From assembly GCA_017962105.1 (NCBI GenBank), contig JAGCVY010000030.1:1-56191 (forward strand): a DNA stretch of 56,191 bases, given 5' to 3'. The position numbers were made by a program, and so were the translations under genes. The DNA comes from Lachnospiraceae bacterium (GTDB taxonomy: Bacteria; Bacillota; Clostridia; Lachnospirales; Lachnospiraceae). This document shows, in pieces, positions 1 to 56,191 of this stretch; position 1 is the stretch's first letter; every line of letters starts with the position of its first letter. Below the pieces are notes generated by a model. The model saw nothing but the letters and a program-made list of their open reading frames with translations. It was not told where the DNA came from and did no database searches.

Positions 1-666
1 CGCAGACGCCTTCTTACCTTCTGCACGAAGGATCGCGGATTTCTTCTCACCTTCTGCGATCAGGATCACTTCACGGCGCTCACGCTCCGCCTTCATCTGC
101 TTCTCCATCGCGTCACGGATTGCTGCCGGAGGCATGATATTCTTCAGCTCAACACGGTTGACCTTGATACCCCAGGGATCGGTCGCCTCATCGAGGGAAA
201 CTCTCATCTTGCCGTTGATGATCTCACTGGAGGTGAGGGTTTCATCGAGCTACAGGTCAACGATGATATTACGAAGGGTCGTGGCCGTCAGGTTCTCGAT
301 GGCCATCAGCGGGTTCTGCACGCCGTAGGCGTACAGCATCGGATAGGTAATCTGGAAATACACCACCGTATCGATCTGCATCGTAACGTTATCCTTTGTG
401 ATCACGGGCTGTGGCGGAAAATCCACCACCTGCTCCTTCAAAAGCACATCCAATGCCACGCGGTCGATGAACGGAACCTTCAGGTGAATGCCTACGCTCC
501 AGGTCTCCTGGTAACCGCCGAAGCGCTCAACGATATACGCATGCGCCTGCGGAACAATGCGCAGACACGATACAAACACAATAACCAAAATCACCACCAC
601 TGCGGCAATCCAAAAGCCGGTGCTGGAGAAAAGTTCAGACGCGGACGTCTCCAAAAAGCTCAACAT
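1..666 (-). pseudogene. SPFH (stomatin/prohibitin-like) membrane protein gene, interrupted by an amber codon and cut by the window edge
   Basis: The gene starts at ATG 666 behind an AAGGAGG site that overlaps the nfeD stop. An N-terminal membrane helix (about residues 16-38) leads into an SPFH domain (FGGYQETWSVGIH, FPPQPVITKDNVTMQ). An in-frame TAG at 250-252 ends the frame after 138 residues. The same frame continues unbroken from 249 to the window edge and still reads as SPFH sequence ([15 protein letters not shown], then [19 protein letters not shown]). Family members have Glu at this point (GDxELDxTLTSR-type), so one GAG-to-TAG change explains the break. SPFH proteins form membrane-microdomain scaffolds and are commonly encoded beside nfeD. 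This could be a real nonsense allele, amber suppression or a sequencing error; the downstream frame shows no further decay, which argues for a recent change or an error. Confidence 0.85.
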
Positions 667-668
667 GA

Positions 669-1100
669 TTATTCCTCCTTATCGATGATCAGTTTTACGC
701 CTTCCACGCGGATGACAGTTGCTTTATCCCCTACGGAAAATGTAACCTCATCCCGGTTGCTTCTCGCCGCCCACTCCATTCCGCGGACGGTGACCCTTCC
801 GGTACCTGCGGCGTTGTCAACGGCTTCGATGACATTGACGGTCTTGCCTGCCTCGGCCTCGACATTGGTCTTCGCACGCCGTTTGTTAAAGCGGCGGACA
901 ACGGAAGGCCGGAGGAAGAACAAAAGTGCCAGCGATACTACGGCAAAAAGCACGCACTCCAATACGATGTTGTCGGTAAAGCAGCTTGTGAGTAACGCGG
1001 CGAAAGCTCCGCCGGCGAACCAGATCGTCGTCAGTGCAACCGTGAAAATCTCAACAAGAACAAGAACTACGAGAATTGCAAGCCAATACCATGGACTCAT
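669..1100 (-). CDS. nfeD: NfeD-family membrane protein
   Basis: 143 residues. NfeD-like proteins are partners of SPFH proteins. This is the short form: two or three N-terminal membrane segments (about residues 3-62) and a C-terminal OB-fold (about 85-143: GKTVNVIEAVDN, GRVTVRGMEW, and the ending GVKLIIDKEE). It lacks the N-terminal ClpP-like protease domain of long NfeD proteins. I chose ATG 1100, seven bases after GGAGGG; an upstream GTG at 1106 lies too close to that site. The stop overlaps the ribosome binding site of the SPFH gene, so the two are co-transcribed from the promoter at 1137-1165. Confidence 0.88.
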   Translation of the reverse strand: MSPWYWLAILVVLVLVEIFTVALTTIWFAGGAFAALLTSCFTDNIVLECVLFAVVSLALLFFLRPSVVRRFNKRRAKTNVEAEAGKTVNVIEAVDNAAGTGRVTVRGMEWAARSNRDEVTFSVGDKATVIRVEGVKLIIDKEE

Positions 1101-1136
1101 GCACACTCCCTCCTTTCGGTAAATCTTATTTACTCG

Positions 1137-1165
1137 ATTTTACTACGGTAACGTTAAAAAGTCAA
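1137..1165 (-). promoter_or_regulatory. Sigma-A-type promoter of nfeD-SPFH
   Basis: On the minus strand the -35 box is TTGACT (1160-1165) and the -10 box is TAAAAT (1137-1142), with a 17-base spacer. It sits between the terminator of the export operon and nfeD, about 37 bases before the start codon. Confidence 0.75.
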
Positions 1166-1204
1166 GCGCTTCTTACGACTTTTTTCCTGTTTTGCCAAGA
1201 ACAA

Positions 1205-1258
1205 TAAAAACATAAAAAGTCCGGACGCGGAACCTTTGCAGGTTCGTTGACCGGACTT
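1205..1258 (-). terminator. Rho-independent terminator of the export operon
   Basis: On the minus strand the stem AAGTCCGG/CCGGACTT (1251-1258 with 1217-1224) encloses an inner stem GAACCT/AGGTTC (1240-1245 with 1230-1235). It is followed by TTTTATGTTTTT. It lies just after the stop of the last ABC gene at 1270. Confidence 0.88.
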
Positions 1259-1269
1259 GATCGTTTCCC

Positions 1270-2367
1270 TTATTCCCTGTTCCGATCTTTCCTGCGGAAA
1301 CGGCCTTCGGTCTTTCCGCTTTCCTTCTCGGAATCCTCCGGATTCTCATCCTCCCCGTTCACGATGATGATCTTACCATCCTCAACGGTCATACGGATCC
1401 GGTTTCCCTTCACGCCGATGGAATCAAGCATTTCCCGCGGGATCTGCACACGGCCCGCGCGGTCAAGGATCGCGAACTCATTGTGTGTCTCCTCCTCGAC
1501 AAATCCCTTCAGAAGCGAAGGATCGGCGTACTCCTGCTTGATGATACGCTCGCTGCTGGTCTTGCCGTCCCGCATCATCACGACACGCTTCACCTTCTTG
1601 GCGAGGTTGATGTCGTGGGTTACGATGACGATGGTGATGCCAAGCTCCGTGTTTAACCTGCGAAACACATCCAACAGGGCGTCCGAGGTGCGCTGGTCAA
1701 CGGAACCGGTGGGCTCGTCGGCCAGAAGAAGCTTCGGCCGGTTCGCCAGTGCGATGGCGATCGCGATACGCTGCTGCTCACCACCGGACATCTGGTTCAG
1801 CTTGCTGTCCTTCTTGTGGGCCATTCCCACAAGATTTAACAGATCCATCGCCCTCTTTTCCACATCCTTGTTGTCGCCGAAGCGGATCGGCAGCTCCACG
1901 TTCTGGAGCGCCGTAAGGTACGGGAAGAGGTTGCGGGCGTTGTTCTGCCACACAAAGCCTACGGTGTTTTTCTTGTAATCCACAAGCTGGCTCTCCGTCA
2001 GTTTGAAGAGGTCCTTGCCGTCCACGTACAGTTTGCCCGCGCTGGGACGGTCGAGACCGCCGATCATGTTGAGGAAGGTGGATTTGCCGCTTCCCGAACT
2101 ACCGATGATCGCAACGAACTCGCCCTTCTCCACCTTGAGTTCCAAGCCCTGCAGGGCAAGGACTTCGGTCTCCTTGGTCTTGTAGATCTTCACCAGGTTT
2201 TCGCACAGGATCATGACGTTGTCGCCCAGCTGATCCTCAAGCTCGCCCTGGGTGTTCTTCGCATAGGCCTGCATGAAGGAGTCACGAAGCTCCTGGGAGA
2301 TCACGGACTCGCGGATATCGGAGGCATCCAGCGAAGCTTTGTCTACGGTTTTTATTTCGTCACTCAT
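1270..2367 (-). CDS. ABC transporter ATPase (MacB/LolD type) with a C-terminal AbrB-like domain
   Basis: 365 residues. An unusual N-terminal extension of about 50 residues precedes a complete nucleotide-binding domain: Walker A GSSGSGKST (89-97), Q-loop VWQNN (about 139-143), signature MSGGEQQR (193-200), Walker B LLLADEPTGSVD (about 213-224) and switch His251. After the ATPase, residues about 298-336 (FAILDRAGRVQIPREMLDSI, then a TVEDGKIIIV strand) match the swapped-hairpin AbrB/SpoVT/MazE fold, followed by a charged tail. The start overlaps the previous ATPase stop as ATGA (2364-2367), implying translational coupling. It should pair with the other ATPase to energise the FtsX permease. The AbrB-like domain is usually DNA-binding; here it may dimerise or regulate the ATPase. 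Confidence 0.88.
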   Translation of the reverse strand: MSDEIKTVDKASLDASDIRESVISQELRDSFMQAYAKNTQGELEDQLGDNVMILCENLVKIYKTKETEVLALQGLELKVEKGEFVAIIGSSGSGKSTFLNMIGGLDRPSAGKLYVDGKDLFKLTESQLVDYKKNTVGFVWQNNARNLFPYLTALQNVELPIRFGDNKDVEKRAMDLLNLVGMAHKKDSKLNQMSGGEQQRIAIAIALANRPKLLLADEPTGSVDQRTSDALLDVFRRLNTELGITIVIVTHDINLAKKVKRVVMMRDGKTSSERIIKQEYADPSLLKGFVEEETHNEFAILDRAGRVQIPREMLDSIGVKGNRIRMTVEDGKIIIVNGEDENPEDSEKESGKTEGRFRRKDRNRE

Positions 2368-3068
2368 CGCAGCTGCTCTCCTTTTCCGTGATACTCGGTG
2401 TTGATGATCTCACCGTCCTGGATCTCATAGACCACGTCGCCGTAGCCCATCAGTTTCGTGTCATGGGTCGTCATGACGAAGGTGATTCCTTCCTTCTCGA
2501 TCAGCTCCTTGAAAATAGCGATAACCTGAAGGCTTGTCGCGGAGTCCAACTCTCCGGTAGGCTCATCCGCGAAGATGATCTTCGGTTTATGGGCGATTGC
2601 CCTTGCGATGGCAACACGCTGCTGCTCACCGCCGGACAGCTCCTGCGGCATGTGGGTTGCACGCTTCGAGAGCCCCACCAGCTTCAGGCATTCCATAACG
2701 CGCTCACGGTAATCGCCCTTGTAGTTTGCAAGGCGCAGCGCATACTCGATGTTCTCGTACGCCGTCATGACCGGGATGAGCGCCACGGACTGGAAAATGT
2801 ATCCGATCTCATGTCTTCGGATCACTTCCCTCTCCTTATCGGACGCCTTGGAAATGTCCTTCCCGTCGAAAATGACGGTGCCGGACGTCGGTGCGTCCAG
2901 CGCACCGATAATGTTCAGTAAGGTTGTTTTACCGGAACCGGAACGACCCTTTAAGATCGTGAGCGTGTTCTCGGGCACCGTCACGCTGATTCCCTTCAGT
3001 GCAAGGAAATCGCCGCCGGCGACAGGGAAGCTGCGCGTTACCTGCTCGGTTTTCAAAATCTCTTTCAT
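2364..3068 (-). CDS. ABC transporter ATPase (MacB/LolD type)
   Basis: 234 residues from ATG 3068, placed after AAGGAGG; an in-frame ATG further upstream would overlap the permease gene and lacks a site. Walker [10 protein letters not shown] (41-49), signature ELSGGEQQR, Walker [13 protein letters not shown] and switch His (TTHDTK) are all intact. Its closest family type is the ATPase of MacB, LolD and FtsE systems. It is encoded between the permease and the AbrB-tailed ATPase. With two different ATPases and one permease carrying two FtsX domains, a heterodimeric ATPase is the simplest reading. Confidence 0.92.
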
Positions 3069-3081
3069 AGCAGCCTCCTTA

Positions 3082-5934
3082 TCAATCCTCACCCAGCTTC
3101 AACGCCTGGTTGATCTTAATCTTCGACAGAAGCACGGAGATTACCGTAATACACATGCACAGCATGACGGCAACCACGATACCGATCTGCACCAGATCCC
3201 CGGTCTGCATGACCGTCTTCGCGGGGATCGACTGGATCTTCGGCGAGTACGCGATCTGGATCAGCGGAATGAAGAGCTTCGACGCCAGAACGCCGATGCC
3301 TGCGCCGAACAAAATCGGCAGCACGGATCCGAAGAAATGCTCGTTGATCAGCATCCGGATCAGCTCTCCCATGGACATACCCATCGCGCGGTAAATACCG
3401 AAGATCAGCTCGCGGGACCGGATGGACGTGATCCAGAAGATCAGGAATCCGATGGCGCACAAAACCAGAACAACAATGAATGTGATGGTCAGCATACCGT
3501 TGGTGACCTGGAAATACGGATCGTTCTTCAGCATGATGACATCCGCGGTGCGGTCGGTGAAGTCCGCGAAGGTGACCTCATTTTCCGCAGCCCAGTCATA
3601 CAAAAACTGCGAGTTGCCCGTGGTCTTGATCCAGATCTCATAGGGCGTAACCGGGAAATCCAGAAGAAGGTTGTCGTAGTTGCAGATCAGCACGTTTACG
3701 GGAACCATCATGGTCTCGCCGTCCTCGCCCTCTTTCTCCGTGGTATTCACATACCCCGGCCAGTAATCCGTGACAGCCACGATTGTCATGTATTTCTTGC
3801 CCATGACCTCGCCCAGTTCGTTCCGGCGCTGGATGGTCACTCCGTCTCCGATCTTCAGGTCGTAGGACTCCATCAGGTTTCTGCTGATGATGACGCCTTC
3901 GGGGTTGGACGCCAAAGCGTTCAGGTCCTCGTACCAGTGGTGATCCTCGATGTCCTCCGGCATCCACGCCGTGTGACCGAACTCATAGGTGTTGATACCG
4001 TAAAGTTCAAGACCTTCTACATTGTTTCCGCCGACAACGATTCCGGCGTTATCCTCGTGAAGCACCTTGGTAACCGAGGATACCTTATCGGAAAATGTCG
4101 TCGTCAGGTCCTCGTACTTTTTGTAGTCCGGCTCGTTATAGCGAAGGGTCGTCTCGTAGCCGTTCTTTACGTTGTTCAGGTTGCTCGGCCACTGCTCCTT
4201 CACCACAATATCGGTGCCGTCGGTATACCGGATGCGGTCTTCCTCATTCTGGTTGACGGTGCGCGCGATGTTCGCGTTGAAAATACCGAGGGCAATGGTC
4301 AGCACCAAGAATACGGTGATAAAGCTCTGCTTGCCGGAATCCCTGGTGATCTGCAGGAAGGAAGCGTAGGAAGCGGGCTTCCAGAACTTTCTTCCGATGC
4401 GGAACACAAGAGCGGACAAAAGCGGAACGACGCGAAGGAACACGATGGCGCTTGATAAGATAAACAGCGACGCCGAGAAGAACAGCATCGGATTGACCGA
4501 TTCTCCCTTCGCAACCGCCTTCATCAGTTCGGCCTTCTGATTGTTAAAGTCATAATATCCGTACAGGGCCAGCAGAAGGAGCGCAAAATCGAGGAACATT
4601 CTCTGCCACATGGGCTTGTTGCTCTTTCTCTTTCTGGTCTTCTGCTCCACGATGCTGAACCGCGCATACTTGAGCACGGGCAGCGTCATGATAAGGATAC
4701 CTGCGATACAGCTGATCAGCGCGTACAGAAGCGCTTCCCCGCTGATGCGGATCGGCATCGCCTTCCGTCCTACAAAGGAGAGGAACGCGTTGGTGGATCC
4801 GAAGATATGGCACAAAAGGTATCCCACGGGAATGCCGATGACGAGCGCGATGGCGCCGACGATCGACGATTGGATCAGATATGTCAGGATCAGCTGCAGC
4901 CGGCTGACGCCTCGGCTCTTCAGCATGGCGATCTCGGACTGCTCGATGCCGATCACCTGATTCGATACCATGAAGATGAACACGGCCAACAGGACAAGGA
5001 TCGGAACCTGCAGGATCCACATCGTTGCCTTCACCTTGGAGGAGTCCTTCAGGAACTGCTCGAAGATGTCCTCATAGTTGCAGGTGGCATAGAACTGGCT
5101 GGAACCGGACTCGTAGTCCGCCTTCAGATCCCGATAGGTCTGAAGCATGCTCTCGACATTTTCCGTCTTGATCTCGTCGTACTTGTAGATCAGATACCAG
5201 CGGGCACGGATATTTCCCTGGACGTTGCCGGGCTGCAGGAACTGCTCCACGTACGTCGCCTGCGGGACGAACATTTCATCCCGGTACGACAGCGGATCGT
5301 TCACCCAGTAAGGGTCCGATGTGTCCTTCGCCTTGAAGACGCCGACGATGCACAGGCGCAGCGGGTCTCCGTTGGCGTTGTTATAGCCGTACACTTCGAT
5401 CTTGTCGCCCACGACGAACGACTTTGAAAGGTAAGCCTTCTCGTTGACGATACATTCGAGACATCCGTCCGAATCAATGCCTTCCTGATACATCCGTCCG
5501 GAGATGATCTCCGCCTTGTCCTCCAGACCGGTCAGGGATGCTACCTTAACCGTCAGGTCTCCGAGCGTCGTGCGGGAAACCTCGTACTTTGCGTTGGTTG
5601 CACTGTTGTTTTCGTAAAATGCAACCTTGTAGGTGGCGGACTCACCGAACATATTCTCAACGGTGTCATTGACCGCAAGATAATCCTGAAAATACTTCGA
5701 GGTATTGGACTTGAGCAGCGTGTTGCTGAGTCGTGTGTCAACCTTCAGGATACCCGGGTAAACATTCTTTTCCTCCAGATAGGATCCCATACTGTTGGTA
5801 AGCATTTTCTGGAGGGCAGCCTTGGAGTACATCGGGTTGCAGCTTGCGATACCCACAAGGAGAATGTTGCCGATGATGATGCTCAGGATCAGCCATTTTT
5901 TATTCAGCAGTTTTTGTGTAATAAACCGAAACAT
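3082..5934 (-). CDS. FtsX/MacB-like ABC transporter permease
   Basis: 950 residues. One N-terminal helix (about 14-33) is followed by a large extracellular domain (about 35-303) and a first FtsX module with helices near 306-328, 346-376 and 400-421. After further helices near 446-463, 483-511 and 536-555 comes a second large extracellular region (about 560-825). A C-terminal FtsX module (TITFIVVLVLCAIGFLIF and two later helices) ends in INQALKLGED. This is the duplicated arrangement seen in Gram-positive MacB/BceB-like exporters that remodel the envelope or expel peptides and lipids; the substrate cannot be read from the sequence. ATG 5934 follows AGGAGG, and the upstream adaptor stop lies inside that site. 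Confidence 0.88.
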   Translation of the reverse strand: MFRFITQKLLNKKWLILSIIIGNILLVGIASCNPMYSKAALQKMLTNSMGSYLEEKNVYPGILKVDTRLSNTLLKSNTSKYFQDYLAVNDTVENMFGESATYKVAFYENNSATNAKYEVSRTTLGDLTVKVASLTGLEDKAEIISGRMYQEGIDSDGCLECIVNEKAYLSKSFVVGDKIEVYGYNNANGDPLRLCIVGVFKAKDTSDPYWVNDPLSYRDEMFVPQATYVEQFLQPGNVQGNIRARWYLIYKYDEIKTENVESMLQTYRDLKADYESGSSQFYATCNYEDIFEQFLKDSSKVKATMWILQVPILVLLAVFIFMVSNQVIGIEQSEIAMLKSRGVSRLQLILTYLIQSSIVGAIALVIGIPVGYLLCHIFGSTNAFLSFVGRKAMPIRISGEALLYALISCIAGILIMTLPVLKYARFSIVEQKTRKRKSNKPMWQRMFLDFALLLLALYGYYDFNNQKAELMKAVAKGESVNPMLFFSASLFILSSAIVFLRVVPLLSALVFRIGRKFWKPASYASFLQITRDSGKQSFITVFLVLTIALGIFNANIARTVNQNEEDRIRYTDGTDIVVKEQWPSNLNNVKNGYETTLRYNEPDYKKYEDLTTTFSDKVSSVTKVLHEDNAGIVVGGNNVEGLELYGINTYEFGHTAWMPEDIEDHHWYEDLNALASNPEGVIISRNLMESYDLKIGDGVTIQRRNELGEVMGKKYMTIVAVTDYWPGYVNTTEKEGEDGETMMVPVNVLICNYDNLLLDFPVTPYEIWIKTTGNSQFLYDWAAENEVTFADFTDRTADVIMLKNDPYFQVTNGMLTITFIVVLVLCAIGFLIFWITSIRSRELIFGIYRAMGMSMGELIRMLINEHFFGSVLPILFGAGIGVLASKLFIPLIQIAYSPKIQSIPAKTVMQTGDLVQIGIVVAVMLCMCITVISVLLSKIKINQALKLGED

Positions 5935-5942
5935 GAGACCTC

Positions 5943-8168
5943 CTAGTGGAACAGAATCGTATCTTCGTAACTGAGGCCGTCAACAATCCAGCAACGACCG
6001 TCCAATTGCTTCATTACGCGCACATACCGTTTGACGGCACAGCCGCTGTCATCGTAAACCCAGACATAAGCCGCACCCTTTTGTTTCTCATGTTTCTCAC
6101 TGTCGAGCTGGTTGGATTCAATCTCAACCGTGGTCTCCGTCTGCTCCTCGCCGTACCAGTTGAACCCGCCGGGAGTCCCGGAGTTCGTCTGGGTCGTTGT
6201 CTTTGAGCTCTCTTCCTCTTTCTTGGCATCGTGGCCGAGAAGAAGCTCATCGATCACCATGCAGTCGGTAAGTCCGAACTCGGTGAATCCCACGATACCG
6301 GTTTCCCCGATCTTGGAATAATCATCCGGATTGTCAAGTGCGATGTAAACCTTGTTGCGATCGGATGCATCCAACGGGCGCACGTTGGGCGCCGAGATGA
6401 TCTTGGCCGAAAACTCGCGGGTTTCCCCGTCCACAACAGTCTCGAAGGTCACTTCCTGACCGTACCGGATCGTGTAATCCTCGCTGAACCGCTCCATGCA
6501 GATACAGTAGGAATTCAGGTCGTACAGGTCAAACAGATACTCTCCCTCGTTGAGGTTATCACCGACCTTGTATCGGGTAAGGCTGCTGATGACGCCGTCA
6601 TTTTCCGCATACACGGTAACGTTCTGTCCGTCCCACTGCTCATAGTTGGAGATGCGTGTCGAGAGCTTCTCGATCTGCTCCTCGGCTTCCTCGATCTTTT
6701 CGGCAAGGGACTTTTTCAGGTCCTTCAGGTCCAGCTCCGCAAGCGAATACTCCAGATCCTTCTTGCTCATCTTCTTCATCCGCTTTTCAAGGTCCTCGAT
6801 CTGCTCCTCCATCTTCTGCTTCTCGAGATCGAACTCGTTCTCGAATTTCCGCAGATCCTGCTTTGCCTGCTCCAGGGACGAACGGCTCACGGAGGACTTC
6901 ACCACGAAGATCGGGTCGCCCTTCTTCACCAGTACGTTAAACATGGATGTCACGCAGAACTCCACGATCTCACCGGGAACCTCATTGAAAACCTGTTCCG
7001 ACTTCTGGGCAACGCGGTTGGCGCCGGACAGAAGCACATACTCCGAGATCTCGGCCTTCTCCGCCTTTGCGGTTGTGTAGGTCACGCCGTATCTCGCAAG
7101 ATCCTTGGCGACATATACGGTTTCGCCCTCCTCAAGGCCTCCCGTGATAACGGTCTCATTGAGGCTGCTGTCGCCGATGGTCACGTCCTTTGTGACAAGG
7201 CGGCCGTCCTGCATCACCGTCACGGTGTATGTTTTGCCGGTCTTTGTAAGAGCCACGGTAGGCACGGAAAGCACCGGCTGGGATGTCATCTGGTAGAAGG
7301 AAAACAGCACATACTCCCCGGCCTTGACGGTGTCGGGAAGGGACGCCGTAAAATACGAATCAAAACTGTTTCCGGTACGTTCGAGGTTGTACAGCTCTTC
7401 CTCGGTGTACAATACCGGCGTCACCTCGTATTCCGTGTCTCCGATCTGTGCGGTAACCTTGTTGTAATACCGCAGATCCGTCTCGGAGATATACTGGCAG
7501 GCCAAGCGGTAGGAATCGTCCTTCGCAATGGTGAGGAAGGTTTTGTTCTCGTCGATGCTGTCGCCGTCCTCCGCGATATTGATATAGACAACGGTTCCGC
7601 TGCAGGGCGCGTACACGCTGGACTCCTCCAGCTGCTTCTGCTTCTCCGCAAGCTCTTCTTTTTCCTTGTTGATCTTCTTCTCCAGCCCGGAGTGGCTCTT
7701 GTTGAACTGAACCTGCATCTCCTGAATCTGGAGCTTCATCAGTTTTCCGTCATACCCGCTTCCCATCATGGAAGCGACCTTCTTCATATCCTTGACCTGC
7801 TGGTTGAACTTCTCAAGGTCATACTCAAACTCGGCCTGCTCTCTCTCGAGGGAGATCTCGAGTCTGCGGATCTCATCCTCCAAACCGGAATTCAGCTCGA
7901 AAAGAAGCTGTCCCTTCGTCACATGGTCGCCGGATACGACATTGACGTCATGCACCGTGGAGTCAAAATCAAATTTCATATCGACGCATTCCGGCACGAC
8001 GTAGCCGCCGGTCGTCTTGCGCACTTCCAGATTCTTCTTTTGTACTTTGTACACTGCATTGACGGTTTCCATCGGATGCAGCAGTTCCGGGACATCCTTT
8101 TTCTCTCCGCAGGCAGTCAACGAGAGCAGGAGTACGCAAACCAGCGCAATTGCTGTCAGTTTTTTCAC
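5943..8168 (-). CDS. Lipoprotein efflux adaptor with two tandem HlyD/MacA-like modules
   Basis: 741 residues starting at GTG 8168 after AGGAGG. The signal peptide ends in lipobox LTAC, with Cys20 as the acylated residue. The first module (about 30-370) has a biotinyl-lipoyl half, a long coiled coil (about 90-180), a second half-motif (YAPCSGTVVYINIAEDG) and a beta-barrel. A second module (about 380-650) repeats the plan: PGEIVEFCVTSMFNVLVKKG, a coiled coil (about 425-515), then VYAENDGVISSLTRYKVGDN and a barrel. A Ser/Thr/Gln-rich linker (about 655-690) precedes a final beta domain. Single adaptors are usually 350-450 residues, so this is a fused duplication. It lies 8 bases before the permease gene and is presumably the external part of that exporter. 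Confidence 0.87.
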   Translation of the reverse strand: MKKLTAIALVCVLLLSLTACGEKKDVPELLHPMETVNAVYKVQKKNLEVRKTTGGYVVPECVDMKFDFDSTVHDVNVVSGDHVTKGQLLFELNSGLEDEIRRLEISLEREQAEFEYDLEKFNQQVKDMKKVASMMGSGYDGKLMKLQIQEMQVQFNKSHSGLEKKINKEKEELAEKQKQLEESSVYAPCSGTVVYINIAEDGDSIDENKTFLTIAKDDSYRLACQYISETDLRYYNKVTAQIGDTEYEVTPVLYTEEELYNLERTGNSFDSYFTASLPDTVKAGEYVLFSFYQMTSQPVLSVPTVALTKTGKTYTVTVMQDGRLVTKDVTIGDSSLNETVITGGLEEGETVYVAKDLARYGVTYTTAKAEKAEISEYVLLSGANRVAQKSEQVFNEVPGEIVEFCVTSMFNVLVKKGDPIFVVKSSVSRSSLEQAKQDLRKFENEFDLEKQKMEEQIEDLEKRMKKMSKKDLEYSLAELDLKDLKKSLAEKIEEAEEQIEKLSTRISNYEQWDGQNVTVYAENDGVISSLTRYKVGDNLNEGEYLFDLYDLNSYCICMERFSEDYTIRYGQEVTFETVVDGETREFSAKIISAPNVRPLDASDRNKVYIALDNPDDYSKIGETGIVGFTEFGLTDCMVIDELLLGHDAKKEEESSKTTTQTNSGTPGGFNWYGEEQTETTVEIESNQLDSEKHEKQKGAAYVWVYDDSGCAVKRYVRVMKQLDGRCWIVDGLSYEDTILFH

Positions 8169-8179
8169 GTTTCCACCTC

Positions 8180-9256
8180 CTACTGTACTATGACTTTTTC
8201 GCCGAGAGACAGACCGCTGCGGACTTCCGTGCGGTTGTCATCCGCGTTGGATTTTGTCTTGATCGAGATACCGATCTCCAGATACCGGATCGAGAGAAGC
8301 CCCTGAGCATCAATGACATACACTGCAGGCTTATCGTCGATCGTGTGCAATGCATACGAAGGGATATACAGAACATTATCCGCACGTTCGGTCTCGCAGA
8401 TCAACTGCCCTGTCATACCGATCTCGAGATTCCCGTCCGGGCGCAGAGGCTCCAGAACAACCGTGGTCATTCCGCCCTTGCCCGCAGTGGGCCGGTTGAT
8501 CTGTACGACTTCGCAGTCGTAATCCCCCTGATCCGTTGTGATCGTGAATACTTTTCCGAACTCATAAATGCTGTCGTTGCCGGTGGAGATAACAAATCCC
8601 GCCTTCTCCGAACGGATCGTGATATACCGCTCGTTGGCGTTGATCCGGCCGTTCATCCACGGCGGGATCTGTTTGATATACTCGACGATACCGTCGATGC
8701 CGGCGATCAGCCGCCGTCCCGAGAGTTCCGTTTCCATCTCGCCGAGCTGAAGGTCGGCGACATATTTTCTGCCGGAGACATCGTCATAATCATTCTGCAG
8801 CTGCTTCAGCTTCGTGTCGTCATATTTCTTTCCGTAGCGGGACGCAAGCTCCTTGCGCTCCTTCTCGATGGTGAGCAGCTCGTTGCAATACTCCTCCTGC
8901 TCCTCGAGTTCCGCGATCTGCTCGCGAAGGGCCTCGATCCGGTCCTCCATGTCGTCGTTGGCAAGCTCTGCCAGAACATCACCGGCAGATACCTTCTGTC
9001 CGACGGCGACATAAGTTTCCTTGACCGCTTCTCCGCCGAAGCCGAAGCTCAGGTTCTGGGTGGACTCATACTGGTACGTGCACCGTTCCGATACGAAATC
9101 CCGCACCGTTCCCTTCTTTACCTCGGCCGTCGTAAAATATGACTCGTCCATGGTCTGAACCACCGGTGCTTTCGGCAGTTCTTCCTCCGCTGGAAACAAC
9201 CCGCATCCGGATAGGAACATCACAGCAGCCAAAACGATTCCTATCAGTTTCTTCAT
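8180..9256 (-). CDS. Lipoprotein efflux adaptor (HlyD/MacA-like)
   Basis: 358 residues. The signal peptide ends in lipobox LSGC (Cys18). Next come a lipoyl half (VAVGQKVSAGDVLAELAN), an alpha-hairpin coiled coil (about 90-165), the second half-motif (IAGIDGIVEYIKQIPP) and a beta-barrel with the closing segment SLGEKVIVQ. This is the standard single-module architecture. ATG 9256 follows GGAGG, and the gene ends 11 bases before the double-module adaptor. Two adaptor genes for one permease suggest a mixed or unusually long extracellular conduit. Confidence 0.87.
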   Translation of the reverse strand: MKKLIGIVLAAVMFLSGCGLFPAEEELPKAPVVQTMDESYFTTAEVKKGTVRDFVSERCTYQYESTQNLSFGFGGEAVKETYVAVGQKVSAGDVLAELANDDMEDRIEALREQIAELEEQEEYCNELLTIEKERKELASRYGKKYDDTKLKQLQNDYDDVSGRKYVADLQLGEMETELSGRRLIAGIDGIVEYIKQIPPWMNGRINANERYITIRSEKAGFVISTGNDSIYEFGKVFTITTDQGDYDCEVVQINRPTAGKGGMTTVVLEPLRPDGNLEIGMTGQLICETERADNVLYIPSYALHTIDDKPAVYVIDAQGLLSIRYLEIGISIKTKSNADDNRTEVRSGLSLGEKVIVQ

Positions 9257-9269
9257 AACGAAACCTCCG

Positions 9270-9283
9270 TCTAAGTACTTAGA
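9270..9283. repeat. 14-bp perfect palindrome at the fhs/adaptor junction
   Basis: TCTAAGTACTTAGA is its own reverse complement. It covers the fhs stop codon (9279-9281) and ends just before the ribosome binding site of the first adaptor gene. A palindrome this perfect between functionally unrelated genes could be an operator or a short RNA hairpin; there is no T-run, so it is not a terminator. Confidence 0.6.
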
Positions 9284-10949
9284 ATAATCCGTCTATTTTT
9301 CCTTCTTCATTTACGTCGATACGCTCTGCTGCCGGCGATTTCGGAAGTCCGGGCATGGTCATGATCGTTCCGGTGATCGCAACGACAAACCCTGCGCCTG
9401 CAGAGACATAAACCTCACGGACATTGACCGTGAATCCCGTGGGACGTCCGAGCTTCTTCGGATCATCCGAGAGGGAATACTGCGTTTTCGCCATACACAC
9501 CGGCATGTTCCCAAACCCTAATTCCGTAAGCCTGTCGAGAGTCGCAAGGGCCGCCGGGTCAAAGGAGACGCCGTCCGCTCCGTAGATCTTCGTCGCCACG
9601 GTCTCGATCTTCTCCTTAAGAGGCATCTCATCCGGATAGAGAGTGTGGAAGTTCGACGGCTTGTTCTCGAGGGTATCCAGGAGATGCTCCGCAAGCTCGA
9701 TCCCGCCTTCACCGCCTTTGCCCCATACCTCGGAGAGCGCAAAGTCGCATCCTCTCTCCCGGCAGAACTGCTCAACGTACGAAAGCTCCGCGTCGGTATC
9801 CTCGGTGAAGCGGTTCAGCGTGACGACAACCGGAACATCGTACTGCTTCAGGTTCTCGATATGCTTCTCCATGTTGACGATACCGGCCTTCAGTGCGGTA
9901 AGATTTTCCGCAGCCAGCTCCGTCTTCGGAACGCCGCCGTTGTACTTGAGGGCACGCACCGTTGCCACAAGAACGATCGCATCGGGCTTAAGACCTGCCA
10001 TGCGGCACTTGATGTCGAGGAACTTCTCCGCGCCGAGATCCGCGCCGAAGCCTGCCTCCGTGATCACGTAGTCCGCCAGCTTCAAAGCCGCCTTGGTGGC
10101 GCGGACGCTGTTACATCCGTGAGCAATGTTGGCAAAGGGACCGCCGTGAACAAGGGCGGGTGTATTTTCGATGGTCTGGATCAGATTCGGACGGATCGCG
10201 TCCTTCAACAGCGCAGCCATCGAGCCGACAGCCTTCAGATCCGCAGCAGTGACCGGAGTCCCGTCATAGCGGTAGGCGACAATGATGCGGCCGAGGCGGC
10301 GCTTCAGATCCGCGATATCATCTGCGAGGCAGAGGATTGCTATGATCTCGGACGCCACCGTGATGATGAAATGATCCTCACGGACGACGCCGTCGGATTT
10401 CTTGCCCATACCGATCACGATGTTGCGGAGCGCCCTGTCGTTCATGTCGAGGCATCGTTTCCACACCACCTGCTTGGGATCGATCCCGAGCGCATTGCCC
10501 TGCATGATATGATTGTCAAGCATGGCCGCAAGGAGGTTATTGGCCGATGTGATCGCATGGAAGTCACCCGTAAAATGGAGGTTCAGGTCTTCCATCGGTA
10601 CCACCTGGGCATATCCGCCGCCTGCAGCACCGCCCTTGATCCCGAAGCACGGTCCGAGAGACGGCTCACGAAGGGCGATGACCGCCTTCTTACCGAGTTT
10701 TCCCATGGCCTCGCCGAGGCCTACCGTCGTGGTGGTTTTTCCTTCGCCGGCCGGTGTGGGGTTGATGGCCGTGACAAGCACAAGCTTGCCGTCCGGTCTG
10801 CCCTCCAGGGACTCGAGAAACTCATCCGAGAGCTTGGCTTTGTATTTGCCATAAAGCTCCAGATCGTCCATGGCAATGTCCAGTTTTTTCGCAACCTCCC
10901 AAATGGGCTGCATCTTTGCTTCCTGCGAGATTTGAATATCGGTTTTCAT
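9279..10949 (-). CDS. fhs: Formate--tetrahydrofolate ligase
   Basis: 556 residues, the full family length. The enzyme makes 10-formyl-tetrahydrofolate from formate, THF and ATP in the cytoplasm and feeds one-carbon metabolism. The ATP-binding loop [20 protein letters not shown] is near residues 65-85. Family segments such as [40 protein letters not shown] and [19 protein letters not shown] follow. ATG 10949 has an AGGAGG site and a near-consensus promoter sits at 10981-11009. Only 22 bases separate it from the exporter genes, so read-through into them is likely unless another promoter exists. Confidence 0.98.
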
Positions 10950-10980
10950 ACCTACCTCCTGCGTTACGCAAACCTTGATT

Positions 10981-11009
10981 ATTATATCAAATTAGATTTC
11001 TGATTCCAA
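10981..11009 (-). promoter_or_regulatory. Sigma-A-type promoter of fhs
   Basis: On the minus strand the -35 box is TTGGAA (11004-11009) and the -10 box is TATAAT (10981-10986), with a 17-base spacer. It lies in the 110-base gap between manA and fhs. Nearby at about 11028-11038 is the short inverted repeat CACAATTTGTG, a possible operator-like element. Confidence 0.72.
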
Positions 11010-11059
11010 CGAAGATTCCGTGCACAAATTGTGTAAATTCCGTGAAAAACGATAAGCCG

Positions 11060-11992
11060 TCACACCCTTGTCACGATCGCTGCAAACCGCCCCGTGACAT
11101 GCATTTCACCGTACCCTGCGGCAAGGATCATATGATCGCCCTTGGCAATGCGGTTGCCGTCCAAAAAGCCCTCACCCTCGATGACGCTCATGGTGTGGAA
11201 CATACCCGACAGCGGGATTTCGGCGGTGCCGTCCACATCCAGCTTGTAGACGGTGTAAAAACGGCAATCCACATAGCGTGTCAACACAGCCTCCGGAAAA
11301 TTCCGGACCGTCGGTTCGATCGGTTTCTCCTCAAAGGGTACCCGGATGACATCGAGGCTCCGGGCGATATGAAGCGGCCGCTTCACCCCGTTCTGCAGAC
11401 GGTCGTAATCATACAGCCGGTACGTGACGTCGCTGCTCTCCTGGGTCTCCAGAAGAAGCGTCCCCTTCTTAATGGCGTGGACCGTTCCCGGTTCGATCTG
11501 GAAGAAGTCTCCCGCCTTCACGGGGATTTCCCGGATCAGTTCCCGGAACCGTCCCCCCGCGATCATCGACCGGAGTTCCTCAGGGGTTTTTGCGTTATGG
11601 CCGATGACGATGGTCGCTCCCTCCGCGGCATCGAGCACATACCAGCACTCGGTTTTGCCGCAGGCACCGTTCTCGTGTTCCGCGGCATAAGCGTCGTCCG
11701 GATGCACCTGAATGCTCAGGTCGTCCTGCGCGTCGATGATCTTGATGAGAAGCGGAAAATCCTCATCCGCCCCGGGATTCCCGAACAACTCCGGCCGGGT
11801 TTTCCAAAGCTCCGACAGCTTTTGTCCGTCGAAACGTCCTCCGCGCACGGTGCAGTCGCCCTTCTCATGAGCGCTGATGCCCCAGCATTCCCCGGTCCGG
11901 TCCGACGGAAGCACATACCCGAAATCCGCCAGCTTCGTGCCGCCCCAGATCATTTCCCGAAGGACGGGCTGTAAATACAACAACTGTTTCAT
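11060..11992 (-). CDS. manA: Mannose-6-phosphate isomerase, class I (short form)
   Basis: 310 residues, matching the short Bacillota ManA/Pmi type. It interconverts mannose 6-phosphate and fructose 6-phosphate and binds zinc. Visible metal-site segments are SIQVHPDDAYAAEHE and GTVHAIKKGTLLLETQ; the N-terminal RVLREMIWGG-like segment (QPVLREMIWGGTKLADFGY) and the C-terminal cupin strands are present. Start ATG 11992 has no good ribosome binding site; a GC-rich hairpin-like region (12001-12043) precedes it. It follows the phosphohexomutase by 64 bases, so the pair probably act on the same hexose phosphates. Confidence 0.95.
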   Translation of the reverse strand: MKQLLYLQPVLREMIWGGTKLADFGYVLPSDRTGECWGISAHEKGDCTVRGGRFDGQKLSELWKTRPELFGNPGADEDFPLLIKIIDAQDDLSIQVHPDDAYAAEHENGACGKTECWYVLDAAEGATIVIGHNAKTPEELRSMIAGGRFRELIREIPVKAGDFFQIEPGTVHAIKKGTLLLETQESSDVTYRLYDYDRLQNGVKRPLHIARSLDVIRVPFEEKPIEPTVRNFPEAVLTRYVDCRFYTVYKLDVDGTAEIPLSGMFHTMSVIEGEGFLDGNRIAKGDHMILAAGYGEMHVTGRFAAIVTRV

Positions 11993-12056
11993 ACACGATA
12001 GCCGCGCGGCCGAGCCGTCCGTCTCCGAACCGCGCAGCCGCGCTTTTATTCCTTTC

Positions 12057-13781
12057 TTACTTTGACAGCTCCATCATCGCTGCATCGAGTTTTGCAAGCT
12101 TAACGTCCGCATCCTCGAACGAGGTGCCCTTGACGCCCATGTAGAACTTGATCTTCGGCTCCGTGCCGGACGGGCGCACGCAGGCCCATGCATTGTCCGT
12201 GAGATCAAAGTACAGGACGTTTGATTTCCGAAGGCCCGTAGGCTTTGTCTCCCCGGTTGCAAGATCCGTGATCACATCCTTCTCGTAGTCGCGGAACTCC
12301 TTCACATCGTAATCGCCGAGCTTCTTCGGCGGATTCTCGCGGATCGCGTCCATCATCTGCGCGATCTTGGCGGCACCCTCGAAGCCCTTCAGCTCGATGG
12401 TCTCAATGCCCTCGCGGAAGAAGCCGTATTTGCGGTAAATGTTCATCATCTGATCCCAGAGGGTAAGTCCCTGAGTGCGGTAGTATGCAGCGGCCTCGCA
12501 CAGCATCATGACGGCAACCACGGCGTCCTTGTCGCGGGCATGGGTTCCCACAAGACATCCGTAGCTCTCCTCAAAACCGAACTCGTAATGGCCGTGTCCG
12601 CTCTCCTCGGAAAGACGGATCAGTTCGCCGATGTACTTAAATCCGGTCAGGCACTCTTTGAGCTCCACGCCGTACTCTGCGGCGATCAGATCGGCCATGT
12701 TCGTGGAAACGATGGTCTTTACCAAAAATCCGTCGTCGTGGATCTTTCCGAGAGCCTTGCGCTGGCTCAACAGGTACTCGCAGATCAGCATGCCCGACAT
12801 GTTGCCGGTGAAGGACTTGTACTCCCCGCTGACGGAATCCTTGGCGAACACGCCGAGACGATCCGCGTCGGGGTCGGTGGCGAGGACAAGCTCCGCTCCC
12901 ACCTTCTGCGCCAATGCGAGTGCAAGCTCGAATGCGGCTTTATTTTCCGGGTTCGGACTCTTTACCGTCGGGAAATTCCCGTCGGGCTTCTCTTGCTCCG
13001 GCACCACATAGACCTGCTCGAAGCCGATCTCCTTAAGCACCCGGCGGACCGGCAGATTGCCCGTGCCGTGCAGCGGCGTATAGACGACCTTCATATCCTT
13101 GCCAACCTCGCGGCAGAGATCGCCCCGGATAACCTGCTTCTTAAGCTCGACCATGTAGCGGTCGTCGATCTCGCTGCCGATGACGAAGTAAAGGCCGCGG
13201 CGGATTGCCTCCACGCGGGAGATCGTGTGAACCTCCGCCCAGTCGGTCACGGCGTTCACCTCATCGATAATCTCCGCATCCTTCGGCGGTGTGACCTGGG
13301 CTCCGTCATCCCAGTATACCTTGTATCCGTTGTATTCCGCAGGGTTGTGGCTTGCCGTCACGACAATGCCGGCGATACAGCCGAGTTCGCGTACCGCAAA
13401 GGAAAGTTCCGGCGTCGGGCGAAGCGACTCAAAGCGGTACGCCTTGATCCCGTTCGCCGCAAGACACAGCGCCGCCTCCTCGCTGAACTCGATGGACATC
13501 CGTCTCGAGTCATAGGCGATGGCTACGCCCTTCTCTGCGCCGCCCTCCTTGAGGATGAAGTTTGCCAACCCCTGTGTCGCCTTGCGAACCGTGTAAAGGT
13601 TCATGCGGTTCGTGCCTGCGCCGATGATACCGCGAAGGCCGCCCGTACCGAACTCAAGGCTTCGGTAGAACCGGTCTTTGATCTCGTTCTCATCCCCTGC
13701 AATTACAGCAAGCTCCTTCTTGGTGCCCTCGTCAAAATACGGGTTTTCGCACCAGAAACGATACTCGTCCATGTACTCCAT
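12057..13781 (-). CDS. pgcA: Alpha-phosphohexomutase (phosphoglucomutase/phosphomannomutase)
   Basis: 574 residues, the length of Gram-positive PgcA-type phosphoglucomutases. The catalytic phosphoserine loop TASHNPAEYNGYK, metal-binding loop DPDADRLGV, sugar-binding loop GFEESYG and phosphate-binding loop RPSGTEPKIKFY are all intact. It interconverts hexose 6- and 1-phosphates for polysaccharide and nucleotide-sugar synthesis; glucose versus mannose preference cannot be fixed from sequence alone. ATG 13781 follows AAGGAGG. Upstream is a 111-base gap with a 15-bp palindrome and one CGGAAAATG motif; downstream is manA. Confidence 0.93.
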   Translation of the reverse strand: MEYMDEYRFWCENPYFDEGTKKELAVIAGDENEIKDRFYRSLEFGTGGLRGIIGAGTNRMNLYTVRKATQGLANFILKEGGAEKGVAIAYDSRRMSIEFSEEAALCLAANGIKAYRFESLRPTPELSFAVRELGCIAGIVVTASHNPAEYNGYKVYWDDGAQVTPPKDAEIIDEVNAVTDWAEVHTISRVEAIRRGLYFVIGSEIDDRYMVELKKQVIRGDLCREVGKDMKVVYTPLHGTGNLPVRRVLKEIGFEQVYVVPEQEKPDGNFPTVKSPNPENKAAFELALALAQKVGAELVLATDPDADRLGVFAKDSVSGEYKSFTGNMSGMLICEYLLSQRKALGKIHDDGFLVKTIVSTNMADLIAAEYGVELKECLTGFKYIGELIRLSEESGHGHYEFGFEESYGCLVGTHARDKDAVVAVMMLCEAAAYYRTQGLTLWDQMMNIYRKYGFFREGIETIELKGFEGAAKIAQMMDAIRENPPKKLGDYDVKEFRDYEKDVITDLATGETKPTGLRKSNVLYFDLTDNAWACVRPSGTEPKIKFYMGVKGTSFEDADVKLAKLDAAMMELSK

Positions 13782-13809
13782 ACCTGTCTTCCTCCTTGTT
13801 TTGCTCTTT

Positions 13810-13818
13810 CGGAAAATG
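13810..13818 (+). repeat. Intergenic copy of the CGGAAAATG motif (GH26-like/pgcA gap)
   Basis: Extended form TTCGGAAAATGC. It reads GCATTTTCCGAA in the gene direction, about 20 bases upstream of the pgcA ribosome binding site. It is one of 22 copies in the window. Confidence 0.7.
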
Positions 13819-13844
13819 CGCCCGCATGTTCCGTAATATCCACA

Positions 13845-13859
13845 ACGGGCAGTGCCCGT
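13845..13859. repeat. 15-base palindrome upstream of pgcA
   Basis: ACGGGCA-G-TGCCCGT, a perfect 7-bp inverted repeat around one base, in the 111-base gap between the GH26-like gene and pgcA. It has no following T-run, so an operator or RNA hairpin is more likely than a terminator. Confidence 0.55.
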
Positions 13860-13892
13860 ATCGCGCGATGTTTTGGTATTGCATGTCCGTAC

Positions 13893-15344
13893 CTATGACC
13901 GTCCCTTGACGGCGTTGAGGATCGGCCCGTAGACAACCCGGAATCGCGGCAATGCCGTGAGGGTTGTGAAATAATCGGTCTGCCATCCGTCTCCCTGTGC
14001 GGGATCATTTTCCCCGGACGCCGGAGGCGCATACAATGTGACGGCAGTCTCCCCGCCCGTGAAGCGACCGTCGAAAAATGCGCTGCTCGCGTCGATGCAT
14101 TTCACCCCGGGAGCCTTGTAGAACCATCTTCCGTTCACCTCAAACATCAGGTTGGCATCCGCCAGTTCCCCGTCGAAGTACGCCTCAAACAGTACCGGCG
14201 CACCGGTCAGCTCCATTGGGATGCAAACGGCCTCGAAGTCCTCCGTTCCACCGTAGCGGAGCGTAAGCGGCAGCTTCACAGCCCTGCCTGCCCTGCGGGA
14301 CGGCGAGAAGAACGGATCCTTTATGATATCCCGGTACACGGACAGCACCGGCTGCTCAACACCGTTGTCCGGGTTGTTCGGGTCCTCGATCTCCAGCCCC
14401 AGACGTCCGCGGTCGCGGAACTGATACATGGTGAAGCCCGAAAGCCAATGCTCCCGGTCCGCCTTCAAAAGCTCACAGAACCGCGCAACCTTCTCCGCCT
14501 GATAGAACGGTCCGGTCACATCGCCGTCGGCGTTTAGCTCGGACATGACCATGGGCTTCTTTACGCCGTCGTTCATGATCGTGTACCGGCGGTAACTCTT
14601 CTTCGCCAGCTTGTAGATATCGTCCGTGTCGTAGTCCGCGGCGCTTCTTCCGTCGACGCAGACATCGTTTGGCCAGCCCCAATGCAGTGCGAGATACCGG
14701 TCAACCGACACGATGTCCGCCGCCTTGGCAGCCTCCGTGAAGATGTCCTCCATCACCATTTTCCGCTCGGAAAGCTCCTTGCAGCCGTCGAGGCACAGGA
14801 CAACCTTGCAGTTGGGAGCCTCCGCATGGAACACTCTGCAGGCGCGGACAAAGAACTCCGCCACCTGCTCGTAGGACGCCCTCTTGTTGAAGGAGAACCA
14901 GCTGCCCGTCGCCTCGTGGTTGATGCGCACCGTCATGCGGCCGAAGGTCCGAAGATCCCTCGCAACCGCCGCGATATGTTCATCCATAAGGATCGGATCC
15001 ATGGTGAGCGTAAGACACACATCCTGCCCATGTCTGCGGATAGCCCGCATCTGCTCAAACACCGGACCGTCATGGCTGCCGCCAAGGCCTCCCGTGTACG
15101 GAAAATAATCGTCGTACGGGTAGTCCCAGGCAAACTGCGCGTCGTGGGCATGGGCAACGCTCGCTCGGAGCGGCCACCCCTCGTCGTTTGGATAGTAACA
15201 ATACATCAGATTGATGGCGCGGTGCGGGCGGCCGAGTCTGGTCAGGATATAGTCCTGATTTACATACTCTCCGCGCTCGCTTCCGTCGCACAGATCCACC
15301 GCACAGACGGCGGGTCCGAACCGGACCAGATAGGGTTTACGCAT
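13893..15344 (-). CDS. GH26-like TIM-barrel protein, putative cytoplasmic glycosidase
   Basis: 483 residues, no signal peptide. The segment MTVRINHEATGSWFSF resembles the R-x-x-HE-x-x-GSWF acid/base motif of GH26 mannanases. MVMSELNADGD could carry the nucleophile Glu at the end of a later strand. SVDRYLALHWGWPNDV sits where GH26 proteins have a substrate-contact loop, and a C-terminal beta domain (about 345-480) follows. Its neighbours are the phosphohexomutase and mannose-6-phosphate isomerase genes, which fits mannose-containing glycans, but lack of a signal peptide implies action on imported oligosaccharides or phosphorylated substrates. Specificity is inferred only; another clan GH-A family is possible. 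Confidence 0.6.
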   Translation of the reverse strand: MRKPYLVRFGPAVCAVDLCDGSERGEYVNQDYILTRLGRPHRAINLMYCYYPNDEGWPLRASVAHAHDAQFAWDYPYDDYFPYTGGLGGSHDGPVFEQMRAIRRHGQDVCLTLTMDPILMDEHIAAVARDLRTFGRMTVRINHEATGSWFSFNKRASYEQVAEFFVRACRVFHAEAPNCKVVLCLDGCKELSERKMVMEDIFTEAAKAADIVSVDRYLALHWGWPNDVCVDGRSAADYDTDDIYKLAKKSYRRYTIMNDGVKKPMVMSELNADGDVTGPFYQAEKVARFCELLKADREHWLSGFTMYQFRDRGRLGLEIEDPNNPDNGVEQPVLSVYRDIIKDPFFSPSRRAGRAVKLPLTLRYGGTEDFEAVCIPMELTGAPVLFEAYFDGELADANLMFEVNGRWFYKAPGVKCIDASSAFFDGRFTGGETAVTLYAPPASGENDPAQGDGWQTDYFTTLTALPRFRVVYGPILNAVKGRS

Positions 15345-15374
15345 ACCGTTTTCCTTTCCTCATTACACGCTTTT

Positions 15375-18300
15375 TTATCTTCCGCGGATTGCGTCGATCG
15401 GACGTTTTCTTGCGAACAGGTAAACCGGAAGAAAACTAGCAATCATCGCTGTTCCGAAGGCAACCGCAAAGATCAGAAGAATCTGTTTCATACCGAACTC
15501 CATCAGACTGACATGGAATGCCCGGATGATGTAATAGTTGGCCATGCCGGCCAAAACCGCCGTGAGTATCGACGCCATGATGGCACAGATCAGCGCGACC
15601 GCGCAGGCTTCCGACCCGAAAATCCGGTAGACATCCGCACCTCGGGAACCGATTGCCCGAAGGATACCGACCTCGCGCTTCTTGTACACGATACTGTTGG
15701 CGATAAAGCTGGTCATCAAAAGTGCTGCAAACACAGCGAAGAAAATACCGATACCGACCAGAACTTTTCCCGCGACGGACATTGCGATGTCCGCAGCGTC
15801 GATCTCGACATTGTATTTGGTCTGCATCTGATACCGGAATTCCCCGTCTCCCTCGTGGGTAAACTCGATGAAACTGTCAAGATCCCGGCGATTTTCCGGC
15901 AGACGTACCATTGCTCCGCAGTACGGCATGTTGACGCTGCCGATGACCTCGAGTTCCTTCGGATCGCCGACGATCGCATACCCGAATTCCAGTTCCTTTC
16001 CGTCCTTCTCGGACGGAAGCATGCCGATGATATTTAAAGTCGTTGTCTTTCTCGTACCATCCGAGTAGCCGTCGTCATAAGAAACATCGTAATACCCGTA
16101 GTAATAGTCGTAGTCGCCCAGGCAGAGGATTTTCACCTCTGTCAGCTTGCAGACGCGTTCCAGAAGCGCAAGCATTTCGCTGTCGTTCAGATCCGTAAGG
16201 TATCTTCTGTTTTCCCGGCGTTCATACATTGTGGCAGTGACGCTGTCACGGAATTCGGTCCCGTCACCGATCCCGTATTTTCCGTTATCGTCCTCAAAAT
16301 ACGGTTCATCGTAATACGGATCGTCGTACGGGTCGTCATAGTTATCATCTTTCGGTTTTGTCCCGTCCCCATCCGGATCCCCGAATCCGTCATCTTCCGG
16401 TTTGCGGGAATACTCTTTGATGGTCTCGTCGATGCCCAGATAGATCCGGTTGTTGGAGGAAAGGATGTTCATCAGGTACCGTCTTGCAAGGTCGCGGCTC
16501 ACATAACAGGTCACGACATCCTTGCCTCCGTCCGCGGGATCCTGAAAATCCAGATGCGGGATCACATCGATGGATGCGATATCCGCAAGCAGAGGTATCA
16601 CGTTCGTCATGTCATCCTCAACGGTAAATACGACCCGCTTTTCGGCACTGGAAAATCTCGCCATCATGTGGCGTTCCACGAACCCCTTTCCCACCAGGTT
16701 GCAGGACGCCGGGTTACTCTTGACATCGTATTGGAAATCGGAAGCGACAACCATGGCCATAGCCTCCGACAGGAGGGAGCTTAACCCTAAGCCGCCGCGT
16801 CCGTCCATCATTTTTCCGTAGAGCTCCGTCATCCGGTTCACGTAGGACATGTAATTCAACCCGGTATCCAGGATGCCGGTGACGACAAGCTCCTCCCCGC
16901 CGGAGAGGGAAACGGTGGTGCCGATGATGTCCGACATCTTGGGCAATTTGGATCCGTTCGCCAGAGCGCTGTACAGCATCATATCGTACATCACTTTACT
17001 GATCAGGACTTCATCCTTCGACCCGTCCGGCAGCTCCCCCTCAAGCAGTTTGCAGCCGTACAGCTCCAAAAGGTCCTCATCGACCTCCATCCAACGGTCG
17101 ATGCTGCTGAAGTTCAACTCCTCAAGGATCTCGAACATCATGTTATTTCCGCCACCCTGACCGCTGTCGGTATCATACCAGGCCCTCATGTTTCCGATCT
17201 TGTAAACCGGATTGACCGAGACTCCGGTCTGATTGCGGAGTGCCTCCATCTCACGGTCATCGGTCAGCGGGGACGTTCTCCATTCCTGACGCCCGAAGGT
17301 GTCATGAAATGCAGTCTTTACCTCCTTCTCGACGAAAACGCTTCTGACGTTTTCGGTCCGGAAGGCTTTGCTGACGGTTTTGACATAATTGTAATCCGCA
17401 ACGGTGGCCGCCAGTCCGAACATGGAAAATGCAAGCATTGACATCAGCACGGTGAAAACGAGTTTCACTTTTTTGCTCTTAAGGCCGCCGACACCGATCC
17501 GGGCAGCTCTTCGCATCGGAAGCTTGGAGCGGATCCGGTCGAAAAACTTCTTTCCGGTTCCTTCGGGGACCTCTCCCGTCGGTTCAAAGGAGAAGCCCTT
17601 CGTCAGATTGCTGTCGACGCGGATACGGAGCTGCTCCTCCGGGTGTTCCGCGATATAGCGGTTGATCTGCTCACGGTCCTCCGCAGTCAGCTCATACCCT
17701 CCCGGGACGCGGCAGACTCCGTCGTCGAGAAGCATTTTTTTCGTCTCCTCGCCGCTGACAGGAGCCTTTGTGACATCGGAAATGATGCGTCCGTCCGCCA
17801 GCTCGATGATGCGGTCGGCATACAGCTCCGAATACTCCCGGTCATGGGAGACAATGATCACCAGCTTCGTCTGCGAGAGCTTCTTCAAGGTATCGAAAAC
17901 CTGTTTTCCGGTGGCACTGTCCAACGCGCCGGTGGGTTCGTCGGCAAGAATGATCTTGGGATTTTTCACAAGCGCTCTCGCTATGGCGACACGCTGCAGC
18001 TGACCGCCGGAAAGTTCATTTGGCCGTCTTTTTGCATACCCGTTCAGATCCACCTCGTCGAGGATTTTCTCGATCTCCCCGGACGTTGCGGTTTTCCCCT
18101 GAAGCTCCAGCGCGAGGGCGATGTTGACGCCCACATTGAATTCCGGAAGCACGTTATACTCCTGAAACACAAAGCCGAGGCAGGCGTTCCGGTAGGAGTC
18201 AAAATCCGCCTGGGAAAAGCTTTTTGTGGACACCTCATCGATCACGATCTCACCGGAATCGTACCGGTCAAGGCCGCCCAGAAGATTTAAAAGCGTCGAT

Positions 18301-18434
18301 TTACCGCTTCCGGAACGACCGAGTAAAAACACCATTCCCGTTTCCGGGAACTTTATGGAAATGTCCTGCAAGGCCCGTACTTCCACGCTTCTGCGCGGGC
18401 GGTACGTCTTGCACAGATTCTTAACTTCTAACAT
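15375..18434 (-). CDS. ABC exporter: fused ATPase-FtsX permease (MacB-like), second of a tandem pair
   Basis: 1019 residues from ATG 18434, which follows GAGGGGGAG; a longer frame would overlap the upstream gene. The ATPase (about 1-230) has GRSGSGKST, NELSGGQLQRVAIAR, IILADEPTGALD and the switch His in SHDREYSE. A cytoplasmic linker (about 230-310) leads to helix 1 (VLMSMLAFSMFGLAATVADY). A large external domain of over 500 residues contains an Asp/Tyr/Gly-rich loop coded at about 16270-16405. Three C-terminal helices form the FtsX core and the protein ends KRPIDAIRGR. It is a paralogue of the gene just upstream (16-base gap) and the two may form a heterodimer. Substrate unknown; the type is related to peptide-resistance and lipoprotein exporters. 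Confidence 0.9.
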   Translation of the reverse strand: MLEVKNLCKTYRPRRSVEVRALQDISIKFPETGMVFLLGRSGSGKSTLLNLLGGLDRYDSGEIVIDEVSTKSFSQADFDSYRNACLGFVFQEYNVLPEFNVGVNIALALELQGKTATSGEIEKILDEVDLNGYAKRRPNELSGGQLQRVAIARALVKNPKIILADEPTGALDSATGKQVFDTLKKLSQTKLVIIVSHDREYSELYADRIIELADGRIISDVTKAPVSGEETKKMLLDDGVCRVPGGYELTAEDREQINRYIAEHPEEQLRIRVDSNLTKGFSFEPTGEVPEGTGKKFFDRIRSKLPMRRAARIGVGGLKSKKVKLVFTVLMSMLAFSMFGLAATVADYNYVKTVSKAFRTENVRSVFVEKEVKTAFHDTFGRQEWRTSPLTDDREMEALRNQTGVSVNPVYKIGNMRAWYDTDSGQGGGNNMMFEILEELNFSSIDRWMEVDEDLLELYGCKLLEGELPDGSKDEVLISKVMYDMMLYSALANGSKLPKMSDIIGTTVSLSGGEELVVTGILDTGLNYMSYVNRMTELYGKMMDGRGGLGLSSLLSEAMAMVVASDFQYDVKSNPASCNLVGKGFVERHMMARFSSAEKRVVFTVEDDMTNVIPLLADIASIDVIPHLDFQDPADGGKDVVTCYVSRDLARRYLMNILSSNNRIYLGIDETIKEYSRKPEDDGFGDPDGDGTKPKDDNYDDPYDDPYYDEPYFEDDNGKYGIGDGTEFRDSVTATMYERRENRRYLTDLNDSEMLALLERVCKLTEVKILCLGDYDYYYGYYDVSYDDGYSDGTRKTTTLNIIGMLPSEKDGKELEFGYAIVGDPKELEVIGSVNMPYCGAMVRLPENRRDLDSFIEFTHEGDGEFRYQMQTKYNVEIDAADIAMSVAGKVLVGIGIFFAVFAALLMTSFIANSIVYKKREVGILRAIGSRGADVYRIFGSEACAVALICAIMASILTAVLAGMANYYIIRAFHVSLMEFGMKQILLIFAVAFGTAMIASFLPVYLFARKRPIDAIRGR

Positions 18435-18450
18435 ACTGTTTCTCCCCCTC

Positions 18451-21243
18451 TTATCTGTCACGAATCACATCGATCGGTTTTCTTCTTGCGATTCCCCAGA
18501 TCGGCAGGAAGGTTGCAATGAGCGCAATCCCGATCGAAATGAGGAACAAAAGAAGAACCTGTCTGACGCCGAAGTGCAGCAACATCAGATCCGGCAGATA
18601 GTCCCCTTGAAACGACTTGTTGAGCGCGGATGTTATCAGATATACGATCCCCGAGGAAACAAGCCAGTTAAACACAGCAATGACACCGGTCTCGCACAGG
18701 AAAATCCGGTAGACGTCCAGACTTCTCGCACCCACAGCGCGAAGAACGCCGATCTCCTGTTTTTTGTGGATCACGCTGTTTGCAATAAACACCGCGAATA
18801 GCACAGCGGAAAATACCGCAAATACAATCCCGATCCAGCGCAGATACGGCGACAGATAAGTTGACGCCTCATCCACGGTGCTGATGATATACGTGGATTC
18901 CTGGTTGACTTCCAGAGTCATTCCCTTCTTCATATCGGACTCCCCGTATTCGATCAGCGCGCGGATTTCCCGCTTGGAATCCGGCATATGGCAATACAGT
19001 GTCCGACAGGTTTCCTCCAGTTCCTTCCGATACGTATCCGCCACGGAATCCGTCAGCGCCGCAAACTGCATACCCTCCCGGTAAAATAAGTCTTCCCCGG
19101 AAGATTGCTCGGGAACAAAGATGCCGACGATATCATACGATGCATCCTGCCCGATCCGGAACTTCACTTCCCTGTGTTCCGGAAGAATTTCCGCCAGACG
19201 TTCGGCAATCTCTTTCTCCGGCATATCATACGGATCCACAGAGTCGGTTTTTATATCTGTATAAAACGCGTACAAAAGAGTGTTCAGCGATACCACCGCC
19301 TCGTTCTCTTTCAATTCGCCGGTGTGCCCGGGGATCCAGACAATTCTCTCCGGGATCAGGCCGGAGATGTCGGTGATCCCCTCCACGTATTCATAGTATT
19401 CGTATTCCTCTCCTTCGACACGGCAATACCTTGACTCCGGTTCAAAGGCACCGTACCGGTTTGTACCGATCCGTGAGGAACACCCCGGAGCACAGAACAC
19501 ATAGGACGGTAATCCTTGGTTGCATTCCTGGTGACAGATCATGAGATAAATCTGCTTGACAAGCCGTTCCGCATCGGAAAGGGAATCCCAGCTGTCGGGG
19601 ATCAGTTTCCGGTATCGTTCGATGTCTACGGGGATATCCAAAATACCGCAGATAACCGGCGCCTGTCCGTCCGTTCCCATTGTGGAATACAGCTTTGTAC
19701 CGATCAGATCCTTGTGCTGTTTTCCGGAATATTGTTTCGTATTTCCGTACAGCAGGATGGCATCCGCCGCCAAAGAGGAGATACAAACCTCGTCGGTTCC
19801 GGGTTCCGGAAGTCTTCCTTCCTCGATGGTTATCCCGAGTCCCTCAAGACGGGCCTGATCGATCTCGACGACACCCCACACACGATCCGGGTACACGGCG
19901 GATTGAAAGTCCGTCCGGTAGTCGTAAGCTCTTGAGGTATCCGAGCTATCGATAAACATCAGCCGGGTCCACTTATTTGCAGCCGGGATTATTGTCTGTC
20001 CGGTGATCTCCTCGAGTTTTCGGATCTCCTCATCGGTAAAAGTATCGTCCGGGTATTCTTCAAAGCTGTAATTGTAAGAACCGTAGAAATCAAAGGATTT
20101 ATTGATTTTAAGATAACTTACCTTTGATTCCCACACGGTGTCCGTCATGCAGGTGATCTTGTCGAAGGAATAAAACACATCGGCCATACCGAACAGTACA
20201 AAAGCCACGACGGACAGAACGACCGTGAAGAACAGCGTTACTTTTTTGTGCTTTAAGGAATTTAAACCGATCCCGAAACTCCTCTTCCATGGAAGCTTCG
20301 ACTTTACGGGGGTAAACTCCGTCTTCTCCGGCGTGATCGCGGCTTCATCGGTATCCCGGAAACGGTCTTCCTTCGGGAGCAGACGCGTTCCCTCAAGGAG
20401 AAGGACATTGTTATCCTTCTGGAGTTCAAGGAACCGGTTGATCTTCCTTCGGTCCTCCTCCGTCAGCTCGTACCGGTTCGCGACCGTGAGACCGTCCTTG
20501 TCGGCACGGATCCCGTCCTCCGGACGAAACTCGATCCGCTCTGTGGGATCTTCCTCAAGATCCTCCAAAGAGGCAAGCTCCACGTCGGAGATCACCCGTC
20601 CGTCGGCAAGTTCGATAATACGGTCGGCGTACTGTTCCGAATAGTCGCGGTCATGCGAAACGATGATGACGAGTTTTCGTTTCGACAGTTTCTTTAACGT
20701 TTCAAACACCTGTCGTCCCGTGGCACTGTCAAGGGCTCCCGTCGGCTCATCGGCGAGTATGATGTCCGGATCCTTAATCAACGCTCTTGCGATCGCCACT
20801 CTCTGAAGCTGACCGCCGGAGAGTTCGTTCGGCTTGCGCTTTGCGTACTCCGAGAGGTCAACCTCCGCAAGGATTTCGTTGATGCGGTCGTTGGTCGCAC
20901 GGATGCCCTGCAGTTCCAGGGCGAGGGCGATGTTCGCACCGACATTGAACTCCGGCAGGATATTGTAGTCCTGAAACACAAATCCGACGTAAGTGTTCCG
21001 GTAGGAATCCATCATGGAGTTGGAGAACTCCTTCGTGGATGTCCCGTTGATCAGTATTTCTCCGGAATCATAGCGGTCAAGTCCGCCCAGAAGGTGCAGA
21101 AGCGTCGATTTGCCGCTTCCCGACCGTCCGAGCAGAAACACCATGCCGCGCTCCGGAAACCGTAAGGAAATGTCCTTCGTCGCCTCGACGCTGACACCGT
21201 CCTTTGACCGGTAAGTCTTGCACAGATTTCTTACCTCAAGCAT
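18451..21243 (-). CDS. ABC exporter: fused ATPase-FtsX permease (MacB-like), first of a tandem pair
   Basis: 930 residues. It opens MLEVRNLCKTYRSKDGVSVE, nearly the same as its downstream neighbour. ATPase motifs are intact: GRSGSGKST, NELSGGQLQRVAIAR, IILADEPTGALD, SHDRDYSEQYADRI. A linker rich in Glu and Arg (about 230-315) precedes helix 1 (FTVVLSVVAFVLFGMADVFY) and an external domain of about 430 residues. The FtsX core has the helix pair around WIGIVFAVFSAVLFAVFIAN and the ending RRKPIDVIRDR. The external domains of the two copies differ far more than the ATPase and helices, which suggests an old duplication with specialised substrate-facing parts. It lies 38 bases after mutS, but its role is not obviously linked to repair. 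Confidence 0.9.
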   Translation of the reverse strand: MLEVRNLCKTYRSKDGVSVEATKDISLRFPERGMVFLLGRSGSGKSTLLHLLGGLDRYDSGEILINGTSTKEFSNSMMDSYRNTYVGFVFQDYNILPEFNVGANIALALELQGIRATNDRINEILAEVDLSEYAKRKPNELSGGQLQRVAIARALIKDPDIILADEPTGALDSATGRQVFETLKKLSKRKLVIIVSHDRDYSEQYADRIIELADGRVISDVELASLEDLEEDPTERIEFRPEDGIRADKDGLTVANRYELTEEDRRKINRFLELQKDNNVLLLEGTRLLPKEDRFRDTDEAAITPEKTEFTPVKSKLPWKRSFGIGLNSLKHKKVTLFFTVVLSVVAFVLFGMADVFYSFDKITCMTDTVWESKVSYLKINKSFDFYGSYNYSFEEYPDDTFTDEEIRKLEEITGQTIIPAANKWTRLMFIDSSDTSRAYDYRTDFQSAVYPDRVWGVVEIDQARLEGLGITIEEGRLPEPGTDEVCISSLAADAILLYGNTKQYSGKQHKDLIGTKLYSTMGTDGQAPVICGILDIPVDIERYRKLIPDSWDSLSDAERLVKQIYLMICHQECNQGLPSYVFCAPGCSSRIGTNRYGAFEPESRYCRVEGEEYEYYEYVEGITDISGLIPERIVWIPGHTGELKENEAVVSLNTLLYAFYTDIKTDSVDPYDMPEKEIAERLAEILPEHREVKFRIGQDASYDIVGIFVPEQSSGEDLFYREGMQFAALTDSVADTYRKELEETCRTLYCHMPDSKREIRALIEYGESDMKKGMTLEVNQESTYIISTVDEASTYLSPYLRWIGIVFAVFSAVLFAVFIANSVIHKKQEIGVLRAVGARSLDVYRIFLCETGVIAVFNWLVSSGIVYLITSALNKSFQGDYLPDLMLLHFGVRQVLLLFLISIGIALIATFLPIWGIARRKPIDVIRDR

Positions 21244-21281
21244 AAATTACTCCCCCATACTCCGGCTTTCGCCTTATATCA

Positions 21282-23951
21282 TTAACCGATCCGGTTAATC
21301 TCATCCTGAATGCGGAACAGGAAATTCAACGCGTCGATGGGCGTCATTCCCTGCAGATCGATCTCTCTGATCTTCTCGGCAATTTCCGCATATGCGCTGT
21401 TGCCGAACAGTGACATCTGGTTCGGTGCAGCGTCCTTATGTTTCGGAACCCATCCGCTCTGCTCCCCGGGATCCGGCACACGGACTTCCGCCTGACGGAA
21501 CACTTCCCTTGCCCGCTCGGCAATATCGTTCTGCATCAACTGCTCGACAAGCTCCTCCGCGCGCCGTAAGACCGGCTCCGGCACGCCCGCAAGCCGTGCT
21601 ACCTGAATACCGTAGCTCTTGTCAGCGCCGCCGCGGATGATTTTCCGAAGAAAGACGATGGTGTCGCCCTGCTCCTTCACGGCGATACAGTAGTTGCAGA
21701 CGCCGTCGAGTTTGCCCTCAAGCTCCGTCAGCTCGTGGTAGTGTGTGGCAAATAAGGTCTTGGCTCCGATCAGCCTCTTGTCTGCGACGTGTTCGATCAC
21801 GGACCACGCGATGGAGAGTCCGTCGAAGGTCGAGGTGCCGCGCCCGATCTCATCAAGGATCAGAAGGCTGTTCTTGGTTGCATTCTTGAGAATATTGGCC
21901 ACCTCAGTCATCTCAACCATGAAGGTGGACTGTCCGCTGGCCAGGTCATCGGAGGCACCGACGCGGGTGAAAATGCGGTCGACGATCCCGATGTCCGCCT
22001 CCCTCGCGGGCACAAAGCTTCCGATCTGCGCCATGAGAACGATCAGCGCCGTCTGACGCATATAGGTGGATTTGCCGGCCATGTTCGGTCCGGTGATGAT
22101 TGCCACCCGGTTTGCGTCGTTATCCAGTTCGGTGTTGTTGGCCACGAAGGTTCCGCCGGGAAGCATCTGCTCCACAACGGGATGACGGCCGTCGACAATG
22201 TGGATCCGTCCCTGCTTGTTGATCTGCGGGCAGGTGTAACGATTTCGCTCCGCGACATAGGCGAGGGACGCCAGAGCGTCGATCATCGCCACCGCCTTCG
22301 CGGTCTTCTGGATCCTTGTCACCTCCGCGGAAACCGCATCCCGGACATCCGAGAACAACCGGTATTCCAAAGCGTTCAGGCGGTCTTCGGCGTTTAATAT
22401 GGTATCCTCCAGCTCCTTCAGTTCCGGCGTCGTGTACCGCTCCGATCCGGAGAGCGTCTGCTTGCGTTTCCAGGATTCCGGCACAAGCTCGCGGAAGGAG
22501 TTGGTAACCTCCAGAAAATACCCGAACACATTGTTGTATTTGATCTTCAAGTTGCGGATCCCGGTGGCGTCCCGCTCTCTCGCCTCCAGTTCCGCCAGCC
22601 AGGTCTTCCCCTGGGTCTTCGCCTGGCGGAGGCGGTCCACCTCCTCGTTGTACCCGTCGCGGATCATTCCGCCTTCCTTGACGGACAGCGGCGCGTCTGG
22701 ATGGATCGCATTCGCGATGAGCTCCTGCAGGTCCTCCAACGTGTCGAGATCATCCAGTTCACTCCGCAGGAGCTTGCTGTGGAAGTCCTTAAGAAGCCTC
22801 TTGATGTGCGGCAGCATCGCAAGGGAGGAGGAAAATGACAACAGATCCCTCGGGCTTGCGCTCTGGTAGCTCACGCGGCAGATCAGTCTTTCAAGGTCAT
22901 ACACGGCATTTAAATATTCACGCACCTCATCGCGGGTCATGACATTCTCATTGAACTCCGCGATGGCGGTCTGCCTTGCAACGATATCCTCCTTCTTGAG
23001 GAGGGGCTGTTCGAGGAACAACCGCAGGAGTCTTGCACCCATCGCCGTCTTCGTGCGGTCCAAAACCCACAGGAGAGACCCGCGCTTCTGCTTCTCGCGA
23101 AGCGTCTCCGTAAGCTCCAGGTTTCTTCTCGTCGCGGAATCGATCACCATAAACCGCTCCGCGGCATAGGGCTGCAGCTTCGTAATGTGGGACAGCGACG
23201 TCTTCTGCGTCTCATAGAGATACGCCAGCACCGCGCCTGCCGTATTGGCCCCGGTATCCATGTTTCCGAGTCCTAACGTGTACAGATTGCTCACATGAAA
23301 ATGCGTCAGGAGAAGCCGTCCGCATACCTCCGGGTCGTACAACCGGTCCGTCAGGGTCGTGATCGCGATCCCGAGACGGTTTTTAAGGTCCTCGGTGTCC
23401 AGGCCGGAGATCAGAAACGCCGGGTTGCAGACAATCTCCGAGGGGGAGAACTTCGTGATCTCATCGAACACTTTTCTCGGGCTTTTCACCTCGGTGACAA
23501 AGTAGTCGCCGGTGGACACATCCACCGTGGAAATGCCGAAGGTTTCATCCATCCACAGGATTCCCATCAGGTAGCGGTTGACGGACTCATCCATCCCCTG
23601 CCCGAGGATGTTGGTACCCGGCGTTACGATGCGGGTCACATCCCGCTTTACCATGCCCTTGGCTTCCTTCGGGTCCTCCAGCTGCTCGCAGATCGCCACC
23701 CGGTATCCTTTGTCCACCAGACGGGAAATATACGTGTCCGCCGCGTGAAACGGCACGCCGCACATCGGCGCGCGCTCCGGGAGACCGCAGTCCCTTCCGG
23801 TGAGCGTCAGTTCCAGTTCGCGGGACGCGATCTCCGCATCCGAGAAAAACATTTCATAAAAATCCCCGAGGCGGTAAAACACGAGACAATCGCTGTATTT
23901 GCTCTTGATCTCCATGTAATGCTGCATCATCGGTGACAGGGTTTCTTTCAT
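21282..23951 (-). CDS. mutS: DNA mismatch repair protein MutS
   Basis: 889 residues, full length. The mismatch-reading motif GDFYEMFFSDAE (Phe-x-Glu) is near residues 29-40. The ATPase has GPNMAGKSTYMRQTALIVLM, a STFMVEMTEVANIL segment and Walker B ILDEIGRGTSTFDGLSIAWS. Downstream are the FATHYHELTELE motif and a C-terminal helical tail ending NFLFRIQDEINRIG. It recognises mispairs and recruits MutL; no mutL lies next to it in this window. It is preceded by RNase HI (47-base gap) and a MutS-related membrane protein. Confidence 0.98.
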   Translation of the reverse strand: MKETLSPMMQHYMEIKSKYSDCLVFYRLGDFYEMFFSDAEIASRELELTLTGRDCGLPERAPMCGVPFHAADTYISRLVDKGYRVAICEQLEDPKEAKGMVKRDVTRIVTPGTNILGQGMDESVNRYLMGILWMDETFGISTVDVSTGDYFVTEVKSPRKVFDEITKFSPSEIVCNPAFLISGLDTEDLKNRLGIAITTLTDRLYDPEVCGRLLLTHFHVSNLYTLGLGNMDTGANTAGAVLAYLYETQKTSLSHITKLQPYAAERFMVIDSATRRNLELTETLREKQKRGSLLWVLDRTKTAMGARLLRLFLEQPLLKKEDIVARQTAIAEFNENVMTRDEVREYLNAVYDLERLICRVSYQSASPRDLLSFSSSLAMLPHIKRLLKDFHSKLLRSELDDLDTLEDLQELIANAIHPDAPLSVKEGGMIRDGYNEEVDRLRQAKTQGKTWLAELEARERDATGIRNLKIKYNNVFGYFLEVTNSFRELVPESWKRKQTLSGSERYTTPELKELEDTILNAEDRLNALEYRLFSDVRDAVSAEVTRIQKTAKAVAMIDALASLAYVAERNRYTCPQINKQGRIHIVDGRHPVVEQMLPGGTFVANNTELDNDANRVAIITGPNMAGKSTYMRQTALIVLMAQIGSFVPAREADIGIVDRIFTRVGASDDLASGQSTFMVEMTEVANILKNATKNSLLILDEIGRGTSTFDGLSIAWSVIEHVADKRLIGAKTLFATHYHELTELEGKLDGVCNYCIAVKEQGDTIVFLRKIIRGGADKSYGIQVARLAGVPEPVLRRAEELVEQLMQNDIAERAREVFRQAEVRVPDPGEQSGWVPKHKDAAPNQMSLFGNSAYAEIAEKIREIDLQGMTPIDALNFLFRIQDEINRIG

Positions 23952-23998
23952 TTGGTTACCGCTTTCCTGTTCGATATAGTTCTGTGGTGAGGCGAACG

Positions 23999-24742
23999 TT
24001 ACTGTCCGTCCTCCTCCGCGTAGTACGCTTCTTCCATCTGTTCCAACAGCTCCATCTCCGCGTCGATTTTCGCGCGGAGCACCTCGAGTTTGGAATAAAA
24101 ATCCTCCCGGGATATTTTGCCGTCGGAAAATGCGGTGAGGCAGTCCAATGCTGCATTCCAGCTGTCCTCCGCCGCGGCCGTCGTCTCCTTCGTGATCGTT
24201 GCCGGTCCCGCGGAATCCGCTGTAACGACGGTTTCCTCCTGGGGCGCAAGCTTCGGATTCCGCAGATCCCCTCCGTCGTCGACAAAGAGCATCTTACTGT
24301 CAGCCGCAGATGTCGCCAGCTCGTCGCAGCGCTCATTTTCCGGATGACCGTTATGTCCCTTCACCCAGATAAACTCCGTCTCGTGGCGATCCACCTGTTC
24401 CATCAGGCGTCTCCACAGAAGGTCGTTTTTCACGAGGTCGCCCTGCTTGTTGCGGTACTCATGGGTTCGCCAGTAGTACGCCCATCCCTCGTTAAATGCG
24501 TCCACGAGGTATTTGGAGTCCGAGTACAGCGTTACCTTGCACGGAACCTTCAGGTTCTCCAGAGCGATGATCGCTCCCATCAGCTCCATCCGGTTGTTGG
24601 TGGTCACGGTAAATCCCGCGGAATACTCCCGCTCATACACCTTGCCGCCGGCATCCGTGTACCGCACTACCGCGCCGTAGCCGCCGGGGCCGTTGGGGTT
24701 TCCCCTTGCCGCACCGTCCGTGTAAATCGTGACTTCAGGCAT
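23999..24742 (-). CDS. rnhA: Ribonuclease HI with a C-terminal helical extension
   Basis: 247 residues. Residues 1-150 are RNase HI: TIYTDGAARGNPNGPGGYGA (first Asp), NRMELMGAI (Glu), LYSDSKYLVDAFNEGW (second Asp), WVKGHNGHPENERCDELA (His loop and last Asp). It cleaves the RNA strand of RNA-DNA hybrids. A roughly 95-residue tail follows: a Thr/Ala-rich linker, then a charged helix pair (about 200-245: LTAFSDGKISREDFYSKLEV, then an acidic coiled coil). Standard bacterial RNase HI is about 150 residues, so the tail is extra. ATG 24742 overlaps the stop of the upstream MutS-like gene by 8 bases. Confidence 0.95.
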   Translation of the reverse strand: MPEVTIYTDGAARGNPNGPGGYGAVVRYTDAGGKVYEREYSAGFTVTTNNRMELMGAIIALENLKVPCKVTLYSDSKYLVDAFNEGWAYYWRTHEYRNKQGDLVKNDLLWRRLMEQVDRHETEFIWVKGHNGHPENERCDELATSAADSKMLFVDDGGDLRNPKLAPQEETVVTADSAGPATITKETTAAAEDSWNAALDCLTAFSDGKISREDFYSKLEVLRAKIDAEMELLEQMEEAYYAEEDGQ

Positions 24743-26414
24743 GGTCTTCCTCCTTCAAAAATCGGTTTGCATCCGCAAGGGCTCCATCGCAGATTTCCTC
24801 CGGATACCCGAACAGTCTAAGCAGAAGAATGGCGTTTCTCGACGTCGCCTTGCCTTCCTTCAGCTTGTAATCGAAGGACAGTTCCTCGGCGGTGACGGTC
24901 TCGCTGAAATGGTACATGGAGAAGCAGTCCGCAAGGATGTCCGTAAGCTCCAGATCATGGGTCGCCGCAAAGCAATGGACGCCCTTCTCCGCAAGGTAGC
25001 GAAGGATCCGGCTGGAGGCCGCGATCCGTTCCGCTGTGTTGGTTCCCCGGAGCACCTCGTCAACGAAGCACAGCACCGGTTCCTCCTCTTCCGCCGCATC
25101 CAATATGCGCTTTAAGGAGCGGATCTCCACGATGTAGTAGCTCTCCTTCGCCGCCAGGTCGTCCCGCAGCGCCATGGAGGAGAAGATGCGGTAGTACATG
25201 CCCTTGTATGCTTTTCCCACAACGGTGTGAACGGTCTGGGCCAGGATCGCATTGATGGCCACCGTCTTTAAGAAGGTGGATTTGCCCGAAGCGTTGCTTC
25301 CGGTGAGAAGCAGGCTTCCCGCTTCCGTCAGAGAGTTCGGAACGGGCTCCGCGATCATCGGGTGACACAGGTCGGTAAATTCCAGCGGCGTCTCCTCCTG
25401 CACAAGCTCCGGCAGGCACCACCCTTTGCCGAGATATGCCCGGTACGACGCAACGGCGATGGTCATGTCGATCCGTCCGGTGTCCTCGAACATTCTGCGG
25501 ATTTCCGGGATACGGTTCACAAGGGTCTTGTGCATGAGATTGAACTTGATCAGATCGATATGCGTAAGCATACGGATGTAATCCAACAGCATCTGGCCGG
25601 GATCGCCGCCGGTTAGATCCGTCGAGGCGAGAAGCCATGCTCCACGGCGGAATGTGGCAAACGTCTGCGATTGCTCTTCAAGGCTTTCCAGCTCCAGGGC
25701 AAGCACCGTGTCTCCGGCTTTGACTTCCCTGCTCATCTGATGGATGTTCTCCACCCAGCGGCTCACGAACATCAACGCCTTCAGATACGGTTCGATGGAT
25801 CGTTTTCTTGCGTAGTAGGAGAAAATGCTGAAGCCCACCGACACTGCCGCAACGGCGATACACGCTGTCGTGAACCCCAAAAAGCCGAGGACCGTGGCAG
25901 CGATATATCCGACAACCGGCAGCAGGTGCAGCAGGTTGGAATCCTCCTTCACGCCGTCAAAGCTGGTGAGATACCGGTACAGCGACACATTGGAAATCTT
26001 ACCCATCTTGGCCAGAGCAAGCTGCGTCTCGATGCGGACGTTCTCATTTTCCGAGAAGAGCTTGATCAATGCTTCCCTGCGGTTCAGCTCATCCTCGCAG
26101 AACTCCGGGCGGAACATCGCGGCGAAGAGGTACTCCTCACCCACCGAGCTACAGGTGCGGTTAAGCTCCTTGTACACCCGCTCCATCTCAAGGTCGTTCC
26201 AGGTGATATCGTCAATGTCATACGTTCTTCCGAACAGGGAATCGCGATATGCGCCGAGGGACTCGTACCGTTTCTGCGTCATCTTCGACTTCTGAGGTCC
26301 GCCGAATTCCGCGATCAGGCGTTTCCTCATCTCCCGCAGACGACGGTACCGGTCATAAATCCCGAACACCGTAATTGCGACCAAAATACCGATAACAATC
26401 GCCGCTGTCTTCAT
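24735..26414 (-). CDS. Membrane-anchored MutS-family ATPase
   Basis: 559 residues from ATG 26414 (GAGGG a few bases upstream; a GTG start at 26426 would overlap the uxuB stop). An N-terminal helix (about residues 2-20) is followed by a helical core with another hydrophobic stretch (about 155-200: LLPVVGYIAATVLGFLGFTT and after). The C-terminal MutS ATPase has GSNASGKSTFLKTVAINAIL and Walker B VLCFVDEVLRGTNTAERIAA, with the FAATHDLELT segment. It lacks MutS mismatch-reading domains. Such proteins are widespread in Clostridia and Bacteroidota with poorly known function. The overlap with rnhA and proximity to mutS are suggestive of a nucleic-acid role. Confidence 0.9.
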   Translation of the reverse strand: MKTAAIVIGILVAITVFGIYDRYRRLREMRKRLIAEFGGPQKSKMTQKRYESLGAYRDSLFGRTYDIDDITWNDLEMERVYKELNRTCSSVGEEYLFAAMFRPEFCEDELNRREALIKLFSENENVRIETQLALAKMGKISNVSLYRYLTSFDGVKEDSNLLHLLPVVGYIAATVLGFLGFTTACIAVAAVSVGFSIFSYYARKRSIEPYLKALMFVSRWVENIHQMSREVKAGDTVLALELESLEEQSQTFATFRRGAWLLASTDLTGGDPGQMLLDYIRMLTHIDLIKFNLMHKTLVNRIPEIRRMFEDTGRIDMTIAVASYRAYLGKGWCLPELVQEETPLEFTDLCHPMIAEPVPNSLTEAGSLLLTGSNASGKSTFLKTVAINAILAQTVHTVVGKAYKGMYYRIFSSMALRDDLAAKESYYIVEIRSLKRILDAAEEEEPVLCFVDEVLRGTNTAERIAASSRILRYLAEKGVHCFAATHDLELTDILADCFSMYHFSETVTAEELSFDYKLKEGKATSRNAILLLRLFGYPEEICDGALADANRFLKEEDHA

Positions 26415-26422
26415 CTCAACCC

Positions 26423-28027
26423 TCACACATATTTTTTCAATGCGGCACGGACAGCTCCGGTGCCTGCGAAAAGTTCCTTCGCCATCGCCTCAACACGCTC
26501 TCCGAGGCCGATCTCATACAGATTCACACCGAACACGTCGCTTCGGCTGTAAAGCTTTGCAAGGCAGCTCCAGTCGTTGTCGCCGGAAAGCGACAACCCG
26601 CTCACAATCTCCGAGAGCTCCGCAAGCAGCGGATCCGGGCTCTGTTCAAAGGGCTGGCCTGAATCATCGATTCCGCGAAGATACCGGGCATATCCCGCAA
26701 GTACCAGCGGGATCAGCGTCAGCTTGTCAATGTCAAGTCCGCGGGCTGCATAAGCCTTCAGCGTCTCGCCGAAGCGGATCGGCAGCTTCTGCGACGTATC
26801 GGTGGCGATACGCTGCGGTGCGTCCGGCATAAACGGATTCGGAAGGCGCTTGGTGAGAACCGCGGAGATGAAATCCTCCGGCTTGAGAATCCCGGGGTTC
26901 ACCACCACGGGCATCGCCTCCTCATAGCCCATGCGAGTCACAAGTTTCGAAAGCTCCGCGTCCTTCATCTCCTCGGAGATCAGCGTATATCCGAGAAGGC
27001 ATCCGTAGATGGCAAGCGCTGTGTGTAGCGGATTTAAGCAGGTGCACACCTTCATCTTCTCGACCTTGTCCACGGTCTCTCTGTCGGTGTACAGCACCCC
27101 GCCCTTTTCCATAGGGGGGCGGCCGTTCGGGAACGTATCCTCCACCACGAGGTACTCCGTCTCCTCGGCGTTGACAAAGGGTGCCGTATAAGTGCGGAAT
27201 CCCGTGACGATTATATTGTTGTCCTCAAAGCCGTCGGCTGCGAGCATCTCCTGCACCTTCGCATCCGGTCTCGGGGTGATCTTGTCGATCATGCTCCACG
27301 GGAACGTCACCTTGCCGCTTCTCTCAAGCCAGGTCACGAAGTCACCGGGTACAAGACGCTGCTTGCACCACTCCCTTGCGTAGGTAAACACCGCCTTCGC
27401 AAGCTTGTCGCCGTTGTGGGAGCAGTTGTCCATGCTCGACATTGTGATCGGGTAAGCGCCGGCCTTGAACCGCTCAAACAGAAGAGCCGTAACCTTTCCC
27501 ATGGCGGTCTGCGGTTTCAGCCCGCGGCCACTCAGATCCTCCTCCGCAAAGCGGTTGAAGGAACCGTCGGGATTCCAGAGGGAATATCCCTTCTCCGTGA
27601 TGGTGAAGGTCACCATCTGCAGGGACGGATTTCGGAAAATCTCGGCAAGCCGGTCGAAATCCGCGCTTGCGGGGTCCGCCTTCAGGCTCTCCGCAACACT
27701 TCCGACCACGCGCTTTTCAATGCTTCCGTCCGCCTTCAAAACAACCAGAAGGCTCAGATCATCGTACGGCCGGTAAGCCATATCGATGATGTCGTAATCG
27801 AACCCTTCCGCGACGATCACGCCGGTATCGGCCTCGCCGCGGTTCAGCATTCCCTCGAGCACTGCTGCCGGGAATGCCCGGAAAATGTTGCCTGCTCCGA
27901 AGTGTACCCATGTCGGGTTCGCCTTCGTGCGGGCGATCATCGCCTCTCTGTCATACTGCGGGAGCGCATATCCCTTGGCTTCCCACTCTGCCCTGTTTTC
28001 GGGCTTCACAATCTCTGTCAGTTTCAT
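26423..28027 (-). CDS. uxuB: D-mannonate oxidoreductase (fructuronate reductase)
   Basis: 534 residues from ATG 28027, preceded by AAAAGG. A member of the long-chain mannitol dehydrogenase family: the N-terminal Rossmann segment WVHFGAGNIFRAFPAAVL, VVILV-like strands, the TMSSMDNCSHNGDKL motif and the CLNPLHTALAIYGCLLGY motif of the C-terminal domain. It interconverts D-fructuronate and D-mannonate with NAD(H). Placement directly after uxuA and aguA makes the hexuronate role far more likely than mannitol or altronate use. It ends 8 bases before the MutS-like gene. Confidence 0.93.
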   Translation of the reverse strand: MKLTEIVKPENRAEWEAKGYALPQYDREAMIARTKANPTWVHFGAGNIFRAFPAAVLEGMLNRGEADTGVIVAEGFDYDIIDMAYRPYDDLSLLVVLKADGSIEKRVVGSVAESLKADPASADFDRLAEIFRNPSLQMVTFTITEKGYSLWNPDGSFNRFAEEDLSGRGLKPQTAMGKVTALLFERFKAGAYPITMSSMDNCSHNGDKLAKAVFTYAREWCKQRLVPGDFVTWLERSGKVTFPWSMIDKITPRPDAKVQEMLAADGFEDNNIIVTGFRTYTAPFVNAEETEYLVVEDTFPNGRPPMEKGGVLYTDRETVDKVEKMKVCTCLNPLHTALAIYGCLLGYTLISEEMKDAELSKLVTRMGYEEAMPVVVNPGILKPEDFISAVLTKRLPNPFMPDAPQRIATDTSQKLPIRFGETLKAYAARGLDIDKLTLIPLVLAGYARYLRGIDDSGQPFEQSPDPLLAELSEIVSGLSLSGDNDWSCLAKLYSRSDVFGVNLYEIGLGERVEAMAKELFAGTGAVRAALKKYV

Positions 28028-28074
28028 CGTAACGCCTTTTCTCTTCAAAAGTTTTATCCGGTTGTCCCGGGGAA

Positions 28075-29157
28075 TTATTGCTTTGCAGCCCCGCTCTTAT
28101 CGATGGCCTCCCAAAGTCCGTTTAAGTAGGCAACGCCCAGGGCACGGTCGTACAGGCCGTATCCCGGTCTTGCAACCTCGCCCCAGATCATGCGGCCGTG
28201 GTCGGGACGGATGACGCCGTCAAAGCCGACCTCCTGCAGCGCCTTCACGATCTCGTACATGTCAAACTGACCGTCCGAGGAAAGGTGGCTGCTCTCGTGG
28301 AACACGCCGGGCGCCTCAAACTTGATATTCCGAAGATGCGCAAAATGGATCCTCGGTGCGATGGTCTTGTTGCGGATCACGTGAGGCAGGTCATTTTCCA
28401 GATTCGACCCCAGCGAGCCGGTGCAAAGGGTAAACCCGTTGTAGATCGAAGGATTGAGGGACGCGATGGTCTCCAGCGCCTTCTCGCTTGTGACGATCCT
28501 CGGCAGACCGAACACGCTCCACGCGGGATCGTCCGGATGCACCGCCATCTTGATCTTGTATTTTTCGCAGGTCGGCATGATGCCGTCGAGGAAGTACTTG
28601 AAGTTGTTCATGAGATCCTCTGCGGTCACACCCTTGTAGCGCTCGAAGAGCTCCTTGATCTCGTCCTTGCGGTTCGGCTCCCAGCCGGGAAGAATGTATC
28701 CGCCGCTGGCCTTCTCCATGCGCTCAAACATGGTGTTGGGATCAATGCCGTCGATCAGGTTCGAGTCGTAGGCAAGAGCCGTGGATCCATCCGGCAGGGG
28801 CTGAGCAAGATCCGTTCTCGTCCAGTCGAAGATCGGCATGAAGTTGTAGCACACGAGATGAATGTCGTTCTGCCCTACGGCCTCCAGGGACTTGCAATAG
28901 TTCTCGATGTACATGTCTCTCGTGGGCGCGCCGAGCTTGATATCCTCGTGCACATTGATGCTCTCGATTCCCGTAAGCTTCAGGCCGGCCTTCTCGACCT
29001 CGTCCTTGAGAGCCTTCACCTGCTCAAAGGTCCATGCTTCGCCCGCCGGAACCTTGTGAAGCGACGAGATTACTCCCTTTACCCCGGGGATCTGACGGAT
29101 CTGCTCCAGGGTTACACTGTCCATGTCCGCGCCGTACCAGCGCAATGTCATTTCCAT
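28075..29157 (-). CDS. uxuA: Mannonate dehydratase
   Basis: 360 residues, the family length. It dehydrates D-mannonate to 2-keto-3-deoxygluconate. Family features: MTLRWYGADMDSVTLEQIRQ, GIESINVHEDIKLG, LVCYNFMPIFDWTRTDL, MAVHPDDPAWSVFGLPRIVT, FAHLRNIK and VIRPDHGRMIWGE, which include the metal ligands in the xylose-isomerase-like barrel. ATG 29157 follows AAGGAG. It lies between the alpha-glucuronidase gene (71-base gap) and uxuB (47-base gap) in one catabolic set. Confidence 0.97.
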   Translation of the reverse strand: MEMTLRWYGADMDSVTLEQIRQIPGVKGVISSLHKVPAGEAWTFEQVKALKDEVEKAGLKLTGIESINVHEDIKLGAPTRDMYIENYCKSLEAVGQNDIHLVCYNFMPIFDWTRTDLAQPLPDGSTALAYDSNLIDGIDPNTMFERMEKASGGYILPGWEPNRKDEIKELFERYKGVTAEDLMNNFKYFLDGIMPTCEKYKIKMAVHPDDPAWSVFGLPRIVTSEKALETIASLNPSIYNGFTLCTGSLGSNLENDLPHVIRNKTIAPRIHFAHLRNIKFEAPGVFHESSHLSSDGQFDMYEIVKALQEVGFDGVIRPDHGRMIWGEVARPGYGLYDRALGVAYLNGLWEAIDKSGAAKQ

Positions 29158-29228
29158 TTTTGTTTGTTCTCCTTAGTGTCTTCTGCGTGTATATTTTGTT
29201 TCGCCGTAAGGCGTAAAACTCTTGGTTA

Positions 29229-31202
29229 TTACATCGTACCGTCTTCGTTCTCCGGGTACGTGAGATCCTCCTCGCTCACCGCGTAGATTTTCCGGTGCTT
29301 GGCGTCGCCGATGCCGCTCATGCGGCAGAAATACGTGTTGATGCGGTCTCGCCATTCCTTGGCGTTGGCCAGCTGCATCGCAAAGCGCTCCATGATCCTG
29401 GTGTATTCCTTCTCGGGTATCATACCCTGAACGGTGATCACCGCCTCGATCAGCTCGCGGAGTTTCTCAACGCCCTCAAAGTGCGTGTCGTAGATGTGCT
29501 GGATCAGCGTCTTTCCGCTCGGGAGCACGTAGGTATACGGCAGCCTGTGGAAGAACAACAGAAGCTCCTGGGGCGTTGTCGCCGGATCGTCGTACATCTT
29601 CGCCAGAGGCTCGGAGTACTGCTGTGAGTATCCCGTTCCGCGGGAACTGCGGTCCACGCCGACAGCCTTGCAGGAGGCGCGGTGGTAGGTACCCCAGCGG
29701 TCGTACTCATAGCCGTCCACATTCGGTCCGTAATGGTAATTCGGGTTGCACATCCAGCCGATGCCGAGAGGCGCCGTATAGTCCTCATAGATCCCGTAGG
29801 AAGCCAGCAACACCTTCACCACAACCGCAACCACATCCTTGTCGTCGCCGAAGGTCAGTCCTGCCCACTCCTCCGCGATGGTCTCCGCCGAGAGCGACGG
29901 GTTCCATGCGAGACGGCCGAAGCCGTACCAGTTGGCCGCTGCAAAATCCGATCCCGTCCAGTTCTCATCGTCGCCGGTGTTGGTGACGGCCGCGATACCG
30001 CAGTTTCCTCCGGGACGGTGTGCACCGCCGATTATGTCGCGGACACGGTCGTTGTTCTCATAGGCGTAAGTGTGGAACCGAAGAACATCCTTCCACATCG
30101 GGATGAGATAACAGACATGTCTCTGCTGTCCGGTGTACTCCTGAGCGGCCTGCACCTCAAGCATCAGGTTTGTGTTCTTCATGGCACAGAACAGAGGCGA
30201 GACGGGCTCCCGTACCTGGAAGTCCACGGGACCGTTTTTCACCTGCAGGATGACGTTGTCATCGAACTGTCCGTCGAGCATATAGAAGCTGTTGTACTGC
30301 GCGCAGGCGCGGTCGGTTTCGGTGTCCCTCCAGTCCTGCGAGCAGTTGTACACGAAGCATCTCCAGATCAGCTTTCCGCCGTGGGGAGCAAGTGCCCGTG
30401 CAAGCATGTTGGCACCGTCCGCCTGGGTTCTTCCGTAGGTGAACGGGCCGGGGCGTCCCTCGGAGTCGGCTTTCACCAGAAAGCCTCCGAAGTTCGGCAC
30501 TGCCTCATAAATGTGATCCGCAGCCTTCTTCCAGTACGCGATCACATCCTCATCCAGCGGGTCGGCCACGGCACATCCGCCGAGCTCCATGGAGGCCGCA
30601 TAGTTGACGCACAGGTATAATTTTACGCCGTACGAGCCGAGGCAGTCCGCGAGTTCGCGAACCTTCGGAAGGTACTCGTCCGTGATCAGAAGTGTCGCCT
30701 TATCCTTGACGTTGACATTGTTGATAACCGTTGCGTTGATCCCCACGCTCGCGCACAGGCGCGCGTAAAAAAGAGTTCGGTCGTCCACGATCAACTCTCC
30801 GTCACGGAAGAAGAAGGACTGTCCGGAATACCCTCTCTCGATGGATCCGTCAGCGTTGTCCCAGTGGTTCAGCATACGCAGTGGGCAGGCAGGGCACTCG
30901 GACGTGGAGACAACGGTATCCGTCAGGATCAGCTGGCGCATAGCATCGAAAATACCGTATAAAACACCCTCGTCCGAACCGCCGAGAATGTCTACCTTAC
31001 CGTCTCCGACCAAGAGCTCATACCCCTCCTCGGGAAGCGAGCCGGTCACCATCACGGAGAAGACAAAATCCTCCCGGAGTCCTCGTAAAATGCGCAGTTC
31101 CCGCTCGATGGAATCCTTGATCCCAACGCCGGGAACATACGACGAAATGCCGGGTTCCCCCGGCAGTGCAGCTTTCTTCAGCCATATTGTCTCAAAACTC
31201 AT
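29229..31202 (-). CDS. aguA: Alpha-glucuronidase, family GH67
   Basis: 657 residues from ATG 31202 after TGAGG. It removes 4-O-methyl-D-glucuronic acid from xylo-oligosaccharides. GH67 landmarks: RMLNHWDNADGSIERGYSG, the FGGFLVKADSEGRPGPFTYG loop, KNGPVDFQVREP, LMLEVQAAQEYTGQQRH and the C-terminal WGTYHRASCKAVGVDRSSRG. There is no signal peptide, so it acts inside the cell on imported aldouronic acids. Released glucuronate would need isomerisation (uxaC, not in this window) before UxuB and UxuA. Confidence 0.96.
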   Translation of the reverse strand: MSFETIWLKKAALPGEPGISSYVPGVGIKDSIERELRILRGLREDFVFSVMVTGSLPEEGYELLVGDGKVDILGGSDEGVLYGIFDAMRQLILTDTVVSTSECPACPLRMLNHWDNADGSIERGYSGQSFFFRDGELIVDDRTLFYARLCASVGINATVINNVNVKDKATLLITDEYLPKVRELADCLGSYGVKLYLCVNYAASMELGGCAVADPLDEDVIAYWKKAADHIYEAVPNFGGFLVKADSEGRPGPFTYGRTQADGANMLARALAPHGGKLIWRCFVYNCSQDWRDTETDRACAQYNSFYMLDGQFDDNVILQVKNGPVDFQVREPVSPLFCAMKNTNLMLEVQAAQEYTGQQRHVCYLIPMWKDVLRFHTYAYENNDRVRDIIGGAHRPGGNCGIAAVTNTGDDENWTGSDFAAANWYGFGRLAWNPSLSAETIAEEWAGLTFGDDKDVVAVVVKVLLASYGIYEDYTAPLGIGWMCNPNYHYGPNVDGYEYDRWGTYHRASCKAVGVDRSSRGTGYSQQYSEPLAKMYDDPATTPQELLLFFHRLPYTYVLPSGKTLIQHIYDTHFEGVEKLRELIEAVITVQGMIPEKEYTRIMERFAMQLANAKEWRDRINTYFCRMSGIGDAKHRKIYAVSEEDLTYPENEDGTM

Positions 31203-31210
31203 AGCACACC

Positions 31211-32008
31211 TCATTTCACGGCTTTTCCAGCCGTCCAGCTGTAGCTGACCGACACTTTGCCCATCGCAATATAGGCAACGGAATCACCGTATTCAATCTC
31301 AACAAAAAGCGGGGCATCCGGATCGTCACTCAAAACGGCTGCCTTTGTAACTTTATAGGTCGAATCCTTCTTCGCCGAACCCACCACGTTGTCGAGCTTC
31401 GTCGTCGGCGCGGAACGAATATTCGCACTGTCGACCGCCTTCGCCCTGCACTGCACATTTTCCTGTGCGTAGGCAACGGCCTCCTCCCCGGTGATCAGAT
31501 AGGACGCACGGCAGTAGCCGCTGACCTTGCCGGAGGTAATCTTCGCCCACTCGCCTTCCACGGACTCCACGATGCAGTAATTGTAGGGTCCCAGGGTTCC
31601 GACCGTCTTCGAATCGCCGTTCGCTTTCTCCCGCACGCTGAGGGATTCCTGGACCTTTGCGAACGCAATTCCCTCGGGAATCTGGTAGTCCGTGGCCGCA
31701 CGATACCTGGCAAGGTCGTCCGGCGACAACGCCGCAACCTTGCGCTCCTCATCCGTCATGAAGCCCTCACCCGGGGTCGGGGTCGGTTCCACGGGCCCTG
31801 TCAGGCCGGGGGTGACATCGTCGACAAGGATGATCCTGCCGTCAGGCGTCTTGATCCTCGTCGGGTCCGTCAGCACCTCGACAACCCCGTGTTCCCCTTC
31901 CTCGAGCCATTCGTTGCGCTCGGATTTGTGCTGAAGTTTCAGTGCCAGCAGCAAAACCAAAAGCGCGATCACGACGATCTCGATTGTCAGAATCTGATTT
32001 TTCGTCAT
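31211..32008 (-). CDS. Membrane-anchored protein with bacterial SH3-like domains
   Basis: 265 residues. A single N-terminal helix (about 5-25: LTIEIVVIALLVLLLALKL) is followed by a Pro/Thr linker (VEPTPTPGEG) and an SH3-like domain (about 113-170: SLSVREKANGDSKTVGTL ... GYCRASYLITGEEA). A second, weaker SH3-like unit (about 180-265) starts ANIRSAPTTKLDNVVGS. Such domains commonly bind peptidoglycan peptides. The topology places the domains outside the cell. Context, between gpsA and aguA, does not point to a specific job; the short 6-base gap after gpsA suggests co-transcription. Confidence 0.75.
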   Translation of the reverse strand: MTKNQILTIEIVVIALLVLLLALKLQHKSERNEWLEEGEHGVVEVLTDPTRIKTPDGRIILVDDVTPGLTGPVEPTPTPGEGFMTDEERKVAALSPDDLARYRAATDYQIPEGIAFAKVQESLSVREKANGDSKTVGTLGPYNYCIVESVEGEWAKITSGKVSGYCRASYLITGEEAVAYAQENVQCRAKAVDSANIRSAPTTKLDNVVGSAKKDSTYKVTKAAVLSDDPDAPLFVEIEYGDSVAYIAMGKVSVSYSWTAGKAVK

Positions 32009-32014
32009 GGTAGT

Positions 32015-33022
32015 TTAGTTTTTGTGGTACTCTTCCGTAGGATTTCTTCGCAGCAGATCCATCAGGGAATCCCGCACGGACTCTCCGTGGAACAACACAT
32101 CATTGATCTCCTCAACGATCGGCAGGCTCACGCCGTACTTTGTCCCCAGTGCAAGCGCCGCCTTCGCGCAGTTTACACCCTCGACAACCTGTCCGACCTC
32201 CTTCATAGCATCCTCATAGGACATTCCCTGACCGATCAGGTATCCGGCGTTATGGTTCCGGCTGTGGTTACTGGTACAGGTAACGATCAGATCGCCGATG
32301 CCCGAAAGGCCGTAAAATGTCGTCTCCCGGCCTCCCATGGTAACGCCCAGACGGCTGATCTCCGCGATGCCGCGGGTCATAAGGGCAGCCTTTGTGTTAT
32401 CGCCGTAGCCGAGTCCGTCAACCATGCCGGCTGCAAGGGCGATGACGTTCTTCAAAGATCCGCCGAGCTCGATACCGAGCACGTCGTCGCTGGTATAAAC
32501 GCGGAACATGTCGGAGAAAAATGCCTCCTGCACGGTTTTCGCGATCTCCGTATCCTCCGCACCCACAACAACTGCCGTGGGGATGCCGCGGCTGACCTCC
32601 TCCGCATGGCTCGGGCCGGACAATACGGCTACCTTTGCCCCGGGGATCTCCTCCGCAATGATCTGCGTCATGGTGAGAAGCGTCTTCTCCTCGATGCCTT
32701 TGCTCACGTTGACAATGATCTGTCCCTCGTGGCAGTACTGCTTGATCTTGGCCGCAGTGCTCCGAACAAACGGGGAGGCCACGGCGCAGACAATAATCTC
32801 CTCATCGTCGCACGCATACGCGAGATCCGTAGTCAGGATAACGGAATCCGGAAGCACGGCTCCGGGCAGGTTCCGGATATTCTTCCGGTCCTCCCTGAGG
32901 GCTTCGATCTCGCGGGCCACTTCCGGTGCGGACCACAGGGTTACCTCCTGTCCTTTGTTTGCCAGCTCGATGGCAAGGGCGGTTCCCCAGGTTCCTGCAC
33001 CGAGCACACTGATCTTACTCAT
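32015..33022 (-). CDS. gpsA: Glycerol-3-phosphate dehydrogenase [NAD(P)+]
   Basis: 335 residues. It makes sn-glycerol 3-phosphate from dihydroxyacetone phosphate for phospholipid synthesis. The Rossmann loop SVLGAGTWGTALAIELANKG, the VNVSKGIEE motif, AVLSGPSHAEEVSRG, ALAAGMVDGLGYGDNTKAAL and LSGIGDLIVTC segments are all present. It starts within the last 8 bases of plsY, so the acyltransferase and its substrate-forming enzyme are translationally coupled. Confidence 0.98.
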   Translation of the reverse strand: MSKISVLGAGTWGTALAIELANKGQEVTLWSAPEVAREIEALREDRKNIRNLPGAVLPDSVILTTDLAYACDDEEIIVCAVASPFVRSTAAKIKQYCHEGQIIVNVSKGIEEKTLLTMTQIIAEEIPGAKVAVLSGPSHAEEVSRGIPTAVVVGAEDTEIAKTVQEAFFSDMFRVYTSDDVLGIELGGSLKNVIALAAGMVDGLGYGDNTKAALMTRGIAEISRLGVTMGGRETTFYGLSGIGDLIVTCTSNHSRNHNAGYLIGQGMSYEDAMKEVGQVVEGVNCAKAALALGTKYGVSLPIVEEINDVLFHGESVRDSLMDLLRRNPTEEYHKN

Positions 33023-33692
33023 TGGTCTTATCCTCCTGAATGCTTTCGCTCATGGTTTTCTCTGTCTCCACCAGCGCTTTGTGATGTCCGACTTTATTTT
33101 CCGTACCGTGCAGAAGCCGGACAATGTTCGCACGGTGCATAAAGAATCCGGATACCGTGTAGAGTAGCCCTACCGCTACCATCCACAGGTAGTACGGATG
33201 TCCGTGATAGACGATAGCAATATAAGTCGGGAACAATACCACCACAAAAAGCGAGCCCACCGACACATATTTGGTCAGATACACAATGGCGGCAAACACC
33301 GGAACAAACGCGAGCAGCCTCCAGTCGACGCACACCATCGCGCCTGCCGTCACGGCGATCCCCTTGCCGCCGTGGAACTGCATCCAGAACGGATAGCAGT
33401 GTCCCAACACCGCGCCGAAGCCGAGGATCTCGCAAAGCAGGATCACATAGGGCTCTCCCGGAAAGATCGCGTACCGCAGGATCAATCCCGGGATCAGCAC
33501 CTTCAAAAGGTCTCCTATGAATACAAGACTTCCGCTCTTTCTTCCGAGGGTGCGCATTGCGTTGGTGGTTCCCGCATTTCCGCTCCCGTAATTCCGGATA
33601 TCAATTCCATGTGCCTTTCCGATGAAAAATGCAGTCTGCAGATTTCCGAATGCATAACCTGCAAGGAAGCACAACACTATCTTAACCGGCAT
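33015..33692 (-). CDS. plsY: Acyl-phosphate:glycerol-3-phosphate acyltransferase
   Basis: 225 residues. An integral membrane enzyme with about five helices that transfers an acyl group to glycerol 3-phosphate. Hallmarks: the YAFGNLQTAFFIGKAHGIDI segment, then RNYGSGNAGTTNAMRTLG, and the phosphate-binding HGGKGIAVTAGAM. A soluble tail of roughly 40 charged residues after the last helix (about 185-225) is longer than usual. ATG 33692 follows GGGAGG. It overlaps gpsA by 8 bases. Confidence 0.96.
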   Translation of the reverse strand: MPVKIVLCFLAGYAFGNLQTAFFIGKAHGIDIRNYGSGNAGTTNAMRTLGRKSGSLVFIGDLLKVLIPGLILRYAIFPGEPYVILLCEILGFGAVLGHCYPFWMQFHGGKGIAVTAGAMVCVDWRLLAFVPVFAAIVYLTKYVSVGSLFVVVLFPTYIAIVYHGHPYYLWMVAVGLLYTVSGFFMHRANIVRLLHGTENKVGHHKALVETEKTMSESIQEDKTNE

Positions 33693-33715
33693 AGCCGATT
33701 ACCTCCCGAATCCTG

Positions 33716-35044
33716 TCATTTTTTTTCCTCGTTGCGCTCGCGTATGATAAACTTCACGGACGTGCCGTCAAAGCCGAACGCCTCGCGGAACTTGTTCTCG
33801 ATATATCTCGTGTACGAAAAATGCATCAGCTTCTTGTCGTTGACAAAGATCACGAAGGTCGGCGGCTTCACCGAGACCTGCGTGACATAGAACAGCTTGA
33901 GACGCCGTCCCTTGTCCGTCGGCGGCTGCTGCAGCACCGTGGCTTCCATCATGATCTCGTTGAGGATGCCCGTTCCGATGCGCTTGTTCTGATTCTCGAT
34001 GACCTTGTCGATCTCCTCGTACAGCTTCGTGAGACGCTGTCCGGTAACAGCCGAGATGAAGACGATCTCCGCATAGGGAATGAAGGACAGGATCTCCCGG
34101 ATCCTGTTCCGGTGCTCGTAGATGGTCTTGTCATTCTTCTCAATGGAGTCCCATTTGTTGACCGCAATGATGATTCCCTTGCCGCGCTCGTGGGCGATGC
34201 CGGCGATCTTTGCATCCTGCTCCGTAACACCCTCCGCCGCGTCAATGACGACAACGGCGACGTCGCACCGCTCCACGGCTGCAACCGTGCGGATGACGCT
34301 GTACCGCTCGATCTCCTCGGTGATCCTCGCCTTCCGGCGCAGGCCTGCCGTATCGATAAACACGTACTCTTTGTGATTGTAAGTGACGGCGGTGTCGATA
34401 GCGTCTCTCGTGGTTCCCGCGATGTCCGAAACGATCACGCGGTTCTCTCCTAAGAGACGGTTGACGATGGATGATTTGCCGACATTGGGCTTACCGACGA
34501 TGGCGATCTTCGGTCTGGTATCCTCCTCTTCCGTGCCTTCTCCCGTCGGAAAATGTTTCACGACCTCATCGAGGAGCTCACCGAATCCGAGACGGGAAGC
34601 AGCGGACACCGGGAACGGATCCCCGAGTCCGAGATTATAAAACTCATAAACATCCGCCATCAGGCGGTCGAAATTATCCACTTTGTTGACGCACAGGACG
34701 ATCGGCTTACCGGACCGGCGAAGCATATCCGCCACCTTGTTGTCCGAATCCACCAGACCTTCCCTCACATCGGTCACAAACACGATCACATCCGCGGACG
34801 CGATGGCGATCTCCGCCTGCTCCCGCATATGCGCGAGCATCGCATCCTTCGTGTCCGGTTCAATACCGCCGGTGTCCACCATCGTAAACGGATGGGTCAG
34901 CCACGACGTGTCCGCATAGATGCGGTCTCTCGTCACGCCGGGGTTGTCCTGCACGATGCTGATCTGTTCTCCGGCAATGGCGTTAAACAGCGTCGATTTT
35001 CCCACATTCGGGCGACCGACGATCGCCACAATCGGCTTACTCAT
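33716..35044 (-). CDS. der: Ribosome-assembly GTPase Der (EngA)
   Basis: 442 residues, full length. Two GTPase domains: G1 motifs GRPNVGKST (about 8-16) and GKPNVGKSS (about 183-191), G3 DTGG and DTAG, G4 NKVD and NKWD. A KH-like C-terminal domain (about 350-440) ends FIIRERNEEKK. It acts in 50S subunit maturation. Its neighbours, the DUF512 gene 7 bases upstream and plsY-gpsA downstream, match a common Clostridia arrangement. Confidence 0.98.
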   Translation of the reverse strand: MSKPIVAIVGRPNVGKSTLFNAIAGEQISIVQDNPGVTRDRIYADTSWLTHPFTMVDTGGIEPDTKDAMLAHMREQAEIAIASADVIVFVTDVREGLVDSDNKVADMLRRSGKPIVLCVNKVDNFDRLMADVYEFYNLGLGDPFPVSAASRLGFGELLDEVVKHFPTGEGTEEEDTRPKIAIVGKPNVGKSSIVNRLLGENRVIVSDIAGTTRDAIDTAVTYNHKEYVFIDTAGLRRKARITEEIERYSVIRTVAAVERCDVAVVVIDAAEGVTEQDAKIAGIAHERGKGIIIAVNKWDSIEKNDKTIYEHRNRIREILSFIPYAEIVFISAVTGQRLTKLYEEIDKVIENQNKRIGTGILNEIMMEATVLQQPPTDKGRRLKLFYVTQVSVKPPTFVIFVNDKKLMHFSYTRYIENKFREAFGFDGTSVKFIIRERNEEKK

Positions 35045-35051
35045 AACTCTT

Positions 35052-36365
35052 TCAAACTCCTTCTTCTATCAGCGAATCCACAACATCCAATCCTGTTGAT
35101 TGTACAATACGGACCTTGGTTTGTAAAGCATTTTCAATGTCGGAAACCGTCATATCATCAAGCAAAACCGTCTCCCCGCTCCGAAGGAGATTTTCCGGCA
35201 GGATCAGCTTCCCGCAGAGGTCTCTTCCGCGAAGTTGTTCGATGATATCTTTCCCTGTCAAAAGCCCGGAAACCGTGATGGTTTCCCCGAAGAACCGGTT
35301 GATGATCGGAATGACCTCCACCCGGAGATTCGGGTAGATCGAGCGGACTTTTTCACACAGCTCCGCGATCACAGGCGCAGCCAAAGTACCCGTGGCAATC
35401 GTCGCCTCGTGAAGCTCCTCATCGCCGTCCCGGTATTCGATCTCCTCCTCGACCTCCTGGACCAGGGAGCGGATCATACCCACGCCGTTCTCAATCTGCG
35501 GGTATCCCTCGTACTCCTCCTCGGATGGGATCGGCAGCCCCGCCGTCAGGAACCACTCGTCGGACGCGTACACGAACCGGGTGTCGAAATACTGCAGGCA
35601 GATCTGCTGCCATTTTCGGATGATCCCGATGACGTCCCTCGCCTCCTCCGGGGTAAAGGTGCGAAGCTTCGGCAGGTTCTCCCGGTATTTCGTCAACCCC
35701 ACGGGAACGACGCTTAAGCTCTGGAGATTCGGAAGAAACTCCGTGAGGTCGTGTATGGTTCTCTCGAGCTCCGCGCCGTCGTTGTACTCCGGAACAAGCA
35801 CGATCTGCCCGTTCATGGTGATATCCGCCGCTTTCAGTCTGCGAAGCTTATCGACGATCGTCCCGGCGAACCGGTTGTGCAGCATCTTACACCGAAGCTT
35901 TGGATTCGTGGTGTGAACCGAAACATTCATCGGCGAAAGCTTGTAAAAACAGATGCGCTCCAGCTCCTCGTCGGAGACGTTTGTGAGGGTCACATAGTTT
36001 CCCTGCAGAAACGAGAGTCTCGTGTCGTCATCCTTAAAATACAATGTCTCCCGCATGCCGGGCGGCATCTGGCTGATAAAGCAGAACACGCAATCGTTGC
36101 GGCACGACCGGTAGTCGTCCATCAGCGACTCTGCGAAGACAAGTCCGAGTTCCTCGTACTCGCCCTTGCGGACCTGTACTTCCCGCTCTTCCCCGTCCCG
36201 GAGAAAACCGATGGTCAGGCTCGTCTCTTCCTCCTCGAACCGGAAATCGAGCACATCGATGATCTCCCGGCCGTTCATGCTCACAAGCCGGTCGCCCCGT
36301 CGCAGCCCTGCCTTCTGTGCAGGACTTCCGTCGATGACATCCAAAATTGTATGTTCATGATTCAT
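35052..36365 (-). CDS. DUF512 protein: PDZ-like domain plus radical-SAM-type cluster domain
   Basis: 437 residues from ATG 36365; a longer frame to 36557 would run into the upstream gene. An N-terminal PDZ-like domain (about 1-60: AQKAGLRRGDRLVSMNGREI) precedes a cysteine motif CRNDCVFCFI (CX3CX2C), the pattern of radical-SAM iron-sulphur clusters. Barrel-like strands follow (SPMNVSVHTTNPKLRCKML, QIVLVPEYNDG, SVVPVGLTKYRENLP), then a C-terminal DUF512 region. Function in this family is unknown; it is conserved next to der in many Clostridia. Confidence 0.88.
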   Translation of the reverse strand: MNHEHTILDVIDGSPAQKAGLRRGDRLVSMNGREIIDVLDFRFEEEETSLTIGFLRDGEEREVQVRKGEYEELGLVFAESLMDDYRSCRNDCVFCFISQMPPGMRETLYFKDDDTRLSFLQGNYVTLTNVSDEELERICFYKLSPMNVSVHTTNPKLRCKMLHNRFAGTIVDKLRRLKAADITMNGQIVLVPEYNDGAELERTIHDLTEFLPNLQSLSVVPVGLTKYRENLPKLRTFTPEEARDVIGIIRKWQQICLQYFDTRFVYASDEWFLTAGLPIPSEEEYEGYPQIENGVGMIRSLVQEVEEEIEYRDGDEELHEATIATGTLAAPVIAELCEKVRSIYPNLRVEVIPIINRFFGETITVSGLLTGKDIIEQLRGRDLCGKLILPENLLRSGETVLLDDMTVSDIENALQTKVRIVQSTGLDVVDSLIEEGV

Positions 36366-36394
36366 ATCCGCTCTCCCGGCAGGCGTTATTATCA

Positions 36395-37213
36395 TTACTC
36401 TGCGATCATCAGAAATCCCGCATTGCTTCCGCGCTGTCCCGATGTGGCACGGTGCGAGAAAAAGAGATCCGGATGGCACATGGTACACAGCCCCGAAACT
36501 GCGATATGCTCCGGAACAAGGCCTGCCCGCGTCAGGGAAATCCCGTTGGCCTGCCACAGATCCACGTGAGGTTTCGATCCGCCGTGGGAATAGATCACCG
36601 ATTCCCCGAAAGCGATCCGGAACTCATCGGCAACCTCGCTTCCGACTTCAAAGCACTCCGGTCCGATGGAAGGACCGATCGCAGCCAGGATATCCTCGGG
36701 GTTACACCCGTACGTCTCCTGCATCAAAAGAACCGTCTTCTCCGCAATCCCTCCGACGGTTCCCCGCCATCCCGCATGGCACACGCCGATGGCCTTCCGC
36801 TTCGGATCATACAAAAACACGGGGACACAGTCCGAGGTAAACACCGTGAGCGCCAGCCCCGGGACATCCGTCACCAGTCCGTCCACGTCATCGTAGGGCA
36901 CCGCCCGGTGAAGGCCGATCCCCCGGTCCTCCGCGGTCGCAACCCGGACATTTACGGTGTGGGTCTGTTTTGTGAACACCTCCGCGCCCTCGGGAATTCC
37001 CAGCGCATCGAAGATCCTGCGGAAGTTTTCGCGGACATTTTCCGACGCATCTCCCCGTCCGAATCCAAGATTCATCGAATGGAAAATCCCCTCGCTGACG
37101 CCGCCGCGTCTGGTGGAATAACCGCATCGCAGTTCGGAAAATGCCTCAAAGATCGGGAACTGCACCACAGCCACCCCGTTGTCCGCAGGTTCGATTATCT
37201 TATATCCGTCCAT
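36395..37213 (-). CDS. pgeF: PgeF/YfiH-family purine nucleoside phosphorylase (laccase-domain protein)
   Basis: 272 residues from ATG 37213, behind AAAAGGAA. Metal-site segments are intact: FTKQTHTVNV, TSDCVPVFLYDPK, GVCHAGWRGTVGGIAEKTV and SGLCTMCHPDLFFSHRA. Members of this family, once called polyphenol oxidases, act on purine nucleosides or on mis-incorporated L-Ser in peptidoglycan precursors (the PgeF role). The sequence does not settle which applies here. It sits between yraN and the DUF512 gene. Confidence 0.9.
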   Translation of the reverse strand: MDGYKIIEPADNGVAVVQFPIFEAFSELRCGYSTRRGGVSEGIFHSMNLGFGRGDASENVRENFRRIFDALGIPEGAEVFTKQTHTVNVRVATAEDRGIGLHRAVPYDDVDGLVTDVPGLALTVFTSDCVPVFLYDPKRKAIGVCHAGWRGTVGGIAEKTVLLMQETYGCNPEDILAAIGPSIGPECFEVGSEVADEFRIAFGESVIYSHGGSKPHVDLWQANGISLTRAGLVPEHIAVSGLCTMCHPDLFFSHRATSGQRGSNAGFLMIAE

Positions 37214-37247
37214 AGTCTTCCTTTTCGACTTTCCGTAAACAGATTCC

Positions 37248-37589
37248 TCAGAACGCTGCGGGATACAGACGTATCCCGTCGGCGTCCATCGCCGCCACAT
37301 CAAACCGGATTGCCGTATCCGGAGCAAGCCGGTGCTCCTTCATATACCACAGGGCGGTGTTGCGGATCCGCTGCGCCTTCCGTGCGTCCACCGCCTCCTC
37401 CGGAAGCCCGAAGTCTCCGGTCCTGCGGTATTTTACCTCCGCAAACACCAGATATCCGCCGTCCTCGGCGACAATGTCGATCTCTCCGAGGCGGCACCGG
37501 TAGTTCCGCTCGAGGATCCGGTATCCGCGCTCCCGCAGGAACCGCACAACGGCCTCCTCCGCCTCATTGCCTACCGTTCTTCTGTTCAT
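37248..37589 (-). CDS. yraN: YraN/UPF0102 endonuclease-like protein
   Basis: 113 residues from ATG 37589, after GGGGGAG. A compact restriction-endonuclease-like fold with the PD-(D/E)xK-type pattern GEIDIVAEDG ... FAEVKYRRTG. This small protein is commonly encoded right after rnhB. Its cellular role is not established; a DNA-processing function is assumed from the fold. Confidence 0.93.
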   Translation of the reverse strand: MNRRTVGNEAEEAVVRFLRERGYRILERNYRCRLGEIDIVAEDGGYLVFAEVKYRRTGDFGLPEEAVDARKAQRIRNTALWYMKEHRLAPDTAIRFDVAAMDADGIRLYPAAF

Positions 37590-37608
37590 TTGTCTCCCCC
37601 GTACGTAC

Positions 37609-38370
37609 CTACTCCTCAACGAACCCCCGGATAAACGTCCTGCGATGGATCTCGCAGGGTCCCTTCTCCCGGATTGCCTGTATGTGCTCGGCTGAGCCGT
37701 AGCCTTTGTTTACGGCAAATCCGTACCCAGGGTACTTTGCATCCATCTCGACCATCATCCGGTCTCTCGTCACCTTGGCGACAATGCTGGCCGCCGCGAT
37801 GCTTATGGATTTCGCATCTCCTTTGATGATCCCCCGCTGCGGAATGGTAATCTGCGGGATATGCACGGCATCCACCAGCAGCTGGTCCGGCGTGACGCTC
37901 ATCATGGAGATGGCTTCGCGCATCGCCTGAAATGTCGCCTGCAAAATATTTATCTTATCGATCACCTGATGGGATACCACGCCGATCCCGACGGATACCG
38001 CCTCCTCCAAAATACGGTCATACAGCTCCTCACGCTTCTTCTCCGAGAGCTGTTTGGAGTCATTGATATACAAAAGTTTGCAATCCTTCGGAAGAATGAC
38101 ACAGGCAGCCACCACAGGCCCTGCAAGCGGGCCCCTTCCGACTTCGTCGATACCGCCGACGTAAGCCCTGTCGGAATAGAGCCGTTCATAATGCCACATC
38201 TCCTCCGTCCGCGCCAGTTCCTTCTCATACGCCGCCAGACGCTTTCGTCCCGACTGTACAAGGCTTTGCACGCCTGCACGCCCGTCTGCCTCATAAACGC
38301 CGAGCAGCTCCGGCAGCTCCGCCTCGGAACAGTTTTTCAGTTTCTCACGGATGGTTCCTATGGATTCCAT
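37609..38370 (-). CDS. rnhB: Ribonuclease HII
   Basis: 253 residues. It incises at ribonucleotides in DNA. The N-terminal helical extension (about 1-68) is of the Gram-positive type. The catalytic Asp-Glu pair is in YVGGIDEVGRGPLAGPVVAA and later acids in DSKQLSEKKR and LLVDAVHIP; the C-terminal segment is GYGSAEHIQAIREKGPCEIH. The gap before it (38371-38430) carries a CGGAAAATG motif. Together with rnhA this genome has both RNase H types within 14 kb. Confidence 0.97.
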   Translation of the reverse strand: MESIGTIREKLKNCSEAELPELLGVYEADGRAGVQSLVQSGRKRLAAYEKELARTEEMWHYERLYSDRAYVGGIDEVGRGPLAGPVVAACVILPKDCKLLYINDSKQLSEKKREELYDRILEEAVSVGIGVVSHQVIDKINILQATFQAMREAISMMSVTPDQLLVDAVHIPQITIPQRGIIKGDAKSISIAAASIVAKVTRDRMMVEMDAKYPGYGFAVNKGYGSAEHIQAIREKGPCEIHRRTFIRGFVEE

Positions 38371-38403
38371 ACTCTAAGTCCTCACCGGTAATAAATTGTT
38401 ATT

Positions 38404-38412
38404 CGGAAAATG
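38404..38412 (+). repeat. Intergenic copy of the CGGAAAATG motif (rbgA/rnhB gap)
   Basis: Extended form TTCGGAAAATGC inside the 60-base gap between the rbgA stop and the rnhB start. Confidence 0.7.
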
Positions 38413-38430
38413 CATTCTCCCCGGTTGTGT

Positions 38431-39315
38431 TCAACCGATATCGGAGGGTTTCTCCAGACTGATCCGGCCGATCTTCACATTGCGGAACTCGTCCACCGTA
38501 AGTGCCGCCGCGCGTTCTAGATCAAGCTCGCCGCCCTTTTTGAGGCAGCCCCGCCGGGTTGCGATCCGTGAGAGAAGCTCCGCGCCGGGGTGTTCCGACC
38601 CTTCCGTGTTCTCCTCGATCCCGTAGTGCTCCGCTATGATCCCCGGATATCTGTCCGCAAGGAAGCAAAGAAGCTTTTCTGCCATGTCCGTGGTTACCAG
38701 GATCTGGTCGTTGATGGAACCGATCCACGCGATCCTCTGCCCGATGGCCTGACTCTCGAATTTCGGCCAGAGGATACCCGGGGTATCCAGAAGCTCAACG
38801 GATTTGTTGAGCCGGATCCACTGCTTTCCCTTGGTCACGCCGGGCTTGTTGCCGGTCTTGGCGACCGCTTTCCCGGAAAAACTGTTGATGAAGGTGGATT
38901 TGCCCACATTGGGGATACCGACGATCATTGCACGAAGCGGCCGGTTCATAATGCCGCGCTTCCGGTCCCGTTCCAGTTTCTCTTTGCATGCCGTCGTAAT
39001 GCAGTCCGTGACGGCGGAAAGACCGTTTCCGCTTCTTGCGTTGATGGCTGCAACCGTAAACCCTTTTTCCTCGTAGTACGTCTTCCAAAGGGCAGTCACC
39101 GCCGCGTCGGCCATGTCCGCCTTATTCAGGAGAATGACCCGCGATTTGCCCTGCGCCAATGTATCGATATCGGGGTTTTTGCTGCTGTAGGGGATTCGTG
39201 CGTCCACAAGCTCAACCACGACATCGATGATCTTCATGTCCTCCTGCATCAGCCGCTTGGCTTTCGCCATATGGCCGGGATACCAGTTGATATTGTTTGT
39301 TTTACTCTCATTCAT
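38431..39315 (-). CDS. rbgA: Ribosome biogenesis GTPase RbgA (YlqF)
   Basis: 294 residues. Circularly permuted GTPase: G4 LLNKADM (about 63-69) comes before G1 VGIPNVGKSTFINSFSGK (about 130-147) and G3 LLDTPGILWP. The N-terminal NINWYPGHMAKAKRLMQEDM is the RNA-interacting signature, and the C-terminal domain (about 205-294) is ANTAR-like. It acts in late 50S assembly. The position between lepB and rnhB is the usual Bacillota order. Confidence 0.98.
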   Translation of the reverse strand: MNESKTNNINWYPGHMAKAKRLMQEDMKIIDVVVELVDARIPYSSKNPDIDTLAQGKSRVILLNKADMADAAVTALWKTYYEEKGFTVAAINARSGNGLSAVTDCITTACKEKLERDRKRGIMNRPLRAMIVGIPNVGKSTFINSFSGKAVAKTGNKPGVTKGKQWIRLNKSVELLDTPGILWPKFESQAIGQRIAWIGSINDQILVTTDMAEKLLCFLADRYPGIIAEHYGIEENTEGSEHPGAELLSRIATRRGCLKKGGELDLERAAALTVDEFRNVKIGRISLEKPSDIG

Positions 39316-39370
39316 GAAATATACGCCTTAAAAAACCAAAATCACATCGTCGGATCAGCAGGATCAGCAC

Positions 39371-39973
39371 CTACTTGGACTCCTCTTCGACCCGCTTGTT
39401 CAGGCTGTTGACAAAACCGAACTTGTTCGTGCGGATCCAGGCCCGCCCGATGATCTCATCCCGCTTCACATTGCTGACAGTAGCGTACCGGCTGTCCTCG
39501 GAGTTGTTCCTGGAATCGCCCAGCACAAAATACTCGTCCTCCCCAAGGGTGATCTCATAGTTTGCAAGCCCCGGAAGAAGCATGGGCTCCACGTTGGCAA
39601 ACTCCTGAAGCGGCTCATCGTTGATCAACACAACGCCGTCGGAAATGCGGATTCTCTCACCGGGAAGACCGATGATACGCTTGATGTTATAAAAGCTGTG
39701 TTCGTTATCACCCTGCCGGAACACCACGATCTCATTGCGCTTCGGCTCACGGATCCGGTAAGTCAGCTTATCGATCACGATCTTGTCATCCTGATGGAGC
39801 GTCGGCTCCATCGAGGCGTCAACCACGGTTGTCTTCTCGATCGACACCCAAACGATCAGCCATGCCAAGGCGATCACAGCCGCGACGGACACAATCCATA
39901 TGCCGATGCTGATACAGATTTTTATGATTTTTTCTTTCCGTTCCGCATGGGTAAAATCATACCGTTCCGCCAC
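39371..39973 (-). CDS. lepB: Signal peptidase I
   Basis: 200 residues from GTG 39973, nine bases after AGGAGG; the longer open frame upstream would start inside the promoter region. One membrane helix (about 16-45) precedes the periplasmic-side catalytic domain: nucleophile Ser54 in DASMEPTL, general base Lys98 in YNIKRIIGLPGE, and the conserved EYFVLGDSRNNSEDSRY box. It removes signal peptides from secreted proteins. A promoter is visible at 40071-40099, giving a leader of roughly 90 bases. Confidence 0.95.
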   Translation of the reverse strand: MAERYDFTHAERKEKIIKICISIGIWIVSVAAVIALAWLIVWVSIEKTTVVDASMEPTLHQDDKIVIDKLTYRIREPKRNEIVVFRQGDNEHSFYNIKRIIGLPGERIRISDGVVLINDEPLQEFANVEPMLLPGLANYEITLGEDEYFVLGDSRNNSEDSRYATVSNVKRDEIIGRAWIRTNKFGFVNSLNKRVEEESK

Positions 39974-40070
39974 TGAAATACACCTCCTGCGGGATTCCTT
40001 CCGAAGCGTTTTCAGGCATCGAAAAATGTGTCCCGAAATCCGCAAAACCATAAAATCCCACTCATAGCAA

Positions 40071-40099
40071 AGTATACCAAAATGCGCCGTATTATTCAA
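40071..40099 (-). promoter_or_regulatory. Sigma-A-type promoter of lepB
   Basis: On the minus strand the -35 box is TTGAAT (40094-40099) and the -10 box is TATACT (40071-40076), with a 17-base spacer. It lies directly downstream of the rplS terminator and starts the long lepB-rbgA-rnhB run. Confidence 0.75.
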
Positions 40100-40113
40100 G
40101 CGAAATCGGCACA

Positions 40114-40147
40114 TAAGAAAAGAGCGCATCGGAATCCGACACGCTCT
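40114..40147 (-). terminator. Rho-independent terminator of rplS
   Basis: On the minus strand the stem AGAGCG/CGCTCT (40142-40147 with 40121-40126) has an inner TCGGATTCCGA hairpin. It is followed by the T-rich run TTTCTTA. It begins about 20 bases after the rplS stop. Confidence 0.88.
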
Positions 40148-40168
40148 GAAATCTCTTCTGCGGTTGTA

Positions 40169-40522
40169 TTATCTCAATACTTCCTTAACCTTTGCAGCCT
40201 TACCGGTTCTCTCACGGAGATAGGTAAGTCTTGCGCGGCGAACTTTACCGCGGCGAATAACGGTGATGCTCTCCAGGATCGGGGAATGCAGCGGCCAGGT
40301 CTTCTCAACGCCGCATCCGTTGGAGTTCTTGCGTACGGTGAACGTCTCATGAACGCCGCCGTTCTGTCTCTTCGTCACAACGCCCTCAAAAGCCTGTGTA
40401 CGCTCGCGGTTACCTTCCTTTACCTTGGACAGCACGCGGACCGTGTCGCCTACGTTGAAGGAATCAACCGTCTCCTTCATGTTCTCTTTTTCAAGAGAAG
40501 CCATGTACTCTTTCTCTGTCAT
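40169..40522 (-). CDS. rplS: 50S ribosomal protein L19
   Basis: 117 residues from ATG 40522, eight bases after AAGGAGG. Typical L19: [40 protein letters not shown], the [18 protein letters not shown] segment and [20 protein letters not shown]. In most Bacillota it directly follows trmD; here two accessory genes with their own promoter separate them. It is therefore expressed from its own promoter (40606-40634) and ends in its own terminator. Confidence 0.99.
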
Positions 40523-40605
40523 GTCAATGACCTCCTTCAATATTGTGCGGTCTTCATACTGCCTCACTTTTGGGCACAGCGGAACATCGCGTCTCACGGG
40601 GTATG
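40523..40605 (-). promoter_or_regulatory. Possible rplS (L19) 5' leader
   Basis: About 80 bases separate the promoter from the start codon. The leader contains a possible long-range stem TGTGC/GCACA around GGCAGTATGAAG, ending just before the ribosome binding site. L19 autoregulatory leaders are known in Bacillota; I cannot confirm a match to that RNA family by eye. Confidence 0.3.
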
Positions 40606-40634
40606 AGTTTACCACACCCATTCGGAAAATGCAA
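40606..40634 (-). promoter_or_regulatory. Sigma-A-type promoter of rplS
   Basis: On the minus strand the -35 box is TTGCAT (40629-40634) and the -10 box is TAAACT (40606-40611), with a 17-base spacer. A CATTTTCCG motif (40623-40631) overlaps the 3' part of the -35 box and the spacer. Confidence 0.6.
40623..40631 (+). repeat. Intergenic copy of the CGGAAAATG motif (at the rplS promoter)
   Basis: Extended form TTCGGAAAATGC between the stranded zinc-ribbon frame and rplS. It overlaps the predicted -35/spacer of the rplS promoter. Confidence 0.7.
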
Positions 40635-40652
40635 GAACTTTTTTCAATCAGA

Positions 40653-40805
40653 TCATTCGTGTTTTTCATTGCTGACGTACTGCGAATAATCGACGCCGCA
40701 AAAACTGCACATATACCAATCACCATCATCTGCACGCTCACAGGTGTCACATTTCGATTTCTTATCGGTTTCGGAAGGCTGTACCTCCTCTTCAGCCGCC
40801 GGAGT
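40653..40805 (-). pseudogene. Stranded zinc-ribbon reading frame, probable displaced C-terminus of the NADAR-TIR gene
   Basis: A 50-codon open stretch with no start codon overlaps the end of the NADAR-TIR gene in the +1 frame. It reads as an acidic linker ([16 protein letters not shown]) and then a clear zinc ribbon, [18 protein letters not shown], ending SNEKHE. The lack of ATG, GTG or TTG before the ribbon rules out an independent gene. Removing a single base within the GGCGGC run at about 40795-40800 would fuse it in frame to the upstream protein, giving roughly 515 residues. It is a recent frameshift, a sequencing error or, less likely, programmed frameshifting. Confidence 0.7.
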
Positions 40806-42207
40806 TCAGGTACTCAAACTCATCCATATACGGGTAATCCCTCTTCGCCTGCTCCGCACGCTTGTTAAACTCCCGGAACACCTTGCTGATCTCCTCGTTG
40901 ACTGCCTCCTCGTCGTCGGCGAGTCTCCTCGCAAACTCCCAGTCCTGAGGGTACCCGCGATAATCCGAATCTGTGCTCCTCGGCACCAGCCGGTATTCCT
41001 CACTCTGCCACAGGATCGCCCGGTACACATCTTCCTCGGAGGCAAACCTGGGGCCTCCGGAAACCGTGGTCCATCTCCCGTGGATCACCTCCTCCTTCTC
41101 CTCATTCATGACACGTTTTCCGTCTTTCGTGTACACTTCCCTCGTGCGAAGATTGCAGCAATAAACCGGGAATGTGTCCCTCAGAAGCGCAAAATTACTG
41201 TATGCCCGTCCGGTCTTATAACAGATCTGCAGATCATGGCAGGTTTCGTTGTTCTTTCTCTCCTTCTGATCATACCGGTTTTTCACCCGGAGAAGCTCCC
41301 TCTGCAGTCTCTCCGGCAGCGTCTCATCCTCCAGACTGCAGTGGATCGTCCCGTTTTCGTCCGGATACTTCACATACTGGGTGTCAACCGTAACAACATC
41401 AATCCCGAGCAGATCTGCAAACTCCCGTGCGGTAATCTCAAGGAATGTACTCTCCAACCGCGGACTCAGTTCTACAACCGCGAAGCTGTCTTCGATCGCT
41501 TTGGACCGTTCCCCGGTCCAGATTCTTCCCTCGCCTAATTTCGTGTCGTACCACACATGATATCCAAGATCTTTTATGATCCCGCCGAGTTTCTGCGCTG
41601 CTTCCGTATCGCGGTAAGCAAAGCTCAGGTAAACGTAAGGCTCCATACCGATATACGACGGGAACCCCCACGCAGGGTATTTGGAAGGGTTCTTACCGTA
41701 CCCGTTTTCCTCCGAAGCCGATTCCTCCGGTGTCATTTTCCGAAAATGTTCCCGCACCTCCATCAGGGCAAACCCCAGAAGGTTCATTCCGGTCCATGTT
41801 TCCATATTCTCTGCGTTCGGATTGCCCTCGCTCTCCCGGATACCGAGATCTGTGTCCGCGGAGTAGCAGTACACCAGTATGTCCTCTCCGGTTTCCAGCA
41901 GCTTCACAACCTCCTTCGGACGTTGTTCGTATCTAGCCAGCAGGCCGCGATATAAAATCGCCCCAAGTTGACCGCGCCACCGGATTTCGTTGAATCCTTT
42001 TGTCTGTTTCGCCTTTCTACGCTGTTCTGCCGGATCGCTCGTAGTCAGGATGGAATGAGCGGTCTCAAGATCTCCGAACAGCTTCGCCCTACTGTATTCC
42101 ACATACTGCGTAACCGAAGTAAAGCCATGATCTTCAACCTTAAAATACTCTTCATAATCAGGATCGAGAAAATAATAACCACTGGTATATTTGTCAAAAT
42201 AGAACAT
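40792..42207 (-). CDS. NADAR-TIR fusion protein, candidate NAD/ADP-ribose-linked effector
   Basis: 471 residues from ATG 42207, spaced correctly from AAAGGAG; the ATG at 42216 abuts that site. Residues 1-157 match a NADAR domain: [48 protein letters not shown] and the closing [18 protein letters not shown]. Residues about 190-287 read as [39 protein letters not shown] and [15 protein letters not shown], with Glu candidates for the catalytic site at about 257 and 262. A C-terminal region (about 290-471) is not recognised. TIR domains can cleave NAD; NADAR domains handle ADP-ribose derivatives. It follows a lipoprotein gene by 41 bases in one unit inserted between trmD and rplS. The C-terminus appears frameshifted. 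Confidence 0.78.
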
Positions 42208-42248
42208 TCTTCTCATCTCCTTTCCGAGTCGACTAGTTTCAGTCTCAT

Positions 42249-43673
42249 TTACTTTGTGAATCCGGTTCTGTTATCCTTGTGTATCCCGCCCTGCTGGCTG
42301 ACCGTGATATGGTATAGTTTATTCTTTTCAAAACGGTATACATCGGTGGTGTTATAGTCTCCGTTCTCTCCGAACGCCTCGTCATCGGAGATCCACTGTT
42401 CCCCGTATGCAATCTTCAAAACATATCTTCCATACGGAAAATGCATCAGCCGGCTTTCCCCCGGATTCAGCAGGATCATAAATTCCGTCGTGCCATCCAT
42501 GCGAACGAGACGAAATGCCGCAGAACGATCAGCCGGTGCAGACAATGAAATGGAACTTTCTTCCGGCCCATACGGCTCATCACCGTAGAGATATTTCTTT
42601 CTTCCAAGAGCCTGTGTTGTGCAGGAATCATTCACAGTCGATTTCTTAACAAATTCGTTTACAAAAACCTGTTTCCCGAACGAATTGTTGATTTTTTCCA
42701 AACACCAATTTGCTCCTCTGTGAAATTCATTGTCTTCATCAGAATACAGTAAACAATCAGCTGTGGCCCCGATCACATAACAGTCGTGATTAAGCGTTGT
42801 GCTGGTTCTTGATCGTAACAGCACCGTCTCTTTTTGGGTAGCCGGATCGTAAAAACACGGAAGAAACCTATAATGGCTGAATCCCCTGTCATCCTCATAC
42901 CGGATCATCCTCGTGTATAGTAATTGATTCCCGTAGGGCAGGATTATGCTCTTCATATTGAGCTCGCTCTGCCAGCGGTTTCTCTGATTGATCAACGTAC
43001 CGTCTGTCTGATTGATATACGAAAGGGAATAGCAGATTCCGTTGTCCGGGAAGACCTCTCCGGCGTACAGCTCCTCTCTCGCCAGACGATTGATAAAATA
43101 GGACTTATCCCCGCTCACAACCCAATAGACTACTCCGGTGGGAAACGGATATTTGTTGCCGGTATCAAGATGATACCGCTCCCGCATAGCCATGTAATTC
43201 TCCTGCGTCAATGTACCGCCGCTTAGGTCGGAGGTGTCCAGATAATTGTAAATCCCATTCTCTTCCTCTAGATAATACAAAATACCGTCACGGAGCGTCA
43301 GATACGAAAACAATCCGCGATCGATCATCTCGATGGATTCCAACCGGGCATCCATGCGGTACAATCCGCACCAGTCATTCTTGATCCTGTATGCAAGATA
43401 AAGATACTGCTCGTCACTCACCATAAGCACGGCGGAAGTCGTATGTGAAATTTCAAAATCTGCTGTCGAAGTTACCGTAAAATCCGTGCTGAATCCGTTG
43501 GATTGCAGACGGATCAGGCCGATGGCGCTCTCGAAATACCCTTCCGCCTTCAGCTTTTCCTTATCTACCGGTTGATAGGAAGACTTTTTCTTCGAGGTAT
43601 TGTTTCCACCGCAGCCGAAGCACACGACAGCCATTGCCAATGCACATAAGATCATAACAACTGCTTTCCTCAT
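42249..43673 (-). CDS. Lipoprotein of unknown function, upstream partner of the NADAR-TIR gene
   Basis: 474 residues. A signal peptide ends at a lipobox-like VCFGC (Cys21), followed by a Ser/Lys linker. Residues about 50-370 contain repeating short strands with Tyr-rich turns (YLYLAYRIKNDWCGLYRMD, GILYYLEEENGIYNYLDTSD, VVYWVVSGDKSYFINRL), resembling a beta-propeller-like sensor. The C-terminal 80 residues form a separate beta domain (FMILLNPGESRLMHFPYGRY and YGEQWISDDEAFGENGDYNT), a pattern I associate with small extracellular domains of Lachnospiraceae proteins. The DNA looks more AT-rich than its neighbours. ATG 43673 follows AAAGGAAG, and a good promoter lies at 43716-43744. Confidence 0.75.
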   Translation of the reverse strand: MRKAVVMILCALAMAVVCFGCGGNNTSKKKSSYQPVDKEKLKAEGYFESAIGLIRLQSNGFSTDFTVTSTADFEISHTTSAVLMVSDEQYLYLAYRIKNDWCGLYRMDARLESIEMIDRGLFSYLTLRDGILYYLEEENGIYNYLDTSDLSGGTLTQENYMAMRERYHLDTGNKYPFPTGVVYWVVSGDKSYFINRLAREELYAGEVFPDNGICYSLSYINQTDGTLINQRNRWQSELNMKSIILPYGNQLLYTRMIRYEDDRGFSHYRFLPCFYDPATQKETVLLRSRTSTTLNHDCYVIGATADCLLYSDEDNEFHRGANWCLEKINNSFGKQVFVNEFVKKSTVNDSCTTQALGRKKYLYGDEPYGPEESSISLSAPADRSAAFRLVRMDGTTEFMILLNPGESRLMHFPYGRYVLKIAYGEQWISDDEAFGENGDYNTTDVYRFEKNKLYHITVSQQGGIHKDNRTGFTK

Positions 43674-43715
43674 ATTCTCTTCCTTTCCCCGTCAATCCGG
43701 TAGTTAATAAAATTA

Positions 43716-43744
43716 ATTATAGAGTATTGCCTGATTATTGTCTA
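43716..43744 (-). promoter_or_regulatory. Sigma-A-type promoter of the lipoprotein/NADAR-TIR unit
   Basis: On the minus strand the -35 box is TAGACA (43739-43744) and the -10 box is TATAAT (43716-43721), with a 17-base spacer. It sits in the 197-base gap after the trmD terminator. The rest of that gap (43745-43826) holds no feature I can support. Confidence 0.75.
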
Positions 43745-43828
43745 TCAATATTTCTACGTGCGATATCTTGTCAGATTATTCCATGTATTCCGTTTTTGAG
43801 TCATCAACCAAGAACATCCTTTCACAAC

Positions 43829-43854
43829 AAAAAAGGACGCCCTCTCGAGCGTCC
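43829..43854 (-). terminator. Rho-independent terminator of the ylxM-to-trmD operon
   Basis: On the minus strand the stem GGACGC/GCGTCC (43849-43854 with 43835-43840) is followed by TTTTTT (43829-43834). It lies 16 bases after the trmD stop and separates trmD from the inserted genes. Confidence 0.9.
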
Positions 43855-43870
43855 CTTCGTCTTTGTTGTT

Positions 43871-44635
43871 TTATTCCTTTTCCGAATTCAGCAGGTCCCT
43901 GTAGTATTTGGCGCTTTTCTTATCCAGTTCCACGCCGTCCATCAGTTCCGGCCGGTACTGCACGGTGCGGTCGATGGACCGCTGCATGCGCCACTCCGCA
44001 ACCTTTGCGTGGTGACCGCTCAAAAGCACCTCCGGCACCTTCTGTCCGTGCCATTCCTCGGGGCGCGTGTACTGCGGATACTCGAGGAGCCCGTTCATAA
44101 AGCTCTCGGTCTCTCCGCTCTCCTCATTTGTGAGAACGCCGGGAACCATACGGGCGATCGCGTCGATCATGACCATCGACGGCAGCTCGCCGCCGGAGAG
44201 CACATAATCGCCGATGGAGACATAGTCCGTTACAATCTCCTCAAGGACGCGCTCGTCCACGCCCTCGTAGTGACCGCAGAGGAAAATGAGTTCCTCCTCC
44301 TTCGCGAACTCCTTCGCCATCTTCTGGTTGAACACCCTTCCCCAGGGGGTAAGGTAAATCACGCGGGGACGTCCTGCGGGAACGGGTTCATCTGCTGATG
44401 TGCTCCCTGCCGTGAGGGATTCATAACACTTGAAGATCGGTTCGGGAGCCATCACCATACCGGCTCCGCCGCCGTACGGGTAGTCGTCAACGTGGCGGTG
44501 CTTGTCCTCCGAAAAATCCCGGATATTGACGGCGTCAACACAGATGATCCCCGCATCCATTGCCCGGCCGAGAATGCTTGTGTGAAGCCCCTGCTCCACC
44601 ATCTCGGGAAAAAGCGTCATCACATGAAATTTCAT
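43871..44635 (-). CDS. trmD: tRNA (guanine-N1)-methyltransferase
   Basis: 254 residues from ATG 44635 after TGAGG. It methylates G37 of tRNAs with S-adenosylmethionine. SPOUT-knot hallmarks: MKFHVMTLFPEM, DDYPYGGGAGMVM, VIYLTPWGRVFNQKMAKEFA, FLCGHYEGVDERV and DYVLSGGELP. It is the last gene of the operon, 8 bases after rimM, and is followed by a strong terminator. Confidence 0.99.
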   Translation of the reverse strand: MKFHVMTLFPEMVEQGLHTSILGRAMDAGIICVDAVNIRDFSEDKHRHVDDYPYGGGAGMVMAPEPIFKCYESLTAGSTSADEPVPAGRPRVIYLTPWGRVFNQKMAKEFAKEEELIFLCGHYEGVDERVLEEIVTDYVSIGDYVLSGGELPSMVMIDAIARMVPGVLTNEESGETESFMNGLLEYPQYTRPEEWHGQKVPEVLLSGHHAKVAEWRMQRSIDRTVQYRPELMDGVELDKKSAKYYRDLLNSEKE

Positions 44636-44643
44636 AGGGTACC

Positions 44644-45159
44644 TCACAGGAGTCCCGGCATGAGAAACACCGTGACTTTTTTGGATTCGATATCCACATT
44701 TTTCACACAGTCCGGTATCACCGGAAGAAGCACCTCGCGGCCGGCCGGAGTCTTCACGACATACACATCGTTAGCGCCGGTCTGCAAGACTTCGGTGAGC
44801 GTTCCGACGGATTTTCCGTCCTCCTCAACAACCTCACAGCCGATGAGGTCGCTCACATAGTACTCACCCTCCTCAAGAGGGATCGCATGCTCCCGGGACA
44901 CCAGAACGTCGCAGCCTTTGTACCGCTCGATGTCATTGATGCTCGGAAACTCCCGGAAGCCCAGGATCACCATGTTCTTGAAGAATTTGACGGAGGATAC
45001 CGTCACCGGGATGGGCTCTTTGCCCGTGTCCAGCACAAGCGGCAAATCCTTGTGAAACCGCGACGGTTCATCCGTCGTCGGCAGCAGTTTGATCTCTCCG
45101 TGTACCCCGTGGGTGTTGGTGTAGATTCCCACGCGAAACATGTTGTCGCGCCAGTCCAT
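44644..45159 (-). CDS. rimM: Ribosome maturation factor RimM
   Basis: 171 residues from ATG 45159, shortly after GGAGG; an upstream extension to 45252 lacks a site and family similarity. The N-terminal barrel starts FRVGIYTNTHGVHGEIKLLP. The central region contains FFKNMVILGFREFPSINDIE and the PRC-barrel domain contains VSDLIGCEVVEEDGKSVGTL and LLPVIPDCVKNVDIESKKV. It acts in 30S maturation through S19. Confidence 0.96.
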   Translation of the reverse strand: MDWRDNMFRVGIYTNTHGVHGEIKLLPTTDEPSRFHKDLPLVLDTGKEPIPVTVSSVKFFKNMVILGFREFPSINDIERYKGCDVLVSREHAIPLEEGEYYVSDLIGCEVVEEDGKSVGTLTEVLQTGANDVYVVKTPAGREVLLPVIPDCVKNVDIESKKVTVFLMPGLL

Positions 45160-45248
45160 AGTTCCTCCGTTCCCGAAAGCTTCCGCGGCTTTCGAACATT
45201 CACTCATAAAAGCAAGGCTGTTGCTCATCGCAACAGCCCCGGTCGTTG

Positions 45249-45479
45249 TCATTGCAGTATGTCCACAACCACCTTTTTGTCCTCTTTGATCGCCGCAACC
45301 TTCACAACAGTGCGGATTGCCTTTGCAATACGGCCCTGCTTTCCGATCACCTTGCCCATATCCTCGGGCGCGACCTTGAGCGAGATGACAACGTTGTTTC
45401 CGTTGACATCTTCCGTTACTTCAACCTGATCGGGACAAGTAACCAGGGACTTAGCGATGACTTCCACTAACTCTTTCAT
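45249..45479 (-). CDS. khpA: KH-domain RNA-binding protein KhpA
   Basis: 76 residues, one KH domain with the GxxG-type loop GKVIGKQGRIAKAI followed by RTVVKVAAIKEDKKVVVDIL. It lies between rpsP and rimM, the standard Bacillota location. KhpA works with KhpB in RNA binding and cell-envelope control in several Gram-positives. There is an 89-base gap before rimM in which I see no extra gene. Confidence 0.96.
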   Translation of the reverse strand: MKELVEVIAKSLVTCPDQVEVTEDVNGNNVVISLKVAPEDMGKVIGKQGRIAKAIRTVVKVAAIKEDKKVVVDILQ

Positions 45480-45494
45480 TGCTCTCCCCTCCGA

Positions 45495-45740
45495 TTACTT
45501 CTGAATCCCGGCCTGCTTGAACAATCTGGCAACGGTCTCCGTAGGCTGTGCGCCGTTAGCAAGCCACTTCTTAGCGGCTTCCTCGTCAACGCGGAACTCC
45601 ATCGGATCCTTCGTGGGATCGTAGATACCGATCTCATCGATAAATCTTCCGTCTCTCGGAGATCTCTCATCCGCTACAATTACTCTGTAGAACGGAGCGT
45701 GCGTCTGACCCATTCTTCTCAAACGAATCTTTACTGCCAT
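45495..45740 (-). CDS. rpsP: 30S ribosomal protein S16
   Basis: 81 residues, complete: [40 protein letters not shown] and the C-terminal [22 protein letters not shown] 45740 follows AAGGAGG. The 80-base gap before it contains the short hairpin TGACCTTCGGTCA and a CGGAAAATG motif immediately after the ffh stop. Confidence 0.99.
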
Positions 45741-45810
45741 GGTATATTCACCTCCTTAATGTAATCCATATCACTGCTCTATATCAATGACCTTCGGTCA
45801 CAGATAGCTT

Positions 45811-45819
45811 CGGAAAATG
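45811..45819 (+). repeat. Intergenic copy of the CGGAAAATG motif (ffh/rpsP gap)
   Basis: Form TTCGGAAAATGT, one base beyond the ffh stop codon. Confidence 0.7.
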
Positions 45820-45820
45820 T

Positions 45821-47158
45821 TTAGAACCCGAACGGCAGTTTGAATCCGCCGCGGCCCTTCTTGCCGTTCATCATACCGGACATCTGCTTCATCATCTTCT
45901 TCGACTGCTCAAACTGTTTCATCAGTTTGTTCACTTCCGAGATGTCAACGCCGGCGCCCGCAGCAATCCTGCGTTTTCTCGGCGGGTTAATGATGTCGGG
46001 ATTGAGGCGCTCTTTCTTCGTCATCGAATTGATCATCGCCTCGGTCTGCTTGAACGCATCGTCGTCAATCTGCAGATCCTTTAACTGCCCCATGCCGGGA
46101 AGCATTCCGAGCAGACTCTTGATACCGCCCATCTTCTTCATCTGCTGGATCTGCTCGTAGAAATCCTCGAAGTTGAATTCCGCACGGCGGAACTTCTTCT
46201 CAAGCTCCTTGGCCTGCTCCTCGCTCACCTCAGCCTGTACCTTATCGATCAGCGAAAGCACATCGCCCATGCCGAGGATACGGGAAGCCATACGATCCGG
46301 ATAAAACTGTTCGATATCCGTGAGCTTCTCGCCGGTACCGACATACAGGATCGGCTTGCCGGTAACTGCGCGCAGCGAGAGTGCCGCACCGCCTCTGGTG
46401 TCACCGTCGAGCTTCGTGAGGATCACGCCGGTAATCCCTAGTTTCTCTTCAAATGTCGTAGCAACATTCAGAACGTCCTGACCGGTCATGGCGTCGACGG
46501 TGAGGACCGTATAGTGAACCTCGATCGCCTTCTTGATATCTGCAAGCTCCTGCATCAGCTGCTCGTCGATGTGGAGACGACCCGCGGTATCGATGATGAC
46601 GACGTTGTTGCCTTCCTTCTTCGCGTGCTCCATCGCAGCCTTCGCGATGTTCACAACGCTGTTGTTCGTTCCCATGGAAAATACGGGAACCCCGACCTTG
46701 TCACCGTTGACCTTCAACTGTTCAATGGCCGCCGGACGATATATGTCGCAGGCCACAAGAAGCGGCCGCTTTCCCTGACTCTTGAACTTACCCGCAAGCT
46801 TTGCGGACATCGTCGTCTTGCCGGCACCCTGAAGACCGCACATCATAATGACCGTGGGACCTCCGGAAACCATAGTGATCTCCGTGGTGGTGTCGCCCAT
46901 CAGGGCAATCATCTCTTCATTAACGATCTTGATGACCATCTGGCCGGGCGTCAGACTGTTCAAAACATCCTGCCCAACCGCACGCTCCGTCACCGAAGCG
47001 ATGAACTGCTTTACGACCTTAAAGTTGACGTCGGCTTCCAAAAGCGCAAGCTTGACCTCGCGCATGGCGTCCTTAACATCATTTTCCGTCAGACGGCCCT
47101 TGCCGCGCAGGCGCTTAAAGACGTTTTGCAGTTTATCCGATAAATTCTCAAATGCCAC
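45821..47158 (-). CDS. ffh: Signal recognition particle protein Ffh
   Basis: 445 residues from GTG 47158, placed after AAGGAG and matching the family start AFENLSDKLQNVFKRLRGKG. NG domain: GLQGAGKTTMSAKLAGKF, DTAGRLHIDEQLM, ILTKLDGDTRGGAAL and GEKLTDIEQFYPDRMASRIL. The methionine-rich M domain (about 325-445) ends in a Lys/Gly/Phe tail. It targets nascent membrane proteins to the translocon. It starts 10 bases after ylxM. Confidence 0.98.
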   Translation of the reverse strand: MAFENLSDKLQNVFKRLRGKGRLTENDVKDAMREVKLALLEADVNFKVVKQFIASVTERAVGQDVLNSLTPGQMVIKIVNEEMIALMGDTTTEITMVSGGPTVIMMCGLQGAGKTTMSAKLAGKFKSQGKRPLLVACDIYRPAAIEQLKVNGDKVGVPVFSMGTNNSVVNIAKAAMEHAKKEGNNVVIIDTAGRLHIDEQLMQELADIKKAIEVHYTVLTVDAMTGQDVLNVATTFEEKLGITGVILTKLDGDTRGGAALSLRAVTGKPILYVGTGEKLTDIEQFYPDRMASRILGMGDVLSLIDKVQAEVSEEQAKELEKKFRRAEFNFEDFYEQIQQMKKMGGIKSLLGMLPGMGQLKDLQIDDDAFKQTEAMINSMTKKERLNPDIINPPRKRRIAAGAGVDISEVNKLMKQFEQSKKMMKQMSGMMNGKKGRGGFKLPFGF

Positions 47159-47168
47159 TGTAAGCTCC

Positions 47169-47585
47169 TTACTGCAGGCTTCCGACAAGCTCCTCTGCCG
47201 ATTGTGCGATCTTCTTCGCACGCTCGCCTTCCGGTGCACCGTCAAGTTCCTTCGCCAGCTCCGCAGCCTCGCTGCGGATCAGCTCCGCCTGCTCCTCCAT
47301 CGCGCGGAACCGCTCCGCAAGATGAAGACACTCCTCATATTCGTACAGTTTCGCGCCACAGCGCTTCACCACATCATACACGCCCTGCCGGCTTAAGCCG
47401 TACTCGCGTGCAATCTCCGAAAGCGACATGTCATTGGCGACATAGTCCTCGAAAATCCGTTTCGTCTTCTCCCCTAAAAGCTCGCCGTAATACGAAAAAT
47501 AAACCGAAAGGTGGGCCGCTTCCGCAAGCCAGTCCTTCGCATCCGCTTTCTTCGCGCAGATTTTGCTTTCATTTCCCGTACCCAT
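47169..47585 (-). CDS. ylxM: YlxM/p13-like DNA-binding protein (UPF0122)
   Basis: 138 residues from ATG 47585, eight bases after GGAGG; the longer frame would run through the promoter. The helix-turn-helix segment is LSVYFSYYGELLGEKTKRIF then DMSLSEIAREYGLSRQGVYD. The tail (about 85-138) is helical and longer than in Bacillus YlxM. The protein is usually encoded just before ffh and is thought to influence SRP activity or ffh expression. Confidence 0.92.
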   Translation of the reverse strand: MGTGNESKICAKKADAKDWLAEAAHLSVYFSYYGELLGEKTKRIFEDYVANDMSLSEIAREYGLSRQGVYDVVKRCGAKLYEYEECLHLAERFRAMEEQAELIRSEAAELAKELDGAPEGERAKKIAQSAEELVGSLQ

Positions 47586-47599
47586 GCAAAAAACCTCCG

Positions 47600-47618
47600 C
47601 ACCCTGTCGTCGAGGGTG
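47600..47618 (-). promoter_or_regulatory. Leader hairpin just upstream of the ylxM ribosome binding site
   Basis: On the minus strand CACCCT-CGACGAC-AGGGTG forms a 6-bp stem ending about two bases before CGGAGG and a T-run. It could influence ylxM translation or act as a weak attenuator. Confidence 0.4.
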
Positions 47619-47645
47619 TAAAGCATTTTTCTTAACACCTTCGCA

Positions 47646-47674
47646 AGTATACACGGGGGAAGGGGAATTGTCAA
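47646..47674 (-). promoter_or_regulatory. Consensus sigma-A-type promoter of ylxM-ffh
   Basis: On the minus strand the -35 box is TTGACA (47669-47674) and the -10 box is TATACT (47646-47651), with a 17-base spacer. It starts the ylxM-ffh-rpsP-khpA-rimM-trmD operon and is the strongest promoter I see in the window. Confidence 0.88.
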
Positions 47675-47686
47675 CAAAAATTTTAC

Positions 47687-47983
47687 TTATAAACAATCCG
47701 GTACAAATCCTTTGTTTTCTTCCTTCTCGGCTCCGCACTTTTTGCACTGATAAGTAACGATTTCCTCACCCCCGCCCAGAAGGAACTGATTGCCTGACTC
47801 ATAGCTGTATTCCGGTTCGGTGCGGTAGGAACTTTTGTAGGCCCACTCATGAAATGTCTGCCCGCAATATGCACATCTGCAGTCTTTATCCAACACATGG
47901 TTCGTTACATTACAATACCTGCAGGTGCACTGTCTGTCAGTTATCCAGGTGTGTTTGCCGAATAAACATGCGATTCTTCCCAT
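47687..47983 (-). CDS. Small cysteine-rich zinc-binding-type protein of unknown function
   Basis: 98 residues. Three metal-site-like clusters are visible: CLFGKHTW near the start, then CTCRYCNVTNHVL and CRCAYCGQTFHEW, and CKKCG near the end. The CxxC and HxW pairs look like repeated small zinc ribbons. ATG 47983 follows GAGGAGG, so it is a real gene. It lies between a SpoU-type methyltransferase and the ylxM promoter. I do not recognise a characterised family. Confidence 0.75.
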   Translation of the reverse strand: MGRIACLFGKHTWITDRQCTCRYCNVTNHVLDKDCRCAYCGQTFHEWAYKSSYRTEPEYSYESGNQFLLGGGEEIVTYQCKKCGAEKEENKGFVPDCL

Positions 47984-48016
47984 AACTTACCTCCTCATAC
48001 CATTTCAGCCTGTGTT

Positions 48017-48733
48017 TCATCCCCGAAAGCAGAACAATCCGATTCCCACCGCAATCGTGAGGTTCAGGGAATCCACTTCCTCCGACTGCGGAATCTTTAT
48101 TGCCGTTCCGACCTCCGCATACTCCGCCGGAAGGCCGGCAGCCTCATTTCCGAAGATCAACGTGTACAGCTTCGGCTTCGGGCACGACACGGGCGACAGC
48201 TCCGTTCCGCCGTTCAGCATAAACGGAAAATACTCCCGTCCCACCCCGGAAGCAAAGCACACATACTCCTCAAAGGAATTATACATAGCGATGCGCATAG
48301 AGAACATCGCTCCCATGGATGCCCTTACCACCTTGGGGTTCATCCAGTCGACCCCCGGTGCGATCACCGCCACGTCGTGAATTCCAAAAGCAAGGCAGGA
48401 TCGAAGGATCGTACCCATATTGCCCATATTGGAGGGATTCACAAGCATAAGGTGGGGTACTTCCGTGTCGAGCTTATCCTCGTAAGTGCGGAACACGCCG
48501 ATGACGAAGACATTTTCCTTATCGCTTAAGCGGGCGATCGCCTTGTCATTGTCCCAGACCGGAATCCCGTTCTGCGCACACAGCTCCGCCACTTTCTCCC
48601 GCTCCGGAAACGTGCTGTGAACAAACACGCCGATGGCGCGCTCCGGACGTTTCCGCAACAGTTCAAACGTGGGGAAAGCACCCAGTGCGTAGGAATAACC
48701 GCAACCTCTTTTGTAGGGTTTAATTACATCCAT
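48017..48733 (-). CDS. TrmH/SpoU-family RNA 2'-O-methyltransferase
   Basis: 238 residues. SPOUT motifs: motif 1 LVNPSNMGNMGTILRSCLAF, motif 2 LIFGNEAAGLP, motif 3 IPQSEEVDSLNLTIAVGIGL. These match enzymes that methylate ribose 2'-OH in tRNA or rRNA with S-adenosylmethionine. The substrate RNA cannot be assigned; the N-terminal region (about 1-85) is short and divergent. ATG 48733 follows GAGGAG. Confidence 0.9.
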   Translation of the reverse strand: MDVIKPYKRGCGYSYALGAFPTFELLRKRPERAIGVFVHSTFPEREKVAELCAQNGIPVWDNDKAIARLSDKENVFVIGVFRTYEDKLDTEVPHLMLVNPSNMGNMGTILRSCLAFGIHDVAVIAPGVDWMNPKVVRASMGAMFSMRIAMYNSFEEYVCFASGVGREYFPFMLNGGTELSPVSCPKPKLYTLIFGNEAAGLPAEYAEVGTAIKIPQSEEVDSLNLTIAVGIGLFCFRG

Positions 48734-48783
48734 GATTTACTCCTCAAAAAACAGTATTCCGCTGCAGTCTGCACAGGCACGAC

Positions 48784-48798
48784 GCAGTATTATACTGC
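48784..48798. repeat. 15-base palindrome over the alpha-galactosidase stop
   Basis: GCAGTAT-T-ATACTGC, a perfect 7-bp inverted repeat around one base, spanning the TAA stop of the GH36 gene. No T-run follows, so at most it is a weak 3'-end hairpin. Confidence 0.5.
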
Positions 48799-51039
48799 CG
48801 TGAAATGCATAGTCTTGCTGACGAAATCCCCGAATGCCCCGACGATCACGCCGCCGCGCATCCAGGTGACTCCGAGGCGGATCTCCCCGGTGTCCTCGTT
48901 GCGGTACGATCTATCAGGATCGAGTCCCCGCAGAAGGATTCTGCGCGCAGGCATCGAAGGGTGATTCAACACCTGAACGAAGGTGAAGAATGCCTCCGAA
49001 CGGTCCTTTGCCACAAACATCCACGCGTCGAAGGACTCATCCTCGAACAGGTTGCCGAGGCGGTACATATCGCCGGTGCGGATGATCGGATTGAATTTCT
49101 TAAACTTTGCGATCTGTCCCGGGATCGCCTTGCGGTCCTCCTCGGAGATGCGGGTCACGTCAAGCTCGTATCCGAAGGTTCCCATCAGGGCAACATCCCC
49201 GCGGGTTGCAAATGGCGTCGTGCGGCCGATGGCATGGTTCGGGCAGTCCGAAACATGGGCTCCCATCGTCGATGCCGGATAGCAGATGCTGGTGCCGTAC
49301 TGGATCTTCAGACGCTCAATGGCGTCGGTGTCGTCCGAGGTCCAGATCTGCGGCGAAAAATACAGCATACCCGCGTCGAAGCGCGCTCCGCCGCTGCTGC
49401 AGTTTTCCAAAAGAAGGTGCGGATAATCCGTAGTCAGGCGGTTCATCAGCTCATAGACGCCGAGCACATAGCGATGCCACAGCTCGCGCTGACGCTTTCT
49501 CGGCAAGGAAGTCGAGCCCACCTCCGAGAGGGCTCGGTTCATGTCCCATTTGATGTATTCCACGTTGGCGGAGTCGAGGATCGCGCGGATCTCACTGTAT
49601 ATAAACTCGCGGACCTCAGGGTTCGAATAATCGAGAACATACTGCTCTCTCGCCTGCGTCATATCCCGGCCGATAATCTGGATCGCCCACTCGGGATGGG
49701 CACGGTACAGGTCGCTGTCGGGACTCACCATCTCGGGCTCGAACCAGAGGCCGAACTTCATGCCGAGGGCGTTGATGCGGTCAACCAGTGGTTTCAGGCC
49801 GCCCTTCAGTTTCTCCTCATTGACCACCCAGTCGCCGAGGGAACAGTCATCGTAATTTCGCTTGCCGAACCATCCGTCATCGAGGACGAGCATCTCAATC
49901 CCCTGCTCGGAAGCAGCCTTTGCGATATTGTAAATCTTCTCTTCGTCGAAGTTAAAGTATGTGCCTTCCCAGTTGTTGATGAGAACAGGGCGCATCTTCT
50001 CCTTCCACTGTCCGCGGATCAGGTGTGCTCGGTAGAGATCATGGAACGTGCGGGACATGCCGCCGATACCGGCACCGGAGTAAACCATCACAAGCTCGGG
50101 TGCCGTGAGGTCCTCCTCGGGGCGCAGCAGCCACGAAAAATCATAGGGATTGATCCCCATCACGAAACGGGTGAACCCGTTGGTGGAAACCTCGGTCTCC
50201 GCAAGGAAGTTGCCGCTGTACACAAGGTTGAATCCGTACGCCTCTCCGACTTCCTCGGAAGCGTCGCGGGACACCAGTGCGGCAAACGGATTGTGCTGGT
50301 GGGAGGAAATGCCTCTCGTGCTCTCCACGGACTGCTTTCCGCTGTGAAGGCGGCACCGCTCCACGGCACGCTCTCTCGCCCATGCACCGTTTAAGGTGAT
50401 CATATCAAAATTGCTGTGATCCCATTCCACGCAGCCCGAAAGCAGACGCTGAATGCGGATATCGTGGTAGCCGCGGTTGACGACGCGGGCGCTTCTCGTG
50501 ACAACGTTAAGCTTCGTAAACATCGTATACGTAAGCTCCACGGCGATGTCACAATGGGAATCCTCCAGCGTCACCACAAGCGTCTCAGCCTCGTCGGGCT
50601 TCGCATAGGTCGCGGGAATGCAGGATACGCCCTTCTGTTTCAGCTCGGGCTTACCCTTCATCTTCCGGTAACTCACAAACCGCAGATCGCAGGCGGACAT
50701 TCCGTCCTCGTCGAGCACCATCAGGCAGGGCTCCCGGTAATCGCCGATGCCGTGGCACGGAAACTCAAAGGGGCGGTCCCCGAGAAACAGAAGGCGGTCG
50801 CGGTTGTTTCCGTTGGGTGTGTAAGGATAATCCGCAAGGCGCATCAGGTAGCTGATGTCATCGCTGCCGATGGCCGGCCCGTAATAGCAATGCAGAAGGT
50901 ACCCCTCCTCCGTGATGCCCATGGCGTAGGTAATGCTTCCGTTATCCATCCGAAGGACGGTAACTTCCTCGGAAAATTCTCGGTTGGCGCCGCGGTCCCA
51001 TTTTACGTACGTTACAGTACTCTTCTTCTCCGTGATCAT
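48790..51039 (-). CDS. Alpha-galactosidase, family GH36
   Basis: 749 residues, full length for GH36 subgroup I. N-terminal beta domain (about 1-330), TIM barrel (about 335-640) and C-terminal beta domain. The nucleophile is Asp499 in YIKWDMNRAL and the probable acid/base is Asp569 in WTSDDTDAIE; also NNWEGTYFNFDEEKI and LLENCSSGGARFD. There is no signal peptide, so it acts on imported raffinose- or galactomannan-type oligosaccharides. ATG 51039 follows AGAGGA. No galactoside transporter is encoded nearby. Confidence 0.96.
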   Translation of the reverse strand: MITEKKSTVTYVKWDRGANREFSEEVTVLRMDNGSITYAMGITEEGYLLHCYYGPAIGSDDISYLMRLADYPYTPNGNNRDRLLFLGDRPFEFPCHGIGDYREPCLMVLDEDGMSACDLRFVSYRKMKGKPELKQKGVSCIPATYAKPDEAETLVVTLEDSHCDIAVELTYTMFTKLNVVTRSARVVNRGYHDIRIQRLLSGCVEWDHSNFDMITLNGAWARERAVERCRLHSGKQSVESTRGISSHQHNPFAALVSRDASEEVGEAYGFNLVYSGNFLAETEVSTNGFTRFVMGINPYDFSWLLRPEEDLTAPELVMVYSGAGIGGMSRTFHDLYRAHLIRGQWKEKMRPVLINNWEGTYFNFDEEKIYNIAKAASEQGIEMLVLDDGWFGKRNYDDCSLGDWVVNEEKLKGGLKPLVDRINALGMKFGLWFEPEMVSPDSDLYRAHPEWAIQIIGRDMTQAREQYVLDYSNPEVREFIYSEIRAILDSANVEYIKWDMNRALSEVGSTSLPRKRQRELWHRYVLGVYELMNRLTTDYPHLLLENCSSGGARFDAGMLYFSPQIWTSDDTDAIERLKIQYGTSICYPASTMGAHVSDCPNHAIGRTTPFATRGDVALMGTFGYELDVTRISEEDRKAIPGQIAKFKKFNPIIRTGDMYRLGNLFEDESFDAWMFVAKDRSEAFFTFVQVLNHPSMPARRILLRGLDPDRSYRNEDTGEIRLGVTWMRGGVIVGAFGDFVSKTMHFTAV

Positions 51040-51081
51040 GGTGTTTTCCTCTTTCGCGTTGTAAACTCCGTTTTTTCAGTC

Positions 51082-52956
51082 TTACTCGTCAGGTTTCATC
51101 TCCGACAGCGGCAGTTGCAGCTGTCCTTCGCTGGCCTCCACCGTTTCCGCCTGTGTTTCCGACTGAACCTTATTCAGTTTTTCAAAATACATATTATGTG
51201 CCGTGTGGTACATCTTGTTGTACTCGCGGTTATGTCCGAGATGCAGCTGCGTCACGTAGTTGTGTGCCTGGTTCGCGATCTCCGGATTGACACGGGTAAT
51301 GACGGACACGCCGATGTTGGAGCAGGTATCTGCAATTCTCGAAAAATGAGTCAGCACATCCAAAAGTCCTGTTCCTGCGTTGACGGAGCATTTTCCTTCG
51401 CGAAGACGCGCCATGTGGTTATCGCTCAGGGCATTGATCATGTCGTCCATGACCTCCTCGAGCGGTTCGATCTTCTGCGCAGCCTTCTCGTCGCGCTTTT
51501 CAAAGGCCTGTCTCGTCTCCTCCAAAATGCGGTCCAGCACCTCGCGGGTGACCGCAAGCTCCGCCTGTGCCGCCTTGGAGAAATGGACATTGTCCGCGTG
51601 CAGACGCGTCGCCGTCTCCGAGATGTGGTAGGCGTGATCTCCCATGTGCTCGAACTCGCCCACAAGCTTGTAATACTGCTCCAGAATGCCGACGTGCATC
51701 TCCTCGCCGATGTGCGGTGACAGCTGCACAAGATAGTTACTGACGCCGTCCGCCAGCGAATCTATGATGTCCTCATCGGCATCGATCGCCGCCTTGACGC
51801 TGCTGTCATAGTTGTTCAAAAGGCCGAATGCCCGGTTGATATTTCCCACCGACTTGTTGAACATCAGTTTCAGCGCGTTGAAGCAGCTGCCGAACGCAAG
51901 AGCAGGGGTTGCGTAGAAGATCGGGTTGAGTGCCGCAAATTCGGGAATCTCCACCTTCTCCTCCACATCATCCTTCACGATCCGCTTCGAAAGCCGGACG
52001 TACACGCCGGTAAACGGCAGCAGGAGGATCGCGCAGCCGAGGTTGAAGATCGAGTTGGCGTTGGCGATGCCGCCGGCCGTCATGGCATGCTCCCAAAGGG
52101 TGTCGAATACTCCGAACGCCCGGAGCACATTGACGACCACGAGCACGATCAGGGTCTTGCTGAGGTTATATATGATATTGACGACGCCTACTCTCTTCGC
52201 CTCCGCCTTGGCACCGATGGAACACACGATACCGGTGGTAAGGCAGTCGCCGAGATAAATGCCGACGATGATGATGTAGGAAACGCCGAAAGTGATCACC
52301 GTGTTGGTGGCCATCGTCTGAAGAATGGCGATCGTCGAGGAAGAACTCTGCAGCGCGAACGCAACACCGGCGCCGCACAGGTAACCGAGGATCGGATTCT
52401 TGCCGATACTGCCGAAGAGCCTGTCAATGATACCGGTCTCCGTGAGCACGCTCACCGAGTTGGACATATTCATGAGACCTGTGAAAAGGATCCCGAAGCC
52501 CATGGCAACGTTGCCGATGGAATCAGATCTTCTCACGCGGATGAAAACCAGAAGCAGAATGCCGACGATCAGCGCGATCGGCGCCAGCGTAGACGGTTTC
52601 AGGAATGAGAGCCATGAGGCGGAATCGGAATTCAGATCCATCAGTCGGACAATCTGTCCGGTGACGGTCGTACCGACGTTCGCGCCGATGATGATCCCGA
52701 GCGACTGGTTCAGGGTAATGATACCGCCGGCAACCAGACCGGAGGTGATGACGATGGTCGCCGTCGAGGACTGGATGACCGCCGTAACACCTAAACCGAG
52801 AAGGAACGCCTTGAGCGGATTGCCCGTCACCTTCTCCATCAACGTTTTTAATTTGCCGGAGGAACTCTCCTTCAATGTGCTGCTCATTAGGCGCATGCCG
52901 TACAGAAACAGCGCCAGGCCGCCGAGCATCTGGATTACCAGCAGGGGATACTGCAT
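51082..52956 (-). CDS. Na+/phosphate cotransporter-like protein with C-terminal PhoU-like domain
   Basis: 624 residues from ATG 52956, after GCGAGG. Two inverted Na/Pi repeats carry the QSS signatures: GVTAVIQSSTATIVITSGLV and AGVAFALQSSSSTIAILQTM. There are about eight or nine helices (1-320). The soluble part (about 330-560) is helical and PhoU-like (MGDHAYHISETATRLH and later DRILEETRQAFEKRDEKAAQ). Bacterial relatives include NptA and YjbB; the latter moves phosphate outward. Direction of transport here is not determined. Confidence 0.92.
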   Translation of the reverse strand: MQYPLLVIQMLGGLALFLYGMRLMSSTLKESSSGKLKTLMEKVTGNPLKAFLLGLGVTAVIQSSTATIVITSGLVAGGIITLNQSLGIIIGANVGTTVTGQIVRLMDLNSDSASWLSFLKPSTLAPIALIVGILLLVFIRVRRSDSIGNVAMGFGILFTGLMNMSNSVSVLTETGIIDRLFGSIGKNPILGYLCGAGVAFALQSSSSTIAILQTMATNTVITFGVSYIIIVGIYLGDCLTTGIVCSIGAKAEAKRVGVVNIIYNLSKTLIVLVVVNVLRAFGVFDTLWEHAMTAGGIANANSIFNLGCAILLLPFTGVYVRLSKRIVKDDVEEKVEIPEFAALNPIFYATPALAFGSCFNALKLMFNKSVGNINRAFGLLNNYDSSVKAAIDADEDIIDSLADGVSNYLVQLSPHIGEEMHVGILEQYYKLVGEFEHMGDHAYHISETATRLHADNVHFSKAAQAELAVTREVLDRILEETRQAFEKRDEKAAQKIEPLEEVMDDMINALSDNHMARLREGKCSVNAGTGLLDVLTHFSRIADTCSNIGVSVITRVNPEIANQAHNYVTQLHLGHNREYNKMYHTAHNMYFEKLNKVQSETQAETVEASEGQLQLPLSEMKPDE

Positions 52957-53037
52957 GTCTTTACCTCGCCTTTGTCTTCGTTTCACGCGGCTGCGGATCG
53001 TGATCTCACTTTGCCTGCCGCGCCGCGGTATTCAAAA

Positions 53038-53949
53038 TCAAAATGTCCAATCGTAAGGTGTCAGCTGATAGCAGTAATAATTCAGCCAGTTCGTGTACAG
53101 TGTGTTCGCGTGGCCGCGCCACAGAAGAAGAGGCCGCTCGTTGCTGTCATCATTCGGATAGTAATTCTTCGGAAGGTCGATCGGAAGTCCCTTGTCGAGA
53201 TCTCGTTTGTATTCCTTGTCCAGCGTTACACGGTCGTACTCCGGGTGCCCAAGGACGAAGATCTGACGTCCTTCCTTCGCCATGACCAAAAACACTCCTG
53301 CCTCATCGGACTCGGCCATGATCGTGAGATCCGGATGATTGCGGATGTCCTCCGGATCCACGGTGGTGTGCCGTGAATGAGGCATGTAAAACTCGTCGTC
53401 AAATCCGCGCACCAGCGGTTCGCGGCGGTTCATCACGCGGTGTTTGAACAGTCCGAACATTTTCCGCGGAAGAGGGATCTTCGGAATCCCGTAGTGGTAA
53501 TACAGCGCCGCCTGCGCCCCCCAGCAGATGTGCAGCGTACTTGTGACGTTCGTCTTGCTCCACTCCATGATCTGCACGAGTTCATCCCAGTAGGCAACCT
53601 CCGTAAACTCCATCTGTTCCACCGGAGCTCCCGTGATGATCAGTCCATCGAACCGACGGTTCTTCACGTCCTCGAAGGTCAGATAAAACTGGTCGAGGTG
53701 GTTCTTCGCCGTGTTTTTGCCGGTATACGACGCCGTGGTCAGGAACGTGATGTCGATCTGCAGAGGGGTGTTGGAGAGGCTGCGCATCAGCTGCAGCTCC
53801 GTGTCCTCCTTGAGGGGCATCAGGTTGAGGATCGCGATGGACAGCGGACGGATGTCCTGTGTCGTCGCGCGGTTCTCGTCCATCACAAAAATGTTCTCAT
53901 CCACCAGCAGCTTGCGCGCCGGCAGATCGTTTGCTACCTTAATCGGCAT
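53038..53949 (-). CDS. metA: Homoserine O-acetyltransferase (MetA family)
   Basis: 303 residues, full length. It activates homoserine for methionine synthesis. Visible are nucleophile Cys142 in [16 protein letters not shown], the [20 protein letters not shown] segment and the [16 protein letters not shown] Glu/His region. Residue 111 is Glu (GAPVEQMEF). MetA enzymes with Glu at this position, such as that of Bacillus cereus, use acetyl-CoA, while those with Gly, as in E. coli, use succinyl-CoA. The start overlaps the ligA end by 11 bases, behind AGGAGG. Confidence 0.95.
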
Positions 53950-55951
53950 TTTCTTCGCCTCCTGCCAGAGCTAAGAAGTCTTCCTCCGAAAGAATCGGAA
54001 TTCCCAGCTCCTTTGCTTTTTTATTTTTCGTCGAATTGCTCGTCGTATCGTTGTTGATGAGGTAATCCGTCTTCGCCGAAACCGAACCGGCCACCTTCCC
54101 GCCGAAGCTTTCGATGTAGTCCTTCACCGCATCGCGATTCGGAAAATGAGTGACGCTTCCGGTGATGACAAATGTCTTCCCCGTGATCGCCGAGGCCTTC
54201 GTCTCCTCGGGCGCCTCGAACGTAATCTCTTTAAGAAGCTCCGCGATCATGCTGCGGTTCTTCTCCTCCGCCATAAAGCTCGTAAAGTTTCCGGCAAGCA
54301 CATCCCCGAGCCGGGAGATAGCGCAGAGATCATCGAATGTGGCGCCGGCCACTTTCTCCCAGTCGTACCCGTACTCCCGGCAGATCAGTTTCGCGTTCGC
54401 AAGACCGATCCCGGGGATTCCCAGACTGTACAAAAACTTCGGCATCGCCGTCTTCCGGGCCTTATCGCATGCTGCCATCAGGTTTTCAAAGGACTTCTCG
54501 CCGAAGCCTTCGGTCTTTGTGAACACATCGCGGTGCGCCGACATTCGGAACAGGTCCGCCGGCTGATGAAGGATCCCCAACCCGATGAGTTTCTCAAGGG
54601 TCATCTCGGAGAGGCCCTCTATGTTCAGGGCGTCTCTCTGCACCATATGCTCGAACATTCCCACCTTCTTCGCCGTGCAGTCCGGGTTGGTGCAATACAA
54701 AGTCTTCGCCTCATTGAGCATTCGGATTTCCGTCGCTCCGCCGCAGACCGGACAGGTCTTCGGGATATTGCAGTTTCTGCTCTGTAACACGGGCGAATCA
54801 TCGTCCGGGGAAATCGTATTGCCGCTTCTTGTGTGATTCTCCGCAATCTGCGGTATGATCATGTTCGCCTTATACACATCGACCTTATCGCCGATACCGA
54901 GCGCCAGCTCCTCCACAATGCTCACGTTGTGGACGCTTGCGCGCTGCACGGTGGTACCCTCAAGCTCCACCGGAGCAAAGATGGCAACCGGGTTCAAAAG
55001 ACCGGTTCTCGAAGGGCTCCACTCGATCGCCAGAAGCGTGGTCTCCCGCAGCTCGTCGCGCCACTTGAACGCGATGGCGTCACGCGGGAATTTCGCCGTG
55101 CGCCCCAGACTCTGCCCGTAGGCGATATCGTTATAACAAAGCACCAGACCGTCCGACGGAAAATCATTGCTCTCGATCCGGCCGGCGAACCAGCGTACGT
55201 CGTCCTCGATGGTGTCTTTCGTCACCATACGGTATTCCACCGGGGAGAAGCCGAGTTCCCGCAGGTACTCCATCTGCCCCTGTCTCGTGGCAAATCCGTT
55301 CTCGCCGTCCATGCTGATGAGGGCGAAGGGGAAACAGTATACGCTCCGCTTCGCGGTAATCTCGTTGTTCAGCTGGCGCACCGTTCCGCTGCACAGGTTC
55401 CGCGGGTTTTTGTATCGGTCCTCATCCTTCTCGATGGCCGCGTTGATCTTCTCGAAATCGCTGTAGCGGATTACGGCTTCGCCGCGGATGACCATCTCGC
55501 CCTTGTACGCAATCTTTAAGGGGATATTCTTAAACACCTTAGCATTGTTGGTGATGACCTCGCCGATCTCGCCGTTGCCTCTCGTAACCGCCTTGTACAG
55601 CTCGCCGCCGCGGTATGTCAGAACGATCGTCAGACCGTCCATCTTCCAGGAGAGCATTCCCTCATGCTCCCCGAGGAAATCAGCGAGAGCCGGAACCTCC
55701 TTGGTCTTGTCAAGGGAGAGCATCGGCGACTCATGGCGCTCCTTCGGAAGTTCCGAGAGCACCTCGTAGCCGGCGCGCTGCGTCGGCGAGTTGGCCAGCA
55801 CAAACCCGGTCTCCTCCTCCAGTGCGCGCAGCTCATCGTAGAGTGCGTCATACTCATGGTTGCTCATAATCTCACGGTCTTCCTGCTCGTACACGTACGC
55901 CGCACGGTCCAGCAGGGCCACCAGTTCACGAATTCGTTCTTTCTTGTCCAT
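53939..55951 (-). CDS. ligA: NAD-dependent DNA ligase
   Basis: 670 residues, full length. Domain Ia ([16 protein letters not shown]), adenylation domain with the active-site Lys in [11 protein letters not shown] domain ([20 protein letters not shown]), a four-Cys zinc finger (CPVCGG ... CTNPDC), helix-hairpin-helix region and C-terminal BRCT ([20 protein letters not shown]). The usual TRGDGxxGEDVT motif reads [15 protein letters not shown] here. ATG 55951 follows AGGAAAA. It seals nicks in replication and repair. Confidence 0.96.
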
Positions 55952-55992
55952 GCCTTGTTTTCCTATGTTTTTCTATCTGATCAATACCCGAA

Positions 55993-56191
55993 TTACAGCA
56001 GCCGGTACAATTCCTTCCGCTCCTCCGCGGAAACTTCGCGGTACTGCCCCTTCTCAAGATTACCCAAGGAGATGTTCATCACGCGGATGCGCTTTAAGTA
56101 CGTCACACGGTAGCCGAAGTATTCGCACATGCGGCGGATCTGGCGGTTCATGCCCTGGATCAGGATGATCCCGAAGGTCCTCTCGCCGGTC
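55993..56191 (-). CDS. RsuA/RluB/RluF-family pseudouridine synthase, C-terminal part
   Basis: Only the last 65 codons lie in the window; the gene continues past the edge. The visible end reads IILIQGMNRQIRRMCEYFGY and LKRIRVMNISLGNLEKGQYR, the C-terminal substrate-binding motif of the RsuA/RluF branch. These enzymes convert specific uridines in rRNA to pseudouridine. RluF-like is my best guess because of the MCEYFGY form, but the decisive catalytic Asp region is outside. Confidence 0.88.
   Translation of the reverse strand, partial: TGERTFGIILIQGMNRQIRRMCEYFGYRVTYLKRIRVMNISLGNLEKGQYREVSAEERKELYRLL

What the first reader, a model, noticed from the sequence alone, without database searches (positions are those of the whole stretch)
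40792..42207. NADAR-TIR fusion: possible undescribed NAD/ADP-ribose-based immune or signalling protein
The N-terminus shows the NADAR pattern and the middle a TIR domain in one polypeptide. Established knowledge: TIR domains are often NAD hydrolases in phage defence (Thoeris, TIR-Argonaute, CBASS effectors), and NADAR domains can remove ADP-ribose from guanine bases in DNA or act in NAD-related pathways. A protein joining a NAD cleaver with an ADP-ribose handler could be a self-contained toxin/antidote, a signal maker/eraser or a sensor of NAD breakdown. The C-terminal 180 residues are not recognised and would normally end in a zinc ribbon.
Basis: partly seen in the sequence, partly recalled or inferred. 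Interest (0 to 1): 0.82.

Follow-up and report, generated by a model that had tools for sequence, protein, structure and literature searches.

The report
Dead-enzyme NADAR–TIR fusion, modular family
An unnamed bacterium carries a real protein that joins two domains usually involved in handling the molecule NAD, but the residues that should do the chemistry have been replaced, so it is more likely a regulator or sensor in a little-known phosphatase-linked family than a toxin with its own antidote.

Summary
Window 40792-42207, minus strand, is a 471-aa gene: NADAR (Pfam E 1.9e-27), a divergent TIR (hhalign probability 99.4) and a conserved C-terminal module without accepted matches.

The "NAD cleaver plus ADP-ribose hydrolase" reading is not supported. 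In the 3 NADAR-TIR proteins found, two NADAR catalytic carboxylates and a pocket Trp are replaced (Thr/His, Tyr/Phe, Leu). The 80 viral and 29 other family NADARs examined keep the carboxylates wherever the column is covered. The canonical TIR glutamate is absent in 9 of 10 family rows and present in 20 of 20 other TIR rows.

The TIR+C module is modular: in 7 relatives the NADAR position holds a dual-specificity-type phosphatase (5), HEAT repeats (1) or nothing (1). A homologue of that phosphatase is a separate gene in 8 of 22 genus genomes and overlaps the NADAR-TIR gene in one.

Best reading, inferred: a pseudo-enzyme sensor/adaptor working with that phosphatase. New variant of a known kind.

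The parts
40792..42207 (-). NADAR-TIR-C gene, 471 aa plus stop
   Evidence: full-length homologues in two congeneric species
42217..42223 (-). ribosome-binding site AAAGGAG, 9 nt before the ATG at 42207
   Evidence: read from the sequence
41740..42207 (-). NADAR domain, residues 1-156, catalytic positions replaced (T33, Y113, L121)
   Evidence: Pfam PF08719; column counts
41269..41664 (-). divergent TIR domain, residues 182-313; Ala260 at the canonical Glu position, Glu257 one helical turn earlier
   Evidence: TIR_2, hhalign, alignments
40795..41250 (-). conserved C-terminal module without accepted matches, residues 320-471
   Evidence: alignment A9; no Pfam family for the window protein and no significant PDB match
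40810..40839 (-). C-terminal motif [15 protein letters not shown] identical in the 10 family members
42249..43673 (-). lipoprotein-like gene (474 aa, weak sub-threshold DUF5050 match) directly upstream, 41 nt gap; a homologue also precedes the NADAR-TIR-C gene in genome G781
   Evidence: lipobox and homology read by eye

Best explanation
The gene encodes a pseudo-enzyme. A NADAR domain that has lost its hydrolase residues but keeps part of the ADP-binding side is joined to a TIR domain without the canonical NADase glutamate and to a new C-terminal module. Most likely the NADAR part binds an ADP-ribose-like or nucleotide ligand without cleaving it, and the TIR plus C-terminal module is a docking/assembly platform whose natural partner is a dual-specificity-type phosphatase, fused to it in other bacteria and encoded separately here. 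Ligand binding would thus control a phosphatase-centred signalling or conflict response. Shown: domain order, homologues, replacement of catalytic residues, exchange of the N-terminal domain for the phosphatase in other genera, one operon with the phosphatase. Inferred: ligand binding, docking, control of the phosphatase, the biological role.
For: NADAR catalytic residues (roles from PMC11543638, section 12 read; P. nicotianae numbering): E43 -> T/H/T, E125 -> Y/Y/F, W133 -> L/L/L in own, G189, G781. In the 29 other family NADARs examined (of 60 other match rows) E43 is kept in 28 of 28 with a letter, E125 in 29 of 29, W133 in 28 of 28 with a letter; in 80 viral NADARs (best 80 of 174) in 80, 80 and 79 of 80. 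On the ADP side K50 is R/K/K, R79 is K/R/K, W89 and D130 are kept in 3 of 3. TIR glutamate column: 1 of 10 family rows has E; 20 of 20 other TIR rows have E. N-terminal exchange: phosphatase in 5 of 7 loci, HEAT in 1, neither in 1. The separate phosphatase of the genus is 47-55% identical to the fused one and both keep CX5R (5 of 5 fused; 6 of 6 separate ones extracted, of 8). In G189 the phosphatase gene overlaps the NADAR-TIR-C start by 4 bases. The 3 genomes with NADAR-TIR-C have the phosphatase, against 5 of the other 19 (one-sided p 0.036, not corrected for kinship).
Against: No structure could be predicted, so ligand binding rests on alignment columns. R93 and W133, which contact the pyrophosphate in the solved NADAR, are lost (R93 varies in viral NADARs too); further positions nearly invariant in 109 controls are lost as well, among them a Ser (104 of 106), a Trp (102 of 107), a Gly and a Lys (109 of 109 each), so the pocket may be degraded beyond the catalytic residues. 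D86 is Glu in 3 of 3, but it varies in the controls (D 35, E 21 of 109), and Y84 is Val in G189. E88A in E. coli C7 NADAR, the equivalent of E43, had only a minor effect in vitro. Glu257, one turn before the canonical TIR site, is kept in all 3 NADAR-TIR-C proteins and could be a displaced catalytic residue; L034 keeps the canonical Glu and L037 has Asp. In the window's genome and in G781 the phosphatase gene lies elsewhere, and 5 of 8 genomes with it lack NADAR-TIR-C. Only 3 NADAR-TIR-C proteins were found.
Confidence: 0.4

Rival explanations
1. One reading: an active NADase TIR together with an active ADP-ribosyl hydrolase NADAR, a self-contained toxin/antidote or signal maker/eraser.
For: Both domain families are present in one polypeptide; NADAR-TIR-C proteins keep Glu257 in 3 of 3; D130 and W89 of the NADAR are kept.
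Against: Both canonical catalytic sites are replaced in 3 of 3; in the 5 phosphatase-fused relatives the position of Glu257 is Arg (read from the alignment).
Confidence: 0.07
2. An anti-phage effector or sensor of a Thoeris-like or TIR-SLOG conflict system, with the NADAR as receptor for a TIR-made nucleotide (as the macro domain is in TM-macro ThsA).
For: 4 of the 7 relatives (L032, L033, L036, L037; the first two nearly identical) lie beside TIR-Sel1/TPR proteins and a shared 537-556-aa protein (Pfam on members). In L036 that protein matches DUF4231/SLATT (E 4.5e-5, just under the cut-off), DprA (0.0065) and YAcAr SLOG (0.012). L032 and L036 have a sub-threshold RyR match. The ThsA macro domain binds ADP-ribose (abstract of PMC11204291). 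Patchy distribution in a variable slot.
Against: No such cluster at the window locus; the L032 copy of the 556-aa protein gave no Pfam family at E<=0.01; no homologue of it was found in 22 genus genomes at E<=1e-5, without a positive control; G781 has no TIR_2 match at E<=0.001; PADLOC gave nothing for the phosphatase-TIR-C protein L032 or the separate phosphatase; no relative of the TIR-C part in phage records or, by a pattern-limited scan, in viral contigs.
Confidence: 0.2
3. A housekeeping or cell-envelope regulator coupled to the neighbouring lipoprotein (signal input at the envelope, readout in the cytoplasm).
For: A homologous lipoprotein stands directly upstream in the window and in G781, both between trmD and rplS.
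Against: G189 has no such lipoprotein at its NADAR-TIR-C locus; lipoprotein-like genes are common cargo of the slot (by eye), so adjacency may be fortuitous.
Confidence: 0.13
4. A decaying gene: catalytic residues lost by drift, no function.
For: Both active sites replaced; patchy distribution, 3 of 22 genus genomes.
Against: Three divergent intact frames of 471, 479 and 501 aa at 35-53% identity within each domain, the same positions replaced in all three, and a strictly kept DEFEY tail shared with other genera.
Confidence: 0.07

Closest known systems
NADAR/YbiA superfamily (PF08719), guanine-ADP-ribose hydrolases such as E. coli C7 NADAR of the DarT1 pair (PMC11543638, passages and section 12 read)
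   Same: Clear homology over the domain; W89 and D130 equivalents and the W-G-N-LLG-VR core kept.
   Different: Catalytic E43, E125 and pocket W133 replaced in 3 of 3; fused to TIR-C; no DarT-like gene recognised beside it (by eye).
Bacterial NADase TIR domains (Thoeris ThsB and relatives; TIR_2 PF13676)
   Same: Homologous over about 100 columns.
   Different: Canonical Glu absent in 9 of 10 family rows; followed by a module that the other TIR hits of the family profile do not match (they match its TIR part only).
TM-macro ThsA of Thoeris (PMC11204291, abstract read)
   Same: Concept only: a domain of an ADP-ribose-handling family used as receptor.
   Different: Macro domain, not NADAR; no ThsB partner recognised at this locus.
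ADP-ribose systems with rhodanese-superfamily (PTP/DSP-like) phosphatases coupled to ARG, NADAR or Macro domains (PMC9503650, passages read)
   Same: Coupling of a Cys-phosphatase (PTP-SAK match) with NAD/ADP-ribose domains.
   Different: There the phosphatase accompanies hydrolases; here it is fused to, or beside, a TIR-C module and alternates with a NADAR whose catalytic residues are replaced.
PADLOC PDC-M42C and NCBIfam NF053876 (NADAR family anti-phage protein)
   Same: NADAR domain match (PDC-M42C E 2.9e-30).
   Different: NF053876 scores 21 bits against a cut-off of 240; both matches lie in the NADAR part only.

Membership tests
NADAR hydrolase | Sequence homology to PF08719 above the curated cut-off | tested here: met
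   96.9 bits, cut-off 35.1; G189 and G781 proteins 84.8 and 83.5 bits
NADAR hydrolase | Catalytic carboxylates (E43; E125, or D/H in its place) and K50 | tested here: not met
   E43 T/H/T, E125 Y/Y/F, K50 R/K/K in own, G189, G781; residue roles from PMC11543638
NADAR hydrolase | Guanine-ADP-ribose hydrolysis | not testable with these tools
   needs an assay
NADase TIR | TIR homology | tested here: met
   hhalign probability 99.4; but Pfam TIR_2 below cut-off and no PDB sequence matched by the profile
NADase TIR | Catalytic Glu at the canonical helix position | tested here: not met
   Ala260 in the window protein; 1 of 10 family rows has Glu, 20 of 20 other TIR rows do; Glu257 one turn away is kept in 3 of 3 NADAR-TIR-C proteins
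NADase TIR | NAD hydrolysis | not testable with these tools
   needs an assay
DarT1-NADAR toxin-antitoxin pair | DarT ADP-ribosyltransferase gene adjacent | tested here: not met
   upstream neighbour has only a weak DUF5050 match; downstream is rplS, named from its sequence (recalled); further neighbours not scanned
Thoeris | thsA/thsB pair | tested here: not met
   no Ths model for the protein or its upstream neighbour; other neighbours judged by eye, not scanned
NF053876 anti-phage NADAR (DS32_2) | score above curated cut-off | tested here: not met
   21 bits against 240

The most novel reading that the evidence does not exclude
A new class of receptor for an NAD-derived signal: a NADAR hydrolase fold stripped of its catalytic residues serves as ligand receptor, mounted on a non-enzymatic TIR plus a new C-terminal docking module that elsewhere carries a Cys-based phosphatase in the same slot. 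The interchange of pseudo-NADAR and phosphatase would define an unknown ADP-ribose/phosphate signalling pathway.
Probability: 0.22. Interest if true: 0.75.

Novelty: new variant of a known kind. Interest (0 to 1): 0.5.

Why it matters
NADAR domains are known as hydrolases and bacterial TIRs mostly as NADases. A family in which both folds are kept while the canonical catalytic residues are replaced, and in which the N-terminal slot is exchanged for a phosphatase, would add a receptor/adaptor role for NADAR and a new TIR-linked module with an invariant tail. It gives a small, testable set: one new domain, one phosphatase, one pseudo-NADAR.

Tried and rejected
Structure prediction: switched off for all sessions, so no fold search was made; replaced by profile comparison and profile searches. 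PDB search with the TIR profile found nothing at E<=0.1. The C-terminal profile gave only chance-level PDB matches (E 0.12 and 0.52) and three weak Pfam families, each in 1 of 9 members; rejected as identity. The zinc ribbon: rejected as part of the protein. TIR-TIR adaptor acting on an ordinary TIR partner in the genus: weakened, since G781 has no TIR_2 match and the SLOG/SLATT-like protein was not found in the genus (no positive control). Viral and plasmid carriage: P0001 and the TIR-C profile gave no relative in viral contigs, but these scans depend on short patterns (one search missed the NADARs that one search found); TIR-C gave no match in phage records; plasmids gave 53 records, none covering 80% of the query, the listed ones being NADAR matches (15 of 53 listed). 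Literature on a RyR/SLOG/TIR link and on TIR pseudo-enzymes: one search listed papers of which I opened PMC9503650 and PMC11204291 only; one search found none.

Full report
What is there. The gene at 40792-42207 on the minus strand encodes 471 aa. It starts at 42207, with GGAG 9 nt upstream. Pfam finds NADAR at residues 16-156 (E 1.9e-27) and a sub-threshold TIR_2 at 192-250 (E 2.6e-4). PADLOC gives PDC-M42C (E 2.9e-30) and NCBIfam NF053876 only 21 bits against a cut-off of 240. The TIR is supported by a profile comparison: 9 family members against 11 other TIRs, probability 99.4, E 7.8e-22 over 100 columns. Nine of the 11 had themselves been found with the family profile, the other two lie beside a member; 5 of the 11 have TIR_2 matches above the cut-off. 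The family profile matches no PDB sequence at E<=0.1.

Relatives. In 397 genomes of the family, P0001 matches 55 (62 rows); only the own genome and G189 match over the whole length, the other 60 rows end by residue 205 at the latest and are NADAR matches. In the genus, a profile of the TIR plus C-terminal region matches at full length in 3 of 22 genomes: own, G189 and G781. The G189 and G781 proteins are 40% and 48% identical to the window's, with 35-53% identity between the three in each domain. Samples of 391 class genomes (E<=1e-6) and 398 phylum genomes (E<=1e-20) gave a full-length match in the own genome alone; 9 further genomes match only part of the profile, chiefly the TIR. A scan of the 84,980-species collection with six short peptide patterns gave 7 loci from 16 stretches. 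Four of the 7 titles name a sheep or goat gut site; the other three carry RUG/RUI isolate names, which I take for rumen MAGs (recalled). The scan can miss relatives that lack the patterns.

A modular family. In none of the 7 loci does the module carry a NADAR. In 5 (L032 and L033 are 96% identical, so 4 distinct) it follows a phosphatase; 4 of these were scanned and match PTP-SAK above the Pfam cut-off. L035 has HEAT repeats, L038 only the module. I call the shared part TIR-C. Its C-terminal 130-155 aa have no accepted match in Pfam or the PDB. The tail reads [DG]YP[YF][MK]DEFEY in the 10 members, and frames with that motif among the 213 sequences held belong to these members only (some held more than once).

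The phosphatase link. The genus has a separate phosphatase gene in 8 of 22 genomes. It is 47-55% identical to the fused phosphatase domains, and CX5R is kept in the 5 fused and the 6 separate ones extracted; the script's pattern missed 2 of the 8 separate ones. In G189 its stop overlaps the NADAR-TIR-C start by 4 bases (ATGA). In the own genome and G781 it lies elsewhere. The 3 genomes with NADAR-TIR-C have it, against 5 of 19 others; one-sided p 0.036 without correction for kinship.

NADAR active site. Roles of residues come from PMC11543638, section 12. E43, E125 and W133 (P. nicotianae numbering) are T/H/T, Y/Y/F and L/L/L in own, G189 and G781; R93 is L/M/I. In 29 other NADARs of the family (those with a locus, 29 of the 60 other rows) E43 is E in 28 of 28 with a letter, E125 in 29 of 29, W133 in 28 of 28 with a letter. 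In 80 viral NADARs (the best 80 of 174) E43 and E125 are kept in 80 of 80, W133 in 79. One of the two search patterns for that set allowed E or T at position 43, so it did not force E; E125 lay in neither pattern. Core residues are kept: W89, D130, W-G-N-LLG-VR in 3 of 3 (that script's own residue numbers run 3 too high, the numbers here follow). On the ADP side K50 and R79 stay basic in 3 of 3; D86 is Glu in 3 of 3, but varies in the controls, and Y84 is aromatic in 2 of 3. Other positions nearly invariant in the controls are lost, too: Ser 104 of 106, Trp 102 of 107, Gly and Lys 109 of 109, so how much of the ADP site works is open. E88A (E43 equivalent) had only a minor effect in vitro in that paper.

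TIR active site. At the canonical Glu column the 10 family rows read A (own), A (G189), A, A, E (L034), C, G, D (L037), A, A (G781); all 20 other TIR rows have E (two of the 20 are the same sequence, L032/L033 are near duplicates, and the 20 were mostly found with the family profile). Own, G189 and G781 share Glu257 one turn earlier, so a displaced catalytic residue is not excluded.

Genomic setting. The gene lies between genes that I recognise from their sequence as trmD and rplS (recalled, no family call). The two are matched on one contig in 19 of 22 genus genomes; the distance between the matches is 119-201 bases in 9 and 928-7,683 bases in 10 (coordinates; in G789 and G791 trmD was not matched, in G792 the two lie on different contigs). 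The inserts examined (8, plus own and G781) carry differing genes, many lipoprotein-like by eye; a 503-511-aa HTH-type gene recurs in G781, G777 and G795. So the gene is accessory cargo in a variable slot. In own and G781 a homologous lipoprotein precedes it. Phosphatase-TIR-C loci L032, L033, L036 and L037 share TIR-Sel1/TPR proteins and a 537-556-aa protein. In L036 this matches DUF4231/SLATT (E 4.5e-5, 24.2 bits against 24.7), DprA (0.0065) and YAcAr SLOG (0.012), while the L032 copy gave nothing at E<=0.01. L032, L033 and L036 share a protein with a sub-threshold RyR match. L034, L035 and L038 do not share these neighbours. The 537-aa protein was not found in the window's genus (no positive control).

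Mechanism. I favour a pseudo-enzyme: a NADAR that binds but no longer cleaves an ADP-ribose-like ligand, on a non-enzymatic TIR-C platform whose partner is the phosphatase. PMC9503650 (passages read) states that inactive members of the TIR/SLOG class bind nucleotides as sensors, and proposes that phosphatases of this superfamily process ADP-ribose products; both are frames for the idea, not tests of it. Ligand, docking and role are inferred.

Novelty. Searches for NADAR with TIR and for NADAR with phosphatase showed no paper that describes this fusion, judged from titles, abstract starts and the passages read of PMC9503650; PMC7824862, also listed, was not opened. Only open-licence PMC papers are held, and older work by de Souza and Aravind that may list NADAR architectures (recalled) could not be read. 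I rate it a new variant of a known kind.

On the second look I corrected the identity ranges (35-53% and 47-55%), narrowed the statement on the origin of the relatives, and added the L032 Pfam miss, the lost invariant NADAR positions and the limits of the pattern scans.

Noticed in passing
L041:6857-9523 (-), own genome G000:C33; L040:4262-7069 (-), G189: A second NADAR protein of about 890-935 aa with intact-looking NADAR residues and, by eye, a C-terminal macro-like domain after a long low-complexity linker, beside a proC-like gene in both species (names recalled).
   Followed up: partly
window 40523-43870, trmD-rplS interval: A variable cargo slot inside a housekeeping operon: tight in 9 of 19 genus genomes, 0.9-7.7 kb of differing genes in 10 of 19.
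   Followed up: partly
window 40656-40793 (-): A zinc-ribbon-like peptide frame directly after the stop codon, found in 1 of 22 genus genomes, this one; possibly the remnant of another gene.
   Followed up: partly
L190:2648-5086, L193:1203-3710, L192:1889-2737 (-): Intact-looking NADARs of the family in ADP-ribose settings by eye: NADAR-Nudix beside a PARG-like gene, NADAR with PARG-like and KptA-like genes, nucleoside-deoxyribosyltransferase-like-NADAR (names recalled, no family call).
   Followed up: no
G000:C68:3042-3248 and other genus genomes: A protein in an open frame of 1031-1047 aa with a TIR_2 match recurs in 13 of 22 genomes of the genus.
   Followed up: no
L032, L036, L037: Clusters of TIR-Sel1/TPR, SLOG/SLATT-like and phosphatase-TIR-C genes (plus a RyR-like gene in L032 and L036) look like a large undescribed nucleotide-signalled locus; the SLOG, SLATT and RyR matches are weak.
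   Followed up: partly
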